Assembly: GCF_000300515.1 (NCBI RefSeq) | Contig: NZ_AMSI01000012.1 | Location: 124,001-188,000 of the forward strand | DNA: 64,000 nucleotides | Origin: Nitratireductor indicus C115 | GTDB taxonomy: Bacteria > Pseudomonadota > Alphaproteobacteria > Rhizobiales > Rhizobiaceae | Direction of reading: 5' to 3' | Part shown: piece after piece, positions 1 to 64,000 of the stretch | Position numbering within the stretch: the stretch's first letter is position 1 | Layout of the letters: every line of letters starts with the position of its first letter | Position numbers and translations under genes: made by a program | Notes under the pieces: generated by a model | What the model was told of the DNA's origin: nothing | Database searches by the model: none | The model's input: only the letters and a program-made list of their open reading frames with translations

Positions 1-628
1 TCTGGCGGTGGTGGGCGGCATTTATCTCGGCGTCTTCACCCCCACCGAAGGCGCGGCTGTTGGAGCGGCGGGCACGGGGCTGATCGCATTGATCAATGGC
101 GGTCTCACCCGCGAGGCCTTCGTGCAGTCGATCCTTGCCACGGCGACGGCTACGGCGATGATCTTCTTCATCGTTCTGGGCGCGGGCTTCTACAATTCCT
201 TCCTGGCGCTTGCCCAGGTGCCGCAGCAGATGGCGGCCTTCGTCACCGAGCAGGGCTTCAATCCCTGGATGGTGCTGACGTTGATCCTGGTGCTTTATCT
301 GGTCTTCGGCTGCGTCATGGATTCGCTTTCCATGATCCTTCTGACCATCCCGATCTTCTTTCCGATCGTGACCGCGCTGGATTTCGGCCTCGGGGCGGAA
401 GAATTCGCCATCTGGTTCGGAATTCTGGTTCTGATCGTCGTGGAAGTGGGGCTCATCACGCCGCCGGTGGGCATGAACCTGTTCGTTCTGAACTCGATGG
501 CCAGGGATACGCCCATTGCCGCGACCTATCGCGGCGTCACGCCCTTCATCCTGAGCGACATTCTCCGGGTGGCGCTTCTGACGGCCTTCCCGGCCATCTC
601 GCTGGTGCTGCTGCGCTGGCTCTATTGA
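1..628 (+). CDS. TRAP transporter large permease, DctM family (3' part only)
   Basis: This is the C-terminal part of the large membrane subunit of a tripartite (TRAP) organic-acid importer; the reading frame is open to the left edge, so the start lies outside the window. About 208 residues are visible, with several hydrophobic segments. The motifs FTPTEGAAVGA near the left edge and GLITPPVGMNLFVLNS near residue 155 are typical of the DctM family, which carries the substrate and sodium path across the inner membrane. The DctQ and DctP partners are not visible and presumably lie upstream. The substrate cannot be told from this fragment. A perfect hairpin follows ten bases after the stop. Confidence 0.93.
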   Translation, partial: LAVVGGIYLGVFTPTEGAAVGAAGTGLIALINGGLTREAFVQSILATATATAMIFFIVLGAGFYNSFLALAQVPQQMAAFVTEQGFNPWMVLTLILVLYLVFGCVMDSLSMILLTIPIFFPIVTALDFGLGAEEFAIWFGILVLIVVEVGLITPPVGMNLFVLNSMARDTPIAATYRGVTPFILSDILRVALLTAFPAISLVLLRWLY

Positions 629-637
629 AGCAGAAGC

Positions 638-664
638 CGGCATGGCGTCTGTGACGCCATGCCG
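638..664. terminator. Hairpin between convergent genes
   Basis: A perfect 12-bp stem (638-649 pairing with 653-664) with a three-base loop sits between the stop of the TRAP permease and the stop of the DUF442 gene. There is no T-run on either side, so it is not a classical intrinsic terminator, but its place between two convergent genes suggests it protects or ends both transcripts. Confidence 0.5.
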
Positions 665-685
665 TGACGGTATCGGGTGGATGCT

Positions 686-1024
686 TCAGAGACCGCGGTC
701 GCGAATGGCGCCGTAAAGATTGGTGCAGCGTCCGCCGGAGCGGCAATAGGCGAACACAGGACCGGGAAGTTCCTTCAGGGCGGCAGCCATGTCGGTCAGG
801 TCGTTCATCGTGATGTTTCCGCTCACCACCGGAATATGGCGGAAGGGTAAGCCGGCTGCCTCGGCGGCCCTGGCGATGATCTCCGCTTCCGGCTGGCCCA
901 TGTCCTCCCCGTCGGGACGGTTGCAGATAATGCTCTTGTAACCGGCCGCCTTCACGGCTGCGACGTCTTCAGGGCTGATCTGGGGGGAAACGGCAAAATC
1001 GTCTGCGATCCTGTTGATGTTCAT
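686..1024 (-). CDS. TIGR01244/DUF442 family sulfur transferase or phosphatase-like protein
   Basis: A 112-residue protein of the DUF442 (beta-lactamase-hydrolase-like / TIGR01244) family. The start at 1024 (MNINRIADD) was chosen because the family begins just before this point; an upstream in-frame start would add 25 residues with no family match. The phosphatase-like cysteine loop is visible near the C-terminus (AYCRSGGR, Cys followed by Arg), as is the family motif SIICNRPDGE near residue 30. Relatives act in sulfide metabolism (Blh/BigR operons) or as dual-specificity-phosphatase-like proteins, but no sulfide dioxygenase or BigR neighbour is present, so the role here is open. Confidence 0.8.
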   Translation of the reverse strand: MNINRIADDFAVSPQISPEDVAAVKAAGYKSIICNRPDGEDMGQPEAEIIARAAEAAGLPFRHIPVVSGNITMNDLTDMAAALKELPGPVFAYCRSGGRCTNLYGAIRDRGL

Positions 1025-1076
1025 AATGTTCGTTCCGCTGGTGAATGATGCTGCCAATGTAGGGGGAACCGGCCCG

Positions 1077-3149
1077 TTATGCGAGACTGGCAAAGCCACC
1101 GCCTGTCAGGGCAAGCTGTCGCAGCAGCGGCGCAGGTTCGAAGAGCGCGTTACCCGTCCGTCCATGCCAATGTTCCAGCCGTTCGACAATCCTTGCGGGG
1201 CCGAACCGTTCCGCCCAGAACATAGGCCCGCCCTTGGCCAGTGGAAAGCCATATCCATTGACCCAGACGACATCGATATCGGAAGCACGGGTCGCAATGC
1301 CCTCTTCGAGAATGCGTGCGCCTTCGTTGATCATCGGATAAAGCGTGCGCTCGATGATTTCTTCAGCGTCGATGCTCCGCCGTTCGACACCCAGTTCTGC
1401 GGCCTTCCGCTCGATCAACGCCTGCACGTCGGGATCGGGTATCGGAATGCGCGCGCCGTCTTCGTAAAGATAAAAGCCGCGTCCGCTCTTCTGGCCGAAA
1501 TGGCCGGCCTCGCAAAGTGCATCGGCAATGGGAGCGGTCTGTCCGAGCGATTTGCGGTTGTTCCAGGCGATATCGAGGCCTGAGAGATCCGCCATCTGGA
1601 AAGGCCCCATTGGCCAGCCGAATTGCGTGAACACCTTGTCCACCTGCGCCGGCGTGGCTCCTTCCAGAAGCAGCGCCTCGTTCTGTTCGCGGCGGGCGGC
1701 CAGCATGCGGTTGCCCACGAAGCCGTTGCACACGCCTACGACCACCGGAACCTTGCCGATGCGGCGGGCGAGCGCAAGCGCCGTGGCAAGCACATCTGGC
1801 GCGGTGCGGTCGCCGCGCACGATCTCCAGAAGTTTCATGATGTGCGCCGGCGAGAAGAAGTGCAGCCCCACCACGTCCTGCGGGCGCGAGGTGACGGCGG
1901 CGATCTCGTTCACATCGAGATAGGAGGTGTTCGTGGCAAGAATGGCGCCCGGTTTCAGGACCTTGTCCAGAGCGCCGAAGACCTGCCGCTTGACGTCCAT
2001 CTTCTCGAACACGGCTTCGATCACCAGGTCGCATCCGGCCAGTGCATCATAGCTCGTGGTGCCCTGGATGCGGGCAAGGCGAGCTGTCTTTTCATCCTCG
2101 CTGATCGAGCCGCGTTTCACGGAACCCGCATAGTTTCGGTCGATCTGATGCAGGCCGCGCGCCAGCGCTTCATCGTTCATTTCAAGGAGTGTCACGGGGA
2201 GACCGCCATTGGCAAACGCCATGGCGATGCCGCCGCCCATCGTGCCGGCGCCGATGACGCCGATGCGCGCGACGGGCCGTGCCTCGATATCGCGGCCTAC
2301 ACCTCTGACCTTTGCTGCCTCGCGCGTGGCGAAGAAGAGGTGCCGCTGGGCGGCGGATTCCTCGCTGGCCACCCGTTCGAGGAAGATTTCGCGTTCCCGC
2401 GCAAGCGCTGCGCCGAATTCCATGGTGACGGCGTTGCGCACGGATTCTGCCGCCTTGACCGGGGCAGTCAGGCCACGCGCTTTCCTTGCCACCTGTTCGA
2501 TGGCGGTCTCGAAGGCTGCATCGTCAATCTGGAGTTTATCGGAGCGCTCGCGGATGTGGTGATGGGGGGCCTCTTCGGCAAGCTTTTCCCGCGCAAAGGA
2601 GATGGCCTCGCTCTTCAGGTCGCCTTCCGCGATACGGTCGACCGCTCCAAGAGAAAAGGCCTCGTCCATGCCGATTGGCTTGCCCGAAACGATGATGCCG
2701 AGCGCTGCTTCAGGACCGACCAGGCGCGGCAGGCGCACCGTGCCGCCTGCACCCGGAATAAGGCCCAGCGTTACCTCCGGAAGGCCGATCTTCGCGGAGC
2801 GCTCGGCGATGCGGTAATGGCAGCCCAGCGCCAGTTCCAGCCCGCCGCCGAGCGCCGTTCCGTGGATGGCGGCGACGGTGGGTTTGTCGATGCTTTCCAG
2901 AAGGCCGATCAGGTCGGGCAGGCTGGGCGCCTTGGGAGGCTTTCCGAACTCGGAAATATCGGCTCCGGCAATGAAGGTGCGTCCGGCGCAGGCGATGACG
3001 ATAGCCTTGACCTCGTCATTCGCCTTGGCGGCCTCCAAAGCACGGAAAAGTGGTTCGCGCAGATTGTGGCCGAGCGCATTGACCGGCGGATTGTCGAGCA
3101 GAATGACGGCAATGCCGTCTTCAAGTGTGGTCGAGACGGTATCGGACAA
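1077..3149 (-). CDS. FadB-type bifunctional enoyl-CoA hydratase / 3-hydroxyacyl-CoA dehydrogenase
   Basis: A 690-residue fusion for two steps of fatty-acid beta-oxidation in the cytoplasm: hydration of trans-2-enoyl-CoA and NAD-dependent oxidation of the 3-hydroxyacyl-CoA. Residues 1-185 are a crotonase fold with both expected glutamates (GGGLELALG and GLPEVTLGLIPG). An NAD-binding glycine motif (GVIGAGTMGGGIA) begins near residue 294, followed by the dehydrogenase domain with the catalytic His in GLHFFSPAHIMKLLEIV, and two C-terminal 3HCDH domains. The length is near the usual 700-720. No thiolase (FadA) gene is adjacent, so the third step is encoded elsewhere. It stands as a single gene. 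Confidence 0.95.
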   Translation of the reverse strand: MSDTVSTTLEDGIAVILLDNPPVNALGHNLREPLFRALEAAKANDEVKAIVIACAGRTFIAGADISEFGKPPKAPSLPDLIGLLESIDKPTVAAIHGTALGGGLELALGCHYRIAERSAKIGLPEVTLGLIPGAGGTVRLPRLVGPEAALGIIVSGKPIGMDEAFSLGAVDRIAEGDLKSEAISFAREKLAEEAPHHHIRERSDKLQIDDAAFETAIEQVARKARGLTAPVKAAESVRNAVTMEFGAALAREREIFLERVASEESAAQRHLFFATREAAKVRGVGRDIEARPVARIGVIGAGTMGGGIAMAFANGGLPVTLLEMNDEALARGLHQIDRNYAGSVKRGSISEDEKTARLARIQGTTSYDALAGCDLVIEAVFEKMDVKRQVFGALDKVLKPGAILATNTSYLDVNEIAAVTSRPQDVVGLHFFSPAHIMKLLEIVRGDRTAPDVLATALALARRIGKVPVVVGVCNGFVGNRMLAARREQNEALLLEGATPAQVDKVFTQFGWPMGPFQMADLSGLDIAWNNRKSLGQTAPIADALCEAGHFGQKSGRGFYLYEDGARIPIPDPDVQALIERKAAELGVERRSIDAEEIIERTLYPMINEGARILEEGIATRASDIDVVWVNGYGFPLAKGGPMFWAERFGPARIVERLEHWHGRTGNALFEPAPLLRQLALTGGGFASLA

Positions 3150-3256
3150 TGCTCACTCCCTTGAACGCTGCGGCTTGGGGGATGCTTGAGTCAGGTCCGT
3201 CTGGACGCGCATCCCACCCTGCTTTTGCATATTTGTCGACGCTGTTTAAGTGCTCA

Positions 3257-3796
3257 TCATGAACAGCTCTTTCCATAGTCCTGAAAGGCCTCACGCATGG
3301 CATTTTCCTCCTGCCGTATGCGCAGGATGAGCGATACGAGATAGATGGGAAGGCCGAAGACAAGGGTGCGCAAGGCGCCGAGCGCCAGCGCGAATCCGAT
3401 CAGTTCGGGAAGGATGTTGAGAAAGTAGTTTGGGTGGCGCACCCATTTGAAGAGGCCTCGCGTGACGAGCTGGTGATCGGGAGCGATGATGATCTTGACC
3501 GTCCAGAAACGTTCGAGATTGCGTATGACGAGAATCAGCATCAGTGCGCCGAAGAGGTAAAGCGCGAGCCCCGCATATTGCAGGCTCGAAAATGCGCCTT
3601 TGGGGCCGAAGCTCCATTCCACGATGGCCGAGATATAAAACAGCACATGCAAAAGCGCGAGGATGAGGGTGTTGACAGCACCATATTCCTTCGCTCCCGA
3701 GGCTTTCATACGCCGTTCGTTGCGGATCGAGACGGCAAGCGTTGCAAAGCGCAACACGAGAGCAGCGCAGATAAATGCGATCATGGCGTAAGGCAT
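3257..3796 (-). CDS. Isoprenylcysteine carboxyl methyltransferase (ICMT) family membrane protein
   Basis: A 179-residue integral membrane protein with about five hydrophobic segments. The C-terminal half has the conserved cofactor-site signature of the ICMT/PEMT superfamily (WVRHPNYFLNILPELIG, ending in RQEENAMREAF). The start at 3796 follows a good ribosome site (AAGGA, about seven bases upstream); a longer frame to 3883 is possible but has no such site. Bacterial members methylate unknown, probably lipid or small-molecule, carboxyl or thiol groups using S-adenosylmethionine. It has no obvious partner here; the substrate is unknown. Confidence 0.85.
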   Translation of the reverse strand: MPYAMIAFICAALVLRFATLAVSIRNERRMKASGAKEYGAVNTLILALLHVLFYISAIVEWSFGPKGAFSSLQYAGLALYLFGALMLILVIRNLERFWTVKIIIAPDHQLVTRGLFKWVRHPNYFLNILPELIGFALALGALRTLVFGLPIYLVSLILRIRQEENAMREAFQDYGKSCS

Positions 3797-3956
3797 AAAA
3801 AATCCTTTTATTAAAATGGGTTGAGGTAATTTAAATGGGAAAAAACATGGTGCAGAGGCACACTCCGGCAGCGAACCACGCACAACGCCCTTGTTACATG
3901 GCCCGAAGCGTCATGCGGTGCCTGCCGCGGAGCGCAGGTTCAAAGGCAAGGCTGCT

Positions 3957-4745
3957 CTAAAGAGTCCGGCCAAGAAAATCCGAAATGACGCTTGCCGTCC
4001 GGGCTGGCTGATCGATGCAGGGCAGGTGGCCGGCATTTTCGATGACCGTGTATTCCGATCCCTCAATGAGGCTTGCCAGTTCACGCATCAGGGAAGGCGG
4101 CGTCGAGCCGTCATGATCGCCGCCCAGACAAAGGGTGGGCACTTTCAGCTTGCGGGTCAATTCCGTGTAATCGGTATCGCGCAGGGCAGCGCTTGTGCCG
4201 GCATAACCGTCTGTTGTGGTGCGGGTCAGCATGGCGGTGTAACCCACGAAGTCGGGATTGTCCGGGGTGCGGTATTCGGGCATGAACCAGCGCTGCATGA
4301 TGCTGTCGGTGAGCGCGCTGATGCCCTTGGTGTTCACCGTTTCGATGCGCATGTTCCAAAGCGCGTCATCGCCGATCTTGTGGGCGGTGTCGCACAGGAC
4401 GAGCGCCGTCACACGTTCGGGATAGCGGATAGCCAGTCCCTGGGCGATCATGCCGCCGACCGACAGGCCGATCACCGCAGCGCGATCCACACCCACATGA
4501 TCGAGCAGCGCCACCAGATCGTCGATATGATCGTCCATGGAATAGGGTTGCGGCGGGGCTTCGGAAAGCCCATGGCCGCGTTTGTCGTAGAGAACGAGAC
4601 GGTAATCGTCGGCAAGCTCGGCCGCCACCTTGTTCCAGATGCGGAAATCGCAGCCGAGCGAGTTGGAGAAGACCACTGCGGGCTTGCTGGGATCGCCGCG
4701 CACTTCGTGGTGAATCACAACCCCGTTCAGCCGTGCGAATGCCAT
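3957..4745 (-). CDS. pcaD: 3-oxoadipate enol-lactonase (PcaD-like alpha/beta hydrolase)
   Basis: A 262-residue alpha/beta hydrolase closely resembling PcaD, which hydrolyses 3-oxoadipate enol-lactone to 3-oxoadipate in the protocatechuate branch of the beta-ketoadipate pathway. The nucleophile elbow is GLSVGG with Ser95; an Asp in GGDHDGSTP and a His in ENAGHLP complete the triad. The motif YDKRGHGLSE is typical for the family. Length matches PcaD (about 260). Other pca genes (pcaHG, pcaB, pcaC) are not in this window, so either the gene is a stand-alone copy or the enzyme acts on a related lactone. Confidence 0.82.
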   Translation of the reverse strand: MAFARLNGVVIHHEVRGDPSKPAVVFSNSLGCDFRIWNKVAAELADDYRLVLYDKRGHGLSEAPPQPYSMDDHIDDLVALLDHVGVDRAAVIGLSVGGMIAQGLAIRYPERVTALVLCDTAHKIGDDALWNMRIETVNTKGISALTDSIMQRWFMPEYRTPDNPDFVGYTAMLTRTTTDGYAGTSAALRDTDYTELTRKLKVPTLCLGGDHDGSTPPSLMRELASLIEGSEYTVIENAGHLPCIDQPARTASVISDFLGRTL

Positions 4746-4808
4746 GTTCTCTTCCTCCCTGGACCGTCGCTTGCGCGCGATCCTGTATGGGAGAAGCAGC
4801 CTGTTCCG

Positions 4809-5222
4809 TCAATCCGCGATGCGCATCTCCACCGGCCCGTTGAGCGAGTTGGAGACCGTGCAGCGCGCCTTTGCGCGCTTGATGAGTTCGGCGCAATCCT
4901 CGGCGCCCGGCACATGGTCAAGAGCAACCGCTGCGCTGTAGCTGCCAACGCGGTCGGGCAGGTCTTCCGCCTTGCGGGCGCTGACTTCGACGGAGACCGT
5001 TCCCACGTCGATCTTCATTTCCTGGGCCGCATGATGAAACGACGGCGCAAGGCAGGCGCCCAGTGCAGAGACGAGGAAGTCCACCGGCGTTCCGGCCTCT
5101 TCCGTCGAGGGGGAGGTGATGGCAACCGTTTGCTTCGCGGCTGTCGCCACGTGGATGATCTTGTTGGGGCCGATAGCGGTCGTATAAGGACCGTAGGTCT
5201 TGGGCTTGATGCGGATGGCCAT
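4809..5222 (-). CDS. OsmC/Ohr family peroxiredoxin-like protein
   Basis: A 137-residue OsmC-superfamily protein, thiol-dependent hydroperoxide reductases that detoxify organic peroxides in the cytoplasm. Both redox cysteines of the family are visible, in SALGACLAPSF and in KARCTVSNSL. The start at 5222 (MAIRIKPK) is preceded by AGGAG at ideal spacing. The protein ends 63 bases before the start of the pcaD-like gene, on the same strand, so the two may be co-transcribed. Whether it is of the OsmC, Ohr or YhfA type cannot be decided with certainty; the short N-terminus argues against classical Ohr. Confidence 0.85.
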   Translation of the reverse strand: MAIRIKPKTYGPYTTAIGPNKIIHVATAAKQTVAITSPSTEEAGTPVDFLVSALGACLAPSFHHAAQEMKIDVGTVSVEVSARKAEDLPDRVGSYSAAVALDHVPGAEDCAELIKRAKARCTVSNSLNGPVEMRIAD

Positions 5223-5253
5223 GGAAGACTCCTGTGGGTGGTTGCGCACATCT

Positions 5254-5356
5254 AGAGCATTTTGCAGTCAGGTGGAATCACCTGACGTCCGCATAAATGC
5301 GGACAAACAAAGAGTTTGCGCGGCCCTGCGTTTCAATGAAATGACGAACCGCTCCA
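5254..5356. repeat. Dispersed palindromic repeat, copy 1
   Basis: About 103 bases that are highly similar to 36901-37003. Within it are nested palindromes: TCAGGTG/CACCTGA around 5278 and GTCCGCAT/ATGCGGAC at about 5286-5303. The ends carry AGAGC (left) and GCTC (right) in inverted orientation. It lies in the gap between osmC and the end of the BKACE gene. This is typical of small non-autonomous palindromic elements scattered in intergenic DNA of Hyphomicrobiales; no coding capacity. Confidence 0.8.
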
Positions 5357-5419
5357 GTGATGTCTGGACCGCACATCCACTTGCGCCACGCAATCAGCAA
5401 TTGGTTCCTGCGCCCGGGT

Positions 5420-6268
5420 TTATCGACCTCGAGCGGGCGAGCCCAGTCCCCAGTCTGCCCGCAGGCCATCGGCGTCCTGCGGTTTCAGCCCGAGCGTTGC
5501 GAGCGCCTGGGCGGCGCCTGCAACGATCGCCGTGTTGTCCGGGGCCAGGGACCCGTCCGTCAGGTGCAAATTGTTCTCGAACCCCACCCGTGCATGGCCT
5601 CCCAGAAGGGCGGATGCCGTCACGCAGGCTGTCTCGCGCTGTCCGAAGGCGCAGACCATGAAATGCCCGAATTTCGGCATCGTGCTGTCGAGAAACGGCA
5701 AAAGATCGGCAGGGTTCGAACGCTGGCCCTCCGTATAGCGGCCCAGCACGTAGAGAACGGGGATTTCGGGAAAGGGGATCAGCCCGCGTGCCATCATCCC
5801 CTTGAGCTGCTCAGCCTCTTCGGGATGATAAAGAATGATCTGGGGTGCGATGTTCTCCGACCGCATGAAGGAAAGAAAACGGGAGAATTCTTCCTCATGG
5901 GTGGCATCCGGCACCAGCTCGCGCAGGGCAAGCGAGGCCGCCTCGGGCCGCACGGCGCGAACCGCCTCCATTTGCTCGGCAGGTGCATAGCGTCCCACCG
6001 CCTCGGTGGTGATCTGTATGACCATGCGCTCTCCCACCGCCCGCCGGATTGCGGAGATGGCGTCGCGATAGGCATCCGCATCGAGAATGTGCCGGCCTTC
6101 GGCGTCACGAACATGGCAGTGGATCATGGCGGCCCCCGCCTCGAGGCAGGCCGCAGCGGTCGCTGCCAGCTCTTTTGTCGTCAGCGGAATAGCCGGATGG
6201 TCGACCTTGATCCGGCGTCCTCCATTGGGAGCCACGGCAATTGCCACGCGCTGCACGATCTCGCCCAC
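5420..6268 (-). CDS. BKACE family (DUF849) 3-keto acid cleavage enzyme
   Basis: A 282-residue protein of the BKACE family (beta-keto acid cleavage enzymes, formerly DUF849). Members are metal-dependent and condense a beta-keto acid with acetyl-CoA, giving acetoacetate and a new CoA ester. The family core VAIAVAPNGG near the N-terminus and the metal-binding histidines in MIHCHVRDAEG are visible. The GTG start at 6268 is chosen because GGAGG lies five bases before it; an ATG at 6289 has no such site and falls in the operator. It is divergent from an RpiR regulator and next to an aminotransferase, so the keto acid probably arises by transamination. The exact substrate is not known. Confidence 0.88.
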   Translation of the reverse strand: MGEIVQRVAIAVAPNGGRRIKVDHPAIPLTTKELAATAAACLEAGAAMIHCHVRDAEGRHILDADAYRDAISAIRRAVGERMVIQITTEAVGRYAPAEQMEAVRAVRPEAASLALRELVPDATHEEEFSRFLSFMRSENIAPQIILYHPEEAEQLKGMMARGLIPFPEIPVLYVLGRYTEGQRSNPADLLPFLDSTMPKFGHFMVCAFGQRETACVTASALLGGHARVGFENNLHLTDGSLAPDNTAIVAGAAQALATLGLKPQDADGLRADWGLGSPARGR

Positions 6269-6281
6269 GAAATCCTCCGTT

Positions 6282-6319
6282 CGTTGCATTCAAGGCAATT
6301 AATGCAACGTTTGTTGCAT
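6282..6319. promoter_or_regulatory. Palindromic operator cluster, putative RpiR binding sites
   Basis: The short divergent promoter region between the BKACE gene and the RpiR regulator holds three TTGCAT half-sites. Two make a tight palindrome, ATGCAAC-GTTT-GTTGCAT (6302-6319). A third forms a second inverted repeat with the middle one, CGTTGCATT at 6282-6290 and AATGCAACG at 6301-6309, separated by ten bases. Such an arrangement suits binding of a dimeric RpiR regulator controlling both divergent transcripts. The regulator link is inferred from position. Confidence 0.7.
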
Positions 6320-6349
6320 AATCACCGATCTGCGTCTAGGATGCATTTC

Positions 6350-7255
6350 ATGGACCGTGCCGCTGTTGCAGATCGCATTGCATCCTCCTTCGACCAGTTG
6401 CCTGGGCAGCTTGGTGTGGCGGCGCGTTATATTCTCGACAATCCGGGCGATGTCGCCCTCCTTTCGATGCGCGAACAGGCACGCCGCGCCGGCGTGCAAC
6501 CCTGGACGATGACGCGGCTGGCAAAACGCCTGGGGCTCGAGGGCTATGAGGCGTTGCGGCAACTCCACGGCGAAGCCCTGAAGGAAAAGGCGCTCGGCTT
6601 TTCCGGCAAGGCCGGTGCGCAGGTTGCGCGGCAGAAGCAGGGCGGCAGCCACGCGCTGGCGCGCGATATTGCTGCCGCAAGCGCGGCACAGGTGGCGCGC
6701 CTTGGCGAGCCGGCATCGCTCGATGCTCTGGCGGAGGCGGCGGAGACGATGGCCGCTGCACGACGTATTTATTGTTTCGGATTGCGTTCCAGCCATGCCA
6801 TTGCTGCCCAGTTCGCCTATGCCATGTCCTTTCTTGGCGAAAAGGCTGTCCTGCTTGGAGCAGGAGATGGCACCGGTCTCGATGCCTTGCGGCATGGGCG
6901 GGGCGGGGATGTCTTTTTCGTCACCACCGTCGCCCCTTATACGACGGCGAGCGTCGAGGCCGCCCGGTATGCCCGCTCCCTTGGGCTCGCAGTCATTGCA
7001 CTGACGGACAGTCCAGTCTCCCCCGTTGCGGCTCTGGCCGATCATGCCATCTGCATCGGCACGGAAAGCCCTTCATTCCTCCACACCATGTCCGCGGCCT
7101 TCACCGCAGCAGAAATTCTCGCGGCCCTTGTGGCGGGGCTCGGCGGGGAAACGGCGCTTGACGCCATCGAGCGGGCCGAGCGTCAGCTGTCGGACCTCAG
7201 GATTCACCTTTCTCAATCCGCGCCGCGTGCGCATCGCTTCGGAAAATCGAGATGA
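6350..7255 (+). CDS. MurR/RpiR family transcriptional regulator
   Basis: A 301-residue regulator with an N-terminal RpiR helix-turn-helix (about residues 1-77, including SMREQARRAGVQPWTMTRLAKRLG) and a C-terminal SIS domain (about 115-250) that in this family senses a phosphorylated sugar or a related small ligand. The start at 6350 is preceded by AGGA eight bases upstream; an ATG nine bases earlier is the alternative, and the frame stays open far upstream without family similarity. Its stop overlaps the start of the aminotransferase gene by four bases (ATGA), so the two are co-transcribed, and it is divergent from the BKACE gene across a palindromic operator. Confidence 0.9.
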   Translation: MDRAAVADRIASSFDQLPGQLGVAARYILDNPGDVALLSMREQARRAGVQPWTMTRLAKRLGLEGYEALRQLHGEALKEKALGFSGKAGAQVARQKQGGSHALARDIAAASAAQVARLGEPASLDALAEAAETMAAARRIYCFGLRSSHAIAAQFAYAMSFLGEKAVLLGAGDGTGLDALRHGRGGDVFFVTTVAPYTTASVEAARYARSLGLAVIALTDSPVSPVAALADHAICIGTESPSFLHTMSAAFTAAEILAALVAGLGGETALDAIERAERQLSDLRIHLSQSAPRAHRFGKSR

Positions 7256-8574
7256 CCCACATTCTGCATCGCCAGATACACGCAAAGCTCCCCCTTGCCG
7301 TGGGAGGGAGCGGCGTGGAACTTTTCGACGCGGAAGGCCGCGCCTATATCGACGCTTCCGGCGGCGCTGCCGTTTCCTGTCTCGGTCACGGTCATGTGGA
7401 TGTCATCGAGGCGATCAAGGCGCAAACCGAAAAACTCGCATACGCCCATACGAGTTTCTTCACCAACGAGCCGGCCGAACGCTTGGCCGACCGCCTGATT
7501 GCTGGCGCGCCGGAAGGTATCAGTCATGTCTATTTCGTTTCCGGCGGTTCGGAGGCCAATGAAGCGGCGCTGAAAATGGCGCGCCAGTACTTTGTCGAAA
7601 AGGGCGAGCTGCAGCGGCGCAACATAATCGCTCGCCGCCAGAGCTATCACGGCAACACGTTGGGCACGCTGGCGACCGGCGGCAATGAATGGCGGCGCGA
7701 CCCCTTCCGCCCCCTCCTGATCGACACTCACCACATCGATCCATGCTATGCCTACCGGTATCGAAAACCGGGGGAGAGCGAAGAGGATTACGCTGCGCGC
7801 GCCGCCGGTGCGCTGGAAGAGAAAATCCTCGAACTCGGCCCTGAGACGGTCATGGCTTTCGTCGCAGAACCGGTGGTGGGCGCTACGGCAGGCGCGGTGC
7901 CGCCCGTGGCCGGTTACTTCGGGCGTATCCGCGAGATTTGCGACCGCTATGGCGTTCTTCTTCTCCTGGATGAAGTCATGTGCGGCATGGGGCGCACCGG
8001 CACAATGCATGCCTGCGAGCAGGATGGTGTCGCACCCGATCTCATGACCATCGCCAAGGGGCTTGGCGGGGGCTATCAGCCCATCGGCGCCGTGCTCCTG
8101 TCGCGGGAGATTTTCGATGCGTTTGCCAACGGATCGGGCTTTTTCCAGCATGGCCATACCTACATCTGCCACCCGGTTGCCTGTGCTGCCGCTTTGGCGG
8201 TGCAGGAGGTCATTGAACGTGACGATCTTCTCGCCAATGTGAGGAGCATGGGGACGTATCTGCGAGAGCGCCTGGAAGCGCGTTTTGGAAACCATCCGCA
8301 TGTCGGCGACATTCGCGGGCGCGGTCTTTTCCTCGGCCTGGAACTCGTTGCGGATCGTTCGACGAAGGAGCCTTTCGACCCCGCGCTGAAGCTCAACGCG
8401 CGAATAAAAAAGGAGGCGATGGCACGTGGATTGATGATCTACCCGTCGGGTGGAACGATTGACGGTTCTCGTGGCGATCACGTTCTACTGGCGCCGCCAT
8501 TTATTCTGGATGAGGTTTCCGCGGACGCGATTGTCGAGCGTCTGGGGGATGCAGTTGACGCTGCGGTAGCTTGA
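7252..8574 (+). CDS. Class III PLP-dependent aminotransferase
   Basis: A 440-residue class III (omega-type) aminotransferase. The cofactor Asp lies in LLLLDEVMCGMGRTG and the Schiff-base Lys in TIAKGLGGGYQPIG; VSGGSEANEAALKMARQY is the phosphate-binding region. These enzymes move the amino group of an omega- or beta-amino acid or amine onto pyruvate or 2-oxoglutarate. It overlaps the RpiR gene by four bases and lies beside the BKACE enzyme, which suggests that it makes the keto acid that BKACE cleaves. The substrate cannot be read from sequence alone; beta-amino acids or amino-keto acids are plausible. Confidence 0.92.
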   Translation: MTHILHRQIHAKLPLAVGGSGVELFDAEGRAYIDASGGAAVSCLGHGHVDVIEAIKAQTEKLAYAHTSFFTNEPAERLADRLIAGAPEGISHVYFVSGGSEANEAALKMARQYFVEKGELQRRNIIARRQSYHGNTLGTLATGGNEWRRDPFRPLLIDTHHIDPCYAYRYRKPGESEEDYAARAAGALEEKILELGPETVMAFVAEPVVGATAGAVPPVAGYFGRIREICDRYGVLLLLDEVMCGMGRTGTMHACEQDGVAPDLMTIAKGLGGGYQPIGAVLLSREIFDAFANGSGFFQHGHTYICHPVACAAALAVQEVIERDDLLANVRSMGTYLRERLEARFGNHPHVGDIRGRGLFLGLELVADRSTKEPFDPALKLNARIKKEAMARGLMIYPSGGTIDGSRGDHVLLAPPFILDEVSADAIVERLGDAVDAAVA

Positions 8575-8859
8575 AGGTGTTTATAGAAAAGAGAAACAAA
8601 AACCTTGTTATCCAAAGACTTGTGCTCATCGATTGCTGGTTGCGCGCGTCTTCGGGTTGCAAGTTTCAGGAAATTGCGCAGTCTATCCATTGACTTGGGG
8701 CGAGGTGGGCTTCACGCTTCGTCACCTGTGCCTTTCGAGATTGCGCATGGCCGGGCATCTTGCACGCAATGTCCGGTCGCGGTTGTCGGTCTTGAAGGGC
8801 TGCACAACAATTCGACGTGCACGCAACATGAACGCGTAAATGCAGTTGGGAGACGTTTT

Positions 8860-9840
8860 ATGAAACCAAATCGTATTCTGGGTTTCGGCCTTGCGGCCGC
8901 CATGCTGGGTTCGCTCGCTTCCGGCGCCGCCAGCGCACAGGAACAGCGTTTCGTTTCCGTCGGTACGGGCGGTGTGACGGGCGTCTACTACCCGGTCGGT
9001 GGTGCGATCTGCCGTCTGATGAACCAGAATCGTCGCGAGACCGGCATTCGCTGCTCGGTCGAATCGACGGGTGGCTCGGTGTTCAACGTGAACGCCATCA
9101 AGGGCGGAGATCTGGAGTTCGGCGTTGCTCAGTCGGACGTTCAGTACAACGCCTTCAAGGGCGAAGGCCCGTTCAAGGAAGGCGGCGCGCATGAAAAGCT
9201 GCGTTCGGTCTTCTCGCTTCATGCCGAGCCGCTGACGGTTGTTGCCCGAAAGGATGCCGGCATCGCTTCCTTCGATGATCTGAAGGGCAAGCGCGTCAAC
9301 ATCGGCAATCCGGGTTCGGGCCAGCGCGCCCTGATGGACCTGCTGATTGCGTCGAAAGGCTGGACCAACGCTGACTTCGCAGTTGCTTCCGAGCTTGCTC
9401 CTGCCGAGCAGAGTGCTCAGCTTTGCGACAACAACATCGATGCGTTCGCCTACACGGTCGGCCACCCGGCCGGCGCCATCCAGGAAGCCACGACCACCTG
9501 CGATAGCGTGATCGTTCCGGTCGAGGGCGAGGTCGTCGATAAGCTGATCGCCGATCATCCCTACTACTTCAAGGCCACGATCCCGGGCGGCATGTACCGC
9601 GGCACTGACAGCGACGTGAACACATTCGGTGTGGGCGCCACTGTCGTCACCTCCGCCGACGTTCCGGACGATGTCGTGCGCGCTTTCGTCGATGCCGTCT
9701 TCAAGGATTTCGATGCTTTCAAGGCCTTGCATCCCGCGCTCGCCAACCTGACGCCGGAAAGCATGGTCAATCAGGGTAACTCCGCCCCCATGCATCCGGG
9801 CGCCGAGGCCTACTACAAGGAAAAAGGCTGGCTGAAGTAA
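8860..9840 (+). CDS. TAXI family TRAP transporter solute-binding protein
   Basis: A 326-residue periplasmic binding protein of the TAXI type. The start at 8860 is chosen because a clear signal peptide follows (positively charged start, hydrophobic core, cleavage after ASGAASAQ) and GGGAGA lies seven bases upstream; the open frame extends to 8605 without reason. The signature [20 protein letters not shown] near residue 35 defines the family. It delivers substrate to the fused permease encoded next. TAXI proteins have few known ligands (glutamate or 2-oxoglutarate in some cases). The gene is followed by a strong terminator, allowing higher output of the binding protein than of the permease. Confidence 0.95.
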
Positions 9841-9855
9841 GCCTTCAAGATCAAG

Positions 9856-9885
9856 GGGCGCCCGTAAAACGGGCGCCCTTCTTTT
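9856..9885 (+). terminator. Intrinsic terminator after TAXI binding protein gene
   Basis: A perfect nine-base-pair GC stem (GGGCGCCCG with CGGGCGCCC), loop TAAAA, followed by TTCTTTT. It lies between the binding-protein gene and the permease gene and is a classical rho-independent terminator; partial read-through would set the usual excess of binding protein. Confidence 0.92.
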
Positions 9886-9925
9886 CCCTGGAAATTAAAA
9901 CGATTCATAAGGGGATACGGGGACA

Positions 9926-12619
9926 ATGGCGACGAAACCTGAAGATGCGGGCAGGGCCTCCACGGCGCTGAATGAGGAAGAACTCCAGGATCTGGTTGCA
10001 TCCAGCGATACGGGTGCGCGCGATCCTGCCGGGACGGCGGGACTGGTCATAGCCGGCATCGCGCTGCTTTGGTCCCTCTTCCAGCTCTATATTGCATCGC
10101 CTCTGCCTTACACATTGTCGAGCCTGACGGGGCTGCCTATGGTGCTGAACGATGCCCAGTCGCGCGCCATTCATCTGTCCTTCGGCTTGTTCCTTGCCTT
10201 CATGGCTTTCCCTGCGCTTTCCTCCAGTCCGCGCGATCGAATACCGCTGCTCGACTGGGTGTTGGCCATCGTTGCTGCCTGCTGCGCGCTCTACATCTTC
10301 GTGTTCTACCGTGCCCTTGCGGGGCGACCCGGCCTGCCCATCACGCAGGACCTGATCGTTGCCGGCATCGGCATGGTGCTTCTGCTTGAGGCGACACGCC
10401 GCGCGCTGGGGCCGCCGCTTGCGATCGTGGCCATGGTTTTCCTGGCCTATGTCTTCTTCGGCTCGTCCTCCTATGTTCCCGACATCATTCGCTGGGGCGG
10501 TGCGTCCTTCAGCCGTGCGATGGACCAGATGTGGCTGTCGCCGAACGGCGTGTTCGGCGTTGCGCTCGGCGTGTCCTCGGCGTTCGTGTTTCTGTTCGTT
10601 CTGTTCGGCTCGATGCTCGACCGCGCCGGCGCCGGCAATTTCTTCATCAAGCTCGCTTTTGCCCTGCTCGGCCACCTGCGCGGCGGTCCTGCCAAGGCCG
10701 CGGTGCTGTCATCCATGATGACGGGGCTTATCTCCGGCTCTTCCATCGCCAATGTCGTCACCACGGGCACCTTTACCATTCCTTTGATGAAGCGTGTCGG
10801 CTTCACGCCTGAAAAGGCGGGCTCGGTCGAGGTCGCGAGTTCCGTCAACGGCCAGATCATGCCGCCCGTCATGGGCGCCGCCGCATTCCTGATGGTCGAG
10901 TATGTCGGCATTTCCTATCTGGAAGTAATCAAGCACGCATTCCTGCCTGCCGTCGTTTCCTACATCGCGCTGCTCTATCTCGTGCATCTCGAAGCGGTGA
11001 AGAACGACATGCCGGTGCTGCCGAAGCGTGTCACCCATCCCGCGCTCGTGTCGCTCATGCGCTCGGGCATCGTGATTGCCTCCATCGTCATTCTTGTCGG
11101 CGTGCTCTATTTCGCCATCAACTTCGTCAAGGCGGCGTTGCCGAATGTTTCGGGCACGGTTCTGGTTGCAGCGCTGCTGCTCGCCTACCTGGCGCTCATC
11201 TGGTACGCGGCAAAGGCGCCCGACCTGGAAATGGACGATCCCAACGCCCCGGTGGTGGAGCTTCCGGTCGCTTCCGAAGTCATCAAGACCGGCCTTCACT
11301 ATCTTCTGCCGCTCTTCGTCCTTGTGTGGACGCTGATGGTGGAGCGTAAGTCGCCCGGCCTTTCGGCATTCTATGCGGTGCTTTTGCTGATCGTCATCAT
11401 CCTCACACAGAAGCCGCTCAAGGCGCTCTTCCGTGGCCTGCAAAGCGACGAACAGCGCGCTGCCATTGGCGAAGGCATCACCGATCTTCGCGTCGGCCTG
11501 ATCCTCGGCGCGCGCAACATGATCGGCATCGCCTGTGCGACGGCCGCCGCCGGCATCATCGTCGGTACGGTGACGCTCACCGGCATCGGCCAGGTCATGG
11601 CCGAGTTTGTCGAGTTCCTCTCGGGCGGCAACATCTTCCTGATCCTCGTCTTCACAGCTCTGATCAGTCTGGTGCTTGGCATGGGCCTTCCGACCACGGC
11701 CAACTATATCGTGGTTTCCTCGCTCATGGCGCCGGTGATCGTCGAGCTCGGTGCGGCCAACGGGGTGCTGATCCCGCTCATCGCGGCACACATGTTCGTG
11801 TTCTACTTCGGCATCATGGCCGATGTGACGCCACCGGTGGGCCTTGCCTCCTTCGCCGCCGCTGCGGTTTCCGGGGGCGATCCGATGAAGACCGGCTTCA
11901 CGGCTTTCTTCTACTCGTTGCGCACGGTGCTTCTGCCTTTCATCTTCGTGTTCAACACGGATCTTCTCCTGATCGATGTGGGTTGGGCAGGTGCTGTTCT
12001 GATCACCTTCAAGGCGATCATCGCGATGCTGATATTCGCGGCCGCGACGCAAGGGTTCTTCATGGCGCGCAACCGCATCTGGGAGACCGTTTCCCTGCTG
12101 CTTGTCACTTTCATGCTGTTGCGTCCGGGCTTTTTCCTCGATCTGGTGCAGCCGCCCTATGTGGAGACTGCGCCCGCACAGATATTCGAGGCGGTTAAGG
12201 AAGAACCGGAGAACGCCAATATCCGCCTCTCGATCCGCGGCCCGAATTTCGACAATCCGGACCAGATCGATGAGCGCACCATGGCTTTCAATCTCGGCGC
12301 AACTGCCGACACGGGCGAGGCCCGTTTCGAGGAAGCGACCGGCCTGGTGGCCCGGGTGGAGGACGGCAAGGTCATTCTTGAGGAGCCGTTCGATATGAAC
12401 AGCCTTGCGGGCAAAACCCTGTCGAGCCTTGATTTCTATGCCGACACCCCTGTTGAGGTCACGGCGGTTCAGGTCAGCAATGAAGGGCGCCTGCCGCGTG
12501 AGGTGTTCTATATTCCGGCAATCATCCTGCTGGGGCTGGTGATGTTCAGCCAGCGCCGCCGCGGCGGCACGCTGGGCGGCAACCCGCATGCCGGCAAGCC
12601 GCAATCGGCTCAGGCCTGA
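9926..12619 (+). CDS. TRAP transporter fused permease (DctQM type) with C-terminal DUF3394 domain
   Basis: An 897-residue inner-membrane protein joining the small (DctQ-like) and large (DctM-like) TRAP subunits, the usual form for TAXI systems. Hydrophobic helices run from about residue 35 to 730; the DctM part has the motifs GLISGSSIANVVTTGTFTIP, VNGQIMPPVMGAAAFLM and MADVTPPVGLASFAAAAVSGG. The last 160 residues are mostly soluble and match the position of the DUF3394 domain found on many TAXI permeases, ending in one more membrane helix. It is paired with the binding protein upstream and a UspA protein downstream. Confidence 0.94.
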   Translation: MATKPEDAGRASTALNEEELQDLVASSDTGARDPAGTAGLVIAGIALLWSLFQLYIASPLPYTLSSLTGLPMVLNDAQSRAIHLSFGLFLAFMAFPALSSSPRDRIPLLDWVLAIVAACCALYIFVFYRALAGRPGLPITQDLIVAGIGMVLLLEATRRALGPPLAIVAMVFLAYVFFGSSSYVPDIIRWGGASFSRAMDQMWLSPNGVFGVALGVSSAFVFLFVLFGSMLDRAGAGNFFIKLAFALLGHLRGGPAKAAVLSSMMTGLISGSSIANVVTTGTFTIPLMKRVGFTPEKAGSVEVASSVNGQIMPPVMGAAAFLMVEYVGISYLEVIKHAFLPAVVSYIALLYLVHLEAVKNDMPVLPKRVTHPALVSLMRSGIVIASIVILVGVLYFAINFVKAALPNVSGTVLVAALLLAYLALIWYAAKAPDLEMDDPNAPVVELPVASEVIKTGLHYLLPLFVLVWTLMVERKSPGLSAFYAVLLLIVIILTQKPLKALFRGLQSDEQRAAIGEGITDLRVGLILGARNMIGIACATAAAGIIVGTVTLTGIGQVMAEFVEFLSGGNIFLILVFTALISLVLGMGLPTTANYIVVSSLMAPVIVELGAANGVLIPLIAAHMFVFYFGIMADVTPPVGLASFAAAAVSGGDPMKTGFTAFFYSLRTVLLPFIFVFNTDLLLIDVGWAGAVLITFKAIIAMLIFAAATQGFFMARNRIWETVSLLLVTFMLLRPGFFLDLVQPPYVETAPAQIFEAVKEEPENANIRLSIRGPNFDNPDQIDERTMAFNLGATADTGEARFEEATGLVARVEDGKVILEEPFDMNSLAGKTLSSLDFYADTPVEVTAVQVSNEGRLPREVFYIPAIILLGLVMFSQRRRGGTLGGNPHAGKPQSAQA

Positions 12620-12632
12620 GGAGGAAACAACG

Positions 12633-13058
12633 ATGTACAAGGACATCCTCGTATCCATCGATCTGGGAAATGCCGAAAACGAGCTGCGTACGCTCGAAAC
12701 GGCGGTCGACTACGCCAGAACCTTCAAGAGCCGCTTGCATATCATGACGGTCGTGCCCGATTACGGCATGTCGATCGTGGGTGGCTTCTTCCCCAAGGAG
12801 CATGAGCGCCAGGCGATAGAACATGCCAATACCGCCTTGCACGAATACACCTCCAAACACGTGCCCGATAATGTGAAACATCGGCACATCGTGGGGCACG
12901 GTTCGATCTATCGCGAGATTTTGCGTTATGCGAATGAGATCAAGGCGGATCTGATCGTGCTGTCCGCCAAGCGCCCCGGGCCTGAGGATTATCTCATCGG
13001 GCCCAATGCCGCGCGCGTCGTGCGCCATGCCGAGATTTCGGTTCTGGTGGTGCGCTGA
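12633..13058 (+). CDS. Universal stress protein (UspA family), TRAP-linked
   Basis: A 141-residue single Usp domain (MYKDILVSIDL start; C-terminal VRHAEISVLVVR strand). The start is set by GAGGAGG about seven bases upstream; the gene begins 13 bases after the permease stop, so it is in the same operon. The nucleotide-binding region near residues 108-130 is less typical (SAKRPGPEDYLIGPNAARVV in place of the GxxGx9GS/T loop, still with G and N). In Halomonas the analogous protein TeaD modulates the ectoine TRAP transporter TeaABC, so a role in tuning the neighbouring TAXI transporter is likely. Confidence 0.9.
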   Translation: MYKDILVSIDLGNAENELRTLETAVDYARTFKSRLHIMTVVPDYGMSIVGGFFPKEHERQAIEHANTALHEYTSKHVPDNVKHRHIVGHGSIYREILRYANEIKADLIVLSAKRPGPEDYLIGPNAARVVRHAEISVLVVR

Positions 13059-13111
13059 TCCGATTGTAAGCCTGGGCCGTCAGGAGAAATCCGACCGGAT
13101 AACCGGTAGCA

Positions 13112-13300
13112 TCAGGAGCGGGGCCGTGTGCCCCGCTCTTTGTCATTGAGCGGCTTTTCGTCTGCCTCATCCATAAGAATGCGTTCGGCCGCCCCGTCGA
13201 GGTCGTCATACTGGCCGCTTTTGAGCGACCACAGGAAGGCGAGCAGCCCGATGGCGCCAAGAAACAGCGCAACCGGAATGAGGATGAAAAGATTGGTCAT
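13112..13300 (-). CDS. ccoS: cbb3-type cytochrome oxidase assembly protein CcoS (FixS)
   Basis: A 62-residue protein with one N-terminal membrane helix (NLFILIPVALFLGAIGLLAFLWSLKSGQYDD), the hallmark of CcoS, which is needed for cofactor (heme and copper) insertion into the cbb3 oxidase. The helix and the motif LWSLKSGQYDDLDGAA are diagnostic. Its start overlaps the ccoI stop by four bases, completing the ccoGHIS order. The C-terminal tail overlaps a hairpin that probably ends the convergent usp transcript. Confidence 0.95.
   Translation of the reverse strand: MTNLFILIPVALFLGAIGLLAFLWSLKSGQYDDLDGAAERILMDEADEKPLNDKERGTRPRS
13116..13138 (+). terminator. Hairpin downstream of the usp gene
   Basis: An eight-base-pair stem (GAGCGGGG with CCCCGCTC) is followed by TTTGTCATT on the plus strand. 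It overlaps the 3' end of the convergent ccoS gene. It probably ends the TRAP-usp transcript; the T-run is short. Confidence 0.55.
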
Positions 13301-15594
13301 GCCGCTTCCACCATCGTCGAAATTTCTGCCTGCCGGTGGTCCGCTTCCGTGTCGCCGTGGTTGCCGACAAGCCTTGCATCGGTGCGCAGCCGTAGCGCGT
13401 TGCCGATGACGATCAACGAGGAAAGCGACATGGCGATTGCGGCGATGAGGGGCGTCACATAGCCGAGCACGGCAATGGGCACGGCCAGAAGATTATAGAT
13501 GATGGCGAGCGCAAAGTTCTGGCGGATCAGCCGCCCGGCCCGTTTTGCGATGTCGCGGGCGAGAGGCACGGCAAGGAAGCTCTCGCGCAGGAACACGAAG
13601 TCGGCGGCATTCCGGCCTATATCCGCAGCCGTTGCAGGCGCCATGGAGACATGGGCAGCGGCAAGGGCTGGCGCGTCGTTGAGCCCGTCTCCCACCATCA
13701 GCGTCTTGTGTCCTTCACTGGAAAGAGCGGACAGACGGGAAAGCTTTTCACCGGGCAGGACGCCGGCTTCCCAGGTCTGAATGCCGAGCCGTCCGGCCAC
13801 ACGCGCCACCTGTTCGCGGCTGTCGCCGGACATGATTTCGAGCCCGATGCCTTGCAGCCGCAGATGGTCGACGGCTGCCTTGGTGTCGGGACGCAGCGTG
13901 TCGTCGAAGCGGAAGGCTGCAAGCCGTCTTCCGTTGTGCGCGAGCACAGTTCCGCTTTCATGAGAGGCGTCCGAGGCAAGGTCCAGAGCCCAGCCCGCAC
14001 GGCCCAGCCGCCAGACGTCGGCACCGCTCAGGGCCTCGATGCCAAGGCCCGGCAATTCGCGCACCGTGTCGAACTGAACCGCCGCAGAGCCGGCTCCGGC
14101 TCCGGCGGCTGCGCGCACGATGGCGCGCGAAAAGGGATGGCGTGAATGGACCGCAAGCGAAGCTGCCAGTGCCATCGTGGTGTCCCCCAATTCCCGCTCA
14201 TTGGCGAGGTGCGGAACCCCCAGCGTCAGCGTTCCGGTCTTGTCGAAGACGGCGCTGTCGATCTCGGCGAGCTTTTCCATTGCCGCGCCGTCCTTGACCA
14301 TGATGCCGTTTTCGAAGAGCCGGCGGGCCGCGACGACCTGCACGATTGGCACAGCAAGGCCGAGCGCGCAGGGACAGGTGATGATGAGCACCGCAATGGC
14401 AACCGTGATCGCGCGATGCCAGTCTCCTCCGGTGGCGATCATCCACCCGAGGAAGGTCAGGAAGGCAGTGACATGCACGACCGGTGAATAGAGCGCGGAG
14501 GCGCGGTCGGCAAGCCGGCGATAGAGCGCCCGCCCGCCTTCGGCTGCCTCCATCAGGCGCATCATTTCGGCGAGAAACGAGTTGTCGGCCGTGGCAGTGG
14601 CGCGCATCACAAATGGCTGCGTGAGGTTCAGCATGCCGGCGCGGATATCTGCGCCGGGTCCTGCTGCCTGTGGCGCGCTTTCTCCAGTCGCCATGGAGCA
14701 ATCGATCTCCGAGGCGCCGCTTTCCACCACTCCGTCGACAGGGATGCGTTCGCCCGCAGCAATGGCAATCCGCATGCCCGGCCTTATCTCCTCCAGCGGA
14801 AAATAGTCGCGTCCGCCATCGTCCGAAAGCACCATCGCGCCGCGCGGTGCAAGCCGCGCCAGCCCCGAGACGGCGGTGCGTGCCCGCTCACGCATCACAT
14901 GGTCCAGCGTGCGACCGATCAGAAGGAAGAACAGCAGCGAAACGGACGCATCGAAATAGGCGTGCGCACCGTGGTTAATGGTTTCATATAGGCTGAGCCC
15001 ATAGGCGAGCGACACGCCGAGCGCGATGGGCACGTCCATGTTCATGCGCCCGTGTCTGAGCGCGTTCCAGGCTGACCGGAAGAAGATACTCCCTGCAAAG
15101 AAAAGAGCCGGTAGTGCGATCAGCGCCGAAAGCCAGTGAAACATGTCGCGCGTTGCATCGTCGGCGCCCGACCAGACGGAAACCGAAAGAAGCATGATGT
15201 TGCCCGCCGCGAAGCCGGCCACGGCCACTGCGCGTATCAGCTCCGAAAGGACCGGATCCTTGCCGGTCTCTCCGGCTTCGAAGAGATGGGCCGCATATCC
15301 GAGCCTGTTCAGCGTTTCTATGATCGGCGGCAGCTTGTCCTCACGCCACTTCACGCTGACGCGGCGGGTGGAAAGGTTGACGCGCGCGGCCGCGACGCCG
15401 TCCAGCTTGTTAAGCGCCTTTTCAATGACCTGGATACAGGCACCGCAATGCACGCCGGGCACGGAAAGATCGGTCTGTCGCAATCCGTCGCCGATGGCGC
15501 GGCTTGTCAGCAATATCTCTTCGGCGGAAGGGCCTGCGCGCTCGGCCTCGGCGGCTTCGAGCGCCATTTCCGTGCCGGGCGCGCAGCAGCTCAT
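13297..15594 (-). CDS. ccoI: Copper-exporting P-type ATPase CcoI (FixI)
   Basis: A 765-residue P1B-type ATPase that supplies copper for cbb3 oxidase assembly. In order: an N-terminal metal-binding domain with a CxxC site (GVHCGACIQ, about residues 48-56), eight predicted membrane helices, the actuator loop MATGESAPQ, the transport motif TCPCALG, the phosphorylation site DKTGTLT and the hinge GDGLNDAPALAAA. The short cysteine pair near the N-terminus (MSCCAPG) is typical of FixI proteins. It lies between ccoH and ccoS with four-base overlaps on each side. Confidence 0.97.
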   Translation of the reverse strand: MSCCAPGTEMALEAAEAERAGPSAEEILLTSRAIGDGLRQTDLSVPGVHCGACIQVIEKALNKLDGVAAARVNLSTRRVSVKWREDKLPPIIETLNRLGYAAHLFEAGETGKDPVLSELIRAVAVAGFAAGNIMLLSVSVWSGADDATRDMFHWLSALIALPALFFAGSIFFRSAWNALRHGRMNMDVPIALGVSLAYGLSLYETINHGAHAYFDASVSLLFFLLIGRTLDHVMRERARTAVSGLARLAPRGAMVLSDDGGRDYFPLEEIRPGMRIAIAAGERIPVDGVVESGASEIDCSMATGESAPQAAGPGADIRAGMLNLTQPFVMRATATADNSFLAEMMRLMEAAEGGRALYRRLADRASALYSPVVHVTAFLTFLGWMIATGGDWHRAITVAIAVLIITCPCALGLAVPIVQVVAARRLFENGIMVKDGAAMEKLAEIDSAVFDKTGTLTLGVPHLANERELGDTTMALAASLAVHSRHPFSRAIVRAAAGAGAGSAAVQFDTVRELPGLGIEALSGADVWRLGRAGWALDLASDASHESGTVLAHNGRRLAAFRFDDTLRPDTKAAVDHLRLQGIGLEIMSGDSREQVARVAGRLGIQTWEAGVLPGEKLSRLSALSSEGHKTLMVGDGLNDAPALAAAHVSMAPATAADIGRNAADFVFLRESFLAVPLARDIAKRAGRLIRQNFALAIIYNLLAVPIAVLGYVTPLIAAIAMSLSSLIVIGNALRLRTDARLVGNHGDTEADHRQAEISTMVEAA

Positions 15595-16088
15595 CTTGTC
15601 GCTCCGTCGCGGATCACCACCCGCCGGACGTCGCGGAAGGGATGTTCGAGACCTGCATCGGCCTCGATCTTTACGACCCAGGTTCCGTCGCCGGGACCAT
15701 GCTGGGCCATATAGCTTCCGTCATCCTGTGCCACCATGTCGAGCGTGACGTCCTCATCGGCAGTGACGGGGCGGTGCATCGTGATCCGAACCGCGTCGAG
15801 ACGGATCGGGCTGCCGCTCTTGTCCGAAAGCCTGTAGGTGACGGCGCCGTCGGCGGCCGCGAAAGCACCTGTCCAGCCGAGTGCGTCCTGGGCGCGGCCT
15901 TCAGCCGCCCGTTCGTTGAAGGTTTGGCTCGCCACATAGGAATTGTTGACGATCAGGCCCGTCCAGCTCGAATTGGCCAGCACCGCCATCGTGACGTTGA
16001 CCGATATGATGACCCCAAAGAAGGCAATCATCAGAAGGAGCATGTGCCGCCCGGTAAACTCCTTCGGCCTATCAGCCCGTCCGCTCAT
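15591..16088 (-). CDS. ccoH: FixH/CcoH family cbb3 oxidase assembly protein
   Basis: A 165-residue protein with a single N-terminal membrane helix (about residues 12-35) and a periplasmic beta-rich domain. The FixH family motif GRHMLLLMIAFFGVIISVN precedes VNNSYVASQTFNE. CcoH is needed for stable assembly of the cbb3 oxidase and contacts CcoP. Four-base overlaps with ccoG and ccoI show tight translational coupling. Confidence 0.95.
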   Translation of the reverse strand: MSGRADRPKEFTGRHMLLLMIAFFGVIISVNVTMAVLANSSWTGLIVNNSYVASQTFNERAAEGRAQDALGWTGAFAAADGAVTYRLSDKSGSPIRLDAVRITMHRPVTADEDVTLDMVAQDDGSYMAQHGPGDGTWVVKIEADAGLEHPFRDVRRVVIRDGATR

Positions 16089-17662
16089 CGTGCGTTCTCC
16101 GGTGTGTTGAACTTGGCATGATACACATCGCGTTCGAAGCTTGCCTTGTCCTCGACGACGAAGTTGAACCGCTCATTGCCATCCTTCGTGTATTCGGCGG
16201 GTTGCCGGACGAAAATGCGAATTTCGCGCAGCTTGTCCGGTTCCACGGGAACGGCCAGTGAGCGGCCTTCCGGCTGGTCGATGCCCACCGCCTGCATGGT
16301 TCCGCCGGGCAGGCCTTCGAGCGAGACGAAGATGACGCGCGGCTCGGGGATCATGTTCAGGAGCTTGACCGTATAGCCGTTGCGGACCGCACCATCCGAC
16401 AATAGCACATATTGCGGATTGCGGTCATGCAGCACGTTCACTTCCAGCCTGTCGCGGGTGAGCAGGGCATAAAGCATTGCAACACCGATAAGAGACCAGG
16501 CACCGAAATAGACGAAGGTGCGTGGGCGGAAGATCTTCTGCCAGTGGAAGTGCACCACATTGTCGGTCAGCTTGCCGTCCGTGCCGTGCACGAGTTTCGG
16601 GTCGATGGACGTGCTGCCGCCCGCCGTCGCCAGCGCCATGTTGTTGTTGTAGTCCGAAAGCGTGGCGTAGGAGATCAGGCCGCGCTCGCGCCCGAGCTTG
16701 TCCATCACGCCGTCGCAGGCATCGATGCAAAGCGCGCAGGTGATGCATTCGAGCTGTTGCCCGTCGCGAATGTCGATGCCCATGGGGCAGACGGCGACAC
16801 AGGCATTGCAATCCACGCAATCGCCAACGGATTCGCCTGCGGCGATTGCTTTCTTCGCATGACGCGAACGCGGTTCGCCCCGCCAGTCATTGTAGGTGAC
16901 GGTCAGCGAGTTCTCGTCCAGCATCGCCGCCTGGATGCGCGGCCAGGGGCACATATAGGTGCAGACCTGTTCGCGCATGAGTCCGCCGAACACATAGGTC
17001 GTCGCGGTCAGTATGGCGATTGTCATATAGGCGACGGGTGCCGCGCTCCCGGTTACCAGATTGACGAGCAGCGTCGGCGCATCAGCAAAATAGAACACCC
17101 ACGCACCACCAGTCGCCACGGCGATCAGGAGCCAGATGACATGCTTCGAAAAGCGCTTGGCAAGCTTGCCGCCTGACCAGGAGGCGCTGTCGAGCTTGAT
17201 ACGGGCGTTCCGGTCGCCCTCGATGGCGCGTTCGACCACGAGAAACAGATCGACCCAGACGGTTTGCGGGCAGGTGTAGCCGCACCAGGCGCGTCCCACG
17301 GTCGATGTGATCAGGAAGAGGCCGATGCCGGCCATCACCAGAAGCCCCGCCACGTAGAAGAATTCCTGCGGCCAGATTTCGATGAAGAAGAAATAGAAGC
17401 GCCGATTGGCGAGGTCGATGAGCACGGCCTGATCGGGGGCGTAGGGCCCGCGGTCCCAGCGCAACCAGGGCGTCAGGTAGTAGATGCCCAGCGTAATGGC
17501 CATGATGATCCATTTGAAGCGCCGGAACTGGCCGGAAGCGCGCTTTGGAAAGATCTTCTTGCGCGCGGCATAGAGCGGCTGGCGCGTCTTGGCCGAATTC
17601 ACGGCCTCCGCATCGATTCGCTCCACGTCCGGGCTTGCTACAGTGTCTGTGGCTAAGGTCAT
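16085..17662 (-). CDS. ccoG: Cytochrome c oxidase accessory protein CcoG (FixG)
   Basis: A 525-residue membrane iron-sulfur protein involved in preparing copper for cbb3 oxidase. It has several membrane helices with a CGYTCPQTVW motif near residue 130, and two ferredoxin-like 4Fe-4S motifs (CVDCNACVAVCPMGID and CITCALCIDACDGVMD) around residues 280-325, followed by one more helix and an Ig-like C-terminal domain. It is the first gene of ccoGHIS. An FNR/FixK box lies about 66 bases before the start (17722-17735), so it is expected to be induced at low oxygen. Confidence 0.97.
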   Translation of the reverse strand: MTLATDTVASPDVERIDAEAVNSAKTRQPLYAARKKIFPKRASGQFRRFKWIIMAITLGIYYLTPWLRWDRGPYAPDQAVLIDLANRRFYFFFIEIWPQEFFYVAGLLVMAGIGLFLITSTVGRAWCGYTCPQTVWVDLFLVVERAIEGDRNARIKLDSASWSGGKLAKRFSKHVIWLLIAVATGGAWVFYFADAPTLLVNLVTGSAAPVAYMTIAILTATTYVFGGLMREQVCTYMCPWPRIQAAMLDENSLTVTYNDWRGEPRSRHAKKAIAAGESVGDCVDCNACVAVCPMGIDIRDGQQLECITCALCIDACDGVMDKLGRERGLISYATLSDYNNNMALATAGGSTSIDPKLVHGTDGKLTDNVVHFHWQKIFRPRTFVYFGAWSLIGVAMLYALLTRDRLEVNVLHDRNPQYVLLSDGAVRNGYTVKLLNMIPEPRVIFVSLEGLPGGTMQAVGIDQPEGRSLAVPVEPDKLREIRIFVRQPAEYTKDGNERFNFVVEDKASFERDVYHAKFNTPENAR

Positions 17663-17721
17663 TGGCTTGGCTCGTGAACTGTGTGGTCACTGTCTCATGT
17701 CATTCCGGCGCACCTGACGCC

Positions 17722-17735
17722 TTGATGCGGATCAA
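17722..17735 (-). promoter_or_regulatory. FNR/FixK box upstream of ccoGHIS
   Basis: TTGATGCGGATCAA is a perfect match to the FNR/FixK consensus TTGAT-N4-ATCAA. It is centred about 66 bases before the ccoG start, a normal distance for an activated promoter. The FixK protein encoded at 26092-26778 has the matching recognition helix. Confidence 0.92.
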
Positions 17736-17780
17736 AGCCGTCCGGCCCGGGAAGGAAAGCGCGCCTTCGGTCGCTGCGAC

Positions 17781-17806
17781 AAAAAAACCCGGTCGCAAGG
17801 ACCGGG
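17781..17806 (-). terminator. Intrinsic terminator of the ccoNOQP operon
   Basis: Read on the minus strand, CCCGGTC-CTTGC-GACCGGG forms a seven-base-pair stem and is followed by seven T residues. It lies 65 bases after the ccoP stop and is a classical rho-independent terminator. It separates ccoNOQP from ccoGHIS, which then has its own FixK box. Confidence 0.93.
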
Positions 17807-17870
17807 CTTCAAGTTTGGGGGCCGCGCGTCAATTGGGGCAAACCCGCGACCCCGCTCACTCCGGGTTGGA

Positions 17871-18734
17871 CTACTGGCCACCCCCCAGCGAGTAGATGTA
17901 GACGGACAACTGCTTGACCGCCGGATCGCCGAGGCGAGCCTGCCATGCAGGCATCACCCCTTGTTTCGGCAGGCGCACCTGCGCCGCTATATCGGCTTCG
18001 CTCGAACCGTAAAGCCAGATGGCATCCGCGAGGTTAGGCGCGCCGACCGAGATATCGCCCTTGCCCTGCTCGCCGTGGCAGGCAGCGCAATTGTCAGCAT
18101 AGACCTGGGCACCCGCTTCGGCGAGCGCAGCGTCGGAGGGCGTGCCGGTGAAGGAGACCACATGGGCCGCCACCTGCTTGATCTCCTCGGGGCTCAGAAT
18201 GTCGCCGAATGCCGGCATGTCCGAGATACGCGTGTCGTCGTCGCCTTCTGCGCGGATACCATGGGCGATGGTCTGATGGATGCTCTCGATATCGCCGCCC
18301 CACAACCAGTCGTCATCGTTGAGGTTCGGATATCCGGCAGCGCCCTGCGCGCCCGAGCCGTGGCACTGCGAGCAATTCACCTTGAAGGCGGCAGAACCCG
18401 CCGAAGTGGCGAAGCGGCGCAGCGTCTCGTCGCCCAGAATTTCCTCGAGCGGCTTCTCGGCAATAGCCGTGCGCAGGCTCGCCTGTTCCGCAGAGACTGC
18501 CTCCAGCGTGGTGGAAAGCTCCTGTCGGCTCGAATAGCCGAGCACGCCCTTGGTGGCCGAGCTGATCATCGGCCAGGCCGGATAGGCGATCGTATAGGCA
18601 AGTGCCCATACGATGGTGCCGTAGAAGGTCCAGACCCACCAGCGGGGCATGGGGTTGTCGAGTTCCTTGATCCCGTCCCATTCATGGCCGGTTGTCGAGA
18701 CGCCGGAAATCTCGTCGATGTGTTTTTCGCTCAT
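17871..18734 (-). CDS. ccoP: cbb3-type cytochrome c oxidase subunit III, CcoP (FixP)
   Basis: A 287-residue membrane-anchored diheme cytochrome c that passes electrons from the cytochrome bc1/c pool to the CcoN active site. After a short soluble stretch and one membrane helix (WVWTFYGTIVWALAYTIAYP) there are two heme c motifs, CSQCH near residue 123 and CAACH near 220. The start at 18734 (MSEKHIDEISG) was chosen by family alignment; the frame extends further upstream but would cover ccoQ. It is the last gene of the operon and is followed by a strong terminator. Confidence 0.97.
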   Translation of the reverse strand: MSEKHIDEISGVSTTGHEWDGIKELDNPMPRWWVWTFYGTIVWALAYTIAYPAWPMISSATKGVLGYSSRQELSTTLEAVSAEQASLRTAIAEKPLEEILGDETLRRFATSAGSAAFKVNCSQCHGSGAQGAAGYPNLNDDDWLWGGDIESIHQTIAHGIRAEGDDDTRISDMPAFGDILSPEEIKQVAAHVVSFTGTPSDAALAEAGAQVYADNCAACHGEQGKGDISVGAPNLADAIWLYGSSEADIAAQVRLPKQGVMPAWQARLGDPAVKQLSVYIYSLGGGQ

Positions 18735-18735
18735 C

Positions 18736-18885
18736 TCAGTCGTCCTTAAGCGGAATACGGGCGGCTTCGTCTGCACTCTTCTTGCTTCCGGGGCGGAAGG
18801 CGAAGAGCACCACGCCGACAAAGACGATCACCATGAAAAGGAGACCCCAGCTGTCGGCGAATTGGCGCATTGCGGTGTAGTCCAT
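18736..18885 (-). CDS. ccoQ: cbb3-type oxidase subunit IV, CcoQ (FixQ)
   Basis: A 49-residue single-helix subunit that stabilises the cbb3 oxidase. The start at 18885 (MDYTAMRQFADSWG) is the classical FixQ N-terminus with an AGGAG-like site upstream; the helix LLFMVIVFVGVVLFAFRPG follows. It sits between ccoO and ccoP, ending one base before the ccoP start codon. Confidence 0.95.
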   Translation of the reverse strand: MDYTAMRQFADSWGLLFMVIVFVGVVLFAFRPGSKKSADEAARIPLKDD

Positions 18886-18895
18886 CGCAACTCTC

Positions 18896-19627
18896 CTACC
18901 GGTATCCGGCTGTTTCGTCATAGGTCGAGAAATCGACCAGCGTGCCGAGCATTTGCAGATAGGCAACCAGCGCATCCATTTCGGTCACTGCTGCGGGATT
19001 GCCGTCGAAATCCGCCACCACTGCCTTGGGGTAGCGCTCCAGAAGGCCGGATGTATCGGCATCCGGATTGGCCTGTGCGTGAATGTCCGCATTGGCGTTG
19101 GCGACCATCTCTTCCGTGTAGGGAACGCCCACGCGTTGATTGGCCACGAGCTGCGTGGAGAAGTCTCCGATCTCGAGCGGCGTGTCCTTCAGGAAGCCAT
19201 AGCGGGGCATCACCGATTCCGGCACCACGGAGCGCGGATCGGTCAGGTGATCGACGTGCCAGGTGTTGGAATAGCGGCCGCCGACGCGGGCGAGGTCGGG
19301 CCCCGTCCGCTTCGACCCCCACTGGAAGGGGTGATCGTACATCGATTCCGCCGCAAGGCTGTAATTGCCGTAGCGTTCGACCTCGTCCCTGAAGGGACGG
19401 ATCATCTGGCTGTGGCAAAGATAGCAGCCCTCGCGGATGTAGATGTTGCGCCCCGCCAGTTCGAGCGGGCTGTAGGGGCGCATGCCCTCAACCTTTTCGA
19501 TGGTGTTCTGAAGGTAGAACAGCGGGGCGATCTCCACGATGCCGCCGATGGTCACCACAGCAAAGGAGCACACCAGAAGCAGGGTCGCGTTCTTCTCAAT
19601 GATCGCGTGTTTGTCGAGCAATGCCAT
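18896..19627 (-). CDS. ccoO: cbb3-type cytochrome c oxidase subunit II, CcoO (FixO)
   Basis: A 243-residue monoheme cytochrome c subunit. It has an N-terminal membrane helix (residues about 12-32), the heme c site [14 protein letters not shown] near residue 72 and the axial-ligand region [14 protein letters not shown]. Length is normal for FixO (240-245). It receives electrons from CcoP and passes them to CcoN. It starts 12 bases after the ccoN stop. Confidence 0.97.
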
Positions 19628-19639
19628 TGGTAGCGCTCC

Positions 19640-21280
19640 TTAACCGGCATTTTGAATGGTGGGCGCGGGCTGCGTGACGCGGCCGCCGATGGGCTCTTCC
19701 TCACGCTCGTATCCCAGGATGGTCATGATGAGGTTGTAGGCCATCACCACGCCGCCGAGCAGGAACAGGGCGCCGCCGAGTGCGCGCAGCACGTAGTAGG
19801 GGTGCATTGCTGCAACCGTTTCGGCGAAGGAGTAGACCAGGAAGCCCTGATCGTCATACTCGCGCCACATCAGGCCCTGCTGGATGCCCGACACCCACAT
19901 CACGGCCGCGTAAACCACGATGCCGAGCGTCGCCAGCCAGAAGTGCCAGGTCACCAGACGCAGCGAGTACAGGCGGTCGCGGTTCCACAGCTTCGGAACC
20001 AGATAGTAGACGGCGCCAAAGGTGATCATGCCAACCCAGCCCAGAGCACCCGAATGGACGTGACCGATGGTCCAGTCCGTGTAGTGCGAGAGCGAGTTGA
20101 CGGCCTTCACCGACATCATCGGACCCTCGAAGGTCGACATTCCGTAGAAGGCGACGGCCAGAACCATCATGCGGATGATCGGATCCGTGCGCAGCTTGTC
20201 CCAGGCGCCCGAAAGCGTCATCAGGCCGTTGATCATGCCACCCCACGAAGGCATCCACAGCATGATCGAGAACACCATTCCGAGCGTCTGCGCCCAGTCG
20301 GGCAGGGCGGTGTAATGCAGATGGTGCGGACCGGCCCAGATATAGAGGAAGATCAGCGCCCAGAAGTGGATGATCGACAGGCGGTAGGAATAGACCGGGC
20401 GGTTGGCCTGCTTGGGGATGAAGTAATACATCATGCCGAGGAAGCCGGCGGTCAGGAAGAAGCCCACCGCATTATGGCCGTACCACCACTGGGTCAGCGC
20501 ATCCTGGACGCCCGAGAACAGGGAATAGCTCTTGGAGCCGAGCGGCGAGACGGGAACCGCGAGGTTGTTCACCACATGCAGCATCGCGATGGTTACGATG
20601 AAGGAGAGGTAGAACCAGTTCGCCACATAGATATGCGGCTCCTTGCGCTTCAGGATCGTTCCGAGGAAGACGATGAGATAGGCAACCCAAACGATGGTCA
20701 GGAACAGGTCCACATACCATTCGGGTTCGGCATATTCGCGGCTCTGGGTGATGCCCAGGAGATAGCCGGTGGCCGCCATCACGATGAAGAGCTGGTAGCC
20801 CCAGAAGACGAACCACGAGAGATTGCCGCCGAACAGTCGCGCGCGCGACGTGCGCTGCACCACATAGAAGGAGGTGGCGATCAGTGCGTTGCCGCCGAAG
20901 GCGAAGATCACCGCGGAGGTGTGCAGCGGGCGCATGCGGCCGAAATTGAACCAAGGCTCAAGATTGAGATCGGGGTAGGCAAGCTGCAGCGCCACGGTGA
21001 CGCCCACGAGAAAGCCGACAATTCCCCAGAACATGGTGGCGATGACGCCGTAGCGCACCGGACCGTCCATGTAACTCTCGGTATCGGTTTGAAGCGGTAT
21101 GGATGCCGCCGTCGCCGGAGCGAAGCTCGTGTTGCGCATCAACACGATCGTTCCGACAAAAAGAACAAAGAACAGAACCCACATATGTGCCTGGAAGGCC
21201 GAGTCCTGCGCGAGGCCGGCTGCGGCTAGCGCAGCAAAGGCCGCAACGCCGACCAGTACGATCTCGGTGCCAAATCTCAT
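19640..21280 (-). CDS. ccoN: cbb3-type cytochrome c oxidase subunit I, CcoN (FixN)
   Basis: The 546-residue catalytic subunit of the high-affinity cbb3 oxidase, a 12-helix membrane protein with low-spin heme b, high-spin heme b3 and CuB. Conserved histidine motifs include [16 protein letters not shown] (heme b), [18 protein letters not shown] (CuB), [14 protein letters not shown] (CuB pair) and [16 protein letters not shown] (heme ligands). It is the first gene of ccoNOQP; an FNR/FixK box (21371-21384) lies about 97 bases upstream and is shared with the divergent hemN. Confidence 0.98.
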
Positions 21281-21370
21281 TGCTATTTCCCCAATCCAGA
21301 AAAGCGAGCGGGAATCCGGTTCCCCCCGATTCTCGCATCCTTCCTTTCTCTTAGCCGATCGTCACGCGCC

Positions 21371-21384
21371 TTGATCTGCGTCAA
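21371..21384. promoter_or_regulatory. FNR/FixK box in the ccoN-hemN divergent promoter
   Basis: TTGATCTGCGTCAA matches TTGAT-N4-ATCAA with one change. It lies about 58 bases before the hemN start and about 97 before the ccoN start, so one FixK dimer could activate both directions. Confidence 0.9.
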
Positions 21385-21435
21385 AGCTTCCCGGTCCCGG
21401 ATCGGAAAGAGAATGGTTTCAACAACCATATCGGG

Positions 21436-22818
21436 ATGACAGCCATGCAGCGTGCAGGCGAACAGATGAACGGAACACGGCCCGCAGAACGGTTTTCGGA
21501 AGCGGTTCCGCGCTACACGAGCTATCCCACCGCTCCGCATTTTCATGCCGGAGTGACCGGCGAGGTGTTTTCACGCTGGCTGGGCGAAATGCGTCGCGGC
21601 GAGGAGATATCGCTTTATGTGCATATCCCCTTCTGCGACCGCCTTTGCTGGTTCTGCGCCTGCCATACGAAGATGACGCGCCGCTACGAGCCGGTAGCCG
21701 AATTCATCGAGGCGCTCCTGTGTGAGATCGCGACGGTCGGCCGCATGGTGGCAAGCAGGGGGCACGTGCGGGCGCTGCATTTCGGGGGCGGTTCGCCGAC
21801 CATGCTCAAGCCCGAGGATGTGGTGCGGCTCGGTGTCGCGCTACGCACATCGTTCGAATTTATGGACGATGCGGAAATCAGTGTCGAACTCGACCCCAGC
21901 GACATGGACGAAGCGCGCTTCGACGCTTTCGCCGCGATCGGTATGACGCGGGCGAGCCTCGGTGTGCAGGATTTCGAACCTCGCGTTCAGCAGGCGATCA
22001 ATCGCGAGCAGACCTTCGAGCAGACCAAGGCGGTGATCGACGGCGTTCGTTCCAGGGGTGTTCGTTCGGTCAATCTCGATCTCCTTTATGGGTTGCCGCA
22101 CCAGACAGTCGATAGCGTGGCCCGCACGATCCGCGAGGCGCTTACCCTGTCTCCGGACCGTATTGCGCTTTTCGGTTATGCCCATGTGCCCTGGTTCAAG
22201 AAGCACCAGACGATGATCGATGAAGCGGCATTGCCAGGCCCGCGCGAACGTTATGCCCAGCAGCAGGAGGCCGCGCGCATAATATGTGAGGCGGGTTACG
22301 AACCCATCGGCCTCGATCATTTCGCCAAGCCTGGCGACGCCCTTGCACTTGCTGCCGATGAGGGCCGCCTCTACCGCAATTTCCAGGGCTACACGGAAGA
22401 TGCCTGCAAGACCCTGATCGGTCTCGGACCGTCCTCGGTCTCGCGTCTGCCGCAAGGCTATGCACAGAACACCCCGGCAACCGCCAATTATGAACGCACG
22501 GTCAGGGACGGCGGAGTTGCGGTCGCGCGCGGAATTGCCTTCAGCGAGGAAGACCGTGCGCGGGGCTGGCTGATCGAGAGGCTGATGTGCGACTTCGCCT
22601 TCTCGCAGGAAGAGGTGGTTCGTCTGTTCGGCGATTATGGCCGGCTCCTGGTGGAAGAAGCGCGTGATTGTGCGCGAAACGATGCCGGGGCGGGTCTTGT
22701 CGAGACGGATGCAGGTTTCGTCGTGCGAGACGAGGCGCGACCGCTTGTCCGCTCCACGGCGGCGCGTTTCGATCAATATTTCAAGCGCGGCAGCGCACGG
22801 CATTCGGCGGCGGTGTGA
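21436..22818 (+). CDS. hemN: Oxygen-independent coproporphyrinogen III oxidase (radical SAM)
   Basis: A 460-residue radical-SAM enzyme that decarboxylates coproporphyrinogen III to protoporphyrinogen IX without oxygen, feeding heme synthesis for the cbb3 oxidase. The iron-sulfur motif is CDRLCWFCAC (Cys67, 71, 74 and 76), preceded by the family motif PRYTSYPTAPHF, and followed by the glycine-rich SAM region ALHFGGGSPT. Length is typical of true HemN (about 455), not the shorter HemW. Three in-frame ATGs (21436, 21445, 21466) precede the family core; none has a strong ribosome site. It is controlled by the FixK box shared with ccoN. Confidence 0.96.
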   Translation: MTAMQRAGEQMNGTRPAERFSEAVPRYTSYPTAPHFHAGVTGEVFSRWLGEMRRGEEISLYVHIPFCDRLCWFCACHTKMTRRYEPVAEFIEALLCEIATVGRMVASRGHVRALHFGGGSPTMLKPEDVVRLGVALRTSFEFMDDAEISVELDPSDMDEARFDAFAAIGMTRASLGVQDFEPRVQQAINREQTFEQTKAVIDGVRSRGVRSVNLDLLYGLPHQTVDSVARTIREALTLSPDRIALFGYAHVPWFKKHQTMIDEAALPGPRERYAQQQEAARIICEAGYEPIGLDHFAKPGDALALAADEGRLYRNFQGYTEDACKTLIGLGPSSVSRLPQGYAQNTPATANYERTVRDGGVAVARGIAFSEEDRARGWLIERLMCDFAFSQEEVVRLFGDYGRLLVEEARDCARNDAGAGLVETDAGFVVRDEARPLVRSTAARFDQYFKRGSARHSAAV

Positions 22819-22911
22819 ACCGTTGCCGGGGCTTGTGCAATATCGGAGTTGATAAAAGCGGGCCAGAACAGTCAAAGCGTTGCGGCCTTCCCGGCGCGCA
22901 GCCGCAAGTCT

Positions 22912-23211
22912 TCAGGCGGCGGCCACCTGCCGGGCCGCTTTCTCGAAACGCCGTGCATTCGGGCAAAATGCTGGTGGGTGCAGGTGATGTTCGCCGGCGG
23001 TGGCCTGCAACCAGCTGCGGCACGATTGCGCATTGGCGCAAAGCGCACAGATGCGCATCGTCTCCGCCATCGCCTGTCCAAGGCAATCATCAGTGAGCTG
23101 CTGGATATCGACGTCGCAGCGATCGAGCATACGAACCAGCAAATGCGTATGGCTTTTGCCCGCATAGCTGTTGCCCATATGGCTATCGACCGTATCGCTG
23201 AGGTTGTTCAC
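22912..23211 (-). CDS. DUF6455 family cysteine-rich small protein
   Basis: A 99-residue protein of unknown function resembling DUF6455 proteins that are often found near fix genes. The C-terminal half has a cysteine pattern suited to metal or cluster binding: Cys55, Cys58, Cys64 and Cys83 (RICALCANAQSCRSW ... FCPNARRF). The GTG start at 23211 is chosen because AGGAG lies eight bases upstream; a GTG nine bases earlier is too close to it. A near-consensus FNR box (23266-23279) lies about 61 bases upstream, so low-oxygen induction is expected. A role in heme or copper handling or redox sensing is possible but not shown. Confidence 0.75.
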   Translation of the reverse strand: MNNLSDTVDSHMGNSYAGKSHTHLLVRMLDRCDVDIQQLTDDCLGQAMAETMRICALCANAQSCRSWLQATAGEHHLHPPAFCPNARRFEKAARQVAAA

Positions 23212-23265
23212 CGCAGACACTCCTGTTGAACCATGTCCCTTTAGCGATTTAAGGCAAGGTCTGCA

Positions 23266-23279
23266 TTGCGCTGGATCAA
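23266..23279 (-). promoter_or_regulatory. Near-consensus FNR/FixK box upstream of the DUF6455 gene
   Basis: TTGCGCTGGATCAA has one perfect half-site (ATCAA) and one altered half (TTGCG). It sits about 61 bases before the DUF6455 start, the usual activating position, and about 145 bases before fixL. Confidence 0.6.
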
Positions 23280-23416
23280 ATTACGGCAAGCTTCGCCGTT
23301 GGGAACAGTGACTTTCCTTGACATGTTTCGGAGGGACGGATTTCGCAGCCCCTTGCGATGGCCGGCGTGATGGAAATAATGCGTCACGATAAGCATTTCA
23401 TCTGGAAGGGGCGATC

Positions 23417-24904
23417 TTGGGGCCAGGGCTTGATATTGCCGGATCGACTCGGAACAACTGTATCGCCGGCTACGCTGTCGCGCTGATTGGTTGCGCAGCG
23501 CTTTTGTCCGCGGGTTTCGGAACTGGATGGGCCTTCGGCGAAGCCTGGACGATGCTTGTCGGCGGTCTCACCACGCTCGGCGCCGCGGTGATTGGCGGGC
23601 GCTATCCGGGATTTCTGGCTGCCGCGCTTTCTGCAGGAGGTGTGGGCGTTGCGGCCTATCTCGGCTCCCTGTCGGTGGCTGCGCCGCTATTGGGTGGCTT
23701 CGCGGTATTCCTCCTCCTGCTTGCCCATGCAGGCGCCGTGTGCCGGGATACGGGAGAGGCGAGCCGTTTGATGCGCCAGCGCTACGAGGCGCGCGACGCC
23801 CATCTTCGCTCGATACTGGACACCGTGCCGGACGCCACCGTGGTGATCAACGACCATGGGGCTATGGTCTCCTTCAATCGGGCGGCGGTGCGGCAGTTCG
23901 GCTATGAGGAAGAGGAGGTTCTGGGCAAGAACGTCAATCTCCTGATGCCCGAACCTTATCGCGCCCAGCATGACGGCTATATGCAGCGCTATTTCCGCAC
24001 GGGCGAAAAGCGCATTATCGGCATAGACCGCGTGGTCGTGGGACGCCGCAAGGACGGGTCGACCTTTCCGATGAAGCTCGCCGTCGGCGAAATGCAGAGC
24101 AACGGCCAGGCGTTTTTCACCGGATTCATTCGTGATCTGACCGAGCGCGCGGAAACGGAAGCGAAGCTGGAGGAGATTCAGTCCGAGCTGGCCCAGCTTG
24201 CCCGTGTGAACGAGCTTGGCGAGATGGCGTCAACGCTGGCCCATGAGCTGAACCAGCCGCTTTCGGCCATTTCCAATTATGTGCAGGGCTGCAACCGGCT
24301 GCTCAAGGATATGCCCGACAGCGTATCGGAGCGCATGCGCGATGCGCTTGAGGAAACCGCGCGCCAGTCGCTGCATGCCGGGCAGATCATCCGTCATCTG
24401 CGCGAATTCGTAACCCATGGTGAAACGGAAAAGCAGCCAGAGGATGTGCAGAAGCTGATCGAGGAGGCCGCAGCCCTCGCGCTGGTCGGTTCCCGCGAAC
24501 TGGGGGTCCGCACCGTCTTCGAGTTCGCCCCGGCGCTTGGGCGCGTCATGGTGGACCGGGTGCAGATACAGCAGATCATGGTCAATCTGATGCGCAATGC
24601 GATGGAAGCGATGCGCAACAGCGGAAAACGCGAACTCAGGATATCGGTTCAGGCGGGCGAGGCCCGAACCATCGTGATCGAGGTATGCGATACGGGCATC
24701 GGCATCCCGGAGGAGATCGCCGAAAATCTCTTCAAGCCCTTCGTGACCTCGAAACGCGGCGGTATGGGCGTCGGCCTCTCCATTTCCAAGCGCATAGCAG
24801 AAGCCCATGGCGGTGCGCTGGAGATGGTGACCACGGGGAACACTGGCACCCGTTTCCGCTTCATCCTGCCTGCACTGGAAGAACAGGAACTGCAGAATGT
24901 CTGA
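23417..24904 (+). CDS. fixL: Oxygen sensor histidine kinase FixL
   Basis: A 495-residue membrane sensor kinase that phosphorylates FixJ when oxygen is low. In order: about four membrane helices (residues 15-110), a heme-binding PAS domain (about 125-245), a HisKA domain with the phospho-acceptor His276 ([14 protein letters not shown]) and a HATPase domain ([30 protein letters not shown]). The PAS domain keeps the proximal heme ligand His185 and the arginines R191 and R205, equivalent to H200, R206 and R220 of Bradyrhizobium FixL; the position of its H214 is Arg199. The TTG start at 23417 follows GGAAGGGG. It overlaps fixJ by eight bases. Confidence 0.95.
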
Positions 24905-25514
24905 AGACGTGGTGATCCACATCGTTGACGATGAGGAGCCGGTTCGAAAATCGCTGGCTTTTCTGTTGACCATGGCAGGGCATGTTGCCCGCATCCATGA
25001 ATCCGCGACGGCCTTCCTGAAGGTCGCGCCCGGCCTGCACGATGCGTGTCTGATCACCGATCTGCGCATGCCCGACATGAGTGGAGTGGAGCTGCTGCTC
25101 AAGCTGCGCGATTCGGGCCATATGCTGCCCTCCATCGTCATCACTGGCCATGGCGATGTGCCGATGGCGGTCGAGGCAATGAAAGCCGGAGCCATCGATT
25201 TTATCGAGAAGCCTTTCGATGACGAGGTGTTGCTGGCCGCGGTGGACCGAGCCATAGCCGAGGCTGACAAGCGCCCGCGCGAAGGTGCGGATTCTGCTGA
25301 TGTGCGCCAGCGCATCGAGCATCTTTCAGACCGTGAACGTCAGGTCATGAAGCGCATCGTGGCGGGTCTGCCCAACAAGGCGATTGCATTCGAACTGGAT
25401 ATTTCGCCGCGTACGGTCGAGGTGCACAGGGCAAATGTCATGATGAAGATGCAGGCAAGAAATCTGCCTGAGCTCGTGCGCATGGTTCTGGCCTGCGAAG
25501 CCGCACACGATTGA
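24897..25514 (+). CDS. fixJ: Response regulator FixJ
   Basis: A 205-residue two-domain regulator. The receiver domain (residues 1-120) has the acidic pair in [10 protein letters not shown], the phospho-acceptor Asp55 ([13 protein letters not shown]) and Lys in FIEKPFDDE; the C-terminal LuxR-type HTH (about 140-200) includes [40 protein letters not shown]. Phosphorylated by FixL, it activates fixK; a matching binding site is present at 25985-25997. It overlaps fixL by eight bases and is surely co-transcribed with it. Confidence 0.97.
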
Positions 25515-25528
25515 TTTTCCGCTCTCCT

Positions 25529-25542
25529 TTGATCCAAAGCAA
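25529..25542 (+). promoter_or_regulatory. Near-consensus FNR/FixK box upstream of the FixT-like gene
   Basis: TTGATCCAAAGCAA differs from TTGAT-N4-ATCAA by one base in the right half. Its centre is about 88 bases before the GTG start at 25623. This suggests FixK-dependent expression of the FixT-like receiver. A partial FixJ-like core (AGTTTCCC, 25568-25575) lies a little further down. Confidence 0.65.
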
Positions 25543-25622
25543 AGCATTGTGCGACGACATGTCCCAGAGTTTCCCTGCCGGGATGGCGATGTGCGCTTCC
25601 GGGGACTGGGAGAAGCCTTGCC

Positions 25623-25991
25623 GTGCCTTACATGATTGCGGTCGTTGCACCTGAATCGGCTTTCCGGCTTTCGCTTCGTTTCATGCTCGAATCGGAAGGC
25701 TACAGGGTGAGATTGCTGGACGGCCTGGATGAGCTGTCGCGTCTTGCCGGCGGTAACCAGGGTGTTATGGTGGATTGCATCGTGGTGGATCATGAGATCC
25801 TTGAAGAACGGCATATCCCGGTCGCCGAAATCCTGGAAAAGGGCTGCCCGGTCATTCTTTTGGCAAACGCGCCGGATGTGGTGCCGCAGCATGCCTGGTT
25901 GCGGATTGTCGAAAAGCCGCTTCTGGGCGGAGCGGTGGTGAGGGCGGTCCAAGAACTGCTTCATGATGAGCGCCGCGCCCACGCTACGTAG
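25623..25991 (+). CDS. Single-domain receiver protein, FixT-like
   Basis: A 122-residue stand-alone receiver domain between fixJ and fixK. The phospho-acceptor position Asp56 (CIVVDHEI) and the Lys of IVEKPL are kept, but the acidic pair is reduced to one Glu (VVAPES) and the switch Thr/Ser is replaced (ILLANAP), so phosphotransfer is doubtful. In Sinorhizobium the receiver-like protein FixT binds FixL and blocks its autophosphorylation, and its gene depends on FixK. The position and near-consensus FixK box support the same role here. The GTG start follows GGGAGAAG seven bases upstream. The stop codon overlaps the FixJ site for fixK. Confidence 0.7.
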   Translation: MPYMIAVVAPESAFRLSLRFMLESEGYRVRLLDGLDELSRLAGGNQGVMVDCIVVDHEILEERHIPVAEILEKGCPVILLANAPDVVPQHAWLRIVEKPLLGGAVVRAVQELLHDERRAHAT

Positions 25992-25997
25992 TTTCCC
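25985..25997 (+). promoter_or_regulatory. FixJ binding site of the fixK promoter
   Basis: TACGTAGTTTCCC is an exact match to the high-affinity FixJ motif TAMGTAGTTTCCC known from in vitro selection with Sinorhizobium FixJ. It lies about 95 bases before the fixK start and includes the TAG stop codon of the preceding FixT-like gene. Confidence 0.9.
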
Positions 25998-26091
25998 GTA
26001 GGGACAAAACCGAATTTCGCAAGCGCGCCGAAAGAGGCAATCTTCCTGCATAGGCAAGAGTCATTCAGCCAGTGCAATCGGGAGACAACAG

Positions 26092-26778
26092 ATGCTTGCT
26101 CAGGCCGCAACAGCTTCGCATTTCCCCGGCAACACCCTGACCGGACATTCCTTTGCCGGTCGCGACAGACTTGGCGATCTCGGTCGCATGCCTGCCTCCT
26201 TCGCACCGGAACAGCCGCATCAGGTGGCCTTTTACGAGGCCAACCAGGAAATCTATGCGCAGGGCGAGGAAGCCAAGGCCCTTTATCAGGTGGAATATGG
26301 CGTCGTGCGCCTTTATCGCCTCCTGGCCGATGGCCGCCGCCAGATCAGCGCCTTCCATGTTGCGGGCGAGGTTTTCGGGTTCGAGGCCGATGGGCGGCAT
26401 CATTTCTTTGCCGAGGCCGTTTGCGGTGCCGGCATTCGCGTTTTCCGTCAGCCGGCGGGCGAGGGCACCTGGCGGCAGACCCTGAGTGCTGCGCTTGAGG
26501 CGCTGGTGCGTGCGCAGGAACACCTTCTGGTGATTGGCCGTCAGAATGCTGCCGAGCGCGTTGCAGCCTTCCTGCTCGATATGCGCAAACGCCAGGGCGG
26601 CGAACGCCAGATCGAATTGCCCATGTCGCGCACCGATATCGGCGATTATCTGGGCCTGACCATCGAAACCGTTTCGCGCATGCTGTCCAAGCTGAAGTCG
26701 AGCGGGATCATCCGCCTGACCAATGCGCGCGTGGTCGAGGTGCTGGACGAAGCGGCGCTGGAGGCTCTCTGCGAATAA
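26092..26778 (+). CDS. fixK: CRP/FNR family regulator FixK
   Basis: A 228-residue regulator with an N-terminal cyclic-nucleotide-like beta roll (about 45-130), a dimerisation helix and a C-terminal HTH (about 175-215; PMSRTDIGDYLGLTIETVSRML). The recognition helix carries the E-xx-SR residues that read TTGAT-N4-ATCAA. There is no N-terminal cysteine cluster of the FNR type, so it should not sense oxygen directly; control comes through FixLJ, consistent with the FixJ site in its promoter. Its targets here are ccoNOQP, ccoGHIS, hemN, the DUF6455 gene and the FixT-like gene. Confidence 0.92.
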   Translation: MLAQAATASHFPGNTLTGHSFAGRDRLGDLGRMPASFAPEQPHQVAFYEANQEIYAQGEEAKALYQVEYGVVRLYRLLADGRRQISAFHVAGEVFGFEADGRHHFFAEAVCGAGIRVFRQPAGEGTWRQTLSAALEALVRAQEHLLVIGRQNAAERVAAFLLDMRKRQGGERQIELPMSRTDIGDYLGLTIETVSRMLSKLKSSGIIRLTNARVVEVLDEAALEALCE

Positions 26779-26797
26779 ACGGAATCCGCCTGGCGGG

Positions 26798-26820
26798 CCT
26801 GCCCCGGAAACCGGGGCAGG
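26798..26820 (+). terminator. Hairpin after fixK
   Basis: A ten-base-pair perfect stem (CCTGCCCCGG / CCGGGGCAGG) with loop AAA lies 20 bases after the fixK stop. There is only TTGGGG after it, so it is not a strong terminator alone; a second hairpin follows. Confidence 0.6.
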
Positions 26821-26838
26821 TTGGGGCAATGGCGGATC

Positions 26839-26870
26839 AAGGCTCCGGCCTCGGGCCGGAGCCTTGTTGC
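26839..26870 (+). terminator. Second hairpin after fixK, likely intrinsic terminator
   Basis: AAGGCTCCGGCC-TCG-GGCCGGAGCCTT forms a 12-base-pair stem followed by GTTGCTTGTT. Together with the hairpin at 26798-26820 it probably ends the fixK transcript before the adenine deaminase gene. Confidence 0.75.
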
Positions 26871-26875
26871 TTGTT

Positions 26876-26920
26876 ATGCTTTCGGAAAACCGATTCCGGT
26901 TTTCAGGCTGATGCGCTAGG
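26876..26920. repeat. Short palindromic element, intergenic
   Basis: The stretch with TCGGAAAACCG-ATT-CCGGTTTTCAGG at its core and GCGCTAGG at its right end resembles the small palindromic repeats common in rhizobial and Brucella-type genomes. It differs in core from the 103-base element at 5254 and 36901 but ends in a similar way (GCGCTAGGG at the second of those). It lies just before the adenine deaminase gene. Confidence 0.55.
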
Positions 26921-26953
26921 TTCCCAGCGTGCTGACCGTGGATGGAGCCTCCG

Positions 26954-28654
26954 ATGACCCTGCCGCCCCTTGCCGACATGATCGATCAGGCCCACGGACG
27001 GATACCGGCAGATGTGGTCCTGCGGGGTGGCCGTGTTCTCGATCTTGTCACCGGCGAGTTCCTCGAAGGCGATGTGGCGATCTGCGGAAGCATGATCGTG
27101 GGCACCTGCGAAGCCTATGAAGGGCGTGAGGTAATCGACGTATCGGGACGAATTCTCGTTCCGGGGTTCATCGACACCCACCTTCATATCGAGAGTTCTC
27201 TTGTGACGCCGTTCGAGTTCGAGCGCTGTGTCGCACCACGCGGCATCACCACGGCGATTTGCGATCCTCACGAAATTGCCAATGTCGCGGGCATCGAGGG
27301 CATTCGCTATTTTCTCGAAGCCAGCGCGCGCATGCTGATGGATTTGCGCGTGCAATTGTCTTCCTGCGTGCCGTCGACCGAGATGGAAACTGCAGGTGCG
27401 CGGCTTGAGGCCGAAGATCTTCTTCCCTTCCGCGATCATCCGGCCGTCATAGGTCTTGCGGAATTCATGAACTACCCCGGTGTGATCCACAAGGATGCGG
27501 GCGCGATGGCGAAGCTTGAGGCGTGGCGCAGCCGGCATATAGACGGTCATGCACCGCTGGTGTCAGGGCTCGACCTGAATGCTTATCTTTCCGCCGGCAT
27601 CCGCACGGAGCACGAGGCGACGAGCGCGCGCGAGGCCTTGGAAAAACTGCGCAAGGGCATGCGCATTCTGATCCGCGAGGGGTCTGTTTCCAAGGACCTG
27701 GAAGCGCTGCATTCGCTGATCACCGAGCGTAACTCGCCCTATATCGCCTTCTGCACGGACGATCGCAATCCTCTTGATATCGCTGAACATGGACATTTGG
27801 ATCATATGATCCGGACAGCGATTGGCCGCGGGGCCGAGCCCCTGGCGGTTTATCGCGCGGCGAGCCTTTCGGCGGCGGAAGCATTCGGTTTGAAGGATCG
27901 CGGACAGATCGCTCCGGGCAGGCGGGCCGACATCGTCGTTTTGGACGATCTGGCGGATTGCAGGGCGCAGATGGTTTTCTGTGGCGGGATGCGCCTGACG
28001 GAGGAGGCATTCGCACGGCGCGAGACAGTGCCACCGGTTGCGCGTGGCTCCGTAAAGCCGCCGAAAATAGACGCCGGGTCGTTTCGCACCGGTGGCAACC
28101 GGGTTGAGACGCCCGTCATCGGCATTCTCCCCGGCAAGATCATCACGCAACATCTGAGCGCGGACATTCCGCCCGTGGACGGAGACAAGCGGCCGGACGC
28201 AAGCCGTGATCTCGTAAAGATCGCCGTCATCGAAAGACACGGCAAGAATGGCAATGTCGCGACTGGCTTCGTCAAGGGTTTCGGTCTGAAGGACGGGGCT
28301 ATTGCCTCGACGGTCTGTCACGATCACCATAATATCGCGGTGGTCGGCATGGATTATGGCGATATGGCGCTGGCGGCAAACCGCCTCAAGGAACTGGAAG
28401 GCGGCTTTGTGGTGGTGCGCGGCGGTGAGGTTCTGGCCGAACTGGCCTTGCCCGTAGCCGGTTTGATGAGCCTGGAACCCTTTGAAGCGGTCAAAACGTC
28501 GCTGGAGAAGCTTCGGGCCGCCGCGAGAACGCTCGGTGTGACGCTGGAAGAGCCTTTCCTGCAACTCGCTTTTCTGGCGCTGCCCGTGATCCCGCATCTC
28601 AAGATCACCGACCGCGGCATGGTGGATGTGGACCGTTTCGAACTGATCTCCTGA
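26954..28654 (+). CDS. adeC: Adenine deaminase
   Basis: A 566-residue metal-dependent amidohydrolase that deaminates adenine to hypoxanthine and ammonia. The family metal site motif [20 protein letters not shown] is near residue 70, and [20 protein letters not shown] near residue 270; the C-terminal adenine-deaminase domain (about 400-560) includes [18 protein letters not shown]. The start at 26954 is chosen because GGAG lies six bases before it; an ATG at 26942 is in frame but lacks a site. It is convergent with the MerR gene. In this neighbourhood it could be the last step of a purine-nucleotide salvage route. Confidence 0.93.
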
Positions 28655-28660
28655 AAAGGA

Positions 28661-29047
28661 TCAGGTCGTCACGCCGAGTTCGGCAAGGCGTTCCACGCAG
28701 GATTCTTCCGCGCGGGCGAGTTCTTCGAGGGTATCTTCCAGATCTCGGCGCTTTTGCCGCAAATCCTGTTGCTTCTCTGCGATGCGCGCCAGCATCAGCT
28801 TGAGCTGTCCCACCTCGCCGGGCGGCGCCTTGTAGACCTGAATGATTTCGCGGATCTCTGCGACCGAAAATCCCAGTCTGCGTCCGCGCAGAATCTGGCG
28901 TACCAGATGCCGGTCGGATGGCCGGTAGAGGCGGGTCCGCCCACGCCGTACGGGGTTGACCAGCCCTTCATCTTCATAAAAGCGCAGGGTTCTGGTCGAA
29001 ACGCCGAATTCGCGGGTGAGCTCGGTTATGGAGTAGTAGTCTCGCAT
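28661..29047 (-). CDS. MerR family transcriptional regulator
   Basis: A 128-residue MerR protein: N-terminal winged helix (YSITELTREFGVSTRTLRFYEDEGLVNPVRRGRTRLYRP), then a long coiled-coil dimerisation helix (about 85-120, LARIAEKQQDLRQKRRDLEDTLEEL). It has no cysteine metal site, only one Cys near the C-terminus. It resembles the LiuR-like regulators that control branched-chain amino acid or acyl-CoA catabolism in Proteobacteria. No such genes lie next to it; the divergent side is empty for nearly 500 bases, so its target is not clear. Confidence 0.88.
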   Translation of the reverse strand: MRDYYSITELTREFGVSTRTLRFYEDEGLVNPVRRGRTRLYRPSDRHLVRQILRGRRLGFSVAEIREIIQVYKAPPGEVGQLKLMLARIAEKQQDLRQKRRDLEDTLEELARAEESCVERLAELGVTT

Positions 29048-29534
29048 GCCTTTGCGCCCCTGATCTCCGCCAAGGCGGTTAGCCCTGCGGCCGCTGTTTC
29101 CCCGTTCGCCCGCCAGCAGGCAACATATGTCTTTAAAGACAGGTTCATGTCGGGAAAACGTTGGTTATCTGCATCTATTTGTTTTTCCACACGATGAAAG
29201 CCGGAAATGGGGCAACATTCCGCAATGGACCGACGATTGCGACCGAACCGGAACCTCCCGCTCATTTTCCACCGGTATGCAATGTGGGCATAAACCCCAT
29301 GCAGGGTGGATCGAAGCAGCATGTCCCGGAACAGACTAACGCCTGCCCATGGGATGAACTTGCATTCAGGTTACGTAAAAGTCAATTTTCGATAGCCTGC
29401 TATGCAGTTTCACTGGCGATCTTTGCACTGCCTGCTGTGTTTCACGGCAAGGTCGAGAGTGCCTGTGAAGCAGTGCTTGCCACTTAAAAGATGTTTAAGC
29501 TGTCGAAGAATGCAGCCTCAACAAGCTATCGGGA
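29048..29534. other. Gene-free stretch between MerR and SorC regulators
   Basis: About 490 bases with no gene that I can support. Short open frames exist on both strands (for example 29194-29487 on the plus strand, 97 codons) but have no ribosome site, no family resemblance and ordinary-looking composition. The stretch must hold the merR promoter and the 3' end of the SorC gene transcript. I see no clear hairpin. Confidence 0.5.
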
Positions 29535-30521
29535 TTACTGCACAGGAGGCAGGCGCAGAAGCTCCTGCGCGGTCGCCTCGTCGGTGATCAGCACCTTGGC
29601 GTTGGTCGCAAGGATGCCGGCGCGGATGGCCGAAGCCTTGCGTACCCCGCCGGATGAAATGATCACCTTGGGCACCTTGCGAATGTCGGTGGGGTCTATG
29701 GACATGGCGCGGCGGTTGATCGGATGCTTGATGACATTGCCATCATTATCGACGAAATGCGCCAGAACGTCGCCGACCGCACCTGCTTCCCTGAGGCTTT
29801 GAGCATCTTCCGCGGTCAGAAGGTTCCTGCGGAAAATCGAGGCATGCTTGCTGATGTCGCTGACGCTGATGAGCGCCAGATCGACGTTGCGGGCGCGCTC
29901 ATAAAGGTCTTTCAGGTCGTCGAGTTTCCACAATTCCGAAGCGAGCTTCTCGCTCGGCAGGAAAATCGGCGCGGTGATCTGATAGAGTTCCGTCTTGTAG
30001 AATTCGGCAAGACGCCAGGCGACGGCCGAAGGATTGTGCGCCGCTGCGTGTGTCAGCCCGCCGAGCAGCGAAACCACGGTCATGTTGTCGATTTCGCGCC
30101 AGGTAAGTGAGTTCATGCATGCCTGAAGCGTGGCGCCCCATCCGATGCCGATGGACAGGCCTTCCTCCAGCCGTTCGGAAAGATACCGTCCTGTGGCGTG
30201 GCCGATCACGGAGCTGACGCTGGCCTCTGTCTGCTCGGATGCGGGCACCACCACGCATTCGAACAGCCCCAGATGCTTCTCAAGCGAGCGCTGCAGCTTC
30301 AGGAGGGGCTCGGCCTGCGAATTGATCGTGATCTGAACCGTGCCATCCTCGCGCGTCGCCGCCAGCAGACGGTAGGTCTTGATTCTGCTGATGCCGAGAT
30401 GCTGGGCGACCTGCTCCTGCGTCAACCCTTCGACGAAATAGTGCCAGGCCGCGCGTAGCTTCAGTTCCTCCTGGTCGGACTGGAACTTGGTCTTCTTGTT
30501 CCTCGTGGCCGCCCTTGCCAT
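29535..30521 (-). CDS. SorC/DeoR-type sugar-binding transcriptional regulator
   Basis: A 328-residue SorC-family regulator. The N-terminal HTH is at about residues 22-62 (LTQEQVAQHLGISRIKTYRLL) and the C-terminal effector domain (about 70-325) has the NagB-like fold found in SorC proteins, which bind phosphorylated sugars (IGIGWGATLQACMNSL, VVSLLGGLTH, KVIISSGGVRKASAI). It is divergent from surE and likely controls surE, the phosphodiesterase and the ABC importer further on. Confidence 0.9.
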   Translation of the reverse strand: MARAATRNKKTKFQSDQEELKLRAAWHYFVEGLTQEQVAQHLGISRIKTYRLLAATREDGTVQITINSQAEPLLKLQRSLEKHLGLFECVVVPASEQTEASVSSVIGHATGRYLSERLEEGLSIGIGWGATLQACMNSLTWREIDNMTVVSLLGGLTHAAAHNPSAVAWRLAEFYKTELYQITAPIFLPSEKLASELWKLDDLKDLYERARNVDLALISVSDISKHASIFRRNLLTAEDAQSLREAGAVGDVLAHFVDNDGNVIKHPINRRAMSIDPTDIRKVPKVIISSGGVRKASAIRAGILATNAKVLITDEATAQELLRLPPVQ

Positions 30522-30665
30522 GCAAAAATCCTTCGCTTTCGAGCCATCCCGGCAGTCGCCGGTTCATCTATAACCAGCGCCTCCTTATATTCCTAGCGTG
30601 ATTGAGCTTTCCAATCCCGTAAGGATACAGGGTAACAATCAAAAATGAACATTTGCTCTAGAAAT

Positions 30666-30681
30666 ATACAAACCATACAAA
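30666..30681. promoter_or_regulatory. Candidate SorC operator (direct ATACAAA repeats)
   Basis: Two ATACAAA copies nine bases apart lie in the divergent promoter region between the SorC regulator and surE. The core TACAAAT recurs in the palindrome at 32483-32492 before the ABC importer. This is a tentative operator based only on recurrence and position. Confidence 0.35.
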
Positions 30682-30766
30682 TATGATCGCCCCCGACGAT
30701 GCGGTCAACCTTTCAGGGGAAAGGCCGCTCGAAAATTCTGTGAACGCGATCACAAAGGTAGATTGA

Positions 30767-31531
30767 ATGCGCATACTGCTCTCCAACGACGATGGGGTGG
30801 AGGCATCCGGCCTTGCGCTTCTCGAAGCGGCCGCACGCAAGCTCAGCGATGATGTCTGGGTCATCGCTCCGGATGGAAACAGAAGCGGCTTCGGCCACGG
30901 GATAAGCCTGCGCAAGGGCTTCACGGTCTCGCGGATCGGGCCGTCCCGCTACGTCTGCTCCGGCACGCCTGCCGATTGCGTCATCGCGGGGATGAACTGG
31001 GTCTTTCGGGACGATCGTAGGCCTGACCTGGTGCTTTCAGGCATCAATGAGGGACGCAACGTGGCCGAGGATGTCTCCTATTCCGGCACAATGGCCGTCG
31101 CGCGGGAAGCCTCGCTCAATGGAATTCCCGCGGTCTCCTTCTCGATGCCGCGCGATGCGCAGCCCATGTCCGCGTCGGGCATCGGCTGGCTTGCCGAGCG
31201 CATAGCCGGTTTCTGGGAGGCTCGGTCTGATTGGGCTTCCGATGGTCATTGGCTGAACGTGAATCTTCCGCACGCATTGCCCGCGCCGCTGCAGGCTGCC
31301 CGGATCGGCCGTGACAAGGTGGCGACGCGTGTTCGCATTCATGAGGAAGATGCAGTTCGCGCCCATATCGAGCCGCTCGCAGACCGCAATTATCATGCGC
31401 TGCCTGGCGACGAAAATCACTTGATTGCGGCGGGAATTGCCTCGGTTACGCGGCTCAACTGGCATGGAAATGCGGTGGTGCCGGTGGGCGTCCTTCATGA
31501 AGAAGGCGCTGGAGCCAAAGGCGTCGCGTAA
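30767..31531 (+). CDS. surE: 5'/3'-nucleotidase SurE
   Basis: A 254-residue SurE-family phosphatase that removes phosphate from nucleoside monophosphates (and short polyphosphate) using a divalent metal. The N-terminal ILLSNDDGVEASG provides the metal Asp pair (D8, D9), followed by APDGNRSGFGHG and SGINEGRNVAEDVSYSGTMAVAREA, the classical metal and substrate loops. Most bacteria have surE near pcm and rpoS; here it is beside a phosphodiesterase and importer, and so looks like a second, catabolic copy. It is followed by an intrinsic terminator. Confidence 0.93.
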   Translation: MRILLSNDDGVEASGLALLEAAARKLSDDVWVIAPDGNRSGFGHGISLRKGFTVSRIGPSRYVCSGTPADCVIAGMNWVFRDDRRPDLVLSGINEGRNVAEDVSYSGTMAVAREASLNGIPAVSFSMPRDAQPMSASGIGWLAERIAGFWEARSDWASDGHWLNVNLPHALPAPLQAARIGRDKVATRVRIHEEDAVRAHIEPLADRNYHALPGDENHLIAAGIASVTRLNWHGNAVVPVGVLHEEGAGAKGVA

Positions 31532-31563
31532 GCCGCGCCTTTGGCAAAGAAAGTATAGGGGGA

Positions 31564-31586
31564 GGCGGCCAAATGGCCGCCTTTTT
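31564..31586 (+). terminator. Intrinsic terminator after surE
   Basis: Stem GGCGGCC / GGCCGCC with loop AAAT, followed by TTTTT. It ends the surE transcript; its last T coincides with the first base of the convergent phosphodiesterase stop codon. Confidence 0.9.
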
Positions 31587-32428
31587 CAGATCAGGGGGTA
31601 AACTTCCTTGATCACGTCTTCCAGATGGGTGTTGGCAAAACCATCGACATGATGGACCCTGGAGGACACCGTGCCGTCGTCGTTCAGCATATGCTCCATA
31701 TAGCCGACCCGTCGCGATCCTCCCATTTCGGGCACCAGTTCCTCGGTCGTGGTGAAGGCGATGGAGGAGCACCATTCGAGAGCGACGCCGTTGCGCTTGC
31801 GTGAGCGTTGCTGGTGCAGGTGTCCGCTCGCAATAAGGCGTAGCTGGGGATGGTCCATCAGCGCGGCGAGGCGCGGCCAGCCCGTCGGATCCACAGTCCA
31901 GTAAGTGAGTTCCGTATCGTCGGGCGCGTCGATGTAAAGAGGCTGGTGCGAGAATACGGCGAGATGGCGTTCGCCAAGCGTGGCAAGTTGGCTGTCGATC
32001 CAGTCATATTGCTCCTGCTCTTCCGGGAGGCCGGATCCGATCAGCATGGAATTGATGCCGATGATCCGCCATCCATCGCGATCGAAGGCGAAGCGGTCGC
32101 TTTCGTAGAAGGTTTTGAATCGATTGAGCCGTTCGGCATTGATGCCGCTGCCGCCTGCCTCCGCCGGCTTGGAGAGCCGGGGGTTGTCGCCGATATCGTG
32201 ATTGCCGGGAATGTAGCGGATTTCCTTGCCTATCCCTTCAAGAAGCGCGCGGCACAGAATGTAGTCCTCCTCATAACGGATGCCGTCGAGGGTAATGTCG
32301 CCCGTATGAATGACGCAGTCATGCGGGGCTGCTCGCAGCATCTGCGAGAGCATGTCGTTGTTCGCGCGGAAATGCTGCGTGCGCGGCGACAAATGCGTGT
32401 CGGAGATGTGGAGGATGCTGAAACTCAT
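31586..32428 (-). CDS. CpdA-like metallophosphoesterase (phosphodiesterase)
   Basis: A 280-residue calcineurin-like phosphoesterase with all metal motifs: HISDTHLS (res 7-14), HTGDITLDG (about 41), PGNHDIGD (about 74), FSHQPLY and ASGHLHQQ (about 200). The family includes 3',5'-cAMP phosphodiesterase CpdA and glycerophosphodiesterases, so the substrate could be a cyclic nucleotide or a phosphodiester. It is divergent from the Ugp-like ABC importer and convergent with surE, which fits a pathway where an imported diester is cleaved and then dephosphorylated. No signal peptide, so it acts in the cytoplasm. Confidence 0.88.
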   Translation of the reverse strand: MSFSILHISDTHLSPRTQHFRANNDMLSQMLRAAPHDCVIHTGDITLDGIRYEEDYILCRALLEGIGKEIRYIPGNHDIGDNPRLSKPAEAGGSGINAERLNRFKTFYESDRFAFDRDGWRIIGINSMLIGSGLPEEQEQYDWIDSQLATLGERHLAVFSHQPLYIDAPDDTELTYWTVDPTGWPRLAALMDHPQLRLIASGHLHQQRSRKRNGVALEWCSSIAFTTTEELVPEMGGSRRVGYMEHMLNDDGTVSSRVHHVDGFANTHLEDVIKEVYPLI

Positions 32429-32471
32429 GAATGTCTCCCGATGGGTATATGTCGTTTGAACGCATATTAGC

Positions 32472-32495
32472 GCATTTCAATTTTTGTACAAATGC
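32472..32495. promoter_or_regulatory. Candidate operator before the Ugp-like importer
   Basis: The palindrome TTTGTACAAA (32483-32492) lies inside a wider inverted repeat GCATTT ... AAATGC (32472-32477 and 32490-32495), in the divergent promoter between the phosphodiesterase and the ABC transporter. Its TACAAAT core also occurs in the SorC-surE promoter, so both may be bound by the same regulator. Confidence 0.4.
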
Positions 32496-32592
32496 ATTGA
32501 CGAAGATAAAATAGTTCAATAATGAATATGCAGAGGCATACGGCTGGCGTGCGTTGCGAAGGAATGTGCGCCGGTTTCGAGGGAGGACGCGA

Positions 32593-33642
32593 ATGACAGG
32601 TATCGAGATCGTCAATCTCAACAAGCGGTGGGCGACGTTCGATGCCGTGAAGGACGTGAACTTCACCGTGGAGCCGGGCACGCTGACCGTGCTTCTTGGA
32701 CCTTCCGGCTGCGGCAAATCCACGACGCTGCGCCTGATTGCCGGGCTCGATACCGTTACATCCGGCACAATCCGTATCGGCGGTCGTGATGTGACCGATG
32801 CGCCGCCTGCCCGCCGCGACCTTGCAATGGTCTTTCAGTCCTATGCGCTGTTCCCGCATCTGAGCGTCGAGGAAAACATCGTCTTCGGTCTAAAGGTGCG
32901 CCGCGTGCCTGCCGATGAGCGCCGTCGCCGTCTCAACCGGGCCGTCGAGATTCTTGGGCTTGGTCCCTATCTTGGACGCAAGCCGTCACAATTGTCGGGT
33001 GGCCAGCAGCAGCGTGTTGCGCTTGGCAGGGCAATCGTCGCCGAAGCGCCGATCTGCCTGATGGATGAGCCCCTTTCCAATCTCGATGCGCAATTGCGCC
33101 ACGATATGCGCCGCGAAATCCGCAACATCCAGCGCGCGCTCGGCATGACCATGGTCTATGTGACGCACGACCAGATCGAGGCGATGAGCCTTGCCGATCA
33201 GGTCATTCTCATGAAGGCCGGGCATATTGAGCAGAAGGCAACTCCGGAAGAGCTTTATCTGAAGCCTGCCACCACCTTTGCCGCACGCTTCATCGGGACA
33301 CCACCCATGAACCTCGTGGGCCTGGCGGATGGCGCCGGTGGCGCGGTTGTAAAGGGAACGGCGGCGCGCATGTTCGAGGGGCGCGGCGAGGGGCTTCTGA
33401 TGGGCCTGCGGCCCGAGCAGATCCGCGTTGGCGAGGAAGGCATGCTGCCCGTCATCGTGCGCAATGTGGAGTATCACGGCGCCGACAGCATTCTGGAATG
33501 CGAGGCGGGCGAGGAGAATATCACGGTGCGCGTGGACGGTGTCCGCCCTATCGCGGTCGGAAGCCGGCTGAGCCTAAGCTGGGAGCCTGAGGCCATGCAC
33601 GTTTTCGATAGGGAGAGCGGCTTCGTTCAACCGGTGCGCTGA
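32593..33642 (+). CDS. ABC transporter ATP-binding protein (UgpC/MalK type)
   Basis: A 349-residue ATPase of the carbohydrate-uptake CUT1 class. Walker A GPSGCGKST, signature [14 protein letters not shown] and Walker [15 protein letters not shown] are intact, and the C-terminal third is a TOBE regulatory domain (MGLRPEQIRVG). The start at 32593 follows GGGAGGA eight bases upstream; the frame is open a further 13 codons. UgpC-type ATPases energise uptake of sn-glycerol-3-phosphate, glycerophosphodiesters or sugars; it is the first gene of a four-gene importer operon. Confidence 0.94.
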   Translation: MTGIEIVNLNKRWATFDAVKDVNFTVEPGTLTVLLGPSGCGKSTTLRLIAGLDTVTSGTIRIGGRDVTDAPPARRDLAMVFQSYALFPHLSVEENIVFGLKVRRVPADERRRRLNRAVEILGLGPYLGRKPSQLSGGQQQRVALGRAIVAEAPICLMDEPLSNLDAQLRHDMRREIRNIQRALGMTMVYVTHDQIEAMSLADQVILMKAGHIEQKATPEELYLKPATTFAARFIGTPPMNLVGLADGAGGAVVKGTAARMFEGRGEGLLMGLRPEQIRVGEEGMLPVIVRNVEYHGADSILECEAGEENITVRVDGVRPIAVGSRLSLSWEPEAMHVFDRESGFVQPVR

Positions 33643-33696
33643 CACCGCGCGAATACGCACCCGTGTAAGCAGAACCATATTGGTGAGGAGGAGAAC

Positions 33697-34992
33697 ATGA
33701 AAAAAACGAAACGCTTCTTCAAGGCATCGCTGCCGGCCTTTGCGCTTCTGGCGATGGTGGCTGGCGCCGAGGCAGAGCCGGTCGAGATCAACTTCTATTA
33801 TCCCGTGGCCATCGGCGGCCCGGTGAGCAAGATTTTCGAAGGGCTGATCGAGCGCTTCGAAGAGGGACACCCGGACATCAAGGTCAATCCGATCTACTCC
33901 GGCACATATTCGGAAACCTTCAGCAAGGCGCTGACGGCTTATCGCGCCGGCCAGCCGCCGGAAGTCGCCGTGATCCTTTCCACCGACATGTTTTCGCTGA
34001 TCGATGAAGACGCCATCGTGCCGATGGAGGATTTCGTCAAGACGGACGAGGACAAGGCGTGGCTTGCCGGTTTCAATCCGGTGTTCATGGCCAACAGCCG
34101 CTCCCAGGACAAGACCTGGGGCGTGCCCTTCCAGCGCGGCACCACCTTGTTCTTCTGGAACAAGGAAGCCTTCAAGGAAGTGGGCCTCGATCCCGATAAG
34201 GGGCCGCAGAACTGGGAAGAGGTTGTCGATTTCGCGACAAAGCTGACGAAGCGCGACGCCGGCGGCAATGTGGAGCGTTGGGGCATGCAGGTGCCGTCCT
34301 CGCTGACTTCCTACTGGCTTTTGCAGGGGTACGTCGCCCAGAATGACGGCAAAATCTATGAAGAGACCGGCGACAAGACCTATTTCGACAGTCCCGAAGT
34401 GGTCGAGGCTCTGCAATATTGGGTCGATCTTGCCGCCAAGCACAAGGTGATGAAGCCCGGCGTGATCGAGTGGGCGACCAATCCGAAGGACTTCTTTGAG
34501 GGCCGCGCCGCAATGATCACGACCACCAGCGGCAATCTGACAAACATCAAGACCAACGCCCCCTTCGATTTCGGCGTGCAGATTCTTCCCGAACACAAGA
34601 AGCGCGGCGCTCCGACCAGCGGTGGCAATGCCTACATCTTCAACGATGTGGAGCCGCAGAAGCAGGAAGCAGCTTTCCAGTTCGTGAAATGGCTTTCCAT
34701 GCCTGAACAATCGGCCGAATGGAGCATCAAGACGGGCTACATCGCCGCGCGCGACGATGCCTGGGAAACCGATGCAATGAAGGCTTATGTTGCCGAGTTT
34801 CCGGGTGCTGCGGTAACACGCGAGCAGATCCCCTACATGGTGCCGGAGCTCTCCACCCACGAGAACCAGCGCGTGGCTCGCGTCATCGACGATGCGATCG
34901 AGGCTGCGCTGACGGGCGGCAAGCCAGTCGACAAGGCTCTTTCGGATGCTCAGCAGGAAGCCGAGCGCATCCTGAAGCCCTATCGCGACTAG
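33697..34992 (+). CDS. Extracellular solute-binding protein (family 1, UgpB-like)
   Basis: A 431-residue periplasmic binding protein. A signal peptide is visible (KKTKRFF then a hydrophobic core ending AGAEAEP). The body resembles UgpB: INFYYPVAIGGPVSKIFEGLIERFEEGHPDIKV at the N-terminus, and TTTSGNLTNIKTNAPFDFGV plus AFQFVKWLSMPEQSAEWSIKTGYI later. UgpB binds glycerol-3-phosphate and its diesters; with phosphatase and phosphodiesterase genes next door, a phosphorylated ligand is likely here. A strong hairpin with a T-tail lies after its stop. Confidence 0.93.
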   Translation: MKKTKRFFKASLPAFALLAMVAGAEAEPVEINFYYPVAIGGPVSKIFEGLIERFEEGHPDIKVNPIYSGTYSETFSKALTAYRAGQPPEVAVILSTDMFSLIDEDAIVPMEDFVKTDEDKAWLAGFNPVFMANSRSQDKTWGVPFQRGTTLFFWNKEAFKEVGLDPDKGPQNWEEVVDFATKLTKRDAGGNVERWGMQVPSSLTSYWLLQGYVAQNDGKIYEETGDKTYFDSPEVVEALQYWVDLAAKHKVMKPGVIEWATNPKDFFEGRAAMITTTSGNLTNIKTNAPFDFGVQILPEHKKRGAPTSGGNAYIFNDVEPQKQEAAFQFVKWLSMPEQSAEWSIKTGYIAARDDAWETDAMKAYVAEFPGAAVTREQIPYMVPELSTHENQRVARVIDDAIEAALTGGKPVDKALSDAQQEAERILKPYRD

Positions 34993-35003
34993 CAGGTTCG
35001 ATC

Positions 35004-35040
35004 CCGCGGGGCCGTACGAACGTTGCGGCCCTGCGGTTTT
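35004..35040 (+). terminator. Intra-operon attenuator hairpin after the binding-protein gene
   Basis: CCGCGGGGCCG (35004-35014) pairs with CGGCCCTGCGG (35026-35036) with one G-T pair, followed by TTTT. It sits between the binding-protein and first permease genes and would lower permease expression relative to binding protein. Confidence 0.7.
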
Positions 35041-35072
35041 CCAAGACAGCCAGAATTTGAAAGAGGGGCTCC

Positions 35073-35948
35073 GTGTACAGGATAAGAACTGCGGTCACTC
35101 CATGGCTGTTGCTTCTGCCAGCGGCTGTGCTGCTGGCAGCCTTTACGCATTTTCCTGCTGTGATGACCTTCATCAGCAGCACTTTCCAGACCCCGCGTGG
35201 CAAGCGGCCTGCCAAGTTCGTCGGCATGGATCACTATGCGTCGATGCTCAGCGATCCGGTCTTCGTCGCCGCACTCAAGAACAACGCGATTTATGCGCTG
35301 GGCACGGTGCCTGCCTCCATCGCGCTGGCGATGCTGATGGCGGTTATCGTGAACTCGGCCATCAAGGGTAAGGCGCTTTTGCGCATGTCCTTCTTCCTGC
35401 CGACGGTGCTGCCGATGATCGCCGTCGCCAATATGTGGCTGTTCTTCTACACGCCGGGCTACGGCCTCATCGACCAGTTCCTGGGCCTTTTCGGTTTTCA
35501 TGGACGTAACTGGCTGGGCGATCCTGAAACGGCGCTTGGCAGCCTGATGGTGCTCGCGGTGTGGAAGGAAGCCGGATTCTTCATGATCTTCTACCTGGCT
35601 GCCCTGCAGCAGATCAGCCCGAGCCTTGGCGAGGCAGCGGCGCTGGAAGGGGCGGGCCGGTGGTATTTCTTCCGGCGTGTCACATTCCCGCTGCTCATGC
35701 CGACGACACTGTTCGTGATGATCAACGCATTCATCAACTCGTTCAGACTGATCGATCATGTGATCGTCATGACGCGCGGCGGCCCCGATAACGCCAGCAC
35801 GCTGCTGCTCTACTATGTCTACAACGTCGCTTTCCGTTACTGGGATACGGCCTACGCCTCGGCAATCACGGTCGTGATCCTGATCGTGCTCGCACTGCTT
35901 GCCTTCATCCAGTTCGGCATCCTCGACCGCAAGGTGCACTACAAATGA
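35073..35948 (+). CDS. ABC transporter permease (UgpA-like)
   Basis: A 291-residue inner-membrane permease with six predicted helices. The EAA loop is visible as EAAALEGAGRWYFFRRVTFPLL near residue 190. The start is GTG at 35073 (VYRIRTAVTPWLLLLPA); AGAGGGG lies about eight bases upstream. It pairs with the second permease, which overlaps it by four bases, to form the channel of the Ugp-like importer. Confidence 0.94.
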   Translation: MYRIRTAVTPWLLLLPAAVLLAAFTHFPAVMTFISSTFQTPRGKRPAKFVGMDHYASMLSDPVFVAALKNNAIYALGTVPASIALAMLMAVIVNSAIKGKALLRMSFFLPTVLPMIAVANMWLFFYTPGYGLIDQFLGLFGFHGRNWLGDPETALGSLMVLAVWKEAGFFMIFYLAALQQISPSLGEAAALEGAGRWYFFRRVTFPLLMPTTLFVMINAFINSFRLIDHVIVMTRGGPDNASTLLLYYVYNVAFRYWDTAYASAITVVILIVLALLAFIQFGILDRKVHYK

Positions 35949-36787
35949 CCATCGCAGCTTCCCTGCCGCAGTCGCGCGGCGAAAAACTCTGGGACCTGCT
36001 CGAAAAGGCGGGATGCTATCTGCTTGGCATCCTGTGGGTCCTGCCCCTTCTCTATTCGGTGTGGATGGCCTTTCATGCCCCCGAATATGAGGTTCGTTTT
36101 GAACTTTTCGCACCGCTGACGCTGGAGAATTTCTTCAACGCGTGGAATGCGGCCCCCTTCGGACGCTACTTCCTCAACACCTTCATGCTGATTTCGACGA
36201 TCCTCGTCTGCCAGTTCGTGATCTGCACCCTCGCGGCCTATGCGTTCGCGCGTTATGAATTCCGCGGCAAGACGCTGATCTTCATGCTGGTTCTGGTCCA
36301 GCTGATGATTATGCCCGAGGTGTTGCTGGTGGAGAATTACCGGACGATCTCGCAACTCGGCCTTGTCGACACGATCCTTGCCATGGGGCTTCCCTACATG
36401 GCGTCAGCTTTCGGCATCTTCCTGTTGCGCCAGACCTTTCTGACCATCCCCCGGGAACTGGACGATGCCGCACGGGTGGAAGGCGCTGGCCCGCTGATGA
36501 CGCTCTGGAAGGTCTATGTGCCGCTCGCCCGCCCGATCTATGTCGCCTACGGCCTGGTGTCGGTGAGCTACCACTGGAACAACCTCCTGTGGCCGCTCGT
36601 CATCACCAACTCGGTGACGACCCGGCCGCTCACCGTGGGGCTGCAGGTCTTCGCATCGCCGGATCAGGGCGTGCAATGGAGCGTAATTTCGGCGGCAAGC
36701 CTGATGACGTCCGCTCCGCTTCTGGTCGGTTTCCTGCTCTTCCAGCGGCAGTTCGTGCAAAGCTTCATGCGCGCCGGCATCAAATAG
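35945..36787 (+). CDS. ABC transporter permease (UgpE-like)
   Basis: A 280-residue second permease with six helices and the EAA loop ELDDAARVEGAGPLMTLWKVYVPLA near residue 175. The four-base overlap (ATGA) with the preceding permease indicates coupled translation. Together with the ATPase and binding protein this makes a complete CUT1-type importer. It is the last gene of the operon; a dispersed repeat follows. Confidence 0.94.
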   Translation: MTIAASLPQSRGEKLWDLLEKAGCYLLGILWVLPLLYSVWMAFHAPEYEVRFELFAPLTLENFFNAWNAAPFGRYFLNTFMLISTILVCQFVICTLAAYAFARYEFRGKTLIFMLVLVQLMIMPEVLLVENYRTISQLGLVDTILAMGLPYMASAFGIFLLRQTFLTIPRELDDAARVEGAGPLMTLWKVYVPLARPIYVAYGLVSVSYHWNNLLWPLVITNSVTTRPLTVGLQVFASPDQGVQWSVISAASLMTSAPLLVGFLLFQRQFVQSFMRAGIK

Positions 36788-36900
36788 CCGGGCGCTTCCC
36801 GATCAGGTCCGGGGACGGCCGGCGGAGGAGCTCACGGAAATCGCCGCGGTTTCCGATCGAATCCCTCTCCCTTCGCCAGTCGTCTCCGGGCTTGACCTGG

Positions 36901-37003
36901 GGCATTTTACAGTCAGGTGGAATTACCTGACATCCGTATAAATGCAGAAAAACAGGAAGATAGGGCGGGACAGCGTTTCTGCGAAACGATGAACCGCGCT
37001 AGG
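36901..37003. repeat. Dispersed palindromic repeat, copy 2
   Basis: Roughly 103 bases strongly similar to 5254-5356, in the same orientation: GCATTTTACAGTCAGGTGG matches GCATTTTGCAGTCAGGTGG, and GAACCG near the right end is shared. Internal palindromes (TCAGGTG / ACCTGA) are kept, though the second is less perfect here. It lies between the importer operon and the end of the ferric-type ABC ATPase gene, and has no coding capacity. Confidence 0.8.
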
Positions 37004-37007
37004 GCAT

Positions 37008-38069
37008 TCAGCCAAGGATGTGGATCGAACCGGCCGAAGGCTCCAGAAACACTTGCGATCCCGCCTGAAACAGTCCGGCCTCCGCGGGGTTTGAAATATC
37101 CACCAGCCAGTTTCCGAGGCCATCCACCTCGACCAGATATTCCGCGATATTGCCGAGGAACATCACGCGGCGCACGATGCCCCGGAACTGTCCGCCCTCG
37201 GCTGAAAGGTGGATCGCTTCCGGGCGCAGGATCGCTGATACCTCCGCTCCCGCCGGCAGTTCGGGGACGAGCGGAACGCCGATGCTGACGCCGTTGATCT
37301 CGATTGTGTTTTTGCCCGCGATCCGCGCCTCGACGATGTTCGCCTTGCCGATGAAGTCTGCAACGAAACGGTTCGCCGGGCGCGCATAGATTTCCTGCGG
37401 TGTGCCGAGTTGCTCGACCACGCCGGATTTCATGATGACGATCTCATCCGAGATGCTCATCGCCTCCACCTGGTCATGGGTCACATAGATGCTGGTGATG
37501 CCGAGGCGCTGCTGCAATTCGCGGATCTCGACGCGCATCTGCTCGCGCAGCTTGGCGTCGAGATTGGACAAGGGTTCATCGAACAAAAGCACCTTCGGCT
37601 CCATGACGATGCATCGTGCGAGCGCTACGCGCTGCTGCTGGCCGCCGGAGAGCTGGTTGGGCGAGCGCTTCGCATAACCTTCGAGCCCCGTTTGCTCGAG
37701 TACACGCGTCACCTTCGCCTCGATCTCCGCCTTGGGCAGATGTCTGAGCCGCAGCCCGAAGGCAACGTTCTCGAACACGTTCAGATGCGGAAACACCGCA
37801 TAGGACTGAAACACCATGGCCGTGTCGCGGGTGTTGGGCGGTTCCTCGTTCATGCGCCGTTCGCCGAAGAACAGGTCGCCCGAGGAAGGCTCCTCGAAGC
37901 CCGCGATCATGCGCAGCAGCGTGGTCTTGCCGCAGCCTGACGGGCCGAGCAGGGTCACGAGCTTTCCCGCACCGATATCAAGATTGATATCCTTGACCGC
38001 ATGCACGGACCCACCGCCAGGGCTGGGAAAAACCTTGTTGAGGCCGACGATACGAATGCTGTCTGTCAT
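37008..38069 (-). CDS. ABC transporter ATP-binding protein (FbpC / ferric or phosphonate type)
   Basis: A 353-residue importer ATPase. Walker A is GPSGCGKTT, signature [14 protein letters not shown], Walker [15 protein letters not shown], with a TOBE domain at the C-terminus ([10 protein letters not shown]). The start at 38069 (MTDSIRIVG) overlaps the permease stop by four bases. It belongs to the FbpC/PotA-like family; ferric iron, spermidine or 2-aminoethylphosphonate are typical substrates. With the binding protein upstream, ferric iron is the leading guess. Confidence 0.92.
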
Positions 38070-39742
38070 TGAAATCTCACCATGGAGGTGTGGCGGGTCC
38101 ACCGATTGATCAGAAAGCTGATGATGCCGATGGCAATCAGCACGATGACGATCACCACCACGCTGAAGGCGGCCGAGACGCCGAGACGGCCCGACCCCAC
38201 CTGGTTGAGGATCTGCACGGTCATGAGGTTCCAGTTTGCCGAGACCAGGAAGATTGCGGCGCTAATGGCCGTCATGGCGCGCACGAAGGCATAGACAAGC
38301 CCGGAGAAGAAGGCGGGCGCGATCAATGGCAGCGTCACCTTGCGGAATGTGGTCAGGCCGTTTGCGCCGAGATTTTGCGCGGCTTCTTCGATCGAAGGAT
38401 CGATCTGCCGCAATACGGCGATGCCCGACTGGATACCGACTGGCACATAGCGGAAGACGAAGCACAGGACGAGGATCGCCAGCGTGCCCGTCAAGATGAT
38501 GGGCGGTGCGTTGAAGGCAAGGATATAGCCGATGCCGACAACGGTTCCGGGCACGGCGAACGAAAGGATCGAGCCGAATTCGAGCGCGGTACGGCCTGGA
38601 AAGACCCGCCTCACCACCAGGAAGGCGACAAGCATGCCCAATATGCCGCTGATCGGGGTCGAGACGATGGCGACGATCAGCGTATCCTTCACCGAATCCA
38701 GCCCGACATCGAAGACGTATCGGAAATGCGCGAGCGTCGGCGTGTAGTTGAAGCCCCAGACCTGGGTGAAGGCGCCGACGATGATGACGGCATAGAACGC
38801 CGTGACGAGCACGGCGAAGAAGCTCACGATACCGTAGAGCAGCCATTTCATCGGATTGCTGACGATCTTGCTGGTCGATGCCGTCGGCTTTCCGGTGACG
38901 GTGATGTATTGCCGCTTGGCCAGATAATAGCGCTGGATGGCGAAGGCCGTCATCGAGGGGATGAGCAGCACGATGGCGAGCGTCGCCCCGCGCGACAGGT
39001 TGAAGGAGCCGGTAATCTCCAGATAGGCCTGCGGCGCAAGCATGGGAAAGGCGGCTCCGGCCAGAACCAGCGGATTGCCGAAATCGGCCATGGATTCGAT
39101 GAAGACGACGAGGAACGCACTCGCGATTCCCGGCAGGGAAAGCGGGAAAGTGACTTTCCAGAAGGTCTGCCAGCGGGTTGCGCCAATGTTTAGCGCTGCG
39201 TCTTCGAGCGTCGGGCTGAGCGAGGCAAGAACGCCGCGCAGGGAAAGATAGGCGATCGGCGCGAAGGTGAAGACCTGCGAGATCACCACCCCGTGGAAGC
39301 CGTAGATGGAAAAGTCGTTGAGCCCGAGGAGCTGGCGTGTCACCAGTCCGTTGAAGCCGAACAGGAAGAGGATCGACACCGCGCTGACGAAGGGCGGGGA
39401 GACGATCGGCAGGATCGTGATGTAATGCAGGAGCGTCTTGCCCGGCACTTCCAGCCGCGTCAGGACGAATGCCGCCACATAGCCAATGGCCACGCTGATG
39501 ATGCCCACGAGCGCTGCGACGCTGAGGCTGTTGACCAGCGCGTTGCGGTAGAGGCGGCGTTCGGCGAGTTCCCGGTAGCCGTCGAGCGTCCAGACGTCGT
39601 TGACATGCAAGCTGGCCATGAAGACCTTGACGAGCGGATAGACGACGAAGACGGCGATCGACAGCGCGATCACCGTCAACAGGACGAGCAGAACCGGGTC
39701 CCGCGCCAGGAGGCGCAGTTGCGAGCGTGCGGTGCCGGACAA
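38066..39742 (-). CDS. ABC transporter two-domain permease (FbpB-like)
   Basis: A 558-residue inner-membrane permease with about 12 helices, formed by two tandem permease domains (about 1-280 and 300-558), each with an EAA loop (TLEDAALNIGATRWQTFWKVTFPLSL and SIEEAAQNLGANGLTTFRKVTLPLIA). This fused form is typical of ferric (FbpB) importers. The TTG start at 39742 is chosen because the only ATG (39817) would overlap the binding-protein gene by over 60 bases. It sits between the binding-protein and ATPase genes in one operon. Confidence 0.88.
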   Translation of the reverse strand: MSGTARSQLRLLARDPVLLVLLTVIALSIAVFVVYPLVKVFMASLHVNDVWTLDGYRELAERRLYRNALVNSLSVAALVGIISVAIGYVAAFVLTRLEVPGKTLLHYITILPIVSPPFVSAVSILFLFGFNGLVTRQLLGLNDFSIYGFHGVVISQVFTFAPIAYLSLRGVLASLSPTLEDAALNIGATRWQTFWKVTFPLSLPGIASAFLVVFIESMADFGNPLVLAGAAFPMLAPQAYLEITGSFNLSRGATLAIVLLIPSMTAFAIQRYYLAKRQYITVTGKPTASTSKIVSNPMKWLLYGIVSFFAVLVTAFYAVIIVGAFTQVWGFNYTPTLAHFRYVFDVGLDSVKDTLIVAIVSTPISGILGMLVAFLVVRRVFPGRTALEFGSILSFAVPGTVVGIGYILAFNAPPIILTGTLAILVLCFVFRYVPVGIQSGIAVLRQIDPSIEEAAQNLGANGLTTFRKVTLPLIAPAFFSGLVYAFVRAMTAISAAIFLVSANWNLMTVQILNQVGSGRLGVSAAFSVVVIVIVLIAIGIISFLINRWTRHTSMVRFQ

Positions 39743-39755
39743 GATACTGTCTGCC

Positions 39756-40751
39756 TTACTGACCGAGCACGTCCTTGGTCCAGCGCTCGACAAGGCGCTG
39801 CTTGTTCTCGGCGGCAAAGGAAGGCTTCACCGAAACGAGCTTGATCTTGTCGAGGGAGGGAACCCCCGCGCCGCCGCTGACATCGGTGCGCACCGGCAGG
39901 AAGTAGGTCTTGGTCTGGCTGAGCGCCGTCTGGCCTTCGGCGGAGGTCATCCAGTCGACAAGCTTCTTGGCCTCGTCGGGTTTCTGCGCGCCCTTGAGGA
40001 TCGACATGGAGGCGACCTCATAGCCGACACCCTCGCTCGGGAAGACGACCTCGACCGGATACCCTTCATCGGCGAGCTTCAGGAAGCCCGGCGTGAACTG
40101 GATCGCAAGCGGCGTTTCGCCGACGCCAAGCGCACCACTCGGGGCCGTGCCACTCTGGGTATAGGTCTGAATGTTCGGATTGAGCGCCTTCAGATATTCG
40201 AACGCGCCATCTTCGCCACGCTCCTCAAGGAGTGTCAGGATCACGGAATAGGCGGTGCCGGAAGATTGCGGCGAGGGCATCTGGATCAACCCCTTGTAGG
40301 CGGGGTTCTTCAGGTCTTCCCAGGAGGTTGGAACCGGCGCGTTGCGGCTTTTGAGAATGTCGGTGCGCACGCCGAAGCCGAGCGGGTTCGTGTAGATCGC
40401 ATGCCAGAAGCCGTCTGCGTCCTTGAATTCGTCGCGCAATGCCGAAGCGTTGGGCGAAGGATAGGCTTCCGTCAGTCCGCGTTCCTTGGCGAGGATATGG
40501 TTCTCGCTTGGTGCGCCGAACCAGATATCGGCTTGCGGCCGGGCCTTCTCGGCCTCGATGCGCGAAAGTGCGGGGCCGGAAGAGAGGAACACCATCTGCA
40601 CGTCGACACCGGTTGCCTCGGAGAAGGCATCGAGCAGTTTCTTCGCGTTTTCCTCGTCAACGCTGGAATAAACGGTCAGCGCATGAGCAGAACCGACCGT
40701 GAGCATGGATGCAAGCACGGCGGCAGCGGCAGTTCGCAGCGAAAACTTCAT
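39756..40751 (-). CDS. Ferric-type ABC transporter substrate-binding protein (FbpA/AfuA-like)
   Basis: A 331-residue periplasmic protein with a signal peptide (MKFSLRTAAAAVLASMLTVGSAHA). The start at 40751 follows GGAGG at good spacing, although the frame is open to 40838. The motif LTVYSSVDEENAKKLLDAF after the signal is typical of ferric-binding proteins of the FbpA/AfuA group, and the family also includes 2-aminoethylphosphonate binders, so the ligand is not certain. The conserved double Tyr of FbpA (YY near the C-terminus) is not obvious here. First gene of the operon. Confidence 0.88.
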   Translation of the reverse strand: MKFSLRTAAAAVLASMLTVGSAHALTVYSSVDEENAKKLLDAFSEATGVDVQMVFLSSGPALSRIEAEKARPQADIWFGAPSENHILAKERGLTEAYPSPNASALRDEFKDADGFWHAIYTNPLGFGVRTDILKSRNAPVPTSWEDLKNPAYKGLIQMPSPQSSGTAYSVILTLLEERGEDGAFEYLKALNPNIQTYTQSGTAPSGALGVGETPLAIQFTPGFLKLADEGYPVEVVFPSEGVGYEVASMSILKGAQKPDEAKKLVDWMTSAEGQTALSQTKTYFLPVRTDVSGGAGVPSLDKIKLVSVKPSFAAENKQRLVERWTKDVLGQ

Positions 40752-40878
40752 GATTTTCCTCCCCAGAAACCTTGTCGCGAGTGATCTTGTTGGACGGATC
40801 ACCGTATCGGCAGCCGGCATATATGGCAACGTTTCCATATCGGCTTTTCACCGCCGAGCTGGCGCGTGCCGAACATGG

Positions 40879-41808
40879 TTATTCAAGAGGGGGCTTGTGC
40901 TCGGGCATTCTGGCCAGGGCTTCTATCGAGGCGATGACCATGTCTGTCGCGCAATAGTCGGGCTTGTGCCCGAGCCCGGGGATGACGATCAGCTCAGCAT
41001 TCGGTACTGCCTGCGCCATCTGCCGCGAATGGATGTCCGGTGAGACGACGTCGTCCGTGTCGCCGGTGACGATAATCGTGTTGGCTGCAATCTTCGCATA
41101 TCTGCGGGCGTTTTCCTTCGTCCAGTCGAGCAGCGATGCGATCTCGCGGGCATTGTGCCGGAAGGCGGCGGGTTGAATGGCCTCGATGGCACGGCTCTTC
41201 TCGATATAGCCCGCAGGAAGAGGGTCCGGCGAGAAAACCGAGCGCGCAGCGCTTTCCATTGCCAGCCGCCCGGCGAGGGGCACGACAAGGCGGGTGAACA
41301 ACCAGCCGAATACCGGCATTGCCGAAGCGGTGTAATACCATGCAATTCCGCCGGGCCATGGATAGAGAACCGGGGAAAGAAGCAGCAGCCCGCGCAGCTT
41401 CTCGGGGTGTTCAAGCGCCAGCGCGGCGGCTACGGCGCCGCCATAGGAGTGTCCCACCACGATTGCCCTGCCGATGCCGCGCTCATCCATCAACCTGGCA
41501 ATCGCATGAGCCTGCCCGTCCGGCCTGCGGTTCTCCGCAGGTCCTGCCTGCGAGCCGCCATGCCCCGGCCGGTCCACGAAAAAAAGCGAGGCCCGCCCCT
41601 CGAGCGGTTCGCGAAACGCATTGAGCGGGTCCAGAAGGCTCGTGCTGGCCCCGTGAATGAAAAGGACAGGAGGCAGGTCCGCATTTTCCCGGGCTTCGAT
41701 CAGAAGGCTCCTCATGCGGTAACCGCCCACATCTGTCAGGCGATCTTCCACGCGCATCCCGTCGGTTGAGGAGCTTTCGAGCGGTGAGGAAGCAGTGGCG
41801 ATATCCAT
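40879..41808 (-). CDS. Alpha/beta hydrolase
   Basis: A 309-residue alpha/beta hydrolase with nucleophile elbow VVGHSYGG (Ser near residue 134), an oxyanion stretch FIHGASTSLLD and a catalytic His in PGLGHKPDY near the C-terminus. The start at 41808 was chosen because the family core begins soon after and an AAGG site is upstream; the frame is open 60 codons further without similarity. It is divergent from the SDR gene. Substrate unknown; the length and cap region resemble epoxide-hydrolase or haloperoxidase-like proteins. Confidence 0.85.
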   Translation of the reverse strand: MDIATASSPLESSSTDGMRVEDRLTDVGGYRMRSLLIEARENADLPPVLFIHGASTSLLDPLNAFREPLEGRASLFFVDRPGHGGSQAGPAENRRPDGQAHAIARLMDERGIGRAIVVGHSYGGAVAAALALEHPEKLRGLLLLSPVLYPWPGGIAWYYTASAMPVFGWLFTRLVVPLAGRLAMESAARSVFSPDPLPAGYIEKSRAIEAIQPAAFRHNAREIASLLDWTKENARRYAKIAANTIIVTGDTDDVVSPDIHSRQMAQAVPNAELIVIPGLGHKPDYCATDMVIASIEALARMPEHKPPLE

Positions 41809-41988
41809 GGTCTGCCTTGGAGAGCTTGAAATTATTCTCACAGATAGGGCGTCTGAGCGCCGGAAAAAACCGTCGCGGATATCAAGTCTAACGCGCGAGT
41901 GCGTCTGGCGGTTCACCGCGGTGGTCGATGTGAACCGTCGCTGAAGGGAAAGCGTATTGAAAACAGAACAGGCAAAGGGAGTTGCCAT

Positions 41989-42774
41989 ATGCTGCTGGGC
42001 AGGAGTGATGAGAACAAGGGCAGGCTGGCTTGGATAACAGGCGGCAGCTCAGGCATCGGTCGTGCGCTTGCCCTGCATCTTGCCAGGAAGGGCTGGCGGG
42101 TAGCCGTGAGCGCGCGCAGTGCTGAAGCCCTGGAGGCGCTGGCTGTCGACGGGAAAGGCCGCATCTTTGCCTGTCCGCTCGATGTGACGGATGCGCAGGC
42201 CGTGCGCGATAGTTTCGTGCTCCTGGAGCAGGAGCATGGGCCCGTCGAACTTGCGGTTCTGGCTGCGGGCACCTATCGGCGCGACGGAGCGTTCAACTTC
42301 ACGATCGAGCGTGCGCGTACCATGATCGAAGTGAATCTGTTCGGCACAATGAACGCGCTCGAACCCGTTCTTGCCGCCATGATGGAGCGCCGGCGCGGCC
42401 ATGTGGCCGTGATGGCATCGGTTGCTGGCTATAATGGATTGCCGGGCGGCGCGACCTATGGCGCCACGAAGGCCGCGCTCAACAATCTGTGCGAGGCAAT
42501 GCGACCGGAAGCAGAGCGCCGGAACGTTGCCGTCACGGTAATCAATCCCGGTTTTGTCGATACGCCCCTGACGGAAAAGAACGATTTTCCGATGCCGTTT
42601 CTCATCTCGGCGCAGGAGGCCGCCGAAGCGATTGAGCGTGGACTTGCCGATGGGCGTTATGAGATCGTCTTCCCATGGAAGATGCGCATCGTCATTCGTC
42701 TGTTGCACGCGCTTCCAGCCGGGTTTCGCTTTTTCCTCATGCGGCGACTGGTCCGCGACCCTCAGGACCTCTGA
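41989..42774 (+). CDS. Short-chain dehydrogenase/reductase (SDR)
   Basis: A 261-residue classical SDR. The cofactor motif is TGGSSGIGRALAL near residue 18, NAG-like region LAAGTYRRDG near 85, catalytic Ser in MASVAGYNG and YxxxK in YGATKAAL. The start at 41989 follows AAAGGGA. Its 3' end overlaps the convergent Cfa-like gene by 13 bases. Similar SDRs occur in the RpoE/ChrR-linked clusters of other alphaproteobacteria, so it may act on a lipid or membrane intermediate; the substrate is not known. Confidence 0.9.
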   Translation: MLLGRSDENKGRLAWITGGSSGIGRALALHLARKGWRVAVSARSAEALEALAVDGKGRIFACPLDVTDAQAVRDSFVLLEQEHGPVELAVLAAGTYRRDGAFNFTIERARTMIEVNLFGTMNALEPVLAAMMERRRGHVAVMASVAGYNGLPGGATYGATKAALNNLCEAMRPEAERRNVAVTVINPGFVDTPLTEKNDFPMPFLISAQEAAEAIERGLADGRYEIVFPWKMRIVIRLLHALPAGFRFFLMRRLVRDPQDL

Positions 42775-43979
42775 AGTTCGAATTGCGCCACATCGATCCG
42801 CCCCGTTCGGAAACCGACCCTGCAATAGGCAAGATAATAGAGCCACATGCGATGGAAGCGCTCATCGAAGCCGAGCTTGGCCACAGCAGGCCAGGCGGGT
42901 CTGAATTTCTTTTCCCACTCATCGAGCGTGGCTGCGTAATCTCCGCCAAACCGAAAACAGTCGGTGACCTTCAGAGCGCCGCAAGATGCAACGTTTTCGA
43001 ATGCGGTGACAGATGGCAGAAACCCGCCGGGAAAAATGTATGTCTGGATGAAATCGGCCCTGCGGCGATAGGTTTCGAACCGTCCCTCATCGATCGTGAT
43101 GACCTGAACCATCGCCTTGCCTTGCGGCTTGAGAAGGCGCCGCAACTGGTCGAAATAGAGCGCCCAGTTCTCTTCTCCGACGGCCTCGAACATCTCGATG
43201 GAAACGATCTTGTCAAAGGTCCCCTCGCAATCGCGATAGTCTTCGATGCGGATATCGGCCCGGCCCTTCAGCCCGGCTTTCTCCAGCCGTTGGCGGGCAA
43301 AGACAGCCTGCTCTTTCGATAGCGTCAGCCCTGTCACCCGGCAGCCGGTTGTTCGGATGGCGTGTTCTGCAAACCCGCCCCAACCGCATCCGATTTCCAG
43401 CACATGATCCTGCGGGCCGATCCGCAGCCGCCTGAGGATGCGGTCATATTTTTCTGTCTGGGCGTCCTCAAGACTCTGGCCCTCGCGCGTGAAAAGCGCC
43501 GATGAATAGGTCATCGTGCTATCGAGCCATTGGGCATAGAAGGCATTGCCGAGATCGTAGTGGAAGGCGATGTTTCGCCGGCTTCCCGCGCGGGAATTGC
43601 GACGCAGCCTGTGGCGCAGGAAGTCGAAACGCGAGACGAGGGCTGATGTGTCGAGAATGCCGCCCCATGCGCTTTCATTGGCAATCGCAAGCTCAAGCAG
43701 GGCATCGAGATTGGGTGTCTCCACATGCCCGTCCATGAAGGCGCGTGCGAACCCGAGATCGCCACCGGTCAAAAGCTGCATGAAGGCGCGGCCCGAAACG
43801 AAATGAAGCCGCGCAGATGGGCCCTGCCGGGAACCAGCGGCTTCGTGTGTGCGGCCATCGGGAAAGCTGAGCGTGATACGCCCGAACGCGATGGCATCGG
43901 CCCAGCGGCAGAGGATTCTTTGCCAGAGAGGCCCGGCGGAGACGGCTGGAGCTCGGGAAGCGTTTTCAATGTGGCTCAT
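42762..43979 (-). CDS. Cyclopropane-fatty-acyl-phospholipid synthase family methyltransferase
   Basis: A 405-residue SAM-dependent methyltransferase of the CFA synthase family, which transfers a methyl or methylene group to the double bond of phospholipid acyl chains. SAM motif VLEIGCGWGGFAEHA is near residue 195, and the family's C-terminal YYLAYCRVGF keeps the active-site Cys region. The N-terminal 150 residues form the lipid-binding part. It overlaps the DUF1365 gene by 14 bases. It may make a cyclopropane, methyl-branched or furan fatty acid; in Rhodobacter a homologue belongs to the singlet-oxygen RpoE regulon. Confidence 0.92.
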   Translation of the reverse strand: MSHIENASRAPAVSAGPLWQRILCRWADAIAFGRITLSFPDGRTHEAAGSRQGPSARLHFVSGRAFMQLLTGGDLGFARAFMDGHVETPNLDALLELAIANESAWGGILDTSALVSRFDFLRHRLRRNSRAGSRRNIAFHYDLGNAFYAQWLDSTMTYSSALFTREGQSLEDAQTEKYDRILRRLRIGPQDHVLEIGCGWGGFAEHAIRTTGCRVTGLTLSKEQAVFARQRLEKAGLKGRADIRIEDYRDCEGTFDKIVSIEMFEAVGEENWALYFDQLRRLLKPQGKAMVQVITIDEGRFETYRRRADFIQTYIFPGGFLPSVTAFENVASCGALKVTDCFRFGGDYAATLDEWEKKFRPAWPAVAKLGFDERFHRMWLYYLAYCRVGFRTGRIDVAQFELQRS

Positions 43980-44772
43980 GATGAAACGCCTTCGCTTTCA
44001 CGGGAATGATTGTTCTGTCGATAGGGTTTTGCGCCGGCTGGTGCTTGTGGAACGGGACGCCTTTGAACCAAAGTTTCAACGCTTCGAAATGGATTGCTCC
44101 GGTCACCTTCAGGGTCATGAGGGGATAGGCGATCAGCAGGCGCAGCAGCGATTTGTCGCTGAAATGGCGATGCGAACCTGCAAAGGCGGCATAAAGGACC
44201 CGGTTGCCTGCCTCCGTTTCGTCAATCGCGATGCGCACCCTTTCCGCCGGGGGAGTGATGGTGAAACGGTATCGGCAATCCATCGAGAGGAACGGGGAAA
44301 CGTAGAGTTCCTTGGCGCATTCATGGCGCGTCGGTTCGTCGGTATCGTCCTGCACCGGGATCAGATAGCTGTGCCGCTCTGCGAACGTGTTGCACACTTC
44401 GTATATGACGAGGCGAAGCCGCTCCGTGTCGTCATGGCAGAAATAGACGGTCAGCGGATTGAAAACATAACCGAAGATGCGCGGATAGCAGAGCACGCCG
44501 ACGCGCATCCGGCGGCTATCGAGACCGGCGGCTGAAATCTGCTTGTCGACCCAGGCACGCAGTCCTCTTGCTTCGCCGGCACCATGGTCGCTGTCCCAAA
44601 AGGAGAAGACGGCCCTGCGGTTGTGGCCGAACATTCGGGATTTCCGGGAAAGCTCCGGCAGCTCGTCCAGATCGAGGAAAAGCGAGAATACGCGATAGTT
44701 CAGCCGATGCGCGCGCGGGCTGGAGCGCACATGCACCACCTGGCCTTCATAGATCGCCGATCGCCTGGTCAT
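43966..44772 (-). CDS. DUF1365 family protein
   Basis: A 268-residue DUF1365 protein of unknown activity. Family motifs include YEGQVVHVRSSPRAHRLNYRVF at the N-terminus, LLCYPRIFGYVFNPLTVYFC in the middle (about residue 110) and VSPFLSMDCRYRF later. DUF1365 proteins are nearly always beside an FAD-dependent amine-oxidase-like protein and a Cfa-type methyltransferase, as here, and are thought to act in fatty-acid modification. Four-base overlap with the FAD oxidoreductase gene. Confidence 0.92.
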   Translation of the reverse strand: MTRRSAIYEGQVVHVRSSPRAHRLNYRVFSLFLDLDELPELSRKSRMFGHNRRAVFSFWDSDHGAGEARGLRAWVDKQISAAGLDSRRMRVGVLCYPRIFGYVFNPLTVYFCHDDTERLRLVIYEVCNTFAERHSYLIPVQDDTDEPTRHECAKELYVSPFLSMDCRYRFTITPPAERVRIAIDETEAGNRVLYAAFAGSHRHFSDKSLLRLLIAYPLMTLKVTGAIHFEALKLWFKGVPFHKHQPAQNPIDRTIIPVKAKAFHHEPH

Positions 44773-46109
44773 TCAGCCGCCACCAGTCCGGTGAGGGGTG
44801 GTGCGCCGGCTTCCACGACCCAGGGGCGCTCGATGCCACTCAGCTCCTCCGCCACCGCGAGGCCGGCCTTGATCCCGTCTTCATGGAAACCACTGCCGAA
44901 ATAGGCACCGCAGAACCACGTGTTGCGCTTGCCCTGCAGTGCGTGCAGCCCGCTTTGCGCCGAGAGTGCGCGCCGGTCGAACAGGGGATGCGCATAGTCG
45001 AACGCCCGGATAACCTGTCCATCGGGTATCGGGCGAATGGGGTTCAGTGTCACGAAGAACTGTTCCCGGGTGCCGAGATTCTGCAGCTGGTTCATCCAGT
45101 AGGTTACGCAGAGCTGGGCATCGTCGCCGCCATTTCCGTCCGAAACGTAGTTCCAGCTCGACCAGACCGAACGCCGGCGTGGCATCAGCGTCCGGGCCTT
45201 GTGCAGAACGGCCGTATTGGGTGTGTAGGCGAAGGCGCCGAGCAGGCGGCTTTCTTCCGGACTCGGGTCATCGAGCATCGCCAGTGCCTGATCTGCATGG
45301 ACAGCGATCACGACGTCATCGAATGTGTCGGAATGCCCCGTTCCGTCAAGGACCGTCACCCCGTCATCGCCCCGATAGACACGCAGAACGGGAGTGTGCA
45401 GCCGCAATTCACCCGAAAAGTCTTCCAGAAGCCTGGAAACATAGGTCCGGCTACCGCCGCAAACGGTGCGCCAGCGAGGCCGGTCCTTGAGAAGCAGGAG
45501 CCCGTGGCGCTCGAAGAAGCGAATAAATGCGAAAAGCGGGTAGGCGCGCATTTCGCGTGCTGTGGTGGACCAGATCGCTGCACCCATGGGCAGAAGATGG
45601 TCTTCGATGAATGCTGCGCTGTAGTCTGCGCCGTCGAGATATTCGCCAAGGGTCACGCTGGCGAGTCCGGGCTTTGCCAGAAGCCCGGAAGCCTCGCGAT
45701 AGAAGCGCCGGATGTCATTGACCATGCGCCAGAAACGGGGGCGCATCAGGTTGGTCTTCTGTCCCAGCAACCCCTTGAGTCCGGATCCCGAATATTCGAA
45801 GCGGCCCTGATCCAAAGATGCGGCAAAGGACATGTCGGAGAGCTGGGTGGGAACGCCAAGCTGCTTAAACAAAGCCACAAGGTTGGGATAGTTGCGCTCA
45901 TTGTAGACGATGAATCCCGTGTCGATAGCGACAGGTCCGTCGGCTGTTTCCACATCGACGGTATTCGCATGACCGCCGGGGCGCATCTCCGCCTCATAGA
46001 GCGTGACTGAAGCGCTCTTACCCAGAAGCCAGGCTGCGGAAAGCCCGGCTATGCCGCTTCCGATCACGGCGACGCGTTTTTTGTTTGAAGGGCGCGTGGT
46101 GGCAACCAA
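44769..46109 (-). CDS. FAD-dependent oxidoreductase (amine oxidase / desaturase-like)
   Basis: A 446-residue flavoprotein with an N-terminal dinucleotide-binding motif (VAVIGSGIAGLSAAWLLG) and a C-terminal FAD-binding end (NTWFCGAYFGSGFHEDGIKAGLAVAEEL). It is of the NAD(P)/FAD-dependent group that accompanies DUF1365 and Cfa-like proteins; related Rhodobacter enzymes desaturate methylated fatty acyl chains. The TTG start at 46109 is chosen because AAAGGA lies seven bases upstream; an ATG at 46157 has no ribosome site. First gene of a three-gene minus-strand operon, divergent from the sigma factor. Confidence 0.9.
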   Translation of the reverse strand: MVATTRPSNKKRVAVIGSGIAGLSAAWLLGKSASVTLYEAEMRPGGHANTVDVETADGPVAIDTGFIVYNERNYPNLVALFKQLGVPTQLSDMSFAASLDQGRFEYSGSGLKGLLGQKTNLMRPRFWRMVNDIRRFYREASGLLAKPGLASVTLGEYLDGADYSAAFIEDHLLPMGAAIWSTTAREMRAYPLFAFIRFFERHGLLLLKDRPRWRTVCGGSRTYVSRLLEDFSGELRLHTPVLRVYRGDDGVTVLDGTGHSDTFDDVVIAVHADQALAMLDDPSPEESRLLGAFAYTPNTAVLHKARTLMPRRRSVWSSWNYVSDGNGGDDAQLCVTYWMNQLQNLGTREQFFVTLNPIRPIPDGQVIRAFDYAHPLFDRRALSAQSGLHALQGKRNTWFCGAYFGSGFHEDGIKAGLAVAEELSGIERPWVVEAGAPPLTGLVAAE

Positions 46110-46192
46110 GGGATGTTCCTTTCCCGGAAACTTTCTCCTTGTTACGCGGCGCGCCATGTTATGGATTGGTAGCCGGAGAATATTTCTTCGAG

Positions 46193-46222
46193 TGATCTGC
46201 TTGTCAGGTTCGCCCGTAGAGC
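46193..46222 (+). promoter_or_regulatory. Putative autoregulated ECF (RpoE) promoter
   Basis: TGATCT - 18 bases - TAGAGC closely matches the RpoE/ChrR-type promoter consensus (TGATCC-N18-TAAGA) of Rhodobacter. It lies about 105 bases before the sigma factor start and would give positive autoregulation. I did not find an equally good copy before the divergent FAD oxidoreductase operon. Confidence 0.7.
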
Positions 46223-46329
46223 GTGGCATGAACCTGGAACTGTCTCCGGCACGGCCTGTCGAACAGGCAGCTTTTTTGATGCAGCACCCCGTAAAGGTGC
46301 GGCCGATGGCGTCTTGTAGGCGGAGGAAG

Positions 46330-46902
46330 ATGGAAGACGGAGATCGTTCCGAGACGGAGGAAGGCGACATGGCCCGCCTGCTTGCTGCTGTGGGCAGGGA
46401 CGCAAGCATGGAGGCCTTTGAAGTCGTTTTCCGGAATTATGCACCGCGCATCCGCTCTTACATGATGCGGCTTGTGCGCGACCCACAGATGGCTGAAGAG
46501 CTGATGCAGGAAACAATGATGACGGTCTGGCGAAAGGCCGCGCTGTTCGATGCGGAAAAGGGCAACGTGTCCGCCTGGATATTTACCATCGCCCGAAATC
46601 TGCGCACTGACAGTTTCAGGCGAACAAGACGCGCCGATTTCGATCCCAACGATCCGGCTTTCGTGCCGGATCCTGAGCAGCCCGCCGATGCGGCCTTCGA
46701 GGCGCGCGAGGCAGAGGCTCGCTTGCACGAAGCCATGAAGGGACTGCCCGCCGAGCAGCGGGACCTGTTGCATCTCGCCTTCTTCGAGGAGGTTTCCCAC
46801 AGTGAAATCGCCTCCCGTTTGGCTTTGCCTCTGGGCACCGTGAAATCGCGCATAAGGCTTGCTTTCGGCAAGCTGCGCTCAGCACTGGGGGAGCGGCCAT
46901 GA
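46330..46902 (+). CDS. rpoE: ECF RNA polymerase sigma factor, RpoE (ChrR-linked type)
   Basis: A 190-residue ECF sigma factor of the ECF11 type. Region 2 (about 40-105) includes RSYMMRLVRDPQMAEELMQETMMTVWRKAALFD, and region 4 (about 135-185) includes GLPAEQRDLLHLAFFEEVSHSEIASRLALPLGTVKSRIRLAFGKL. ATG at 46330 has a ribosome site that is too close; an internal ATG at 46369 has GGAGG at good spacing and may be the real start (177 residues). Its stop overlaps the anti-sigma start by four bases. In relatives it responds to singlet oxygen. Confidence 0.9.
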   Translation: MEDGDRSETEEGDMARLLAAVGRDASMEAFEVVFRNYAPRIRSYMMRLVRDPQMAEELMQETMMTVWRKAALFDAEKGNVSAWIFTIARNLRTDSFRRTRRADFDPNDPAFVPDPEQPADAAFEAREAEARLHEAMKGLPAEQRDLLHLAFFEEVSHSEIASRLALPLGTVKSRIRLAFGKLRSALGERP

Positions 46903-47573
46903 GCGTGCGCCACCAGGTCAGCGACGAGCTTTTGCTGGATTACGCGTCGGGAAGCCTGTCGGAAGGATGGCGTATTGCAGTGGCCTCGCACCTTGCGCTG
47001 TGCCCGCAATCCCGCCGCCGCCTTGCCGTCATGGAACTGACCGCCGGCGCATTGATCGAAGAAGAGCAACCGGAAAGCTCCACCGCGGACGACGACGATG
47101 CGTGGAGCGCAATGCGCACGCGCCTTGCCGCCGGTGGCGGAGCTTTAAGCGGTGGTGTCGATACGCCTCGTCCCGTCTCCCGCGATGCAATCGTCCTTCC
47201 AGAGCCGTTGCGCTCCTATGCGGGTGGCGATGTCGGCTCACTCAAATGGCGCCCTCTAGGGCGCGGGGCCTATCACATCCTCATCCCCACTGCCGACAAA
47301 AGCACCAGCGTGCGCCTGTTGCGCATACCGGCCGGAAAGCCGGTGCCCGAGCATGGTCATGGCGGCCGCGAACTCACCCTGGTCCTGTCCGGAAGCTTCA
47401 ATGATGGCGGCGAAGTTTTTGCGCGTGGCGATCTGGAAGAGGCCGATGAAACGCTCGAGCATCAGCCTGTTGCCACGCCCGGTGAGGATTGCATCTGTCT
47501 CGCAGTTACCGATGCGCCGCTAAAATTCCGCAGCTGGCTGGTACGTCTCGTGCAGCCGGTATTGGGTATCTGA
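46899..47573 (+). CDS. chrR: ChrR family anti-sigma factor (ZAS-cupin)
   Basis: A 224-residue anti-sigma factor: N-terminal zinc-binding ZAS domain (1-75) that clamps the sigma factor, and a C-terminal cupin (about 110-200). The cupin metal residues are all present (His152, His154, Glu158, His188), with the spacing of Rhodobacter ChrR. The ZAS zinc site is altered: His31 and Cys35 are present but the second cysteine (position 38) is Ser (HLALCPQS), and position 6 is Gln after His5. Overlaps the sigma gene by four bases. Confidence 0.9.
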   Translation: MSVRHQVSDELLLDYASGSLSEGWRIAVASHLALCPQSRRRLAVMELTAGALIEEEQPESSTADDDDAWSAMRTRLAAGGGALSGGVDTPRPVSRDAIVLPEPLRSYAGGDVGSLKWRPLGRGAYHILIPTADKSTSVRLLRIPAGKPVPEHGHGGRELTLVLSGSFNDGGEVFARGDLEEADETLEHQPVATPGEDCICLAVTDAPLKFRSWLVRLVQPVLGI

Positions 47574-47604
47574 ACCGCAACCGCGAAGGCAAGAAGCAGG
47601 CCTC

Positions 47605-48006
47605 ATGAGCTACATCGTCGCTTATATCGCCACCGCAGTCGTCTTTTTCGCCATCGACTATGTTTGGCTGTCGCGGATTGCGGTCGATTTCTACCGCTCG
47701 CGGATGGGCGATATGCTGCTAGCCCAGCCGAACCTGGCTGCTGCCGGCCTGTTCTATCTCGTCTATGTCGCGGGTATCGTTTATTTCGCGGTAGCGCCCG
47801 CATTGAGCAGCGGAACTGCACTGAGCGCCTTTGCAGCCGGCGCCATCCTCGGTCTCATCGCCTATGGCACCTACGACATGACCAATCTTGCCACCTTGCG
47901 CAACTGGTCGATGGCCGTGACCGTTGTCGATATTGCCTGGGGAGCGTTCCTCACAGGAACGGCTGCAGCGGCCGGGTACATGGTCGCCATGCATTTTTCG
48001 CGCTGA
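47605..48006 (+). CDS. DUF2177 family membrane protein
   Basis: A 133-residue membrane protein with four predicted helices, of the DUF2177 family. The motifs FFAIDYVWLSRIAVDFYR and GTYDMTNLATLRNWSMAVTVVDIAWG are the family hallmarks. Members are frequently found next to RpoE-ChrR and DUF1365 genes; the function is unknown, but membrane modification or lipid handling under photo-oxidative stress is a reasonable guess. It follows the anti-sigma gene by 31 bases and is probably co-transcribed. Confidence 0.92.
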   Translation: MSYIVAYIATAVVFFAIDYVWLSRIAVDFYRSRMGDMLLAQPNLAAAGLFYLVYVAGIVYFAVAPALSSGTALSAFAAGAILGLIAYGTYDMTNLATLRNWSMAVTVVDIAWGAFLTGTAAAAGYMVAMHFSR

Positions 48007-48273
48007 GCTGAAAAAGCGCCGCCGCCGCTCCATCATTTTCCACAAGACCTCTGCTTCCCGACCCGGCTGAAAAGGCTCGGTCGAAAGAAGCCTCTCATCC
48101 CATGTGTATGACGGGATTCGAACGTCATATCCGCGAAATAAAATTCGTTTAGTGAATTATTTTTCGTGCGAAGGCTCTGATCTTAACTCCGAAATTTTTG
48201 TCCATTTTTTGACATTCTGCGCAGAAAGCTTAGGTTCTTGCCTGAACTGGAAACCGGAACGGAAGGATAAACT

Positions 48274-49146
48274 TTGAGTATCGAACGAATTTCCATGAAG
48301 ATGGCGACGCTCCTTGCCGGCACGGCCCTCATGTTCAGTGCGACCGCGGTTAATGCCGCATCACTCGACGAAATCAAGGAAAACGGCACGATCCGCATCG
48401 CCGTGGCCAACGAAATCCCCTACGGGTTCGTCGATCCGACCGGCGCTGCCAAAGGAGCGGGCCCCGATGTGGCGAAGCACATCATGGATGCGCTTGGTGT
48501 TGAAAAGATCGAATGGATCACCACGGATTTTTCCTCGCTGATACCGGGCCTCAAGGCCGACCGTTTCGATATGGTCGCAGCCGAGATGGCAATTCTGCCG
48601 CAGCGTTGCCAGACCGTGCTCTTCTCCGAGCCCAACAGCTCCTATGGCGAGGGGCTTCTGGTGGCTGATGGCAATCCCAAGGATGTTCACGCCTATTCGG
48701 ATTTCGCTGAGAACAAGGATCTGAAGATCGCCATCATGGCTGGCGCCGATCAACTTGAAATGATGCAGGCGCTTGGTGTGCCGGAAGGACAGATTGTGAC
48801 GCTTTCGGCAAACTCGGATGCGATCTCGAACGTTTCTACCGGGCGTGCCGATGCCTACGCGGCCACCAGCCTGACCGCCGCCAATCTTGCGGAGAAGTCC
48901 GACAAGGTTGAAGTGGCTGCCAATTTCACCGATCCGGTGATTGACGGCAATCCGGTGCGCAGCTGGGGCGGCTTCACCTTTGCGCAGGGTTCCGAGGGCC
49001 TGCGCGATGCGGTGAACGGTGAACTCGCAAAGTTCAAGGAAACCGACGAGTGGAGGGAAATCCTCACCTCCTACGGTTTTTCGGATGCCGATGTGAAAGG
49101 TTCCGGCGAGCGCACGACGGAAGAGCTGTGCAGCGCCTCTGAGTAA
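48274..49146 (+). CDS. ehuB: Ectoine/hydroxyectoine ABC transporter substrate-binding protein EhuB
   Basis: A 290-residue periplasmic binding protein. A signal peptide is present (RISMKMATLLAGTALMFSATAVNAA). The mature part begins SLDEIKENGTIRIAVANEIPYGF and has the EhuB pattern MVAAEMAILPQRCQTVLFSEPNSSYGEGLLV. The TTG start at 48274 has AAGGAT six bases upstream; an ATG at 48295 is the alternative. First gene of ehuBCDA, which imports the compatible solutes ectoine and hydroxyectoine, used for osmoprotection or as nutrients. Confidence 0.94.
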   Translation: MSIERISMKMATLLAGTALMFSATAVNAASLDEIKENGTIRIAVANEIPYGFVDPTGAAKGAGPDVAKHIMDALGVEKIEWITTDFSSLIPGLKADRFDMVAAEMAILPQRCQTVLFSEPNSSYGEGLLVADGNPKDVHAYSDFAENKDLKIAIMAGADQLEMMQALGVPEGQIVTLSANSDAISNVSTGRADAYAATSLTAANLAEKSDKVEVAANFTDPVIDGNPVRSWGGFTFAQGSEGLRDAVNGELAKFKETDEWREILTSYGFSDADVKGSGERTTEELCSASE

Positions 49147-49219
49147 CCAAGCGGGAGCACCGGCGGGTTTGAGATGATCCGCCGGTGCGCCGACCTTGCT
49201 GCCTGCGAATGGAGCGTGC

Positions 49220-49900
49220 ATGAATGAAATGACCTGGACCGATTACCTCCCCGTCCTGTGGGAGGGGGCTTGGGTGACGATCCAGTTGACTTTTTGGTCG
49301 ACCATCTTCGGGGCGCTGCTGTCGTTTGCGGCCGGCCTCGGTAAGCTCTCGTCCAATCGTGCGCTGCGCTGGCTTTCGGTTGCCTATATCGAGGTGTTTC
49401 GAGGAACGTCGCTGCTCGTTCAGCTGTTCTGGCTTTATTTTGCATTGCCGCTAGTCGGCGAGGCGATTGGTGTGAACCTGCGGCTTCCGCCAGTCGTGGC
49501 CGGAATTCTGGCCTTGTCGCTCAACATCGGCGCTTACGGAGCGGAAGTGGTGCGCGGCGCGGTGCAGGCGGTGGCCCGCAGTCAGTATGAAGCAGCCAAA
49601 GCGCTCAACTGCACCCGGCGTCAGACCTTGTTCCGGATCGCTCTCCCGCAAGCCATTCCCGAGATGATGCCCCCCTTCGACAATCTGGCGATCCAGAACC
49701 TCAAGGATACGGCTCTCGTCTCTCTCATCTCACTCGCGGATCTTGCGATGCGCGCCGAGCAGCTGCGCAACTACACACAGGACAGCCCGACAATCTATAC
49801 GCTCGTCATCCTCATGTATTTCGGCATGGCGCTGGTTCTGACCGCGTTGATGCGGCTTCTGGCGCGCGGCGTTGGCCGCTGGCGTCCGGCGGGGAGATAG
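49220..49900 (+). CDS. ehuC: Ectoine/hydroxyectoine ABC permease EhuC
   Basis: A 226-residue polar-amino-acid-type permease with five helices and the EAA loop QAVARSQYEAAKALNCTRRQTLFRIALPQAIPE near residue 130. The start at 49220 follows GGAG. It forms the channel with EhuD. Gene order ehuB-ehuC-ehuD-ehuA is typical of this operon. Confidence 0.93.
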   Translation: MNEMTWTDYLPVLWEGAWVTIQLTFWSTIFGALLSFAAGLGKLSSNRALRWLSVAYIEVFRGTSLLVQLFWLYFALPLVGEAIGVNLRLPPVVAGILALSLNIGAYGAEVVRGAVQAVARSQYEAAKALNCTRRQTLFRIALPQAIPEMMPPFDNLAIQNLKDTALVSLISLADLAMRAEQLRNYTQDSPTIYTLVILMYFGMALVLTALMRLLARGVGRWRPAGR

Positions 49901-49903
49901 CCC

Positions 49904-50596
49904 ATGCTCTTCGGTATCGAATGGGACGCAACCAACAGCTGGACGCTGGCCGTCTCGATCTTTCCAATCCTTCTACATGGTTTGTGGGTGACGCTTCAGG
50001 CGACCGTGCTGGGGTTCTTCATCGCGGTTGTTCTGGGGCTCGTGCTGGCGGTTTTGAAGGCCGCGCCAACGCGTCTTGTTTCATGGCCGACACGGTTGAT
50101 TTCGGAGTTCCTGCGTGACACGCCGCTCCTGATCCAGCTCTTCTTCCTTTATTATGTGCTGCCGGAATTCGGCATCGTTTTGCCAGCCTTTCTGACGGGT
50201 GCGATCGCGCTTGGCGTTCAGTATTCCGCCTATCTGTCGGAGGTTTATCGCGCGGGGATCGAAGCCGTTCCCATCGGCCAGCACGAGGCGGCGCGCGCTC
50301 TCAATTTCGCGCCGACCCGCACTTTCACCCATATCATTCTGCCCCAGGCCATCCCCCGCATCGTGCCGGCGATGGGCAATTACCTGGTCTCGATCAGCAA
50401 GGATGTTCCCGTCCTCTCTGTGGTGACGGTGCTCGAGCTTCTGAATGTCGCAACAATTATTGGCGACCGCACGTTCAATTACTTGGTGCCGCTTTCCATG
50501 GTGGGCGGTCTCTATCTCATCATGACGCTGCTGGCTGCCCAGGGCGTCAAGCGCCTCGACATGGCGCTGCCCAAAACGGGGATACCGCTGAAATGA
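49904..50596 (+). CDS. ehuD: Ectoine/hydroxyectoine ABC permease EhuD
   Basis: A 230-residue permease with five helices and the EAA loop [33 protein letters not shown] near residue 130. The start is three bases after the ehuC stop, and its end overlaps ehuA by four bases, so the four genes are translated as one unit. Confidence 0.93.
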
Positions 50597-51372
50597 CAGA
50601 ACCGATCATCAGATTTGAAAAGGTGGTGAAGCGTTTCGGCGACGTGACGGTTCTCGATGGCCTCGACTTCACTGTTGCCCCTGGCGAAAAGGTTACGATC
50701 ATTGGACCTTCCGGCTCGGGAAAGTCCACGATACTGCGCATTCTCATGACCCTGGAGGATATCTCCGATGGTGTGGTCTGGGTAGGAGACGAGCCTCTGT
50801 GGCATGAGAAAGCCGCTGATGGCACGCTGAAGCCTGCCTCCGAGGCGCATCTGCACCGGATGCGGACACGGCTTGGCATGGTATTCCAGAGCTTCAACCT
50901 GTTTCCGCACATGACGGTGTTGCGCAACATCACCGAGGCGCCGGTGCACGTGTTGAAGGTCGGCAAGGCCGAGGCCAGAGAGCGCGCCATGGGGCTTCTC
51001 GATATGGTCGGCCTGACCGAACACGCCGACAAATTTCCCTATCAGCTGTCCGGGGGGCAGCAGCAGCGCGTTGCGATAGCCCGCGCACTGGCGATGCGCC
51101 CCGATATATTGCTTTTCGACGAGCCGACCTCGGCGCTCGATCCGGAGCTGGTGGGTGAGGTGCAGGAAGTGATCCGCAAGCTTGCGGAGGAGCACGATCT
51201 GACAATGCTTCTGGTGACCCATGAGATGCGCTTTGCCCGCGAAATCTCCGACCGGGTCTGTTTCATCGATGCTGGCGCTATCCGTGAAGAAGGTGCGCCG
51301 GAAGAGCTTTTCACTGCCCCAACGGAGGAACGTACCCAGGACTTCCTGCGCGCGGTGCTGGACGACGGCTAG
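50593..51372 (+). CDS. ehuA: Ectoine/hydroxyectoine ABC ATP-binding protein EhuA
   Basis: A 259-residue ATPase with Walker [10 protein letters not shown], signature [14 protein letters not shown] and Walker [15 protein letters not shown]. It powers EhuCD. In Sinorhizobium the ehu genes are followed by eut genes for ectoine breakdown; none are seen here, so uptake may serve osmoprotection, or the catabolic genes lie elsewhere. Confidence 0.94.
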
Positions 51373-51663
51373 AGGCCGTACCTCTTCTGCCTGAAACGCC
51401 GAAGACCCGGTCGATCCTCTTTTTTCGCGGCAGTGGTGCATGCGGCATCTTCAAAGAATTTCGGAATGTTTGAAAACGTGATTCTGCATTGAAGGTGTCG
51501 CCAGCAGCCAGTTCCGAGGGGCATTTGCGTCGATCACGTCACGTTTTAACGGCAGCGCTGTTGCTGTCTGACCGCTGGGACAGACAGGAATGAAGGGATG
51601 ACGGTTGCGGTTGCCCCCTCGTAGTTGTAAGCGACCAGCAATGGAACCTTTGCCCGGACGATA

Positions 51664-52455
51664 ATGACCATGGCGCTTTGGAAGAGTATCCGGCCCTATC
51701 TTTCCGCGGCCATACGTTTTTTCCACATCAGTTATATCGAGGCAAAAGCTCAGCATCACGGCGCAAGGCTTGGCGTTCTCTGGGGGCCCCTTTCATCCTT
51801 GTGCTTCGTGGTCATGCTGTCGCTGATCTTCCATCATTCGGAATCGATGCCGCAGAGCGATTTCTTTCTGTATGTGTTCGTTGGATACATACTTTGGAGT
51901 TTTATCGCTGAAACGATAACTGGAAGCACCGATATCATACAGAAACGGCTTGATTTTGCTGTTCACAATGGTCTCTCGGTTCCCGGTCTTTTCGGGAAAA
52001 TTCTCGTCGACCGGTTGTTTTCATATGGGTTGAACCTCGTTTCTTTGGCGCTTGTCGCGATAGTTTTTTTTCACGACAAACTTGGCGCCAGCCTTGTTCT
52101 CTTTCTTCCATTCGCCTTGATGATTGTGGCCGCGTCGTTCTTCGGAGCCTATCTGGTGAACATCATCACGATACTGTTCCCGGATACCAGGACACTATTT
52201 CAGGTCGGCGTCCGCTTCTTGTTCTTCGCCTCTCCCGTGTTCTGGAGCGCCAATGAAGTGACTGGCGGCGTTCGCGGATTGCTCACGACCTACAATCCGG
52301 TGTCCTACTTTCTGTCGATGGCAAGGCAGACGATGGGCATTCAGGTTTTTAACCCGTCTGACTGGCTCATCGCCCTTGCGGTCACGGCGGCGATCTGCGT
52401 GGCGGGCACGCTTGCCTATCTCGGCTCCCGCAATTTTATCCGAAATCTGAAATAG
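51664..52455 (+). CDS. ABC-2 type polysaccharide exporter permease (Wzm/KpsM-like)
   Basis: A 263-residue permease with six predicted helices, of the ABC-2 family that exports capsular or O-antigen polysaccharide. The motif ARLGVLWGPLSSLCFVVML near residue 37 is family-typical. The ribosome site is weak; ATG at 51664 and at 51670 are both possible. It begins the surface-polysaccharide locus and is followed after six bases by its ATPase. Confidence 0.88.
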   Translation: MTMALWKSIRPYLSAAIRFFHISYIEAKAQHHGARLGVLWGPLSSLCFVVMLSLIFHHSESMPQSDFFLYVFVGYILWSFIAETITGSTDIIQKRLDFAVHNGLSVPGLFGKILVDRLFSYGLNLVSLALVAIVFFHDKLGASLVLFLPFALMIVAASFFGAYLVNIITILFPDTRTLFQVGVRFLFFASPVFWSANEVTGGVRGLLTTYNPVSYFLSMARQTMGIQVFNPSDWLIALAVTAAICVAGTLAYLGSRNFIRNLK

Positions 52456-52461
52456 AAGATC

Positions 52462-53217
52462 ATGGCTCGGATCGACATAGAAAATGCCAGCGTCAGCTAT
52501 TACCTGCGCAAGCGGGGAGGAGCCTCCGGGCTGAAGGGTGGATCGGTCGGCGCCCAGATCATTGTTGGCAAGCGCTATCTTGAGATTGCTGCCCTTCGCA
52601 ACATTTCCCTGTCGCTCAAAGACGGGGATCGCGTCGGCCTTGTCGGGATCAATGGATCGGGGAAATCCACTCTCTTAAAGCTCTGCGCGGGCGCTGTGGC
52701 TGCGCAATCGGGGCGTGTGTCGGTCGAGGGGACGGTGAGCCCTCAATTCGCACTTGGTTCCGGGCTGCGACCTGAGCTTACGGGTCGGCAGAATGCTGAG
52801 CTCAAATGCCTTTATATGCGTGTCCCGCAAAGTATGGTCTCCCGTTACGTAGAGGAAGTGAAGGAGCTCTCAGGCCTGGGCGGTTATTTCGAGCTGCCGA
52901 TGCAGAGCTATTCTGCAGGTATGCGCTCCCGGCTCGTGATGAGTTTGCTGCGGTTGGTTCGCGGTGAAATACTGATCATGGATGAATGGATCAACGTTGC
53001 TGACCCTTCTCTCAATGCAACCGTTGGCGGTCTTCAGTCAAAGCTTATAGAGCGCTCAAAAATACTGATTTTGGCAAGTCATTCCCGGCGTGTTCTTGAT
53101 GACTGGGTCAATGAGATAATGTGGATAGATAAAGGCGAAATTCGTGACTTTGGTCCAATTGGAGATGTTTATCCAAAATACCAGAAATGGCTTACAGAGA
53201 GAAATGAAAGAAAATAG
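52462..53217 (+). CDS. Polysaccharide ABC exporter ATP-binding protein (Wzt/KpsT-like)
   Basis: A 251-residue ATPase for polysaccharide export. Walker A is GINGSGKST, the signature region is QSYSAGMRSRLVMSLLR and Walker B ILIMDEWINVADP. The short length, with no C-terminal carbohydrate-binding domain as in O9a-type Wzt, places it with capsule-type KpsT or domain-lacking Wzt. These exporters move a finished, lipid-linked chain, so chain length must be set by another protein; the giant fusion downstream is a candidate. Base composition falls towards AT at the 3' end. Confidence 0.88.
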   Translation: MARIDIENASVSYYLRKRGGASGLKGGSVGAQIIVGKRYLEIAALRNISLSLKDGDRVGLVGINGSGKSTLLKLCAGAVAAQSGRVSVEGTVSPQFALGSGLRPELTGRQNAELKCLYMRVPQSMVSRYVEEVKELSGLGGYFELPMQSYSAGMRSRLVMSLLRLVRGEILIMDEWINVADPSLNATVGGLQSKLIERSKILILASHSRRVLDDWVNEIMWIDKGEIRDFGPIGDVYPKYQKWLTERNERK

Positions 53218-53525
53218 TTATATTTTATGAGAAAAGAAAAATAGATTATTATTTTCGGTGTGTTTTGATGGTCGTTTAAAAATATTAATTTTCATAAATA
53301 TGTAATTCTAATAAACCTTGGGTTGAATTGCCAAAAAATTTCGCAATTGATATATTTTTTGAATTATATTTCATCGGCGTTCGTGAAATTTGTATGTTGT
53401 AAATGATTTGAATTCTTGCAAAGAGCCTGTTGCGCAAATAAGACGCGAAATGGATTCGTAGACGCAACCCTGGCTACCTTTTGAGCGGTGCTTGGTTTGC
53501 GACGGCTCATGAGGTTGCTGGATTT
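53218..53525. other. AT-rich gap in the polysaccharide locus
   Basis: About 300 bases that are far more AT-rich than the rest of the window, with runs of A and T. No gene, repeat or clear hairpin is seen. It separates the exporter genes from wecB and may hold the wecB promoter, a silencer-binding region, or the scar of a past insertion. Confidence 0.55.
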
Positions 53526-54653
53526 ATGAGAGTATTGTCCGTAGTCGGGACGCGGCCTGAGGCGATCAAGATGGCGCCCCTGATTCTTGCTCTGGATCAG
53601 GATGAGCGTTTCGAAGCGAGGCTCTGCATAACGGCGCAGCATCGGCAAATGCTCGATCAGGCGCTGGAGCTGTTCGGCTTGTCTCCCGCGTTCGATCTGG
53701 ATGTCATGCAGCCCGGCCAGGACCTGACCGATGTCACTGCGAAGATTGTCGTCGGGATGCGTGAGATATTGAAGGAGTTTCAGCCCGATATTGTTCTTGT
53801 TCACGGTGACACCGCTACAACTTTTGCGGCAACTCTGGCTGCATATTATCAGCGTATCCCGGTGGGACATGTCGAGGCGGGGCTGCGCACGGGGAACCTC
53901 TATTCTCCGTGGCCCGAGGAAGCCAATCGCAAGCTGACTGGCGCATTGGCTGAACTGCATTTCGCGCCTACTGAAACGGCGAAGGCCAATCTGCTGCGCG
54001 AAGGCATCGACCCCGCAGGTATTCACGTCACCGGCAACACGGTTGTCGATGCGCTCTTTCATGTCGTTGGTACGCTCAAAGACGATGCTCCAGCGCAGGA
54101 GCGTTTCTGTGACCAATTTGCATTTCTGGACGAAAGCAAGCGGCTGATTCTCGTCACGGGTCACCGCCGCGAGAGTTTCGGTGGAGGTTTTGAGAGAATC
54201 TGCACGGCCTTGGCGGAGACGGTTTCACGGTTCCCCGACGTGGAAATCGTCTACCCGGTGCATCTCAATCCCAATGTACAGGAGCCGGTTCGCCGCCTTC
54301 TTAGCACCAATGATCGCATTCATCTGATCGAACCGCTCGATTATTTGCCTTTCGTTCACCTGATGAACCGGTCGCACATCGTTGTGACGGATTCCGGCGG
54401 CGTTCAGGAAGAGGCCCCTTCCTTGGGAAAACCCGTTCTTGTCATGCGCGACACGACCGAACGTCCCGAAGCGGTGGCTGCCGGTACGGTGAAATTGGTG
54501 GGAACGGATGCCGGCAAGATTGCTGGCGAAATCGCCACGCTTCTTTCCGACAAGGATGCGTATGAGCGCATGAGCTTTGCTCATAACCCCTATGGTGACG
54601 GCAAGGCGTGCGAGCGCATCCTGTCGGCATTGGCAGCATTCAGGAAGGCCTGA
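53526..54653 (+). CDS. wecB: UDP-N-acetylglucosamine 2-epimerase (non-hydrolysing)
   Basis: A 375-residue enzyme that converts UDP-GlcNAc to UDP-ManNAc in the cytoplasm. The N-terminal [18 protein letters not shown], the middle [10 protein letters not shown] and TGHRRESFG, and the C-terminal [27 protein letters not shown] are classic for WecB. The start at 53526 ([13 protein letters not shown]) is the natural family start. It lies six bases before wecC; together they make UDP-ManNAcA for the polysaccharide. Confidence 0.96.
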
Positions 54654-54659
54654 CGTCGC

Positions 54660-55934
54660 ATGAGCTATGAAACGGTTTCCGTCATTGGTCTCGGATATAT
54701 CGGTCTGCCGACCGCAGCGGTTTTGGCGTCGCGCAGAAAGACTGTCATCGGCGTCGATATTAATGTGAAGGCTGTCGAGACGATCAACCGGGGCGAAATC
54801 CATATTGTCGAGCCGGATCTCGACATGGTGGTGCGTGCTGCGGTCACGCAAGGCTTGCTGCGGGCGACAACGACGCCTGAGCCTGCGGATGCCTTTTTGA
54901 TTGCGGTGCCGACCCCCTTTGTCGACGGGCATCAACCGGATTTGAGATATATTCGGGAAGCCAGTTTCGCCATCGCCCCGGTGTTGAAGAAGGGTGATCT
55001 CGTCATTCTGGAATCCACGTCTCCCGTGGGCGCGACGGAGGAGATGGCTGAGTGGCTTCAGGAAAAGCGACCGGATCTCACCTTCCCGCAAACGCATGGC
55101 GAGAATTCTGACATCCGCGTGGCCCATTGTCCCGAGCGGGTCTTGCCGGGGCATGTGCTGAAGGAGCTGGTTGCCAATGATCGCGTCATCGGCGGCATGA
55201 CACGGCGTTGCTCCGATGCTGCGGCCGAACTTTACAAGACCTTCGTGGAAGGCGAATGCATCATCACGAATGCGCGTACCGCCGAGATGTGCAAGCTGAC
55301 CGAAAACAGCTTCCGCGATGTGAATATCGCGTTCGCCAACGAGCTTTCGATCATCTGCGACAGATTGGGCATTGACGTCTGGGAGCTGATCCGTCTGGCA
55401 AATCATCATCCGCGAGTGAACATTCTGCAGCCAGGCCCAGGTGTCGGCGGGCATTGTATCGCGGTCGATCCGTGGTTCATCGTTGCGAAGACCCCGGACG
55501 AGGCTCGTCTCATTCGCACTGCGCGTGAAGTGAACGATGGCAAGCCTGAATGGGTGGTGGAGAAAATTCGCCACGCGGTCAGCGAGTTCCTGCTTTCCAA
55601 TCCGGATCGAACGGCAGCCAGTGTGAAGGTTGCCTGTTTCGGTTTGAGCTTCAAGCCGGACATCGACGATCTGCGTGAGAGCCCATCCATTGAAATCGTG
55701 AAGCGCTTTTGCGCCGATTTTGGCGGGCATGTCCTCGTTGTCGAGCCTCATGTTGACAGTTTGCCAACCAATCTGGGGACAGCGCAGTTATCGGCGCTTG
55801 AAGAGGCCGTGAGCAGCGCGGATATTCATGTGGTGCTTGTGGGGCACAAGGCCTTCAAGACTTCGCAGCTTTTACGCGGCGTTTCCACCCTGGATTTTTC
55901 CGGTGCCATCGCTGGGGTGATGAAAGCGGGTTAA
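54660..55934 (+). CDS. wecC: UDP-N-acetyl-D-mannosamine dehydrogenase
   Basis: A 424-residue dehydrogenase of the UDP-glucose/GDP-mannose dehydrogenase family that oxidises UDP-ManNAc twice with NAD to UDP-ManNAcA. The N-terminal NAD motif VIGLGYIGLPTAAVLA, the catalytic-loop region GPGVGGHCIAVDPWFIV with the nucleophilic Cys (about residue 265) and the C-terminal KACFGLSFKPDIDDLRESPS-like stretch are intact. It gives the likely acidic sugar of the exported polymer. Confidence 0.95.
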   Translation: MSYETVSVIGLGYIGLPTAAVLASRRKTVIGVDINVKAVETINRGEIHIVEPDLDMVVRAAVTQGLLRATTTPEPADAFLIAVPTPFVDGHQPDLRYIREASFAIAPVLKKGDLVILESTSPVGATEEMAEWLQEKRPDLTFPQTHGENSDIRVAHCPERVLPGHVLKELVANDRVIGGMTRRCSDAAAELYKTFVEGECIITNARTAEMCKLTENSFRDVNIAFANELSIICDRLGIDVWELIRLANHHPRVNILQPGPGVGGHCIAVDPWFIVAKTPDEARLIRTAREVNDGKPEWVVEKIRHAVSEFLLSNPDRTAASVKVACFGLSFKPDIDDLRESPSIEIVKRFCADFGGHVLVVEPHVDSLPTNLGTAQLSALEEAVSSADIHVVLVGHKAFKTSQLLRGVSTLDFSGAIAGVMKAG

Positions 55935-56065
55935 AAAAGGAATCCATGTAACTGTCGGGGGCATTTGTCAGGGGAAGGACGGTTCGAATGGGGCGCGAAG
56001 TATGGTGAAAATACCAGCGCTCAGCATGTTCGGGCCGCTCGGGCATCTTCTGAGAGGCTTTTGAA

Positions 56066-59000
56066 ATGACTGGTTTCAATCGGATATCGATCGACGGCGC
56101 TGAATATCTCATTGCGCTGCCGAACCAGGAGACCGACTACATCCAGAAAAAGATTGTCGAAGAGGAGCAGCCCTACGAGCTGCCCATGCTTCGTGACATT
56201 GCCAAGCGTGTTCGTCCCGACGGTCTTGTCCTGGATATTGGCGCAAATGTCGGCAACCACACACTTTATCTGGCTGCTGTTGTCGGTTGCAGCGTACATG
56301 CGTTCGAACCGAATGCCTCGCTATGCGAAGCATTGAATCTGAGCGTTGAAGCCAACGAGCTTTCGAAGAAAGTCGAAGTTCACTGTGTTGGTCTCGGACG
56401 AGAGCCTGCGAAGGCGCATTTCGGGCATACCGACGAAAGCAACCTCGGTGGCCAATCCCTCGCGATCGGATCGGATGAGGGCGACATCATCGATGTGATG
56501 CGCCTCGACGATCTGATCTTCGACAGGCCGGTCGAAGCCATGAAGATCGATGTGGAAGGCATGGAGATCGATGTCCTCGAGGGGGCCTCGGAACTCGTGC
56601 GCCGAGATCGCCCGCTTCTGTATGTGGAGTGTCTGAACGAGCAGGATTTTCAGAATATTCGCGATTGGCTGGAGCCGTTCGATTATTGCTACTGGGACAC
56701 GTTCAACGCCACGCCCACACATCTTTTCGTGCGCGGTGAAAGCGTAACGGAGGCGCAACGCATTGATCGCCTCATGACCAAGCTCGTGCGTGAGGGCTAC
56801 CAGCGCGAGGAGCGTATTCATAGCCTGCGCTCCCAGCTCGATCAGGCCAACAAGAAGTATCACGATGCAGTGGAACAGGTTTCGGTCCTGAAGCAAAGAT
56901 TTCACGATGCGAATCTGAAATACCGCGAAGTCTCCGAACGGCAGCAATCGATGAAGCGCGAAGTCGAGCTGCAAAAGACGATTCGGGAGAAGGACCTCCA
57001 GCTGGTTTCCGAACGCTCTGATGCTCAGAAAAAGCTCTTTGAAGAACGCCTTGAAGAACTCCAGCGCGGAAAAGCACTGGTTGAAGCACAGCTCAAGGAA
57101 GTGCTCACCCAGCACCAGGGTACACAGGAAAAGGCGCTCGATATCGAGGCATCGAGCGCGCAGGTCATGCGTGAGCTTAACGAACGACAGGCCGAGATAA
57201 GAGGTCTCCGCGACGAACTGACTGTCGCAAACCGGCGATATGACGAGACTGTGCAACTCAATGCTTCTCTGAAGGCGGAGATCGAGGTCCGGCGATCTTC
57301 ACATCAGGAGGAATTGACGGCTGCGGACAGACATGCGGAAGCGCAACGTAGCATGTTTGAAACTGAATTGGCGCGCCTCGGCGATGAAAATGCGGAATTG
57401 GAAACGCGAATGCAGGAAGTGGACGAAAAGCGAGAGGCCGCAGAAGCGGCCCTTCGGGAGCTCGAGCAAACCCATGACGACGCTGACCGGGAATTGGTTG
57501 AGCTGCGTTCGCAGCTTGAAGCTTTGAAGGCGGAGCTTGCTGAAAGCCACGACAAATACAGGTTGCAGGCACAGGAATTCGAGCAGCTCAAACGATCCTT
57601 AGAAGCCGAGCGCGAGGCATTCCATCAGGAGCGCGCTGATCAGCAGGAGCGGCAAAGGGCACAAAGTGCGCTCCTGGAAAGCAGTGTTACCCAAGCTCGC
57701 ACCGAAGCGTCTGTAGCCGAAAAGCGGTTGCGAGACCAGTTGCATGCAACAAACCTCAAATATCGCAAGGTCACCCAGCAACTCGATAAGGTGCGGCGTT
57801 CGCGCGCTTTCGAGGCGGCAACACATCTGAAGCAGGCCCGCCAATCCTGGAAATCGGCGGTCAAGCTGCCTTGGCGCCTGCTGAAACTGACCCGTTCCAA
57901 TCGTAGTGGCGCGTCAGGGAAAGCTATTTTAGCGAGCGAGGCTGACCGGAATGAACCGGTTGCACCGGTTGTTCTTTCTACAAATTTCGCCGAACGGATC
58001 ACGGACATTCCGCAGAAGAAGTTGCGGATGGCCTGCATCATGGATGATTTCACCTTTCAATCGTATCAGCCTGAATGCGAACTGTTCGCCCTGACGCCGG
58101 ATGCCTGGCTGGAAGAACTTGAAGGCTTTCGTCCCGACATGCTGTTCATCGAAGCGGCCTGGCGGGGCAAGGACGAGCTTTGGGGCAGCAAAGTCGGTCA
58201 CACCAGCCAGGAATTGAAGGGCATCGTGCAGTGGTGCCGGGAGCGGAAAATTCCGACCGCCTTCTGGAACAAGGAAGATCCGGTCCACTTCGAGACCTTT
58301 TTGAACACGGCGCGGCTGTTCGATCTGGTTTTCACTACGGACATGGATTGCATCCATCGCTACAAGGCGGCTTTGGGGCATGAGCGTGTGTACCTGCTTC
58401 CATTTGCCTGTCAGCCCAAGGTGAACAATCCGATTGAGAAATATGAGCGCCGGGACGCATTCTGCTTTGCTGGCGCCTATTATGTTCGCTACCCCGAGCG
58501 AACGCGGGATCTGGGCAATTTCGTTTCTCATCTGTCACAATATCGGCCGCTGGAAATTTATGATCGTAATCTTGGAAAAGATCATCCTGATTATAAATTT
58601 CCCGATGAATATCAGTCTTTTATCGTAGGGAACCTGCCCTTTGAGCAGATCGATAAGGCGTATAAGGGCTATCGATATGCAATCAATCTGAACTCCATCA
58701 AGCAATCGCAGACCATGTTCGCGCGTCGCGTATATGAGTTGCTGGCTTCCAACACGATCACGATCAGCAACTACTCACGTGGCGTCCGGCTGCTATTCGG
58801 TGATCTTGTCATCACCAGCGATGATGGCGCTGAGATTATTCGAAGGCTGGAGCAACTCGATAGCGATGAATATCGGCTGCGAAAGTTCCGCCTCGCGGGC
58901 CTACGCAAGGTGATGAGCGAGCACACTTATCAGGATCGGCTTTCTTATGTGCTGTCCAAGGTCAACGAGGCGCGCGCGCCACAGCGCCTGCCGGAAGTGC

Positions 59001-61198
59001 TTGTGACGGGACATGCGAATACGCAGGCGGAAGCCGATGCGCTTCTTTCCCATTTCAATCGCCAGACCTATGACAGGAAGCGGCTTCTCCTTGCCGTGCC
59101 CCGCTCCTTGCGCAGGCGTATTCCTGCGGGCCAGAACGTGACGGTTGTCAACGCGTCCGATAAACGTGGTCTCGGTGAGATCGCTGCCGGTTCCGAATGG
59201 ATTGCGGGTATGGTCGCCGGGGATTTCTACGGAACGAACTATCTGACAGACCTCGTTCTGGCGACCCGCTATAGTGATGCGCTGGCGATCGGCAAGGGGA
59301 CGTGCTTCTCTTGGAAGCGTGAAAGTGCGGAGCTTCAGGCACCGGACGCGGCCCTCGAATACAAGTTCGTGCCGCAATTGCGGTATCGCTCGGCGATTGT
59401 TCATATGACCAGAATTGCCGACCTCTCCTTCAATGCGTTTACTTCGGATTTGGCTGACGGTGAGATTGAGGAGGTTGGAGCCCTTTCCATAGATGCGTTC
59501 AATTATTGTCGTGATGGCAATATTGAGGGTGCTGAGCGGGAAGCAATTGAAAACACCGTTAGCGATCTTGCCGATCTGGATGTCGGTTTACCGCTCGCCG
59601 ATCTCGTGACGCGCGTGGAGGGTATTGAAGCGGAAGTGCAGTCCGAAGATGAAGCGCCTGTGCTTTCCGGTGCGGAACTCGCCGGCTTCTTCAAGAGCCC
59701 TGCGAACAAGCCCTATCGTTTGAGCGTGGAGGGTGCGGGTTGGGTGGTGAGTTCGTCACTGCCCGACGGCAAGCATGACTATCTTTATGCCGCTCAGGAT
59801 GTCACGCCGGAGGAACTGGATTTCAACGATCTGGCGTTATTTCATCTGGACGTGACGCCTGGCCTGAATCTTCAGATGGTTCTGTTGTTCCTTGACGCAA
59901 ACAAGCAGAGGATCGCGGCAGAGGTGCGTCCATCCAATCGCAATCATTCAGTGCGCATCCCTGAGGGCACGGCTTTTATTCGCATGGGCTTGCGCATTTA
60001 CGGCAATGGCGATGCCACGATCAACGGGCTTGTTCTGGGAGCACGCCGTCTGCATCCTGCCGAGGTCGTGGGCCGCAGCAAATATCTCCTGCTGACGAAC
60101 CATTATCCAAGCTACAGCGATCTATACCGCAATGGCTTCGTGCACAGCCGTGTGAAGGCCTACAAGGATCGCGGCGTGGACGTTGACGTTTTCCGCCTGC
60201 GTAAGGGGGAGGCGCTGGGCTATCACGAGTTTCAGGATGTCGATGTCATCACCGGTTCGCAAGAAGCTTTGGAAACGCTGCTGAAAAAGGGCGATTACCG
60301 GCATGTTCTGGTCCATTTCCTCGACCCGGACATGTGGACCGTTCTCAAGAACCATATCGATAAGGTCAAGGTCACCGTCTGGGTGCATGGCGCGGAGGTT
60401 CAGCCCTGGCATCGACGCGAGTATAATTATACCGACAGCGTTGCGCTGGAAAAAGCGAAGCAGGAAAGCGAAAAAAGAATGTCGTTCTGGAGGCATGTTC
60501 TCCAGGATATGCACGAAAATTTATCGCTTGTTTTTGTTTCGAATTATTTCGCTGAAGAAGTTATATCTGATGTTGGCGTAAATATTGATAAGGATAAATA
60601 TAGGGTTATAAATAATCCAATCAATACAAATCTTTTTGATTATGTAGAAAAAGACGAGAGTCATAGAAAAAAAGTTTTGTCTATCCGCCCATTTGCATCC
60701 AGAAAGTATGCAAATGATTTGACTGTCGAGGCGATCGTTTATCTCAAAGACAAGCCTTGGTTCAATGACATGGATTTCCATATCGTTGGCGATGGGGCTC
60801 TGTTTGAAGAGACATTGCGCCCCCTACAGGGGGTGGAGAATGTTAAGATCGAACGGCGGTTTTTGAGCCAGAACGAAATTGCATCCCTCCATAAGGAATA
60901 TGGAATCTTCCTCACTCCCACGAGAATGGACGCGCAAGGGGTGTCTCGTGATGAAGCCATGTCTTCAGGGCTTGTTCCGATAACCAACTCAGTTGCGGCA
61001 ATCCCCGAATTCGTGGATGAGGACTGCGGCGTGCTCGTGCCCGCCGAGGATGCGCGCGCAATGGCCAATGGAATTGAGAGGCTGTTTGAAAATCCCGATC
61101 TGTTCGTATCTCTGTCGCGCGGTGCGGCTGCGCGTGTCCGAAACCAATCAGCTCAGAAAATAGTAGTCGAACAGGAACTGTCCCAATTTATCGAGTGA
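56066..61198 (+). CDS. Giant fusion: FkbM methyltransferase - coiled coil - glycosyltransferases
   Basis: A 1710-residue protein. Residues about 50-215 form an FkbM-type SAM methyltransferase (VLDIGANVGNHTLYLA at 55; MKIDVEGMEIDVLEG near 159). Residues about 235-600 are a long coiled coil, rich in Glu, Gln, Leu and Arg. Residues about 650-970 resemble CgeB/DUF3880-type glycosyltransferases (FARRVYELLASNTITISN). From about 976 there is a GT2-like remnant, then a beta-rich stretch near 1216-1325, and a C-terminal GT4 domain (1339-1710; RMDAQGVSRDEAMSSG). It probably builds, caps and measures the exported chain. The DNA is locally AT-rich around 60520-60710. Domain borders are approximate. Confidence 0.85.
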   Translation: MTGFNRISIDGAEYLIALPNQETDYIQKKIVEEEQPYELPMLRDIAKRVRPDGLVLDIGANVGNHTLYLAAVVGCSVHAFEPNASLCEALNLSVEANELSKKVEVHCVGLGREPAKAHFGHTDESNLGGQSLAIGSDEGDIIDVMRLDDLIFDRPVEAMKIDVEGMEIDVLEGASELVRRDRPLLYVECLNEQDFQNIRDWLEPFDYCYWDTFNATPTHLFVRGESVTEAQRIDRLMTKLVREGYQREERIHSLRSQLDQANKKYHDAVEQVSVLKQRFHDANLKYREVSERQQSMKREVELQKTIREKDLQLVSERSDAQKKLFEERLEELQRGKALVEAQLKEVLTQHQGTQEKALDIEASSAQVMRELNERQAEIRGLRDELTVANRRYDETVQLNASLKAEIEVRRSSHQEELTAADRHAEAQRSMFETELARLGDENAELETRMQEVDEKREAAEAALRELEQTHDDADRELVELRSQLEALKAELAESHDKYRLQAQEFEQLKRSLEAEREAFHQERADQQERQRAQSALLESSVTQARTEASVAEKRLRDQLHATNLKYRKVTQQLDKVRRSRAFEAATHLKQARQSWKSAVKLPWRLLKLTRSNRSGASGKAILASEADRNEPVAPVVLSTNFAERITDIPQKKLRMACIMDDFTFQSYQPECELFALTPDAWLEELEGFRPDMLFIEAAWRGKDELWGSKVGHTSQELKGIVQWCRERKIPTAFWNKEDPVHFETFLNTARLFDLVFTTDMDCIHRYKAALGHERVYLLPFACQPKVNNPIEKYERRDAFCFAGAYYVRYPERTRDLGNFVSHLSQYRPLEIYDRNLGKDHPDYKFPDEYQSFIVGNLPFEQIDKAYKGYRYAINLNSIKQSQTMFARRVYELLASNTITISNYSRGVRLLFGDLVITSDDGAEIIRRLEQLDSDEYRLRKFRLAGLRKVMSEHTYQDRLSYVLSKVNEARAPQRLPEVLVTGHANTQAEADALLSHFNRQTYDRKRLLLAVPRSLRRRIPAGQNVTVVNASDKRGLGEIAAGSEWIAGMVAGDFYGTNYLTDLVLATRYSDALAIGKGTCFSWKRESAELQAPDAALEYKFVPQLRYRSAIVHMTRIADLSFNAFTSDLADGEIEEVGALSIDAFNYCRDGNIEGAEREAIENTVSDLADLDVGLPLADLVTRVEGIEAEVQSEDEAPVLSGAELAGFFKSPANKPYRLSVEGAGWVVSSSLPDGKHDYLYAAQDVTPEELDFNDLALFHLDVTPGLNLQMVLLFLDANKQRIAAEVRPSNRNHSVRIPEGTAFIRMGLRIYGNGDATINGLVLGARRLHPAEVVGRSKYLLLTNHYPSYSDLYRNGFVHSRVKAYKDRGVDVDVFRLRKGEALGYHEFQDVDVITGSQEALETLLKKGDYRHVLVHFLDPDMWTVLKNHIDKVKVTVWVHGAEVQPWHRREYNYTDSVALEKAKQESEKRMSFWRHVLQDMHENLSLVFVSNYFAEEVISDVGVNIDKDKYRVINNPINTNLFDYVEKDESHRKKVLSIRPFASRKYANDLTVEAIVYLKDKPWFNDMDFHIVGDGALFEETLRPLQGVENVKIERRFLSQNEIASLHKEYGIFLTPTRMDAQGVSRDEAMSSGLVPITNSVAAIPEFVDEDCGVLVPAEDARAMANGIERLFENPDLFVSLSRGAAARVRNQSAQKIVVEQELSQFIE

Positions 61199-61205
61199 TA
61201 CGCAT

Positions 61206-61242
61206 AAATAAGCCGCGCCGAAAATATTGGAGCGGCTTATTT
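61206..61242. terminator. Bidirectional terminator between the giant gene and the sulfotransferase
   Basis: An 11-base-pair perfect inverted repeat (AAATAAGCCGC / GCGGCTTATTT) with a 15-base loop, flanked by A-rich and T-rich arms, lies between two convergent genes and can work in both directions. Confidence 0.85.
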
Positions 61243-61245
61243 ATT

Positions 61246-62127
61246 TCATGAATTCCAGAATTCTTTGTCTTTTTTGTAGTATTCTGAAACGATAAGTTCT
61301 GCTGATGGCAATGTTCCATCTTCACCATAGGCGCTTTTGCGGCCAACGGTTGAAAGGCGTTTTGGGAAATCGTGAATTATTCCTATTTCCTTTAAACGCT
61401 CATTGTCTCCCAACTTGAAGATAAAATCCGGAAGGACCTGATCGTGGCTCGTGATGGTCATCCACTGAGGCTTGATGTGTGGGTCGCAATATTCCGGGGG
61501 AATATGGGAGATGAACTTCGCAGCCATTTCAGCAGAAACATCTTCGTCCATCAAAACTGAAATTGGACGAATGAAGTGCTCTTCATTCGGACTTCCCTTC
61601 GGCGCCAGCAGCTTGTCGCGGAAGAAGGAACCGAAGCGATCCATGGGTTCTCGTATGAACGTGAATTTCTTGTATCCGTGATAACGCTCATCGGTGGGGT
61701 CGATCGATTGATTGAGCGAAGTACTGCTGCTTGTATCGCGATCGGCAAATTCCTGAAAATGCGTATGCGCGAGCGCGCGGAATGAAGAAGTGCCGCATTT
61801 GTAGATTGGCAGGAAGATAACCTTTACTTCCTCGACCACGACAGCCGTACGCAGGGGCGTTTTGAGAAAGTTCTGACTGTCCGGTATGACGATGGCCGCT
61901 TCCTTGACACCTGCTGCCTTGAGGGCTGCGAGTGAGCGGAACCAGGAGCCGAACGCATTGTCGATGATGGCCGGCTTTCCGGATTTGGCGAAATCCCGGG
62001 CGAGGCTCAAACGCTCGTCCCATGGCAGGGTTGTCTTTGCGAGAAAAGGCGCCCCTTCCGCTCGTGCCTGTTCCTGCGAGAAGAGCACACGCATACCGAA
62101 TAAGTCCGCAACATCACCTGTCATCAT
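61246..62127 (-). CDS. Sulfotransferase family protein (carbohydrate sulfotransferase-like)
   Basis: A 293-residue protein. The PAPS-binding motifs of sulfotransferase family 2 are visible: a 5'-phosphosulfate loop near residue 110 (IYKCGTSSFRAL, KxGTSS type) and a 3'-phosphate loop near 165 (FTFIREPMDRFGSFFRDK). It would transfer sulfate from PAPS to a hydroxyl of a carbohydrate. Convergent with the giant glycosyltransferase gene inside the polysaccharide locus, it suggests a sulfated surface polymer. The 3' part is AT-rich compared with the window. No PAPS synthesis gene is seen nearby. Confidence 0.82.
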   Translation of the reverse strand: MMTGDVADLFGMRVLFSQEQARAEGAPFLAKTTLPWDERLSLARDFAKSGKPAIIDNAFGSWFRSLAALKAAGVKEAAIVIPDSQNFLKTPLRTAVVVEEVKVIFLPIYKCGTSSFRALAHTHFQEFADRDTSSSTSLNQSIDPTDERYHGYKKFTFIREPMDRFGSFFRDKLLAPKGSPNEEHFIRPISVLMDEDVSAEMAAKFISHIPPEYCDPHIKPQWMTITSHDQVLPDFIFKLGDNERLKEIGIIHDFPKRLSTVGRKSAYGEDGTLPSAELIVSEYYKKDKEFWNS

Positions 62128-62172
62128 ATGGATGATTTTCCTAGCCGCATTCTAGTGTCTTTGATGAGAACG

Positions 62173-62221
62173 AGCCTGGGACCCGTTTCAGTCTTGGCGT
62201 CACATTCGCTTGTCCCAGGCT
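62173..62221. repeat. Ten-base inverted repeat upstream of the sulfotransferase gene
   Basis: AGCCTGGGAC (62173-62182) and GTCCCAGGCT (62212-62221) are perfect inverted copies separated by 29 bases, in the divergent promoter region between the sulfotransferase and the hypothetical gene. It could be an operator or a weak terminator; no known motif is recognised. Confidence 0.5.
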
Positions 62222-62411
62222 GGCAGGGTTGTCAGGAATGCCCCTGCATAACGATTTCAACTAGGATAATTATCAAGACTGCGCAACCAACGTAGAGGTA
62301 CCCCTTGCAACGGAAAGTGAGCGGGGTCTTTGGGTTGATCCTTTCGGTGTTTGCACTATCACATGAAGCTCCAGTGGCTACGCCGGTATCAGAAAGCAGT
62401 GAGTGCAACCC

Positions 62412-62957
62412 ATGAATGGTTCGCCCAACATTCACGTCCGTCTTATCGATGCCCTTCGCGCTGATCTTGCAGCGCGGGAAGAGGAGGTGAGGCGCCTGCG
62501 CGATAGCGCCAGGTATCGCGCGGGTGGATGGTTGCTCACCGGCTGGCCTCCTGGACGTGAGACACTGAAGCTTGTGCCACGCTTGCTTCGTCTTTTCTGG
62601 GGGAAAAGCAGGCGCGCGGTGAAAAAGCCTTCAATCAGGAAAATGCTGGGTACCGGCGATACCTTCGATGCAGCGTCTGTTCTGGTTCTGGGGGCTTGTG
62701 AAGGGGGCTTGCCTTCGTTGAAAGCAAAGGCCTGGCAGACGGACGATGTCGTTTCGATGGCGCGCCGCCTCGACGCGGCAAAGACACCGGGAACGCTGAT
62801 TTTGTGCCGCCAGGATCCGGAAATTCTCAGGCGCTTGGCGCGATTGCGCATGATGGGGTGGCAGGTTTTCTGGCACTCCGCCTGCAAGAAGGACGAAGAC
62901 GATCCGGCCTTACGCGCCTATCTGCGGGCGCATGCTCTGGAATATCGGGAGCCATGA
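62412..62957 (+). CDS. Hypothetical protein in polysaccharide locus
   Basis: A 181-residue protein that I do not recognise. The N-terminus has a short charged helix likely to form a coiled coil (DALRADLAAREEEVRRLRDSA, about 12-32), then a basic, Arg-rich part, and a C-terminal half with alternating hydrophobic stretches (VLVLGACEGG, GTLILCRQDPEILRRLARLRMMGWQVFW) that looks like part of a nucleotide- or sugar-binding fold. The start is ATG at 62412 (a GTG at 62403 is possible). It overlaps the next glycosyltransferase by four bases, so the two are co-translated. Confidence 0.65.
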   Translation: MNGSPNIHVRLIDALRADLAAREEEVRRLRDSARYRAGGWLLTGWPPGRETLKLVPRLLRLFWGKSRRAVKKPSIRKMLGTGDTFDAASVLVLGACEGGLPSLKAKAWQTDDVVSMARRLDAAKTPGTLILCRQDPEILRRLARLRMMGWQVFWHSACKKDEDDPALRAYLRAHALEYREP

Positions 62958-64000
62958 AGCCGATGAGGATTCTTTACGGCTATCGATACGGGATCGTCGG
63001 AGGCGTATCGACGCAGTTGATCTTGCGGCAAGGCGCATTGCGGCGGGCCGGCCACGATTGCGAGCTTTTTTTCACGCAGGACAACGGCCTTGGAGCCGTC
63101 TTGACCGAGCGCCAAGGAATTCACTTCGGCTCGCCTGCGAAATTCCGCCGTCTGGTTCGAGCCGGTCGCTTCGACGCCGTGGTAATCATCGATACGCCGG
63201 AACTGCTCGATCTTGCCGCAGGGCTCGTATTTCATCGCGTTCCGGTCTTTCTGGATATTCACACCACCACCAGCGCGGGGCTGGCGTATCTGCGCGACGT
63301 CGACATTTCGAAACTTTCGGGAATCATGGTGCCGACGGTCTACTCGTCGAATCTTGTGCGCGCCCGATTGCCCAAAGCCGACCGCGTGAGTGTGGTGCCG
63401 AACATTATCGACAGCGATCTTTTCGCGCCTCGACCGATTACCGATACGAGTGAAGAGCAGGAAAAGGACCTGACCCGTGAATTCGTTTGGGTGGGGAAAC
63501 TGGACCAACATAAGAATTGGCGGCTGGCATTGATTTACACCGCGCTTTTCAAGCAGCTTCTGGGAAATGTTCGCCTTACGCTGATAGGCGGATACACGGC
63601 CCCTGAGAAGCAGGCCCGCGCGTTTTTTGATTTGGCCTGTGAGCTGGGTGTTTCGTCCGATGTCGATTGGCTGGATCGCGTCGAAAACAGAATGTTGCCG
63701 GCTATTTATTGCCGCAGCGCCGAAAGCGGCGGCGCCATGCTCGTGACATCGCGTGACGAGTCCTTTGGCATGGCTGCGGCGGAAGCGCTGCTTTGCGGCT
63801 GCCCGCTCATCGCGAACGATCTGCCGGTTTTCAGGGAAGTCTTCCCAGACAGCCCCCTTGTCCAGTTGCTAGACATATGGCGACCCGAAGAGGTGGCCGC
63901 TGCCGCCGGGCGCCTTTCCCGGCCGGATACGGCTCAAGTCGAAGAATTGCGCAACGAGCTCGCCGCGCGTTATGGCCCGCAAGCGTTTCTTGTGAGCATG
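62954..64000 (+). CDS. Glycosyltransferase family 4/1 protein (3' end beyond the window)
   Basis: At least 349 residues, open to the right edge. The ATG at 62954 overlaps the previous stop (ATGA). The N-terminal part (MRILYGYRYGIVGGVSTQLILRQGALRRAGH) and the C-terminal ESFGMAAAEALLCGCPLIA, with the E-x7-E pattern, mark a GT-B fold, retaining glycosyltransferase; FVWVGKLDQHKNWRLAL is the usual inter-domain segment. It adds a sugar to the surface polymer; donor unknown. Read by hand with no stop codon found. Confidence 0.88.
   Translation, partial: MKPMRILYGYRYGIVGGVSTQLILRQGALRRAGHDCELFFTQDNGLGAVLTERQGIHFGSPAKFRRLVRAGRFDAVVIIDTPELLDLAAGLVFHRVPVFLDIHTTTSAGLAYLRDVDISKLSGIMVPTVYSSNLVRARLPKADRVSVVPNIIDSDLFAPRPITDTSEEQEKDLTREFVWVGKLDQHKNWRLALIYTALFKQLLGNVRLTLIGGYTAPEKQARAFFDLACELGVSSDVDWLDRVENRMLPAIYCRSAESGGAMLVTSRDESFGMAAAEALLCGCPLIANDLPVFREVFPDSPLVQLLDIWRPEEVAAAAGRLSRPDTAQVEELRNELAARYGPQAFLVSM

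What the first reader, a model, noticed from the sequence alone, without database searches (positions are those of the whole stretch)
56066..61198. FkbM - coiled coil - glycosyltransferase giant: possible one-piece chain terminator and ruler
In the O9a system WbdD couples a capping methyltransferase to a coiled coil that sets O-antigen length, and a separate glycosyltransferase WbdA polymerises. Here a methyltransferase, a coiled coil of about 360 residues and glycosyltransferase domains are on one chain, next to an exporter that lacks a chain-recognition domain. This would be a new way to tie synthesis, length measurement and capping together.
Basis: inference. Interest (0 to 1): 0.8.

Follow-up and report, generated by a model that had tools for sequence, protein, structure and literature searches.

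The report
One-chain sugar polymerase with methyltransferase stalk
One very large bacterial protein joins a methyl-adding enzyme, a long coiled stalk and several sugar-adding enzymes, probably to build (and perhaps cap) a surface sugar chain; similar one-piece machines are already published, but this one sits beside an exporter that lacks the known cap-reading part.

Summary
The ORF is real: 56066-61198 (+), 1710 aa, with an FkbM methyltransferase (MT), a 357-residue coil, an amphipathic segment, a CgeB-like GT-B, an unassigned middle region and a GT4 domain. It follows wzm, wzt, wecB and wecC. Wzt (251 aa) has no carbohydrate-binding module (CBM), and PF14524 has no match in the genome.

The concept is not new: Klebsiella O7 ORF6 (MT-kinase-coil-two GTs) and O12 WbbB already put polymerase, ruler and terminator on one chain (PMC11231755). 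New here is a comparison of 32 proteins sharing the GT core. wecC is at 31 of 32 loci, so the polymer probably contains ManNAcA. The MT is FkbM (7), another class I MT (19) or not on the chain (6, one of them split into two ORFs); the tree needs 6 changes (5 without the split one). The coil runs from 51 to 799 residues, varying even among close relatives. Exporters differ: short Wzm/Wzt, a Kps-type locus, a longer Wzt, or none of these at the 25 gammaproteobacterial loci.

Best reading: a membrane-docked ManNAcA-polymer polymerase with an exchangeable MT stalk. Capping is plausible, length control unproven, cap-dependent export through a Wzt CBM contradicted here.

The parts
56066..61198 (+). 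1710-aa MT - coil - multi-GT protein (P0001)
56066..56728 (+). FkbM-family methyltransferase domain, residues 1-221; SAM loop LDIGANVG at 56, KIDVEGM at 160
   Evidence: PF05050 E 3.7e-18, TIGR01444 E 2.3e-25; motif positions; domain end
56729..57799 (+). coiled-coil stalk, residues 222-578 (357 aa)
57800..57898 (+). post-coil amphipathic segment, residues 579-611, proposed membrane-docking module
   Evidence: hydrophobic moment 94th-99th percentile in the sampled windows starting at 585-594; an HMM of the module also matches other proteins of these loci
57986..59065 (+). CgeB-like GT-B glycosyltransferase, residues 641-1000
   Evidence: Glyco_trans_1_2 E 9.7e-16 over cut-off, DUF3880 E 1.4e-4 below cut-off; alignment of 8 relatives; AF2 model poor at 794-922
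58985..59545 (+). unassigned region with alternating strands and helices, read as GT-A-like from its [DE][FY]YGxxY motif (GDFYGTNY at 1052), residues 974-1160
   Evidence: AF2 secondary structure; motif in 32 of 32 proteins; no convincing Pfam and no PDB profile hit; GT-A reading is inference
59660..60037 (+). beta-rich domain, residues 1199-1324, possibly a carbohydrate-binding sandwich
   Evidence: 10 predicted strands and two short helices; no convincing Pfam and no PDB profile hit; CBM role is inference
60074..61195 (+). GT4 glycosyltransferase, residues 1337-1710 (MDAQGVSRDEAM at 1621)
51664..52455 (+). Wzm-like permease (P0002)
   Evidence: NF050109 E 2.5e-18, below the equivalog cut-off
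52462..53217 (+). Wzt-like ATPase, 251 aa, no C-terminal carbohydrate-binding module found (P0003)
   Evidence: NF050108 E 3.1e-52, below the equivalog cut-off; no Wzt_C
53481..54653 (+). WecB, UDP-GlcNAc 2-epimerase (P0004)
   Evidence: TIGR00236 E 3.2e-157 over cut-off
54660..55934 (+). WecC, UDP-ManNAc dehydrogenase (P0005)
   Evidence: NF008286 E 5e-219 over cut-off

Best explanation
It is the polymerase of a surface polysaccharide containing N-acetylmannosaminuronic acid (ManNAcA), docked to the inner membrane by the amphipathic segment after the coil. WecB and WecC make UDP-ManNAcA; the CgeB-like GT, the GT4 and perhaps the GT-A-like module add sugars in turn to a lipid-linked chain; Wzm/Wzt exports it. 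The N-terminal methyltransferase sits at the far end of a coiled-coil stalk and most likely O-methylates the growing (non-reducing) end of chains long enough to reach it. It would thus work like WbdD or Klebsiella O7 ORF6, but the cap would not be an export ticket, because no CBM is found on Wzt. Shown by computation: domain order, coil, conserved motifs, conserved wecC context, exchange or loss of the MT, coil length variation, no CBM match. Inferred: ManNAcA in the polymer, polymerase activity, end methylation, length measurement. My estimates: ManNAcA-polymer polymerase 0.75; end-capping by the MT 0.5; coil as a working ruler 0.4; export coupled to the cap in this genome 0.1.
For: Domain order and motifs. 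wecC at 31 of 32 and wecB at 28 of 32 loci with the GT core; wecC directly upstream on the same strand at 29 of 32. Local heptad signal and very little Pro/Gly in the stalk. Coil indels between close relatives: 17 of 36 distinct sizes of 7 aa or more are 0 or 4 mod 7, sizes a coiled coil tolerates (recalled); binomial P 0.013, but events overlap between pairs and I chose the two classes after seeing the tally. Amphipathic module after the coil, as described for WbdD (PMC11231755). Same layout as O7 ORF6, a tested terminator-polymerase. In L093 the giant lies between Capsule_synth, Poly_export, ABC2_membrane and ABC_tran genes, and Capsule_synth genes flank it in G244 and G300, which supports a polymer-synthesis role.
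Against: No CBM on Wzt and no PF14524 match in the genome. No kinase family hit in the chain and the coil follows the MT directly, so it is not a methylphosphate terminator of the O9a/O7 type. Close relatives keep the same locus with a coil of at most 51-79 residues and no match to either MT type (L084, L085, L087, L089, L091). Coil length differs by hundreds of residues between close relatives (457, 496, 621, 770 in one clade), which fits a fast-tuned ruler but equally a loosely constrained spacer; lengths are not constant modulo 7. A middle region of about 380 residues has no family assignment; the AF2 model is only moderate (pLDDT 67.0, pTM 0.40). No glycan structure is known to me for these loci.
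Confidence: 0.5

Rival explanations
1. The methyltransferase decorates the chain (its end or its repeats) as a surface epitope, and the coil is only a scaffold or oligomerisation stalk. Chain length is set by the balance of polymerase and exporter, as described for CBM-less systems.
For: No CBM on Wzt. Published precedents: the Klebsiella O1 terminal pyruvate is described as an epitope that does not affect the rest of assembly, and loss of the V. cholerae Ogawa terminal 2-O-methyl does not prevent export; the Vibrio transporter lacks a CBM (PMC10629545, passages read). MT exchange and loss look like antigenic diversification. Weak, sub-threshold similarity of the MT to V. cholerae RfbT (PF05575 E 0.054).
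Against: A decorating enzyme does not need a 357-residue (in relatives up to 799-residue) stalk on the polymerase chain; the published terminators keep exactly this separation. In the 5 intact proteins without an MT the long coil is absent as well.
Confidence: 0.35
2. The protein does not polymerise: it is a multi-step GT that builds a short, defined oligosaccharide or attaches sugars to a glycolipid, and the coil is a docking platform for partner GTs.
For: The same coil-plus-amphipathic module occurs in neighbouring GT-like proteins (L035, L032 and L092 GT_coil proteins, E 2.3e-11 to 8.6e-10; weakly in window 62403-62954, E 0.0031). The fold of the middle region is unproven.
Against: Export genes of the Wzm/Wzt or Kps type at 6 of 32 loci and heparinase-like neighbours at 8 of 32 loci suggest a uronic-acid polymer.
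Confidence: 0.12

Closest known systems
Klebsiella pneumoniae O7 ORF6 (PMC11231755; passages and part 1 of the Discussion)
   Same: One chain: N-terminal methyltransferase, central coiled coil, two C-terminal GT modules; ABC-transporter locus.
   Different: O7 has a kinase domain and a CBM-like fold between MT and coil and makes methylphosphate; its GTs are GT2 modules. Here the coil follows the MT directly, and the GTs are CgeB-like and GT4. Direct sequence comparison was not done.
Klebsiella O12 WbbB (same paper)
   Same: Terminator, coil ruler and polymerase in a single protein, terminator at the N-terminus, GTs near the C-terminus.
   Different: Terminator is a Kdo transferase; the transporter has a CBM.
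E. coli O9a/O8 WbdD with WbdA (PMC3482155 passages; PMC11231755 passages)
   Same: MT at the distal end of a coil whose membrane-proximal region has an amphipathic helix and recruits the polymerase.
   Different: Polymerase is a separate protein; O9a WbdD also has a kinase (O8 does not); export needs the cap through the Wzt CBM.
Coiled-coil 'putative methyltransferases' of E. coli group 3 capsule clusters (PMC13171606, one passage)
   Same: Transporter-dependent capsule loci and variable coil length, noted in print.
   Different: Only that sentence was seen, about scoring thresholds; no fused GT or function is stated in it.
V. cholerae O1 Ogawa terminal 2-O-methylation (PMC10629545 passage)
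   Same: Terminal O-methylation next to a CBM-less ABC transporter.
   Different: Loss of the methyltransferase does not prevent export; no coil is mentioned in the passage.

Membership tests
Coil-ruler chain terminators (WbdD / WbbB / O7 ORF6) | Extended coiled coil separating a distal catalytic domain from the polymerase | tested here: met
   by sequence:
Coil-ruler chain terminators (WbdD / WbbB / O7 ORF6) | Membrane-associated amphipathic helix after the coil | tested here: inconclusive
   hydrophobic moment up to the 99th percentile, but the predicted helices there have pLDDT of about 58-66 and membrane binding was not tested
Coil-ruler chain terminators (WbdD / WbbB / O7 ORF6) | CBM on Wzt that recognises the cap | tested here: not met
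   Wzt 251 aa, no Wzt_C at E<=1; no PF14524 match in genome G000
Coil-ruler chain terminators (WbdD / WbbB / O7 ORF6) | Kinase domain for a methylphosphate cap (O9a and O7 subtypes only; O8 WbdD is methyl-only) | tested here: not met
   MT ends at residue 221 and the coil follows directly; no kinase family among the Pfam and NCBIfam hits of the chain
Coil-ruler chain terminators (WbdD / WbbB / O7 ORF6) | The cap stops growth and coil length sets chain length | not testable with these tools
   needs glycan analysis
FkbM methyltransferase family | PF05050 / TIGR01444 above cut-off; SAM loop and KxDxEG motif (motifs recalled) | tested here: met
GT4 glycosyltransferases | Glyco_trans_1 profile above cut-off and GT-B fold | tested here: met
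   the E-x7-E motif (recalled) reads D-x7-E in 8 of 8 aligned proteins
CgeB-like GT (Glyco_trans_1_2) | PF13524 above cut-off | tested here: met
   the DUF3880 half is below its cut-off; AF2 model poor over part of this domain
Kps (group 2/3 type) capsule system | KpsC/KpsS (PF05159) in the genome | tested here: not met
   0 matches in G000; matches in 5 of 18 genomes, among them G244 and G300 where they flank the giant

The most novel reading that the evidence does not exclude
A length-measuring chain terminator that works without an export checkpoint: an exchangeable methyltransferase on a fast-evolving coil caps a ManNAcA polymer at a set length, and the polymer leaves through exporters that cannot read the cap. 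In gammaproteobacteria the exporter role would be taken by a conserved membrane protein that pairs an ABC-exporter-like transmembrane half with a kinase-like domain in place of an ABC ATPase.
Probability: 0.15. Interest if true: 0.75.

Novelty: new variant of a known kind. Interest (0 to 1): 0.45.

Why it matters
The published ruler systems that I saw couple capping to export, so ruler and exporter are hard to separate. This family keeps one polymerase core while nature has varied the coil (51-799 residues), exchanged or removed the methyltransferase and changed the exporter. That natural series would let the ruler idea be tested by comparing strains, and could separate length control from cap-dependent export.

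Tried and rejected
Rejected: a chance fusion or assembly artefact (32 proteins share the GT core). Rejected: strict conservation of the heptad register across coil lengths (lengths vary modulo 7). No tandem DNA repeat found in the window's coil; L072 has a 117-bp unit in 1.9 copies besides short ones, L077 only a 12-bp one. A protein repeat of about 35 residues seen by eye in Pseudomonas coils was not tested. Considered and weakened: a split kinase-MT cap in gammaproteobacteria; the kinase-like half of the neighbour keeps an invariant Lys and Glu, but I find no invariant catalytic Asp (alignment of 5; motif reading recalled), and its link to coil length rests mainly on one clade. Against strict exclusion of ABC exporters in gammaproteobacteria: the L035 genome (G104) has an ABC2_membrane gene and a Wzt with Wzt_C on the contig of the giant, about 28 kb from it by my reckoning, outside the fetched locus. 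Middle region: no Pfam hit in the window member, three single-member hits at E 0.1-0.18, no PDB sequence hit; the fold searches were filled by the GT4 domain, so its fold is untested, not new. Direct comparison with O7 ORF6 was not done (its sequence was not at hand). Literature: 0 held papers join FkbM, coiled-coil, glycosyltransferase and O-antigen, and 0 hold 5 of wecB, wecC, heparinase, FkbM, glycosyltransferase, Pseudomonas; most subscription papers are not held. L102 was found late and is not in the 32; L039 and the partial relatives L096-L100 are not in the 32 either.

Full report
OBSERVATION. The ORF is at 56066-61198 (+), ATG, 1710 aa. Pfam and NCBIfam place an FkbM methyltransferase at 57-207, Glyco_trans_1_2 at 852-963 and GT4 profiles at about 1533-1684, all over their cut-offs; DUF3880 is below its cut-off. 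Between the MT end (221) and the post-coil anchor lie 357 residues; a 369-residue stretch there has 1.6% Pro+Gly and 39% charged residues. By a heptad score of my own, 73% of the 357 fall in windows above the 95th percentile of shuffles. There is no coherent single register over the whole length. After the coil, the sampled windows starting at residues 585-594 reach the 94th-99th percentile of hydrophobic moment; no 19-residue window of the protein exceeds a mean hydropathy of 1.37, so no transmembrane helix is expected (the usual threshold is recalled).

CONTEXT. Upstream on the same strand are Wzm-like (263 aa), Wzt-like (251 aa), WecB and WecC proteins. Wzt has no Wzt_C hit at E<=1, and PF14524 has no match in genome G000. 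PF05159 (KpsC/KpsS) has no match in G000. The contig ends at 189565, 1565 bases beyond the window, so the locus may be cut.

RELATIVES. One scan of genome contigs gave 7 strong relatives (L032-L038) and one weak GT4 hit, L039, which I dropped. Whole-genome searches with the GT core found it over nearly its full length in 5 of 395 genomes of the family sample (10 of 395 had any match at E<=1e-60), 21 of 398 of the sample of the genus of G103, a Pseudomonas (E<=1e-100), and 2 of 398 of the phylum sample, one of them the window's own genome (E<=1e-100). I compared 32 proteins: the window, the 7, 20 further from the Pseudomonas sample and 4 from the family sample.

MODULE EXCHANGE. Of the 32, 7 carry FkbM, 19 a different class I methyltransferase (recognised by motif; Methyltransf_23/11 by Pfam for the two scanned, L033 and L036; called UbiG-like here) and 6 none on the chain. 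One of these six, L081, has the MT and much of the coil on a separate overlapping ORF. At the other five loci neither MT type gives a match; other MT families were not sought. On the GT-core tree the three states need 6 changes, 5 if L081 is left out; 23 of 29 inner branches are starred, and some long branches make the deep order unsure. The coil, from MT end to anchor, runs from 51 to 799 residues; for proteins without an MT the figure counts from the first possible start codon and is an upper bound. Four close relatives (L078, L074, L075, L077) have 457, 496, 621 and 770. The five intact MT-less proteins have 51-79; four MT-bearing ones have 91-98. Between close relatives, 17 of 36 distinct indel sizes of 7 aa or more are 0 or 4 mod 7 (10.3 expected; P 0.013; the classes were chosen after seeing the tally and events overlap between pairs, so this is suggestive only).

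WHAT IS CONSTANT. WecC is found at 31 of 32 loci and WecB at 28 of 32 (loci are 12.9-25.5 kb, so misses can be edge effects). WecC lies directly upstream on the same strand at 29 of 32; at L081 it lies next to the separate MT ORF, at L092 it lies elsewhere in the locus, and L032 has none in its 24.7 kb. This points to ManNAcA as one sugar of the product (inference from the known WecB/WecC reactions, recalled). Heparinase-like neighbours occur at 8 of 32 loci (families), which fits a uronic-acid polymer.

EXPORT VARIES. W, L032 and L092 have a Wzm/Wzt pair with Wzt of 249-251 aa and no Wzt_C at E<=1. L093 and L094 sit in what I read as a Kps-type capsule locus: in L093, Capsule_synth, Poly_export, wecB, wecC, giant, Capsule_synth, ABC2_membrane and a 215-aa ABC_tran; G300 (L094) has Capsule_synth matches on both sides of the giant. 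L036 has a Wzt of 472 aa with a weak Wzt_C-like end (E 0.022, below cut-off). The 25 gammaproteobacterial loci have no match to the four Wzm/Wzt queries but carry a conserved ~580-aa neighbour or its transmembrane half. L095 has neither in its 12.9 kb. At genome level, a P0003-like Wzt at E<=1e-20 was not found in G102, G103 and G106, but was found in G104 (same contig as the giant, about 28 kb away) and G107, so ABC export is not excluded everywhere. Cap-dependent export through a Wzt CBM therefore does not look general for this family.

COMPARISON. PMC11231755 (passages; first part of the Discussion) describes O7 ORF6 as a multidomain protein with N-terminal methyltransferase, central coil and two C-terminal GTs that terminates and polymerises, O12 WbbB as a single enzyme doing both, and a CBM on the transporter in all terminated examples. 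It also reports ORF6 N-terminal orthologs in alpha- and gammaproteobacteria and cyanobacteria, some joined to further GT modules. PMC13171606 (one passage) mentions coil-length variation in putative methyltransferases of many E. coli group 3 capsule clusters. PMC10629545 (passages) gives the counter-example: end modifications not needed for export, with a CBM-less transporter in V. cholerae O1.

VERDICT. I place it as a new variant of a known kind: other GT modules, FkbM or another MT without a kinase, and a Wzt without a CBM. Because a defining feature (the CBM checkpoint) was tested and not met, I do not file it as a member of the terminator-CBM systems; it may still work like one.

Noticed in passing
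[not shown]
   Followed up: partly
L083, L085, L086, L087, L088, L089, L090, L091: At these 8 loci, all with giant coils of 98 residues or less, only the transmembrane half of that neighbour matches; L084 (coil 79) and L081 keep both halves, as do 15 of 15 loci with coils of 233 or more. The short-coil loci form one clade with L084, so this may be one event..
   Followed up: partly
window 61246-62127 (-): Sulfotransfer_2 protein (E 1.7e-8) next to the giant; no match at the other 31 loci. The polymer may be sulfated.
   Followed up: no
window 62403-62957 and 62804-64000 (+); L002:3023-4348: Short coil protein with a weak match to the giant's post-coil module (E 0.0031), then a GT4 and a further GT-like protein whose N-terminus looks like the same coil motif by eye.
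   Followed up: partly
L081:6823-10566 and 10484-12748 (-): The gene appears as two overlapping ORFs, MT with coil (754 aa) and coil end with GT core (1247 aa), in a genome whose close relatives L079/L080 have one 2091-aa ORF; a real split or a sequence error..
   Followed up: no
L096:6120-9107, L097:5362-8322, L099:8330-10597: Partial architectures in the same bacterial family: FkbM-coil-CgeB, UbiG-like-coil-CgeB and MT-GT4, each with Wzm-like and Wzt-like genes (Wzt 248-272 aa, no Wzt_C at E<=1) at the locus..
   Followed up: partly
L095:10888-12933: Second, partial relative (681 aa, cut by the contig end) matching the middle region and GT4 core near a full-length giant..
   Followed up: no
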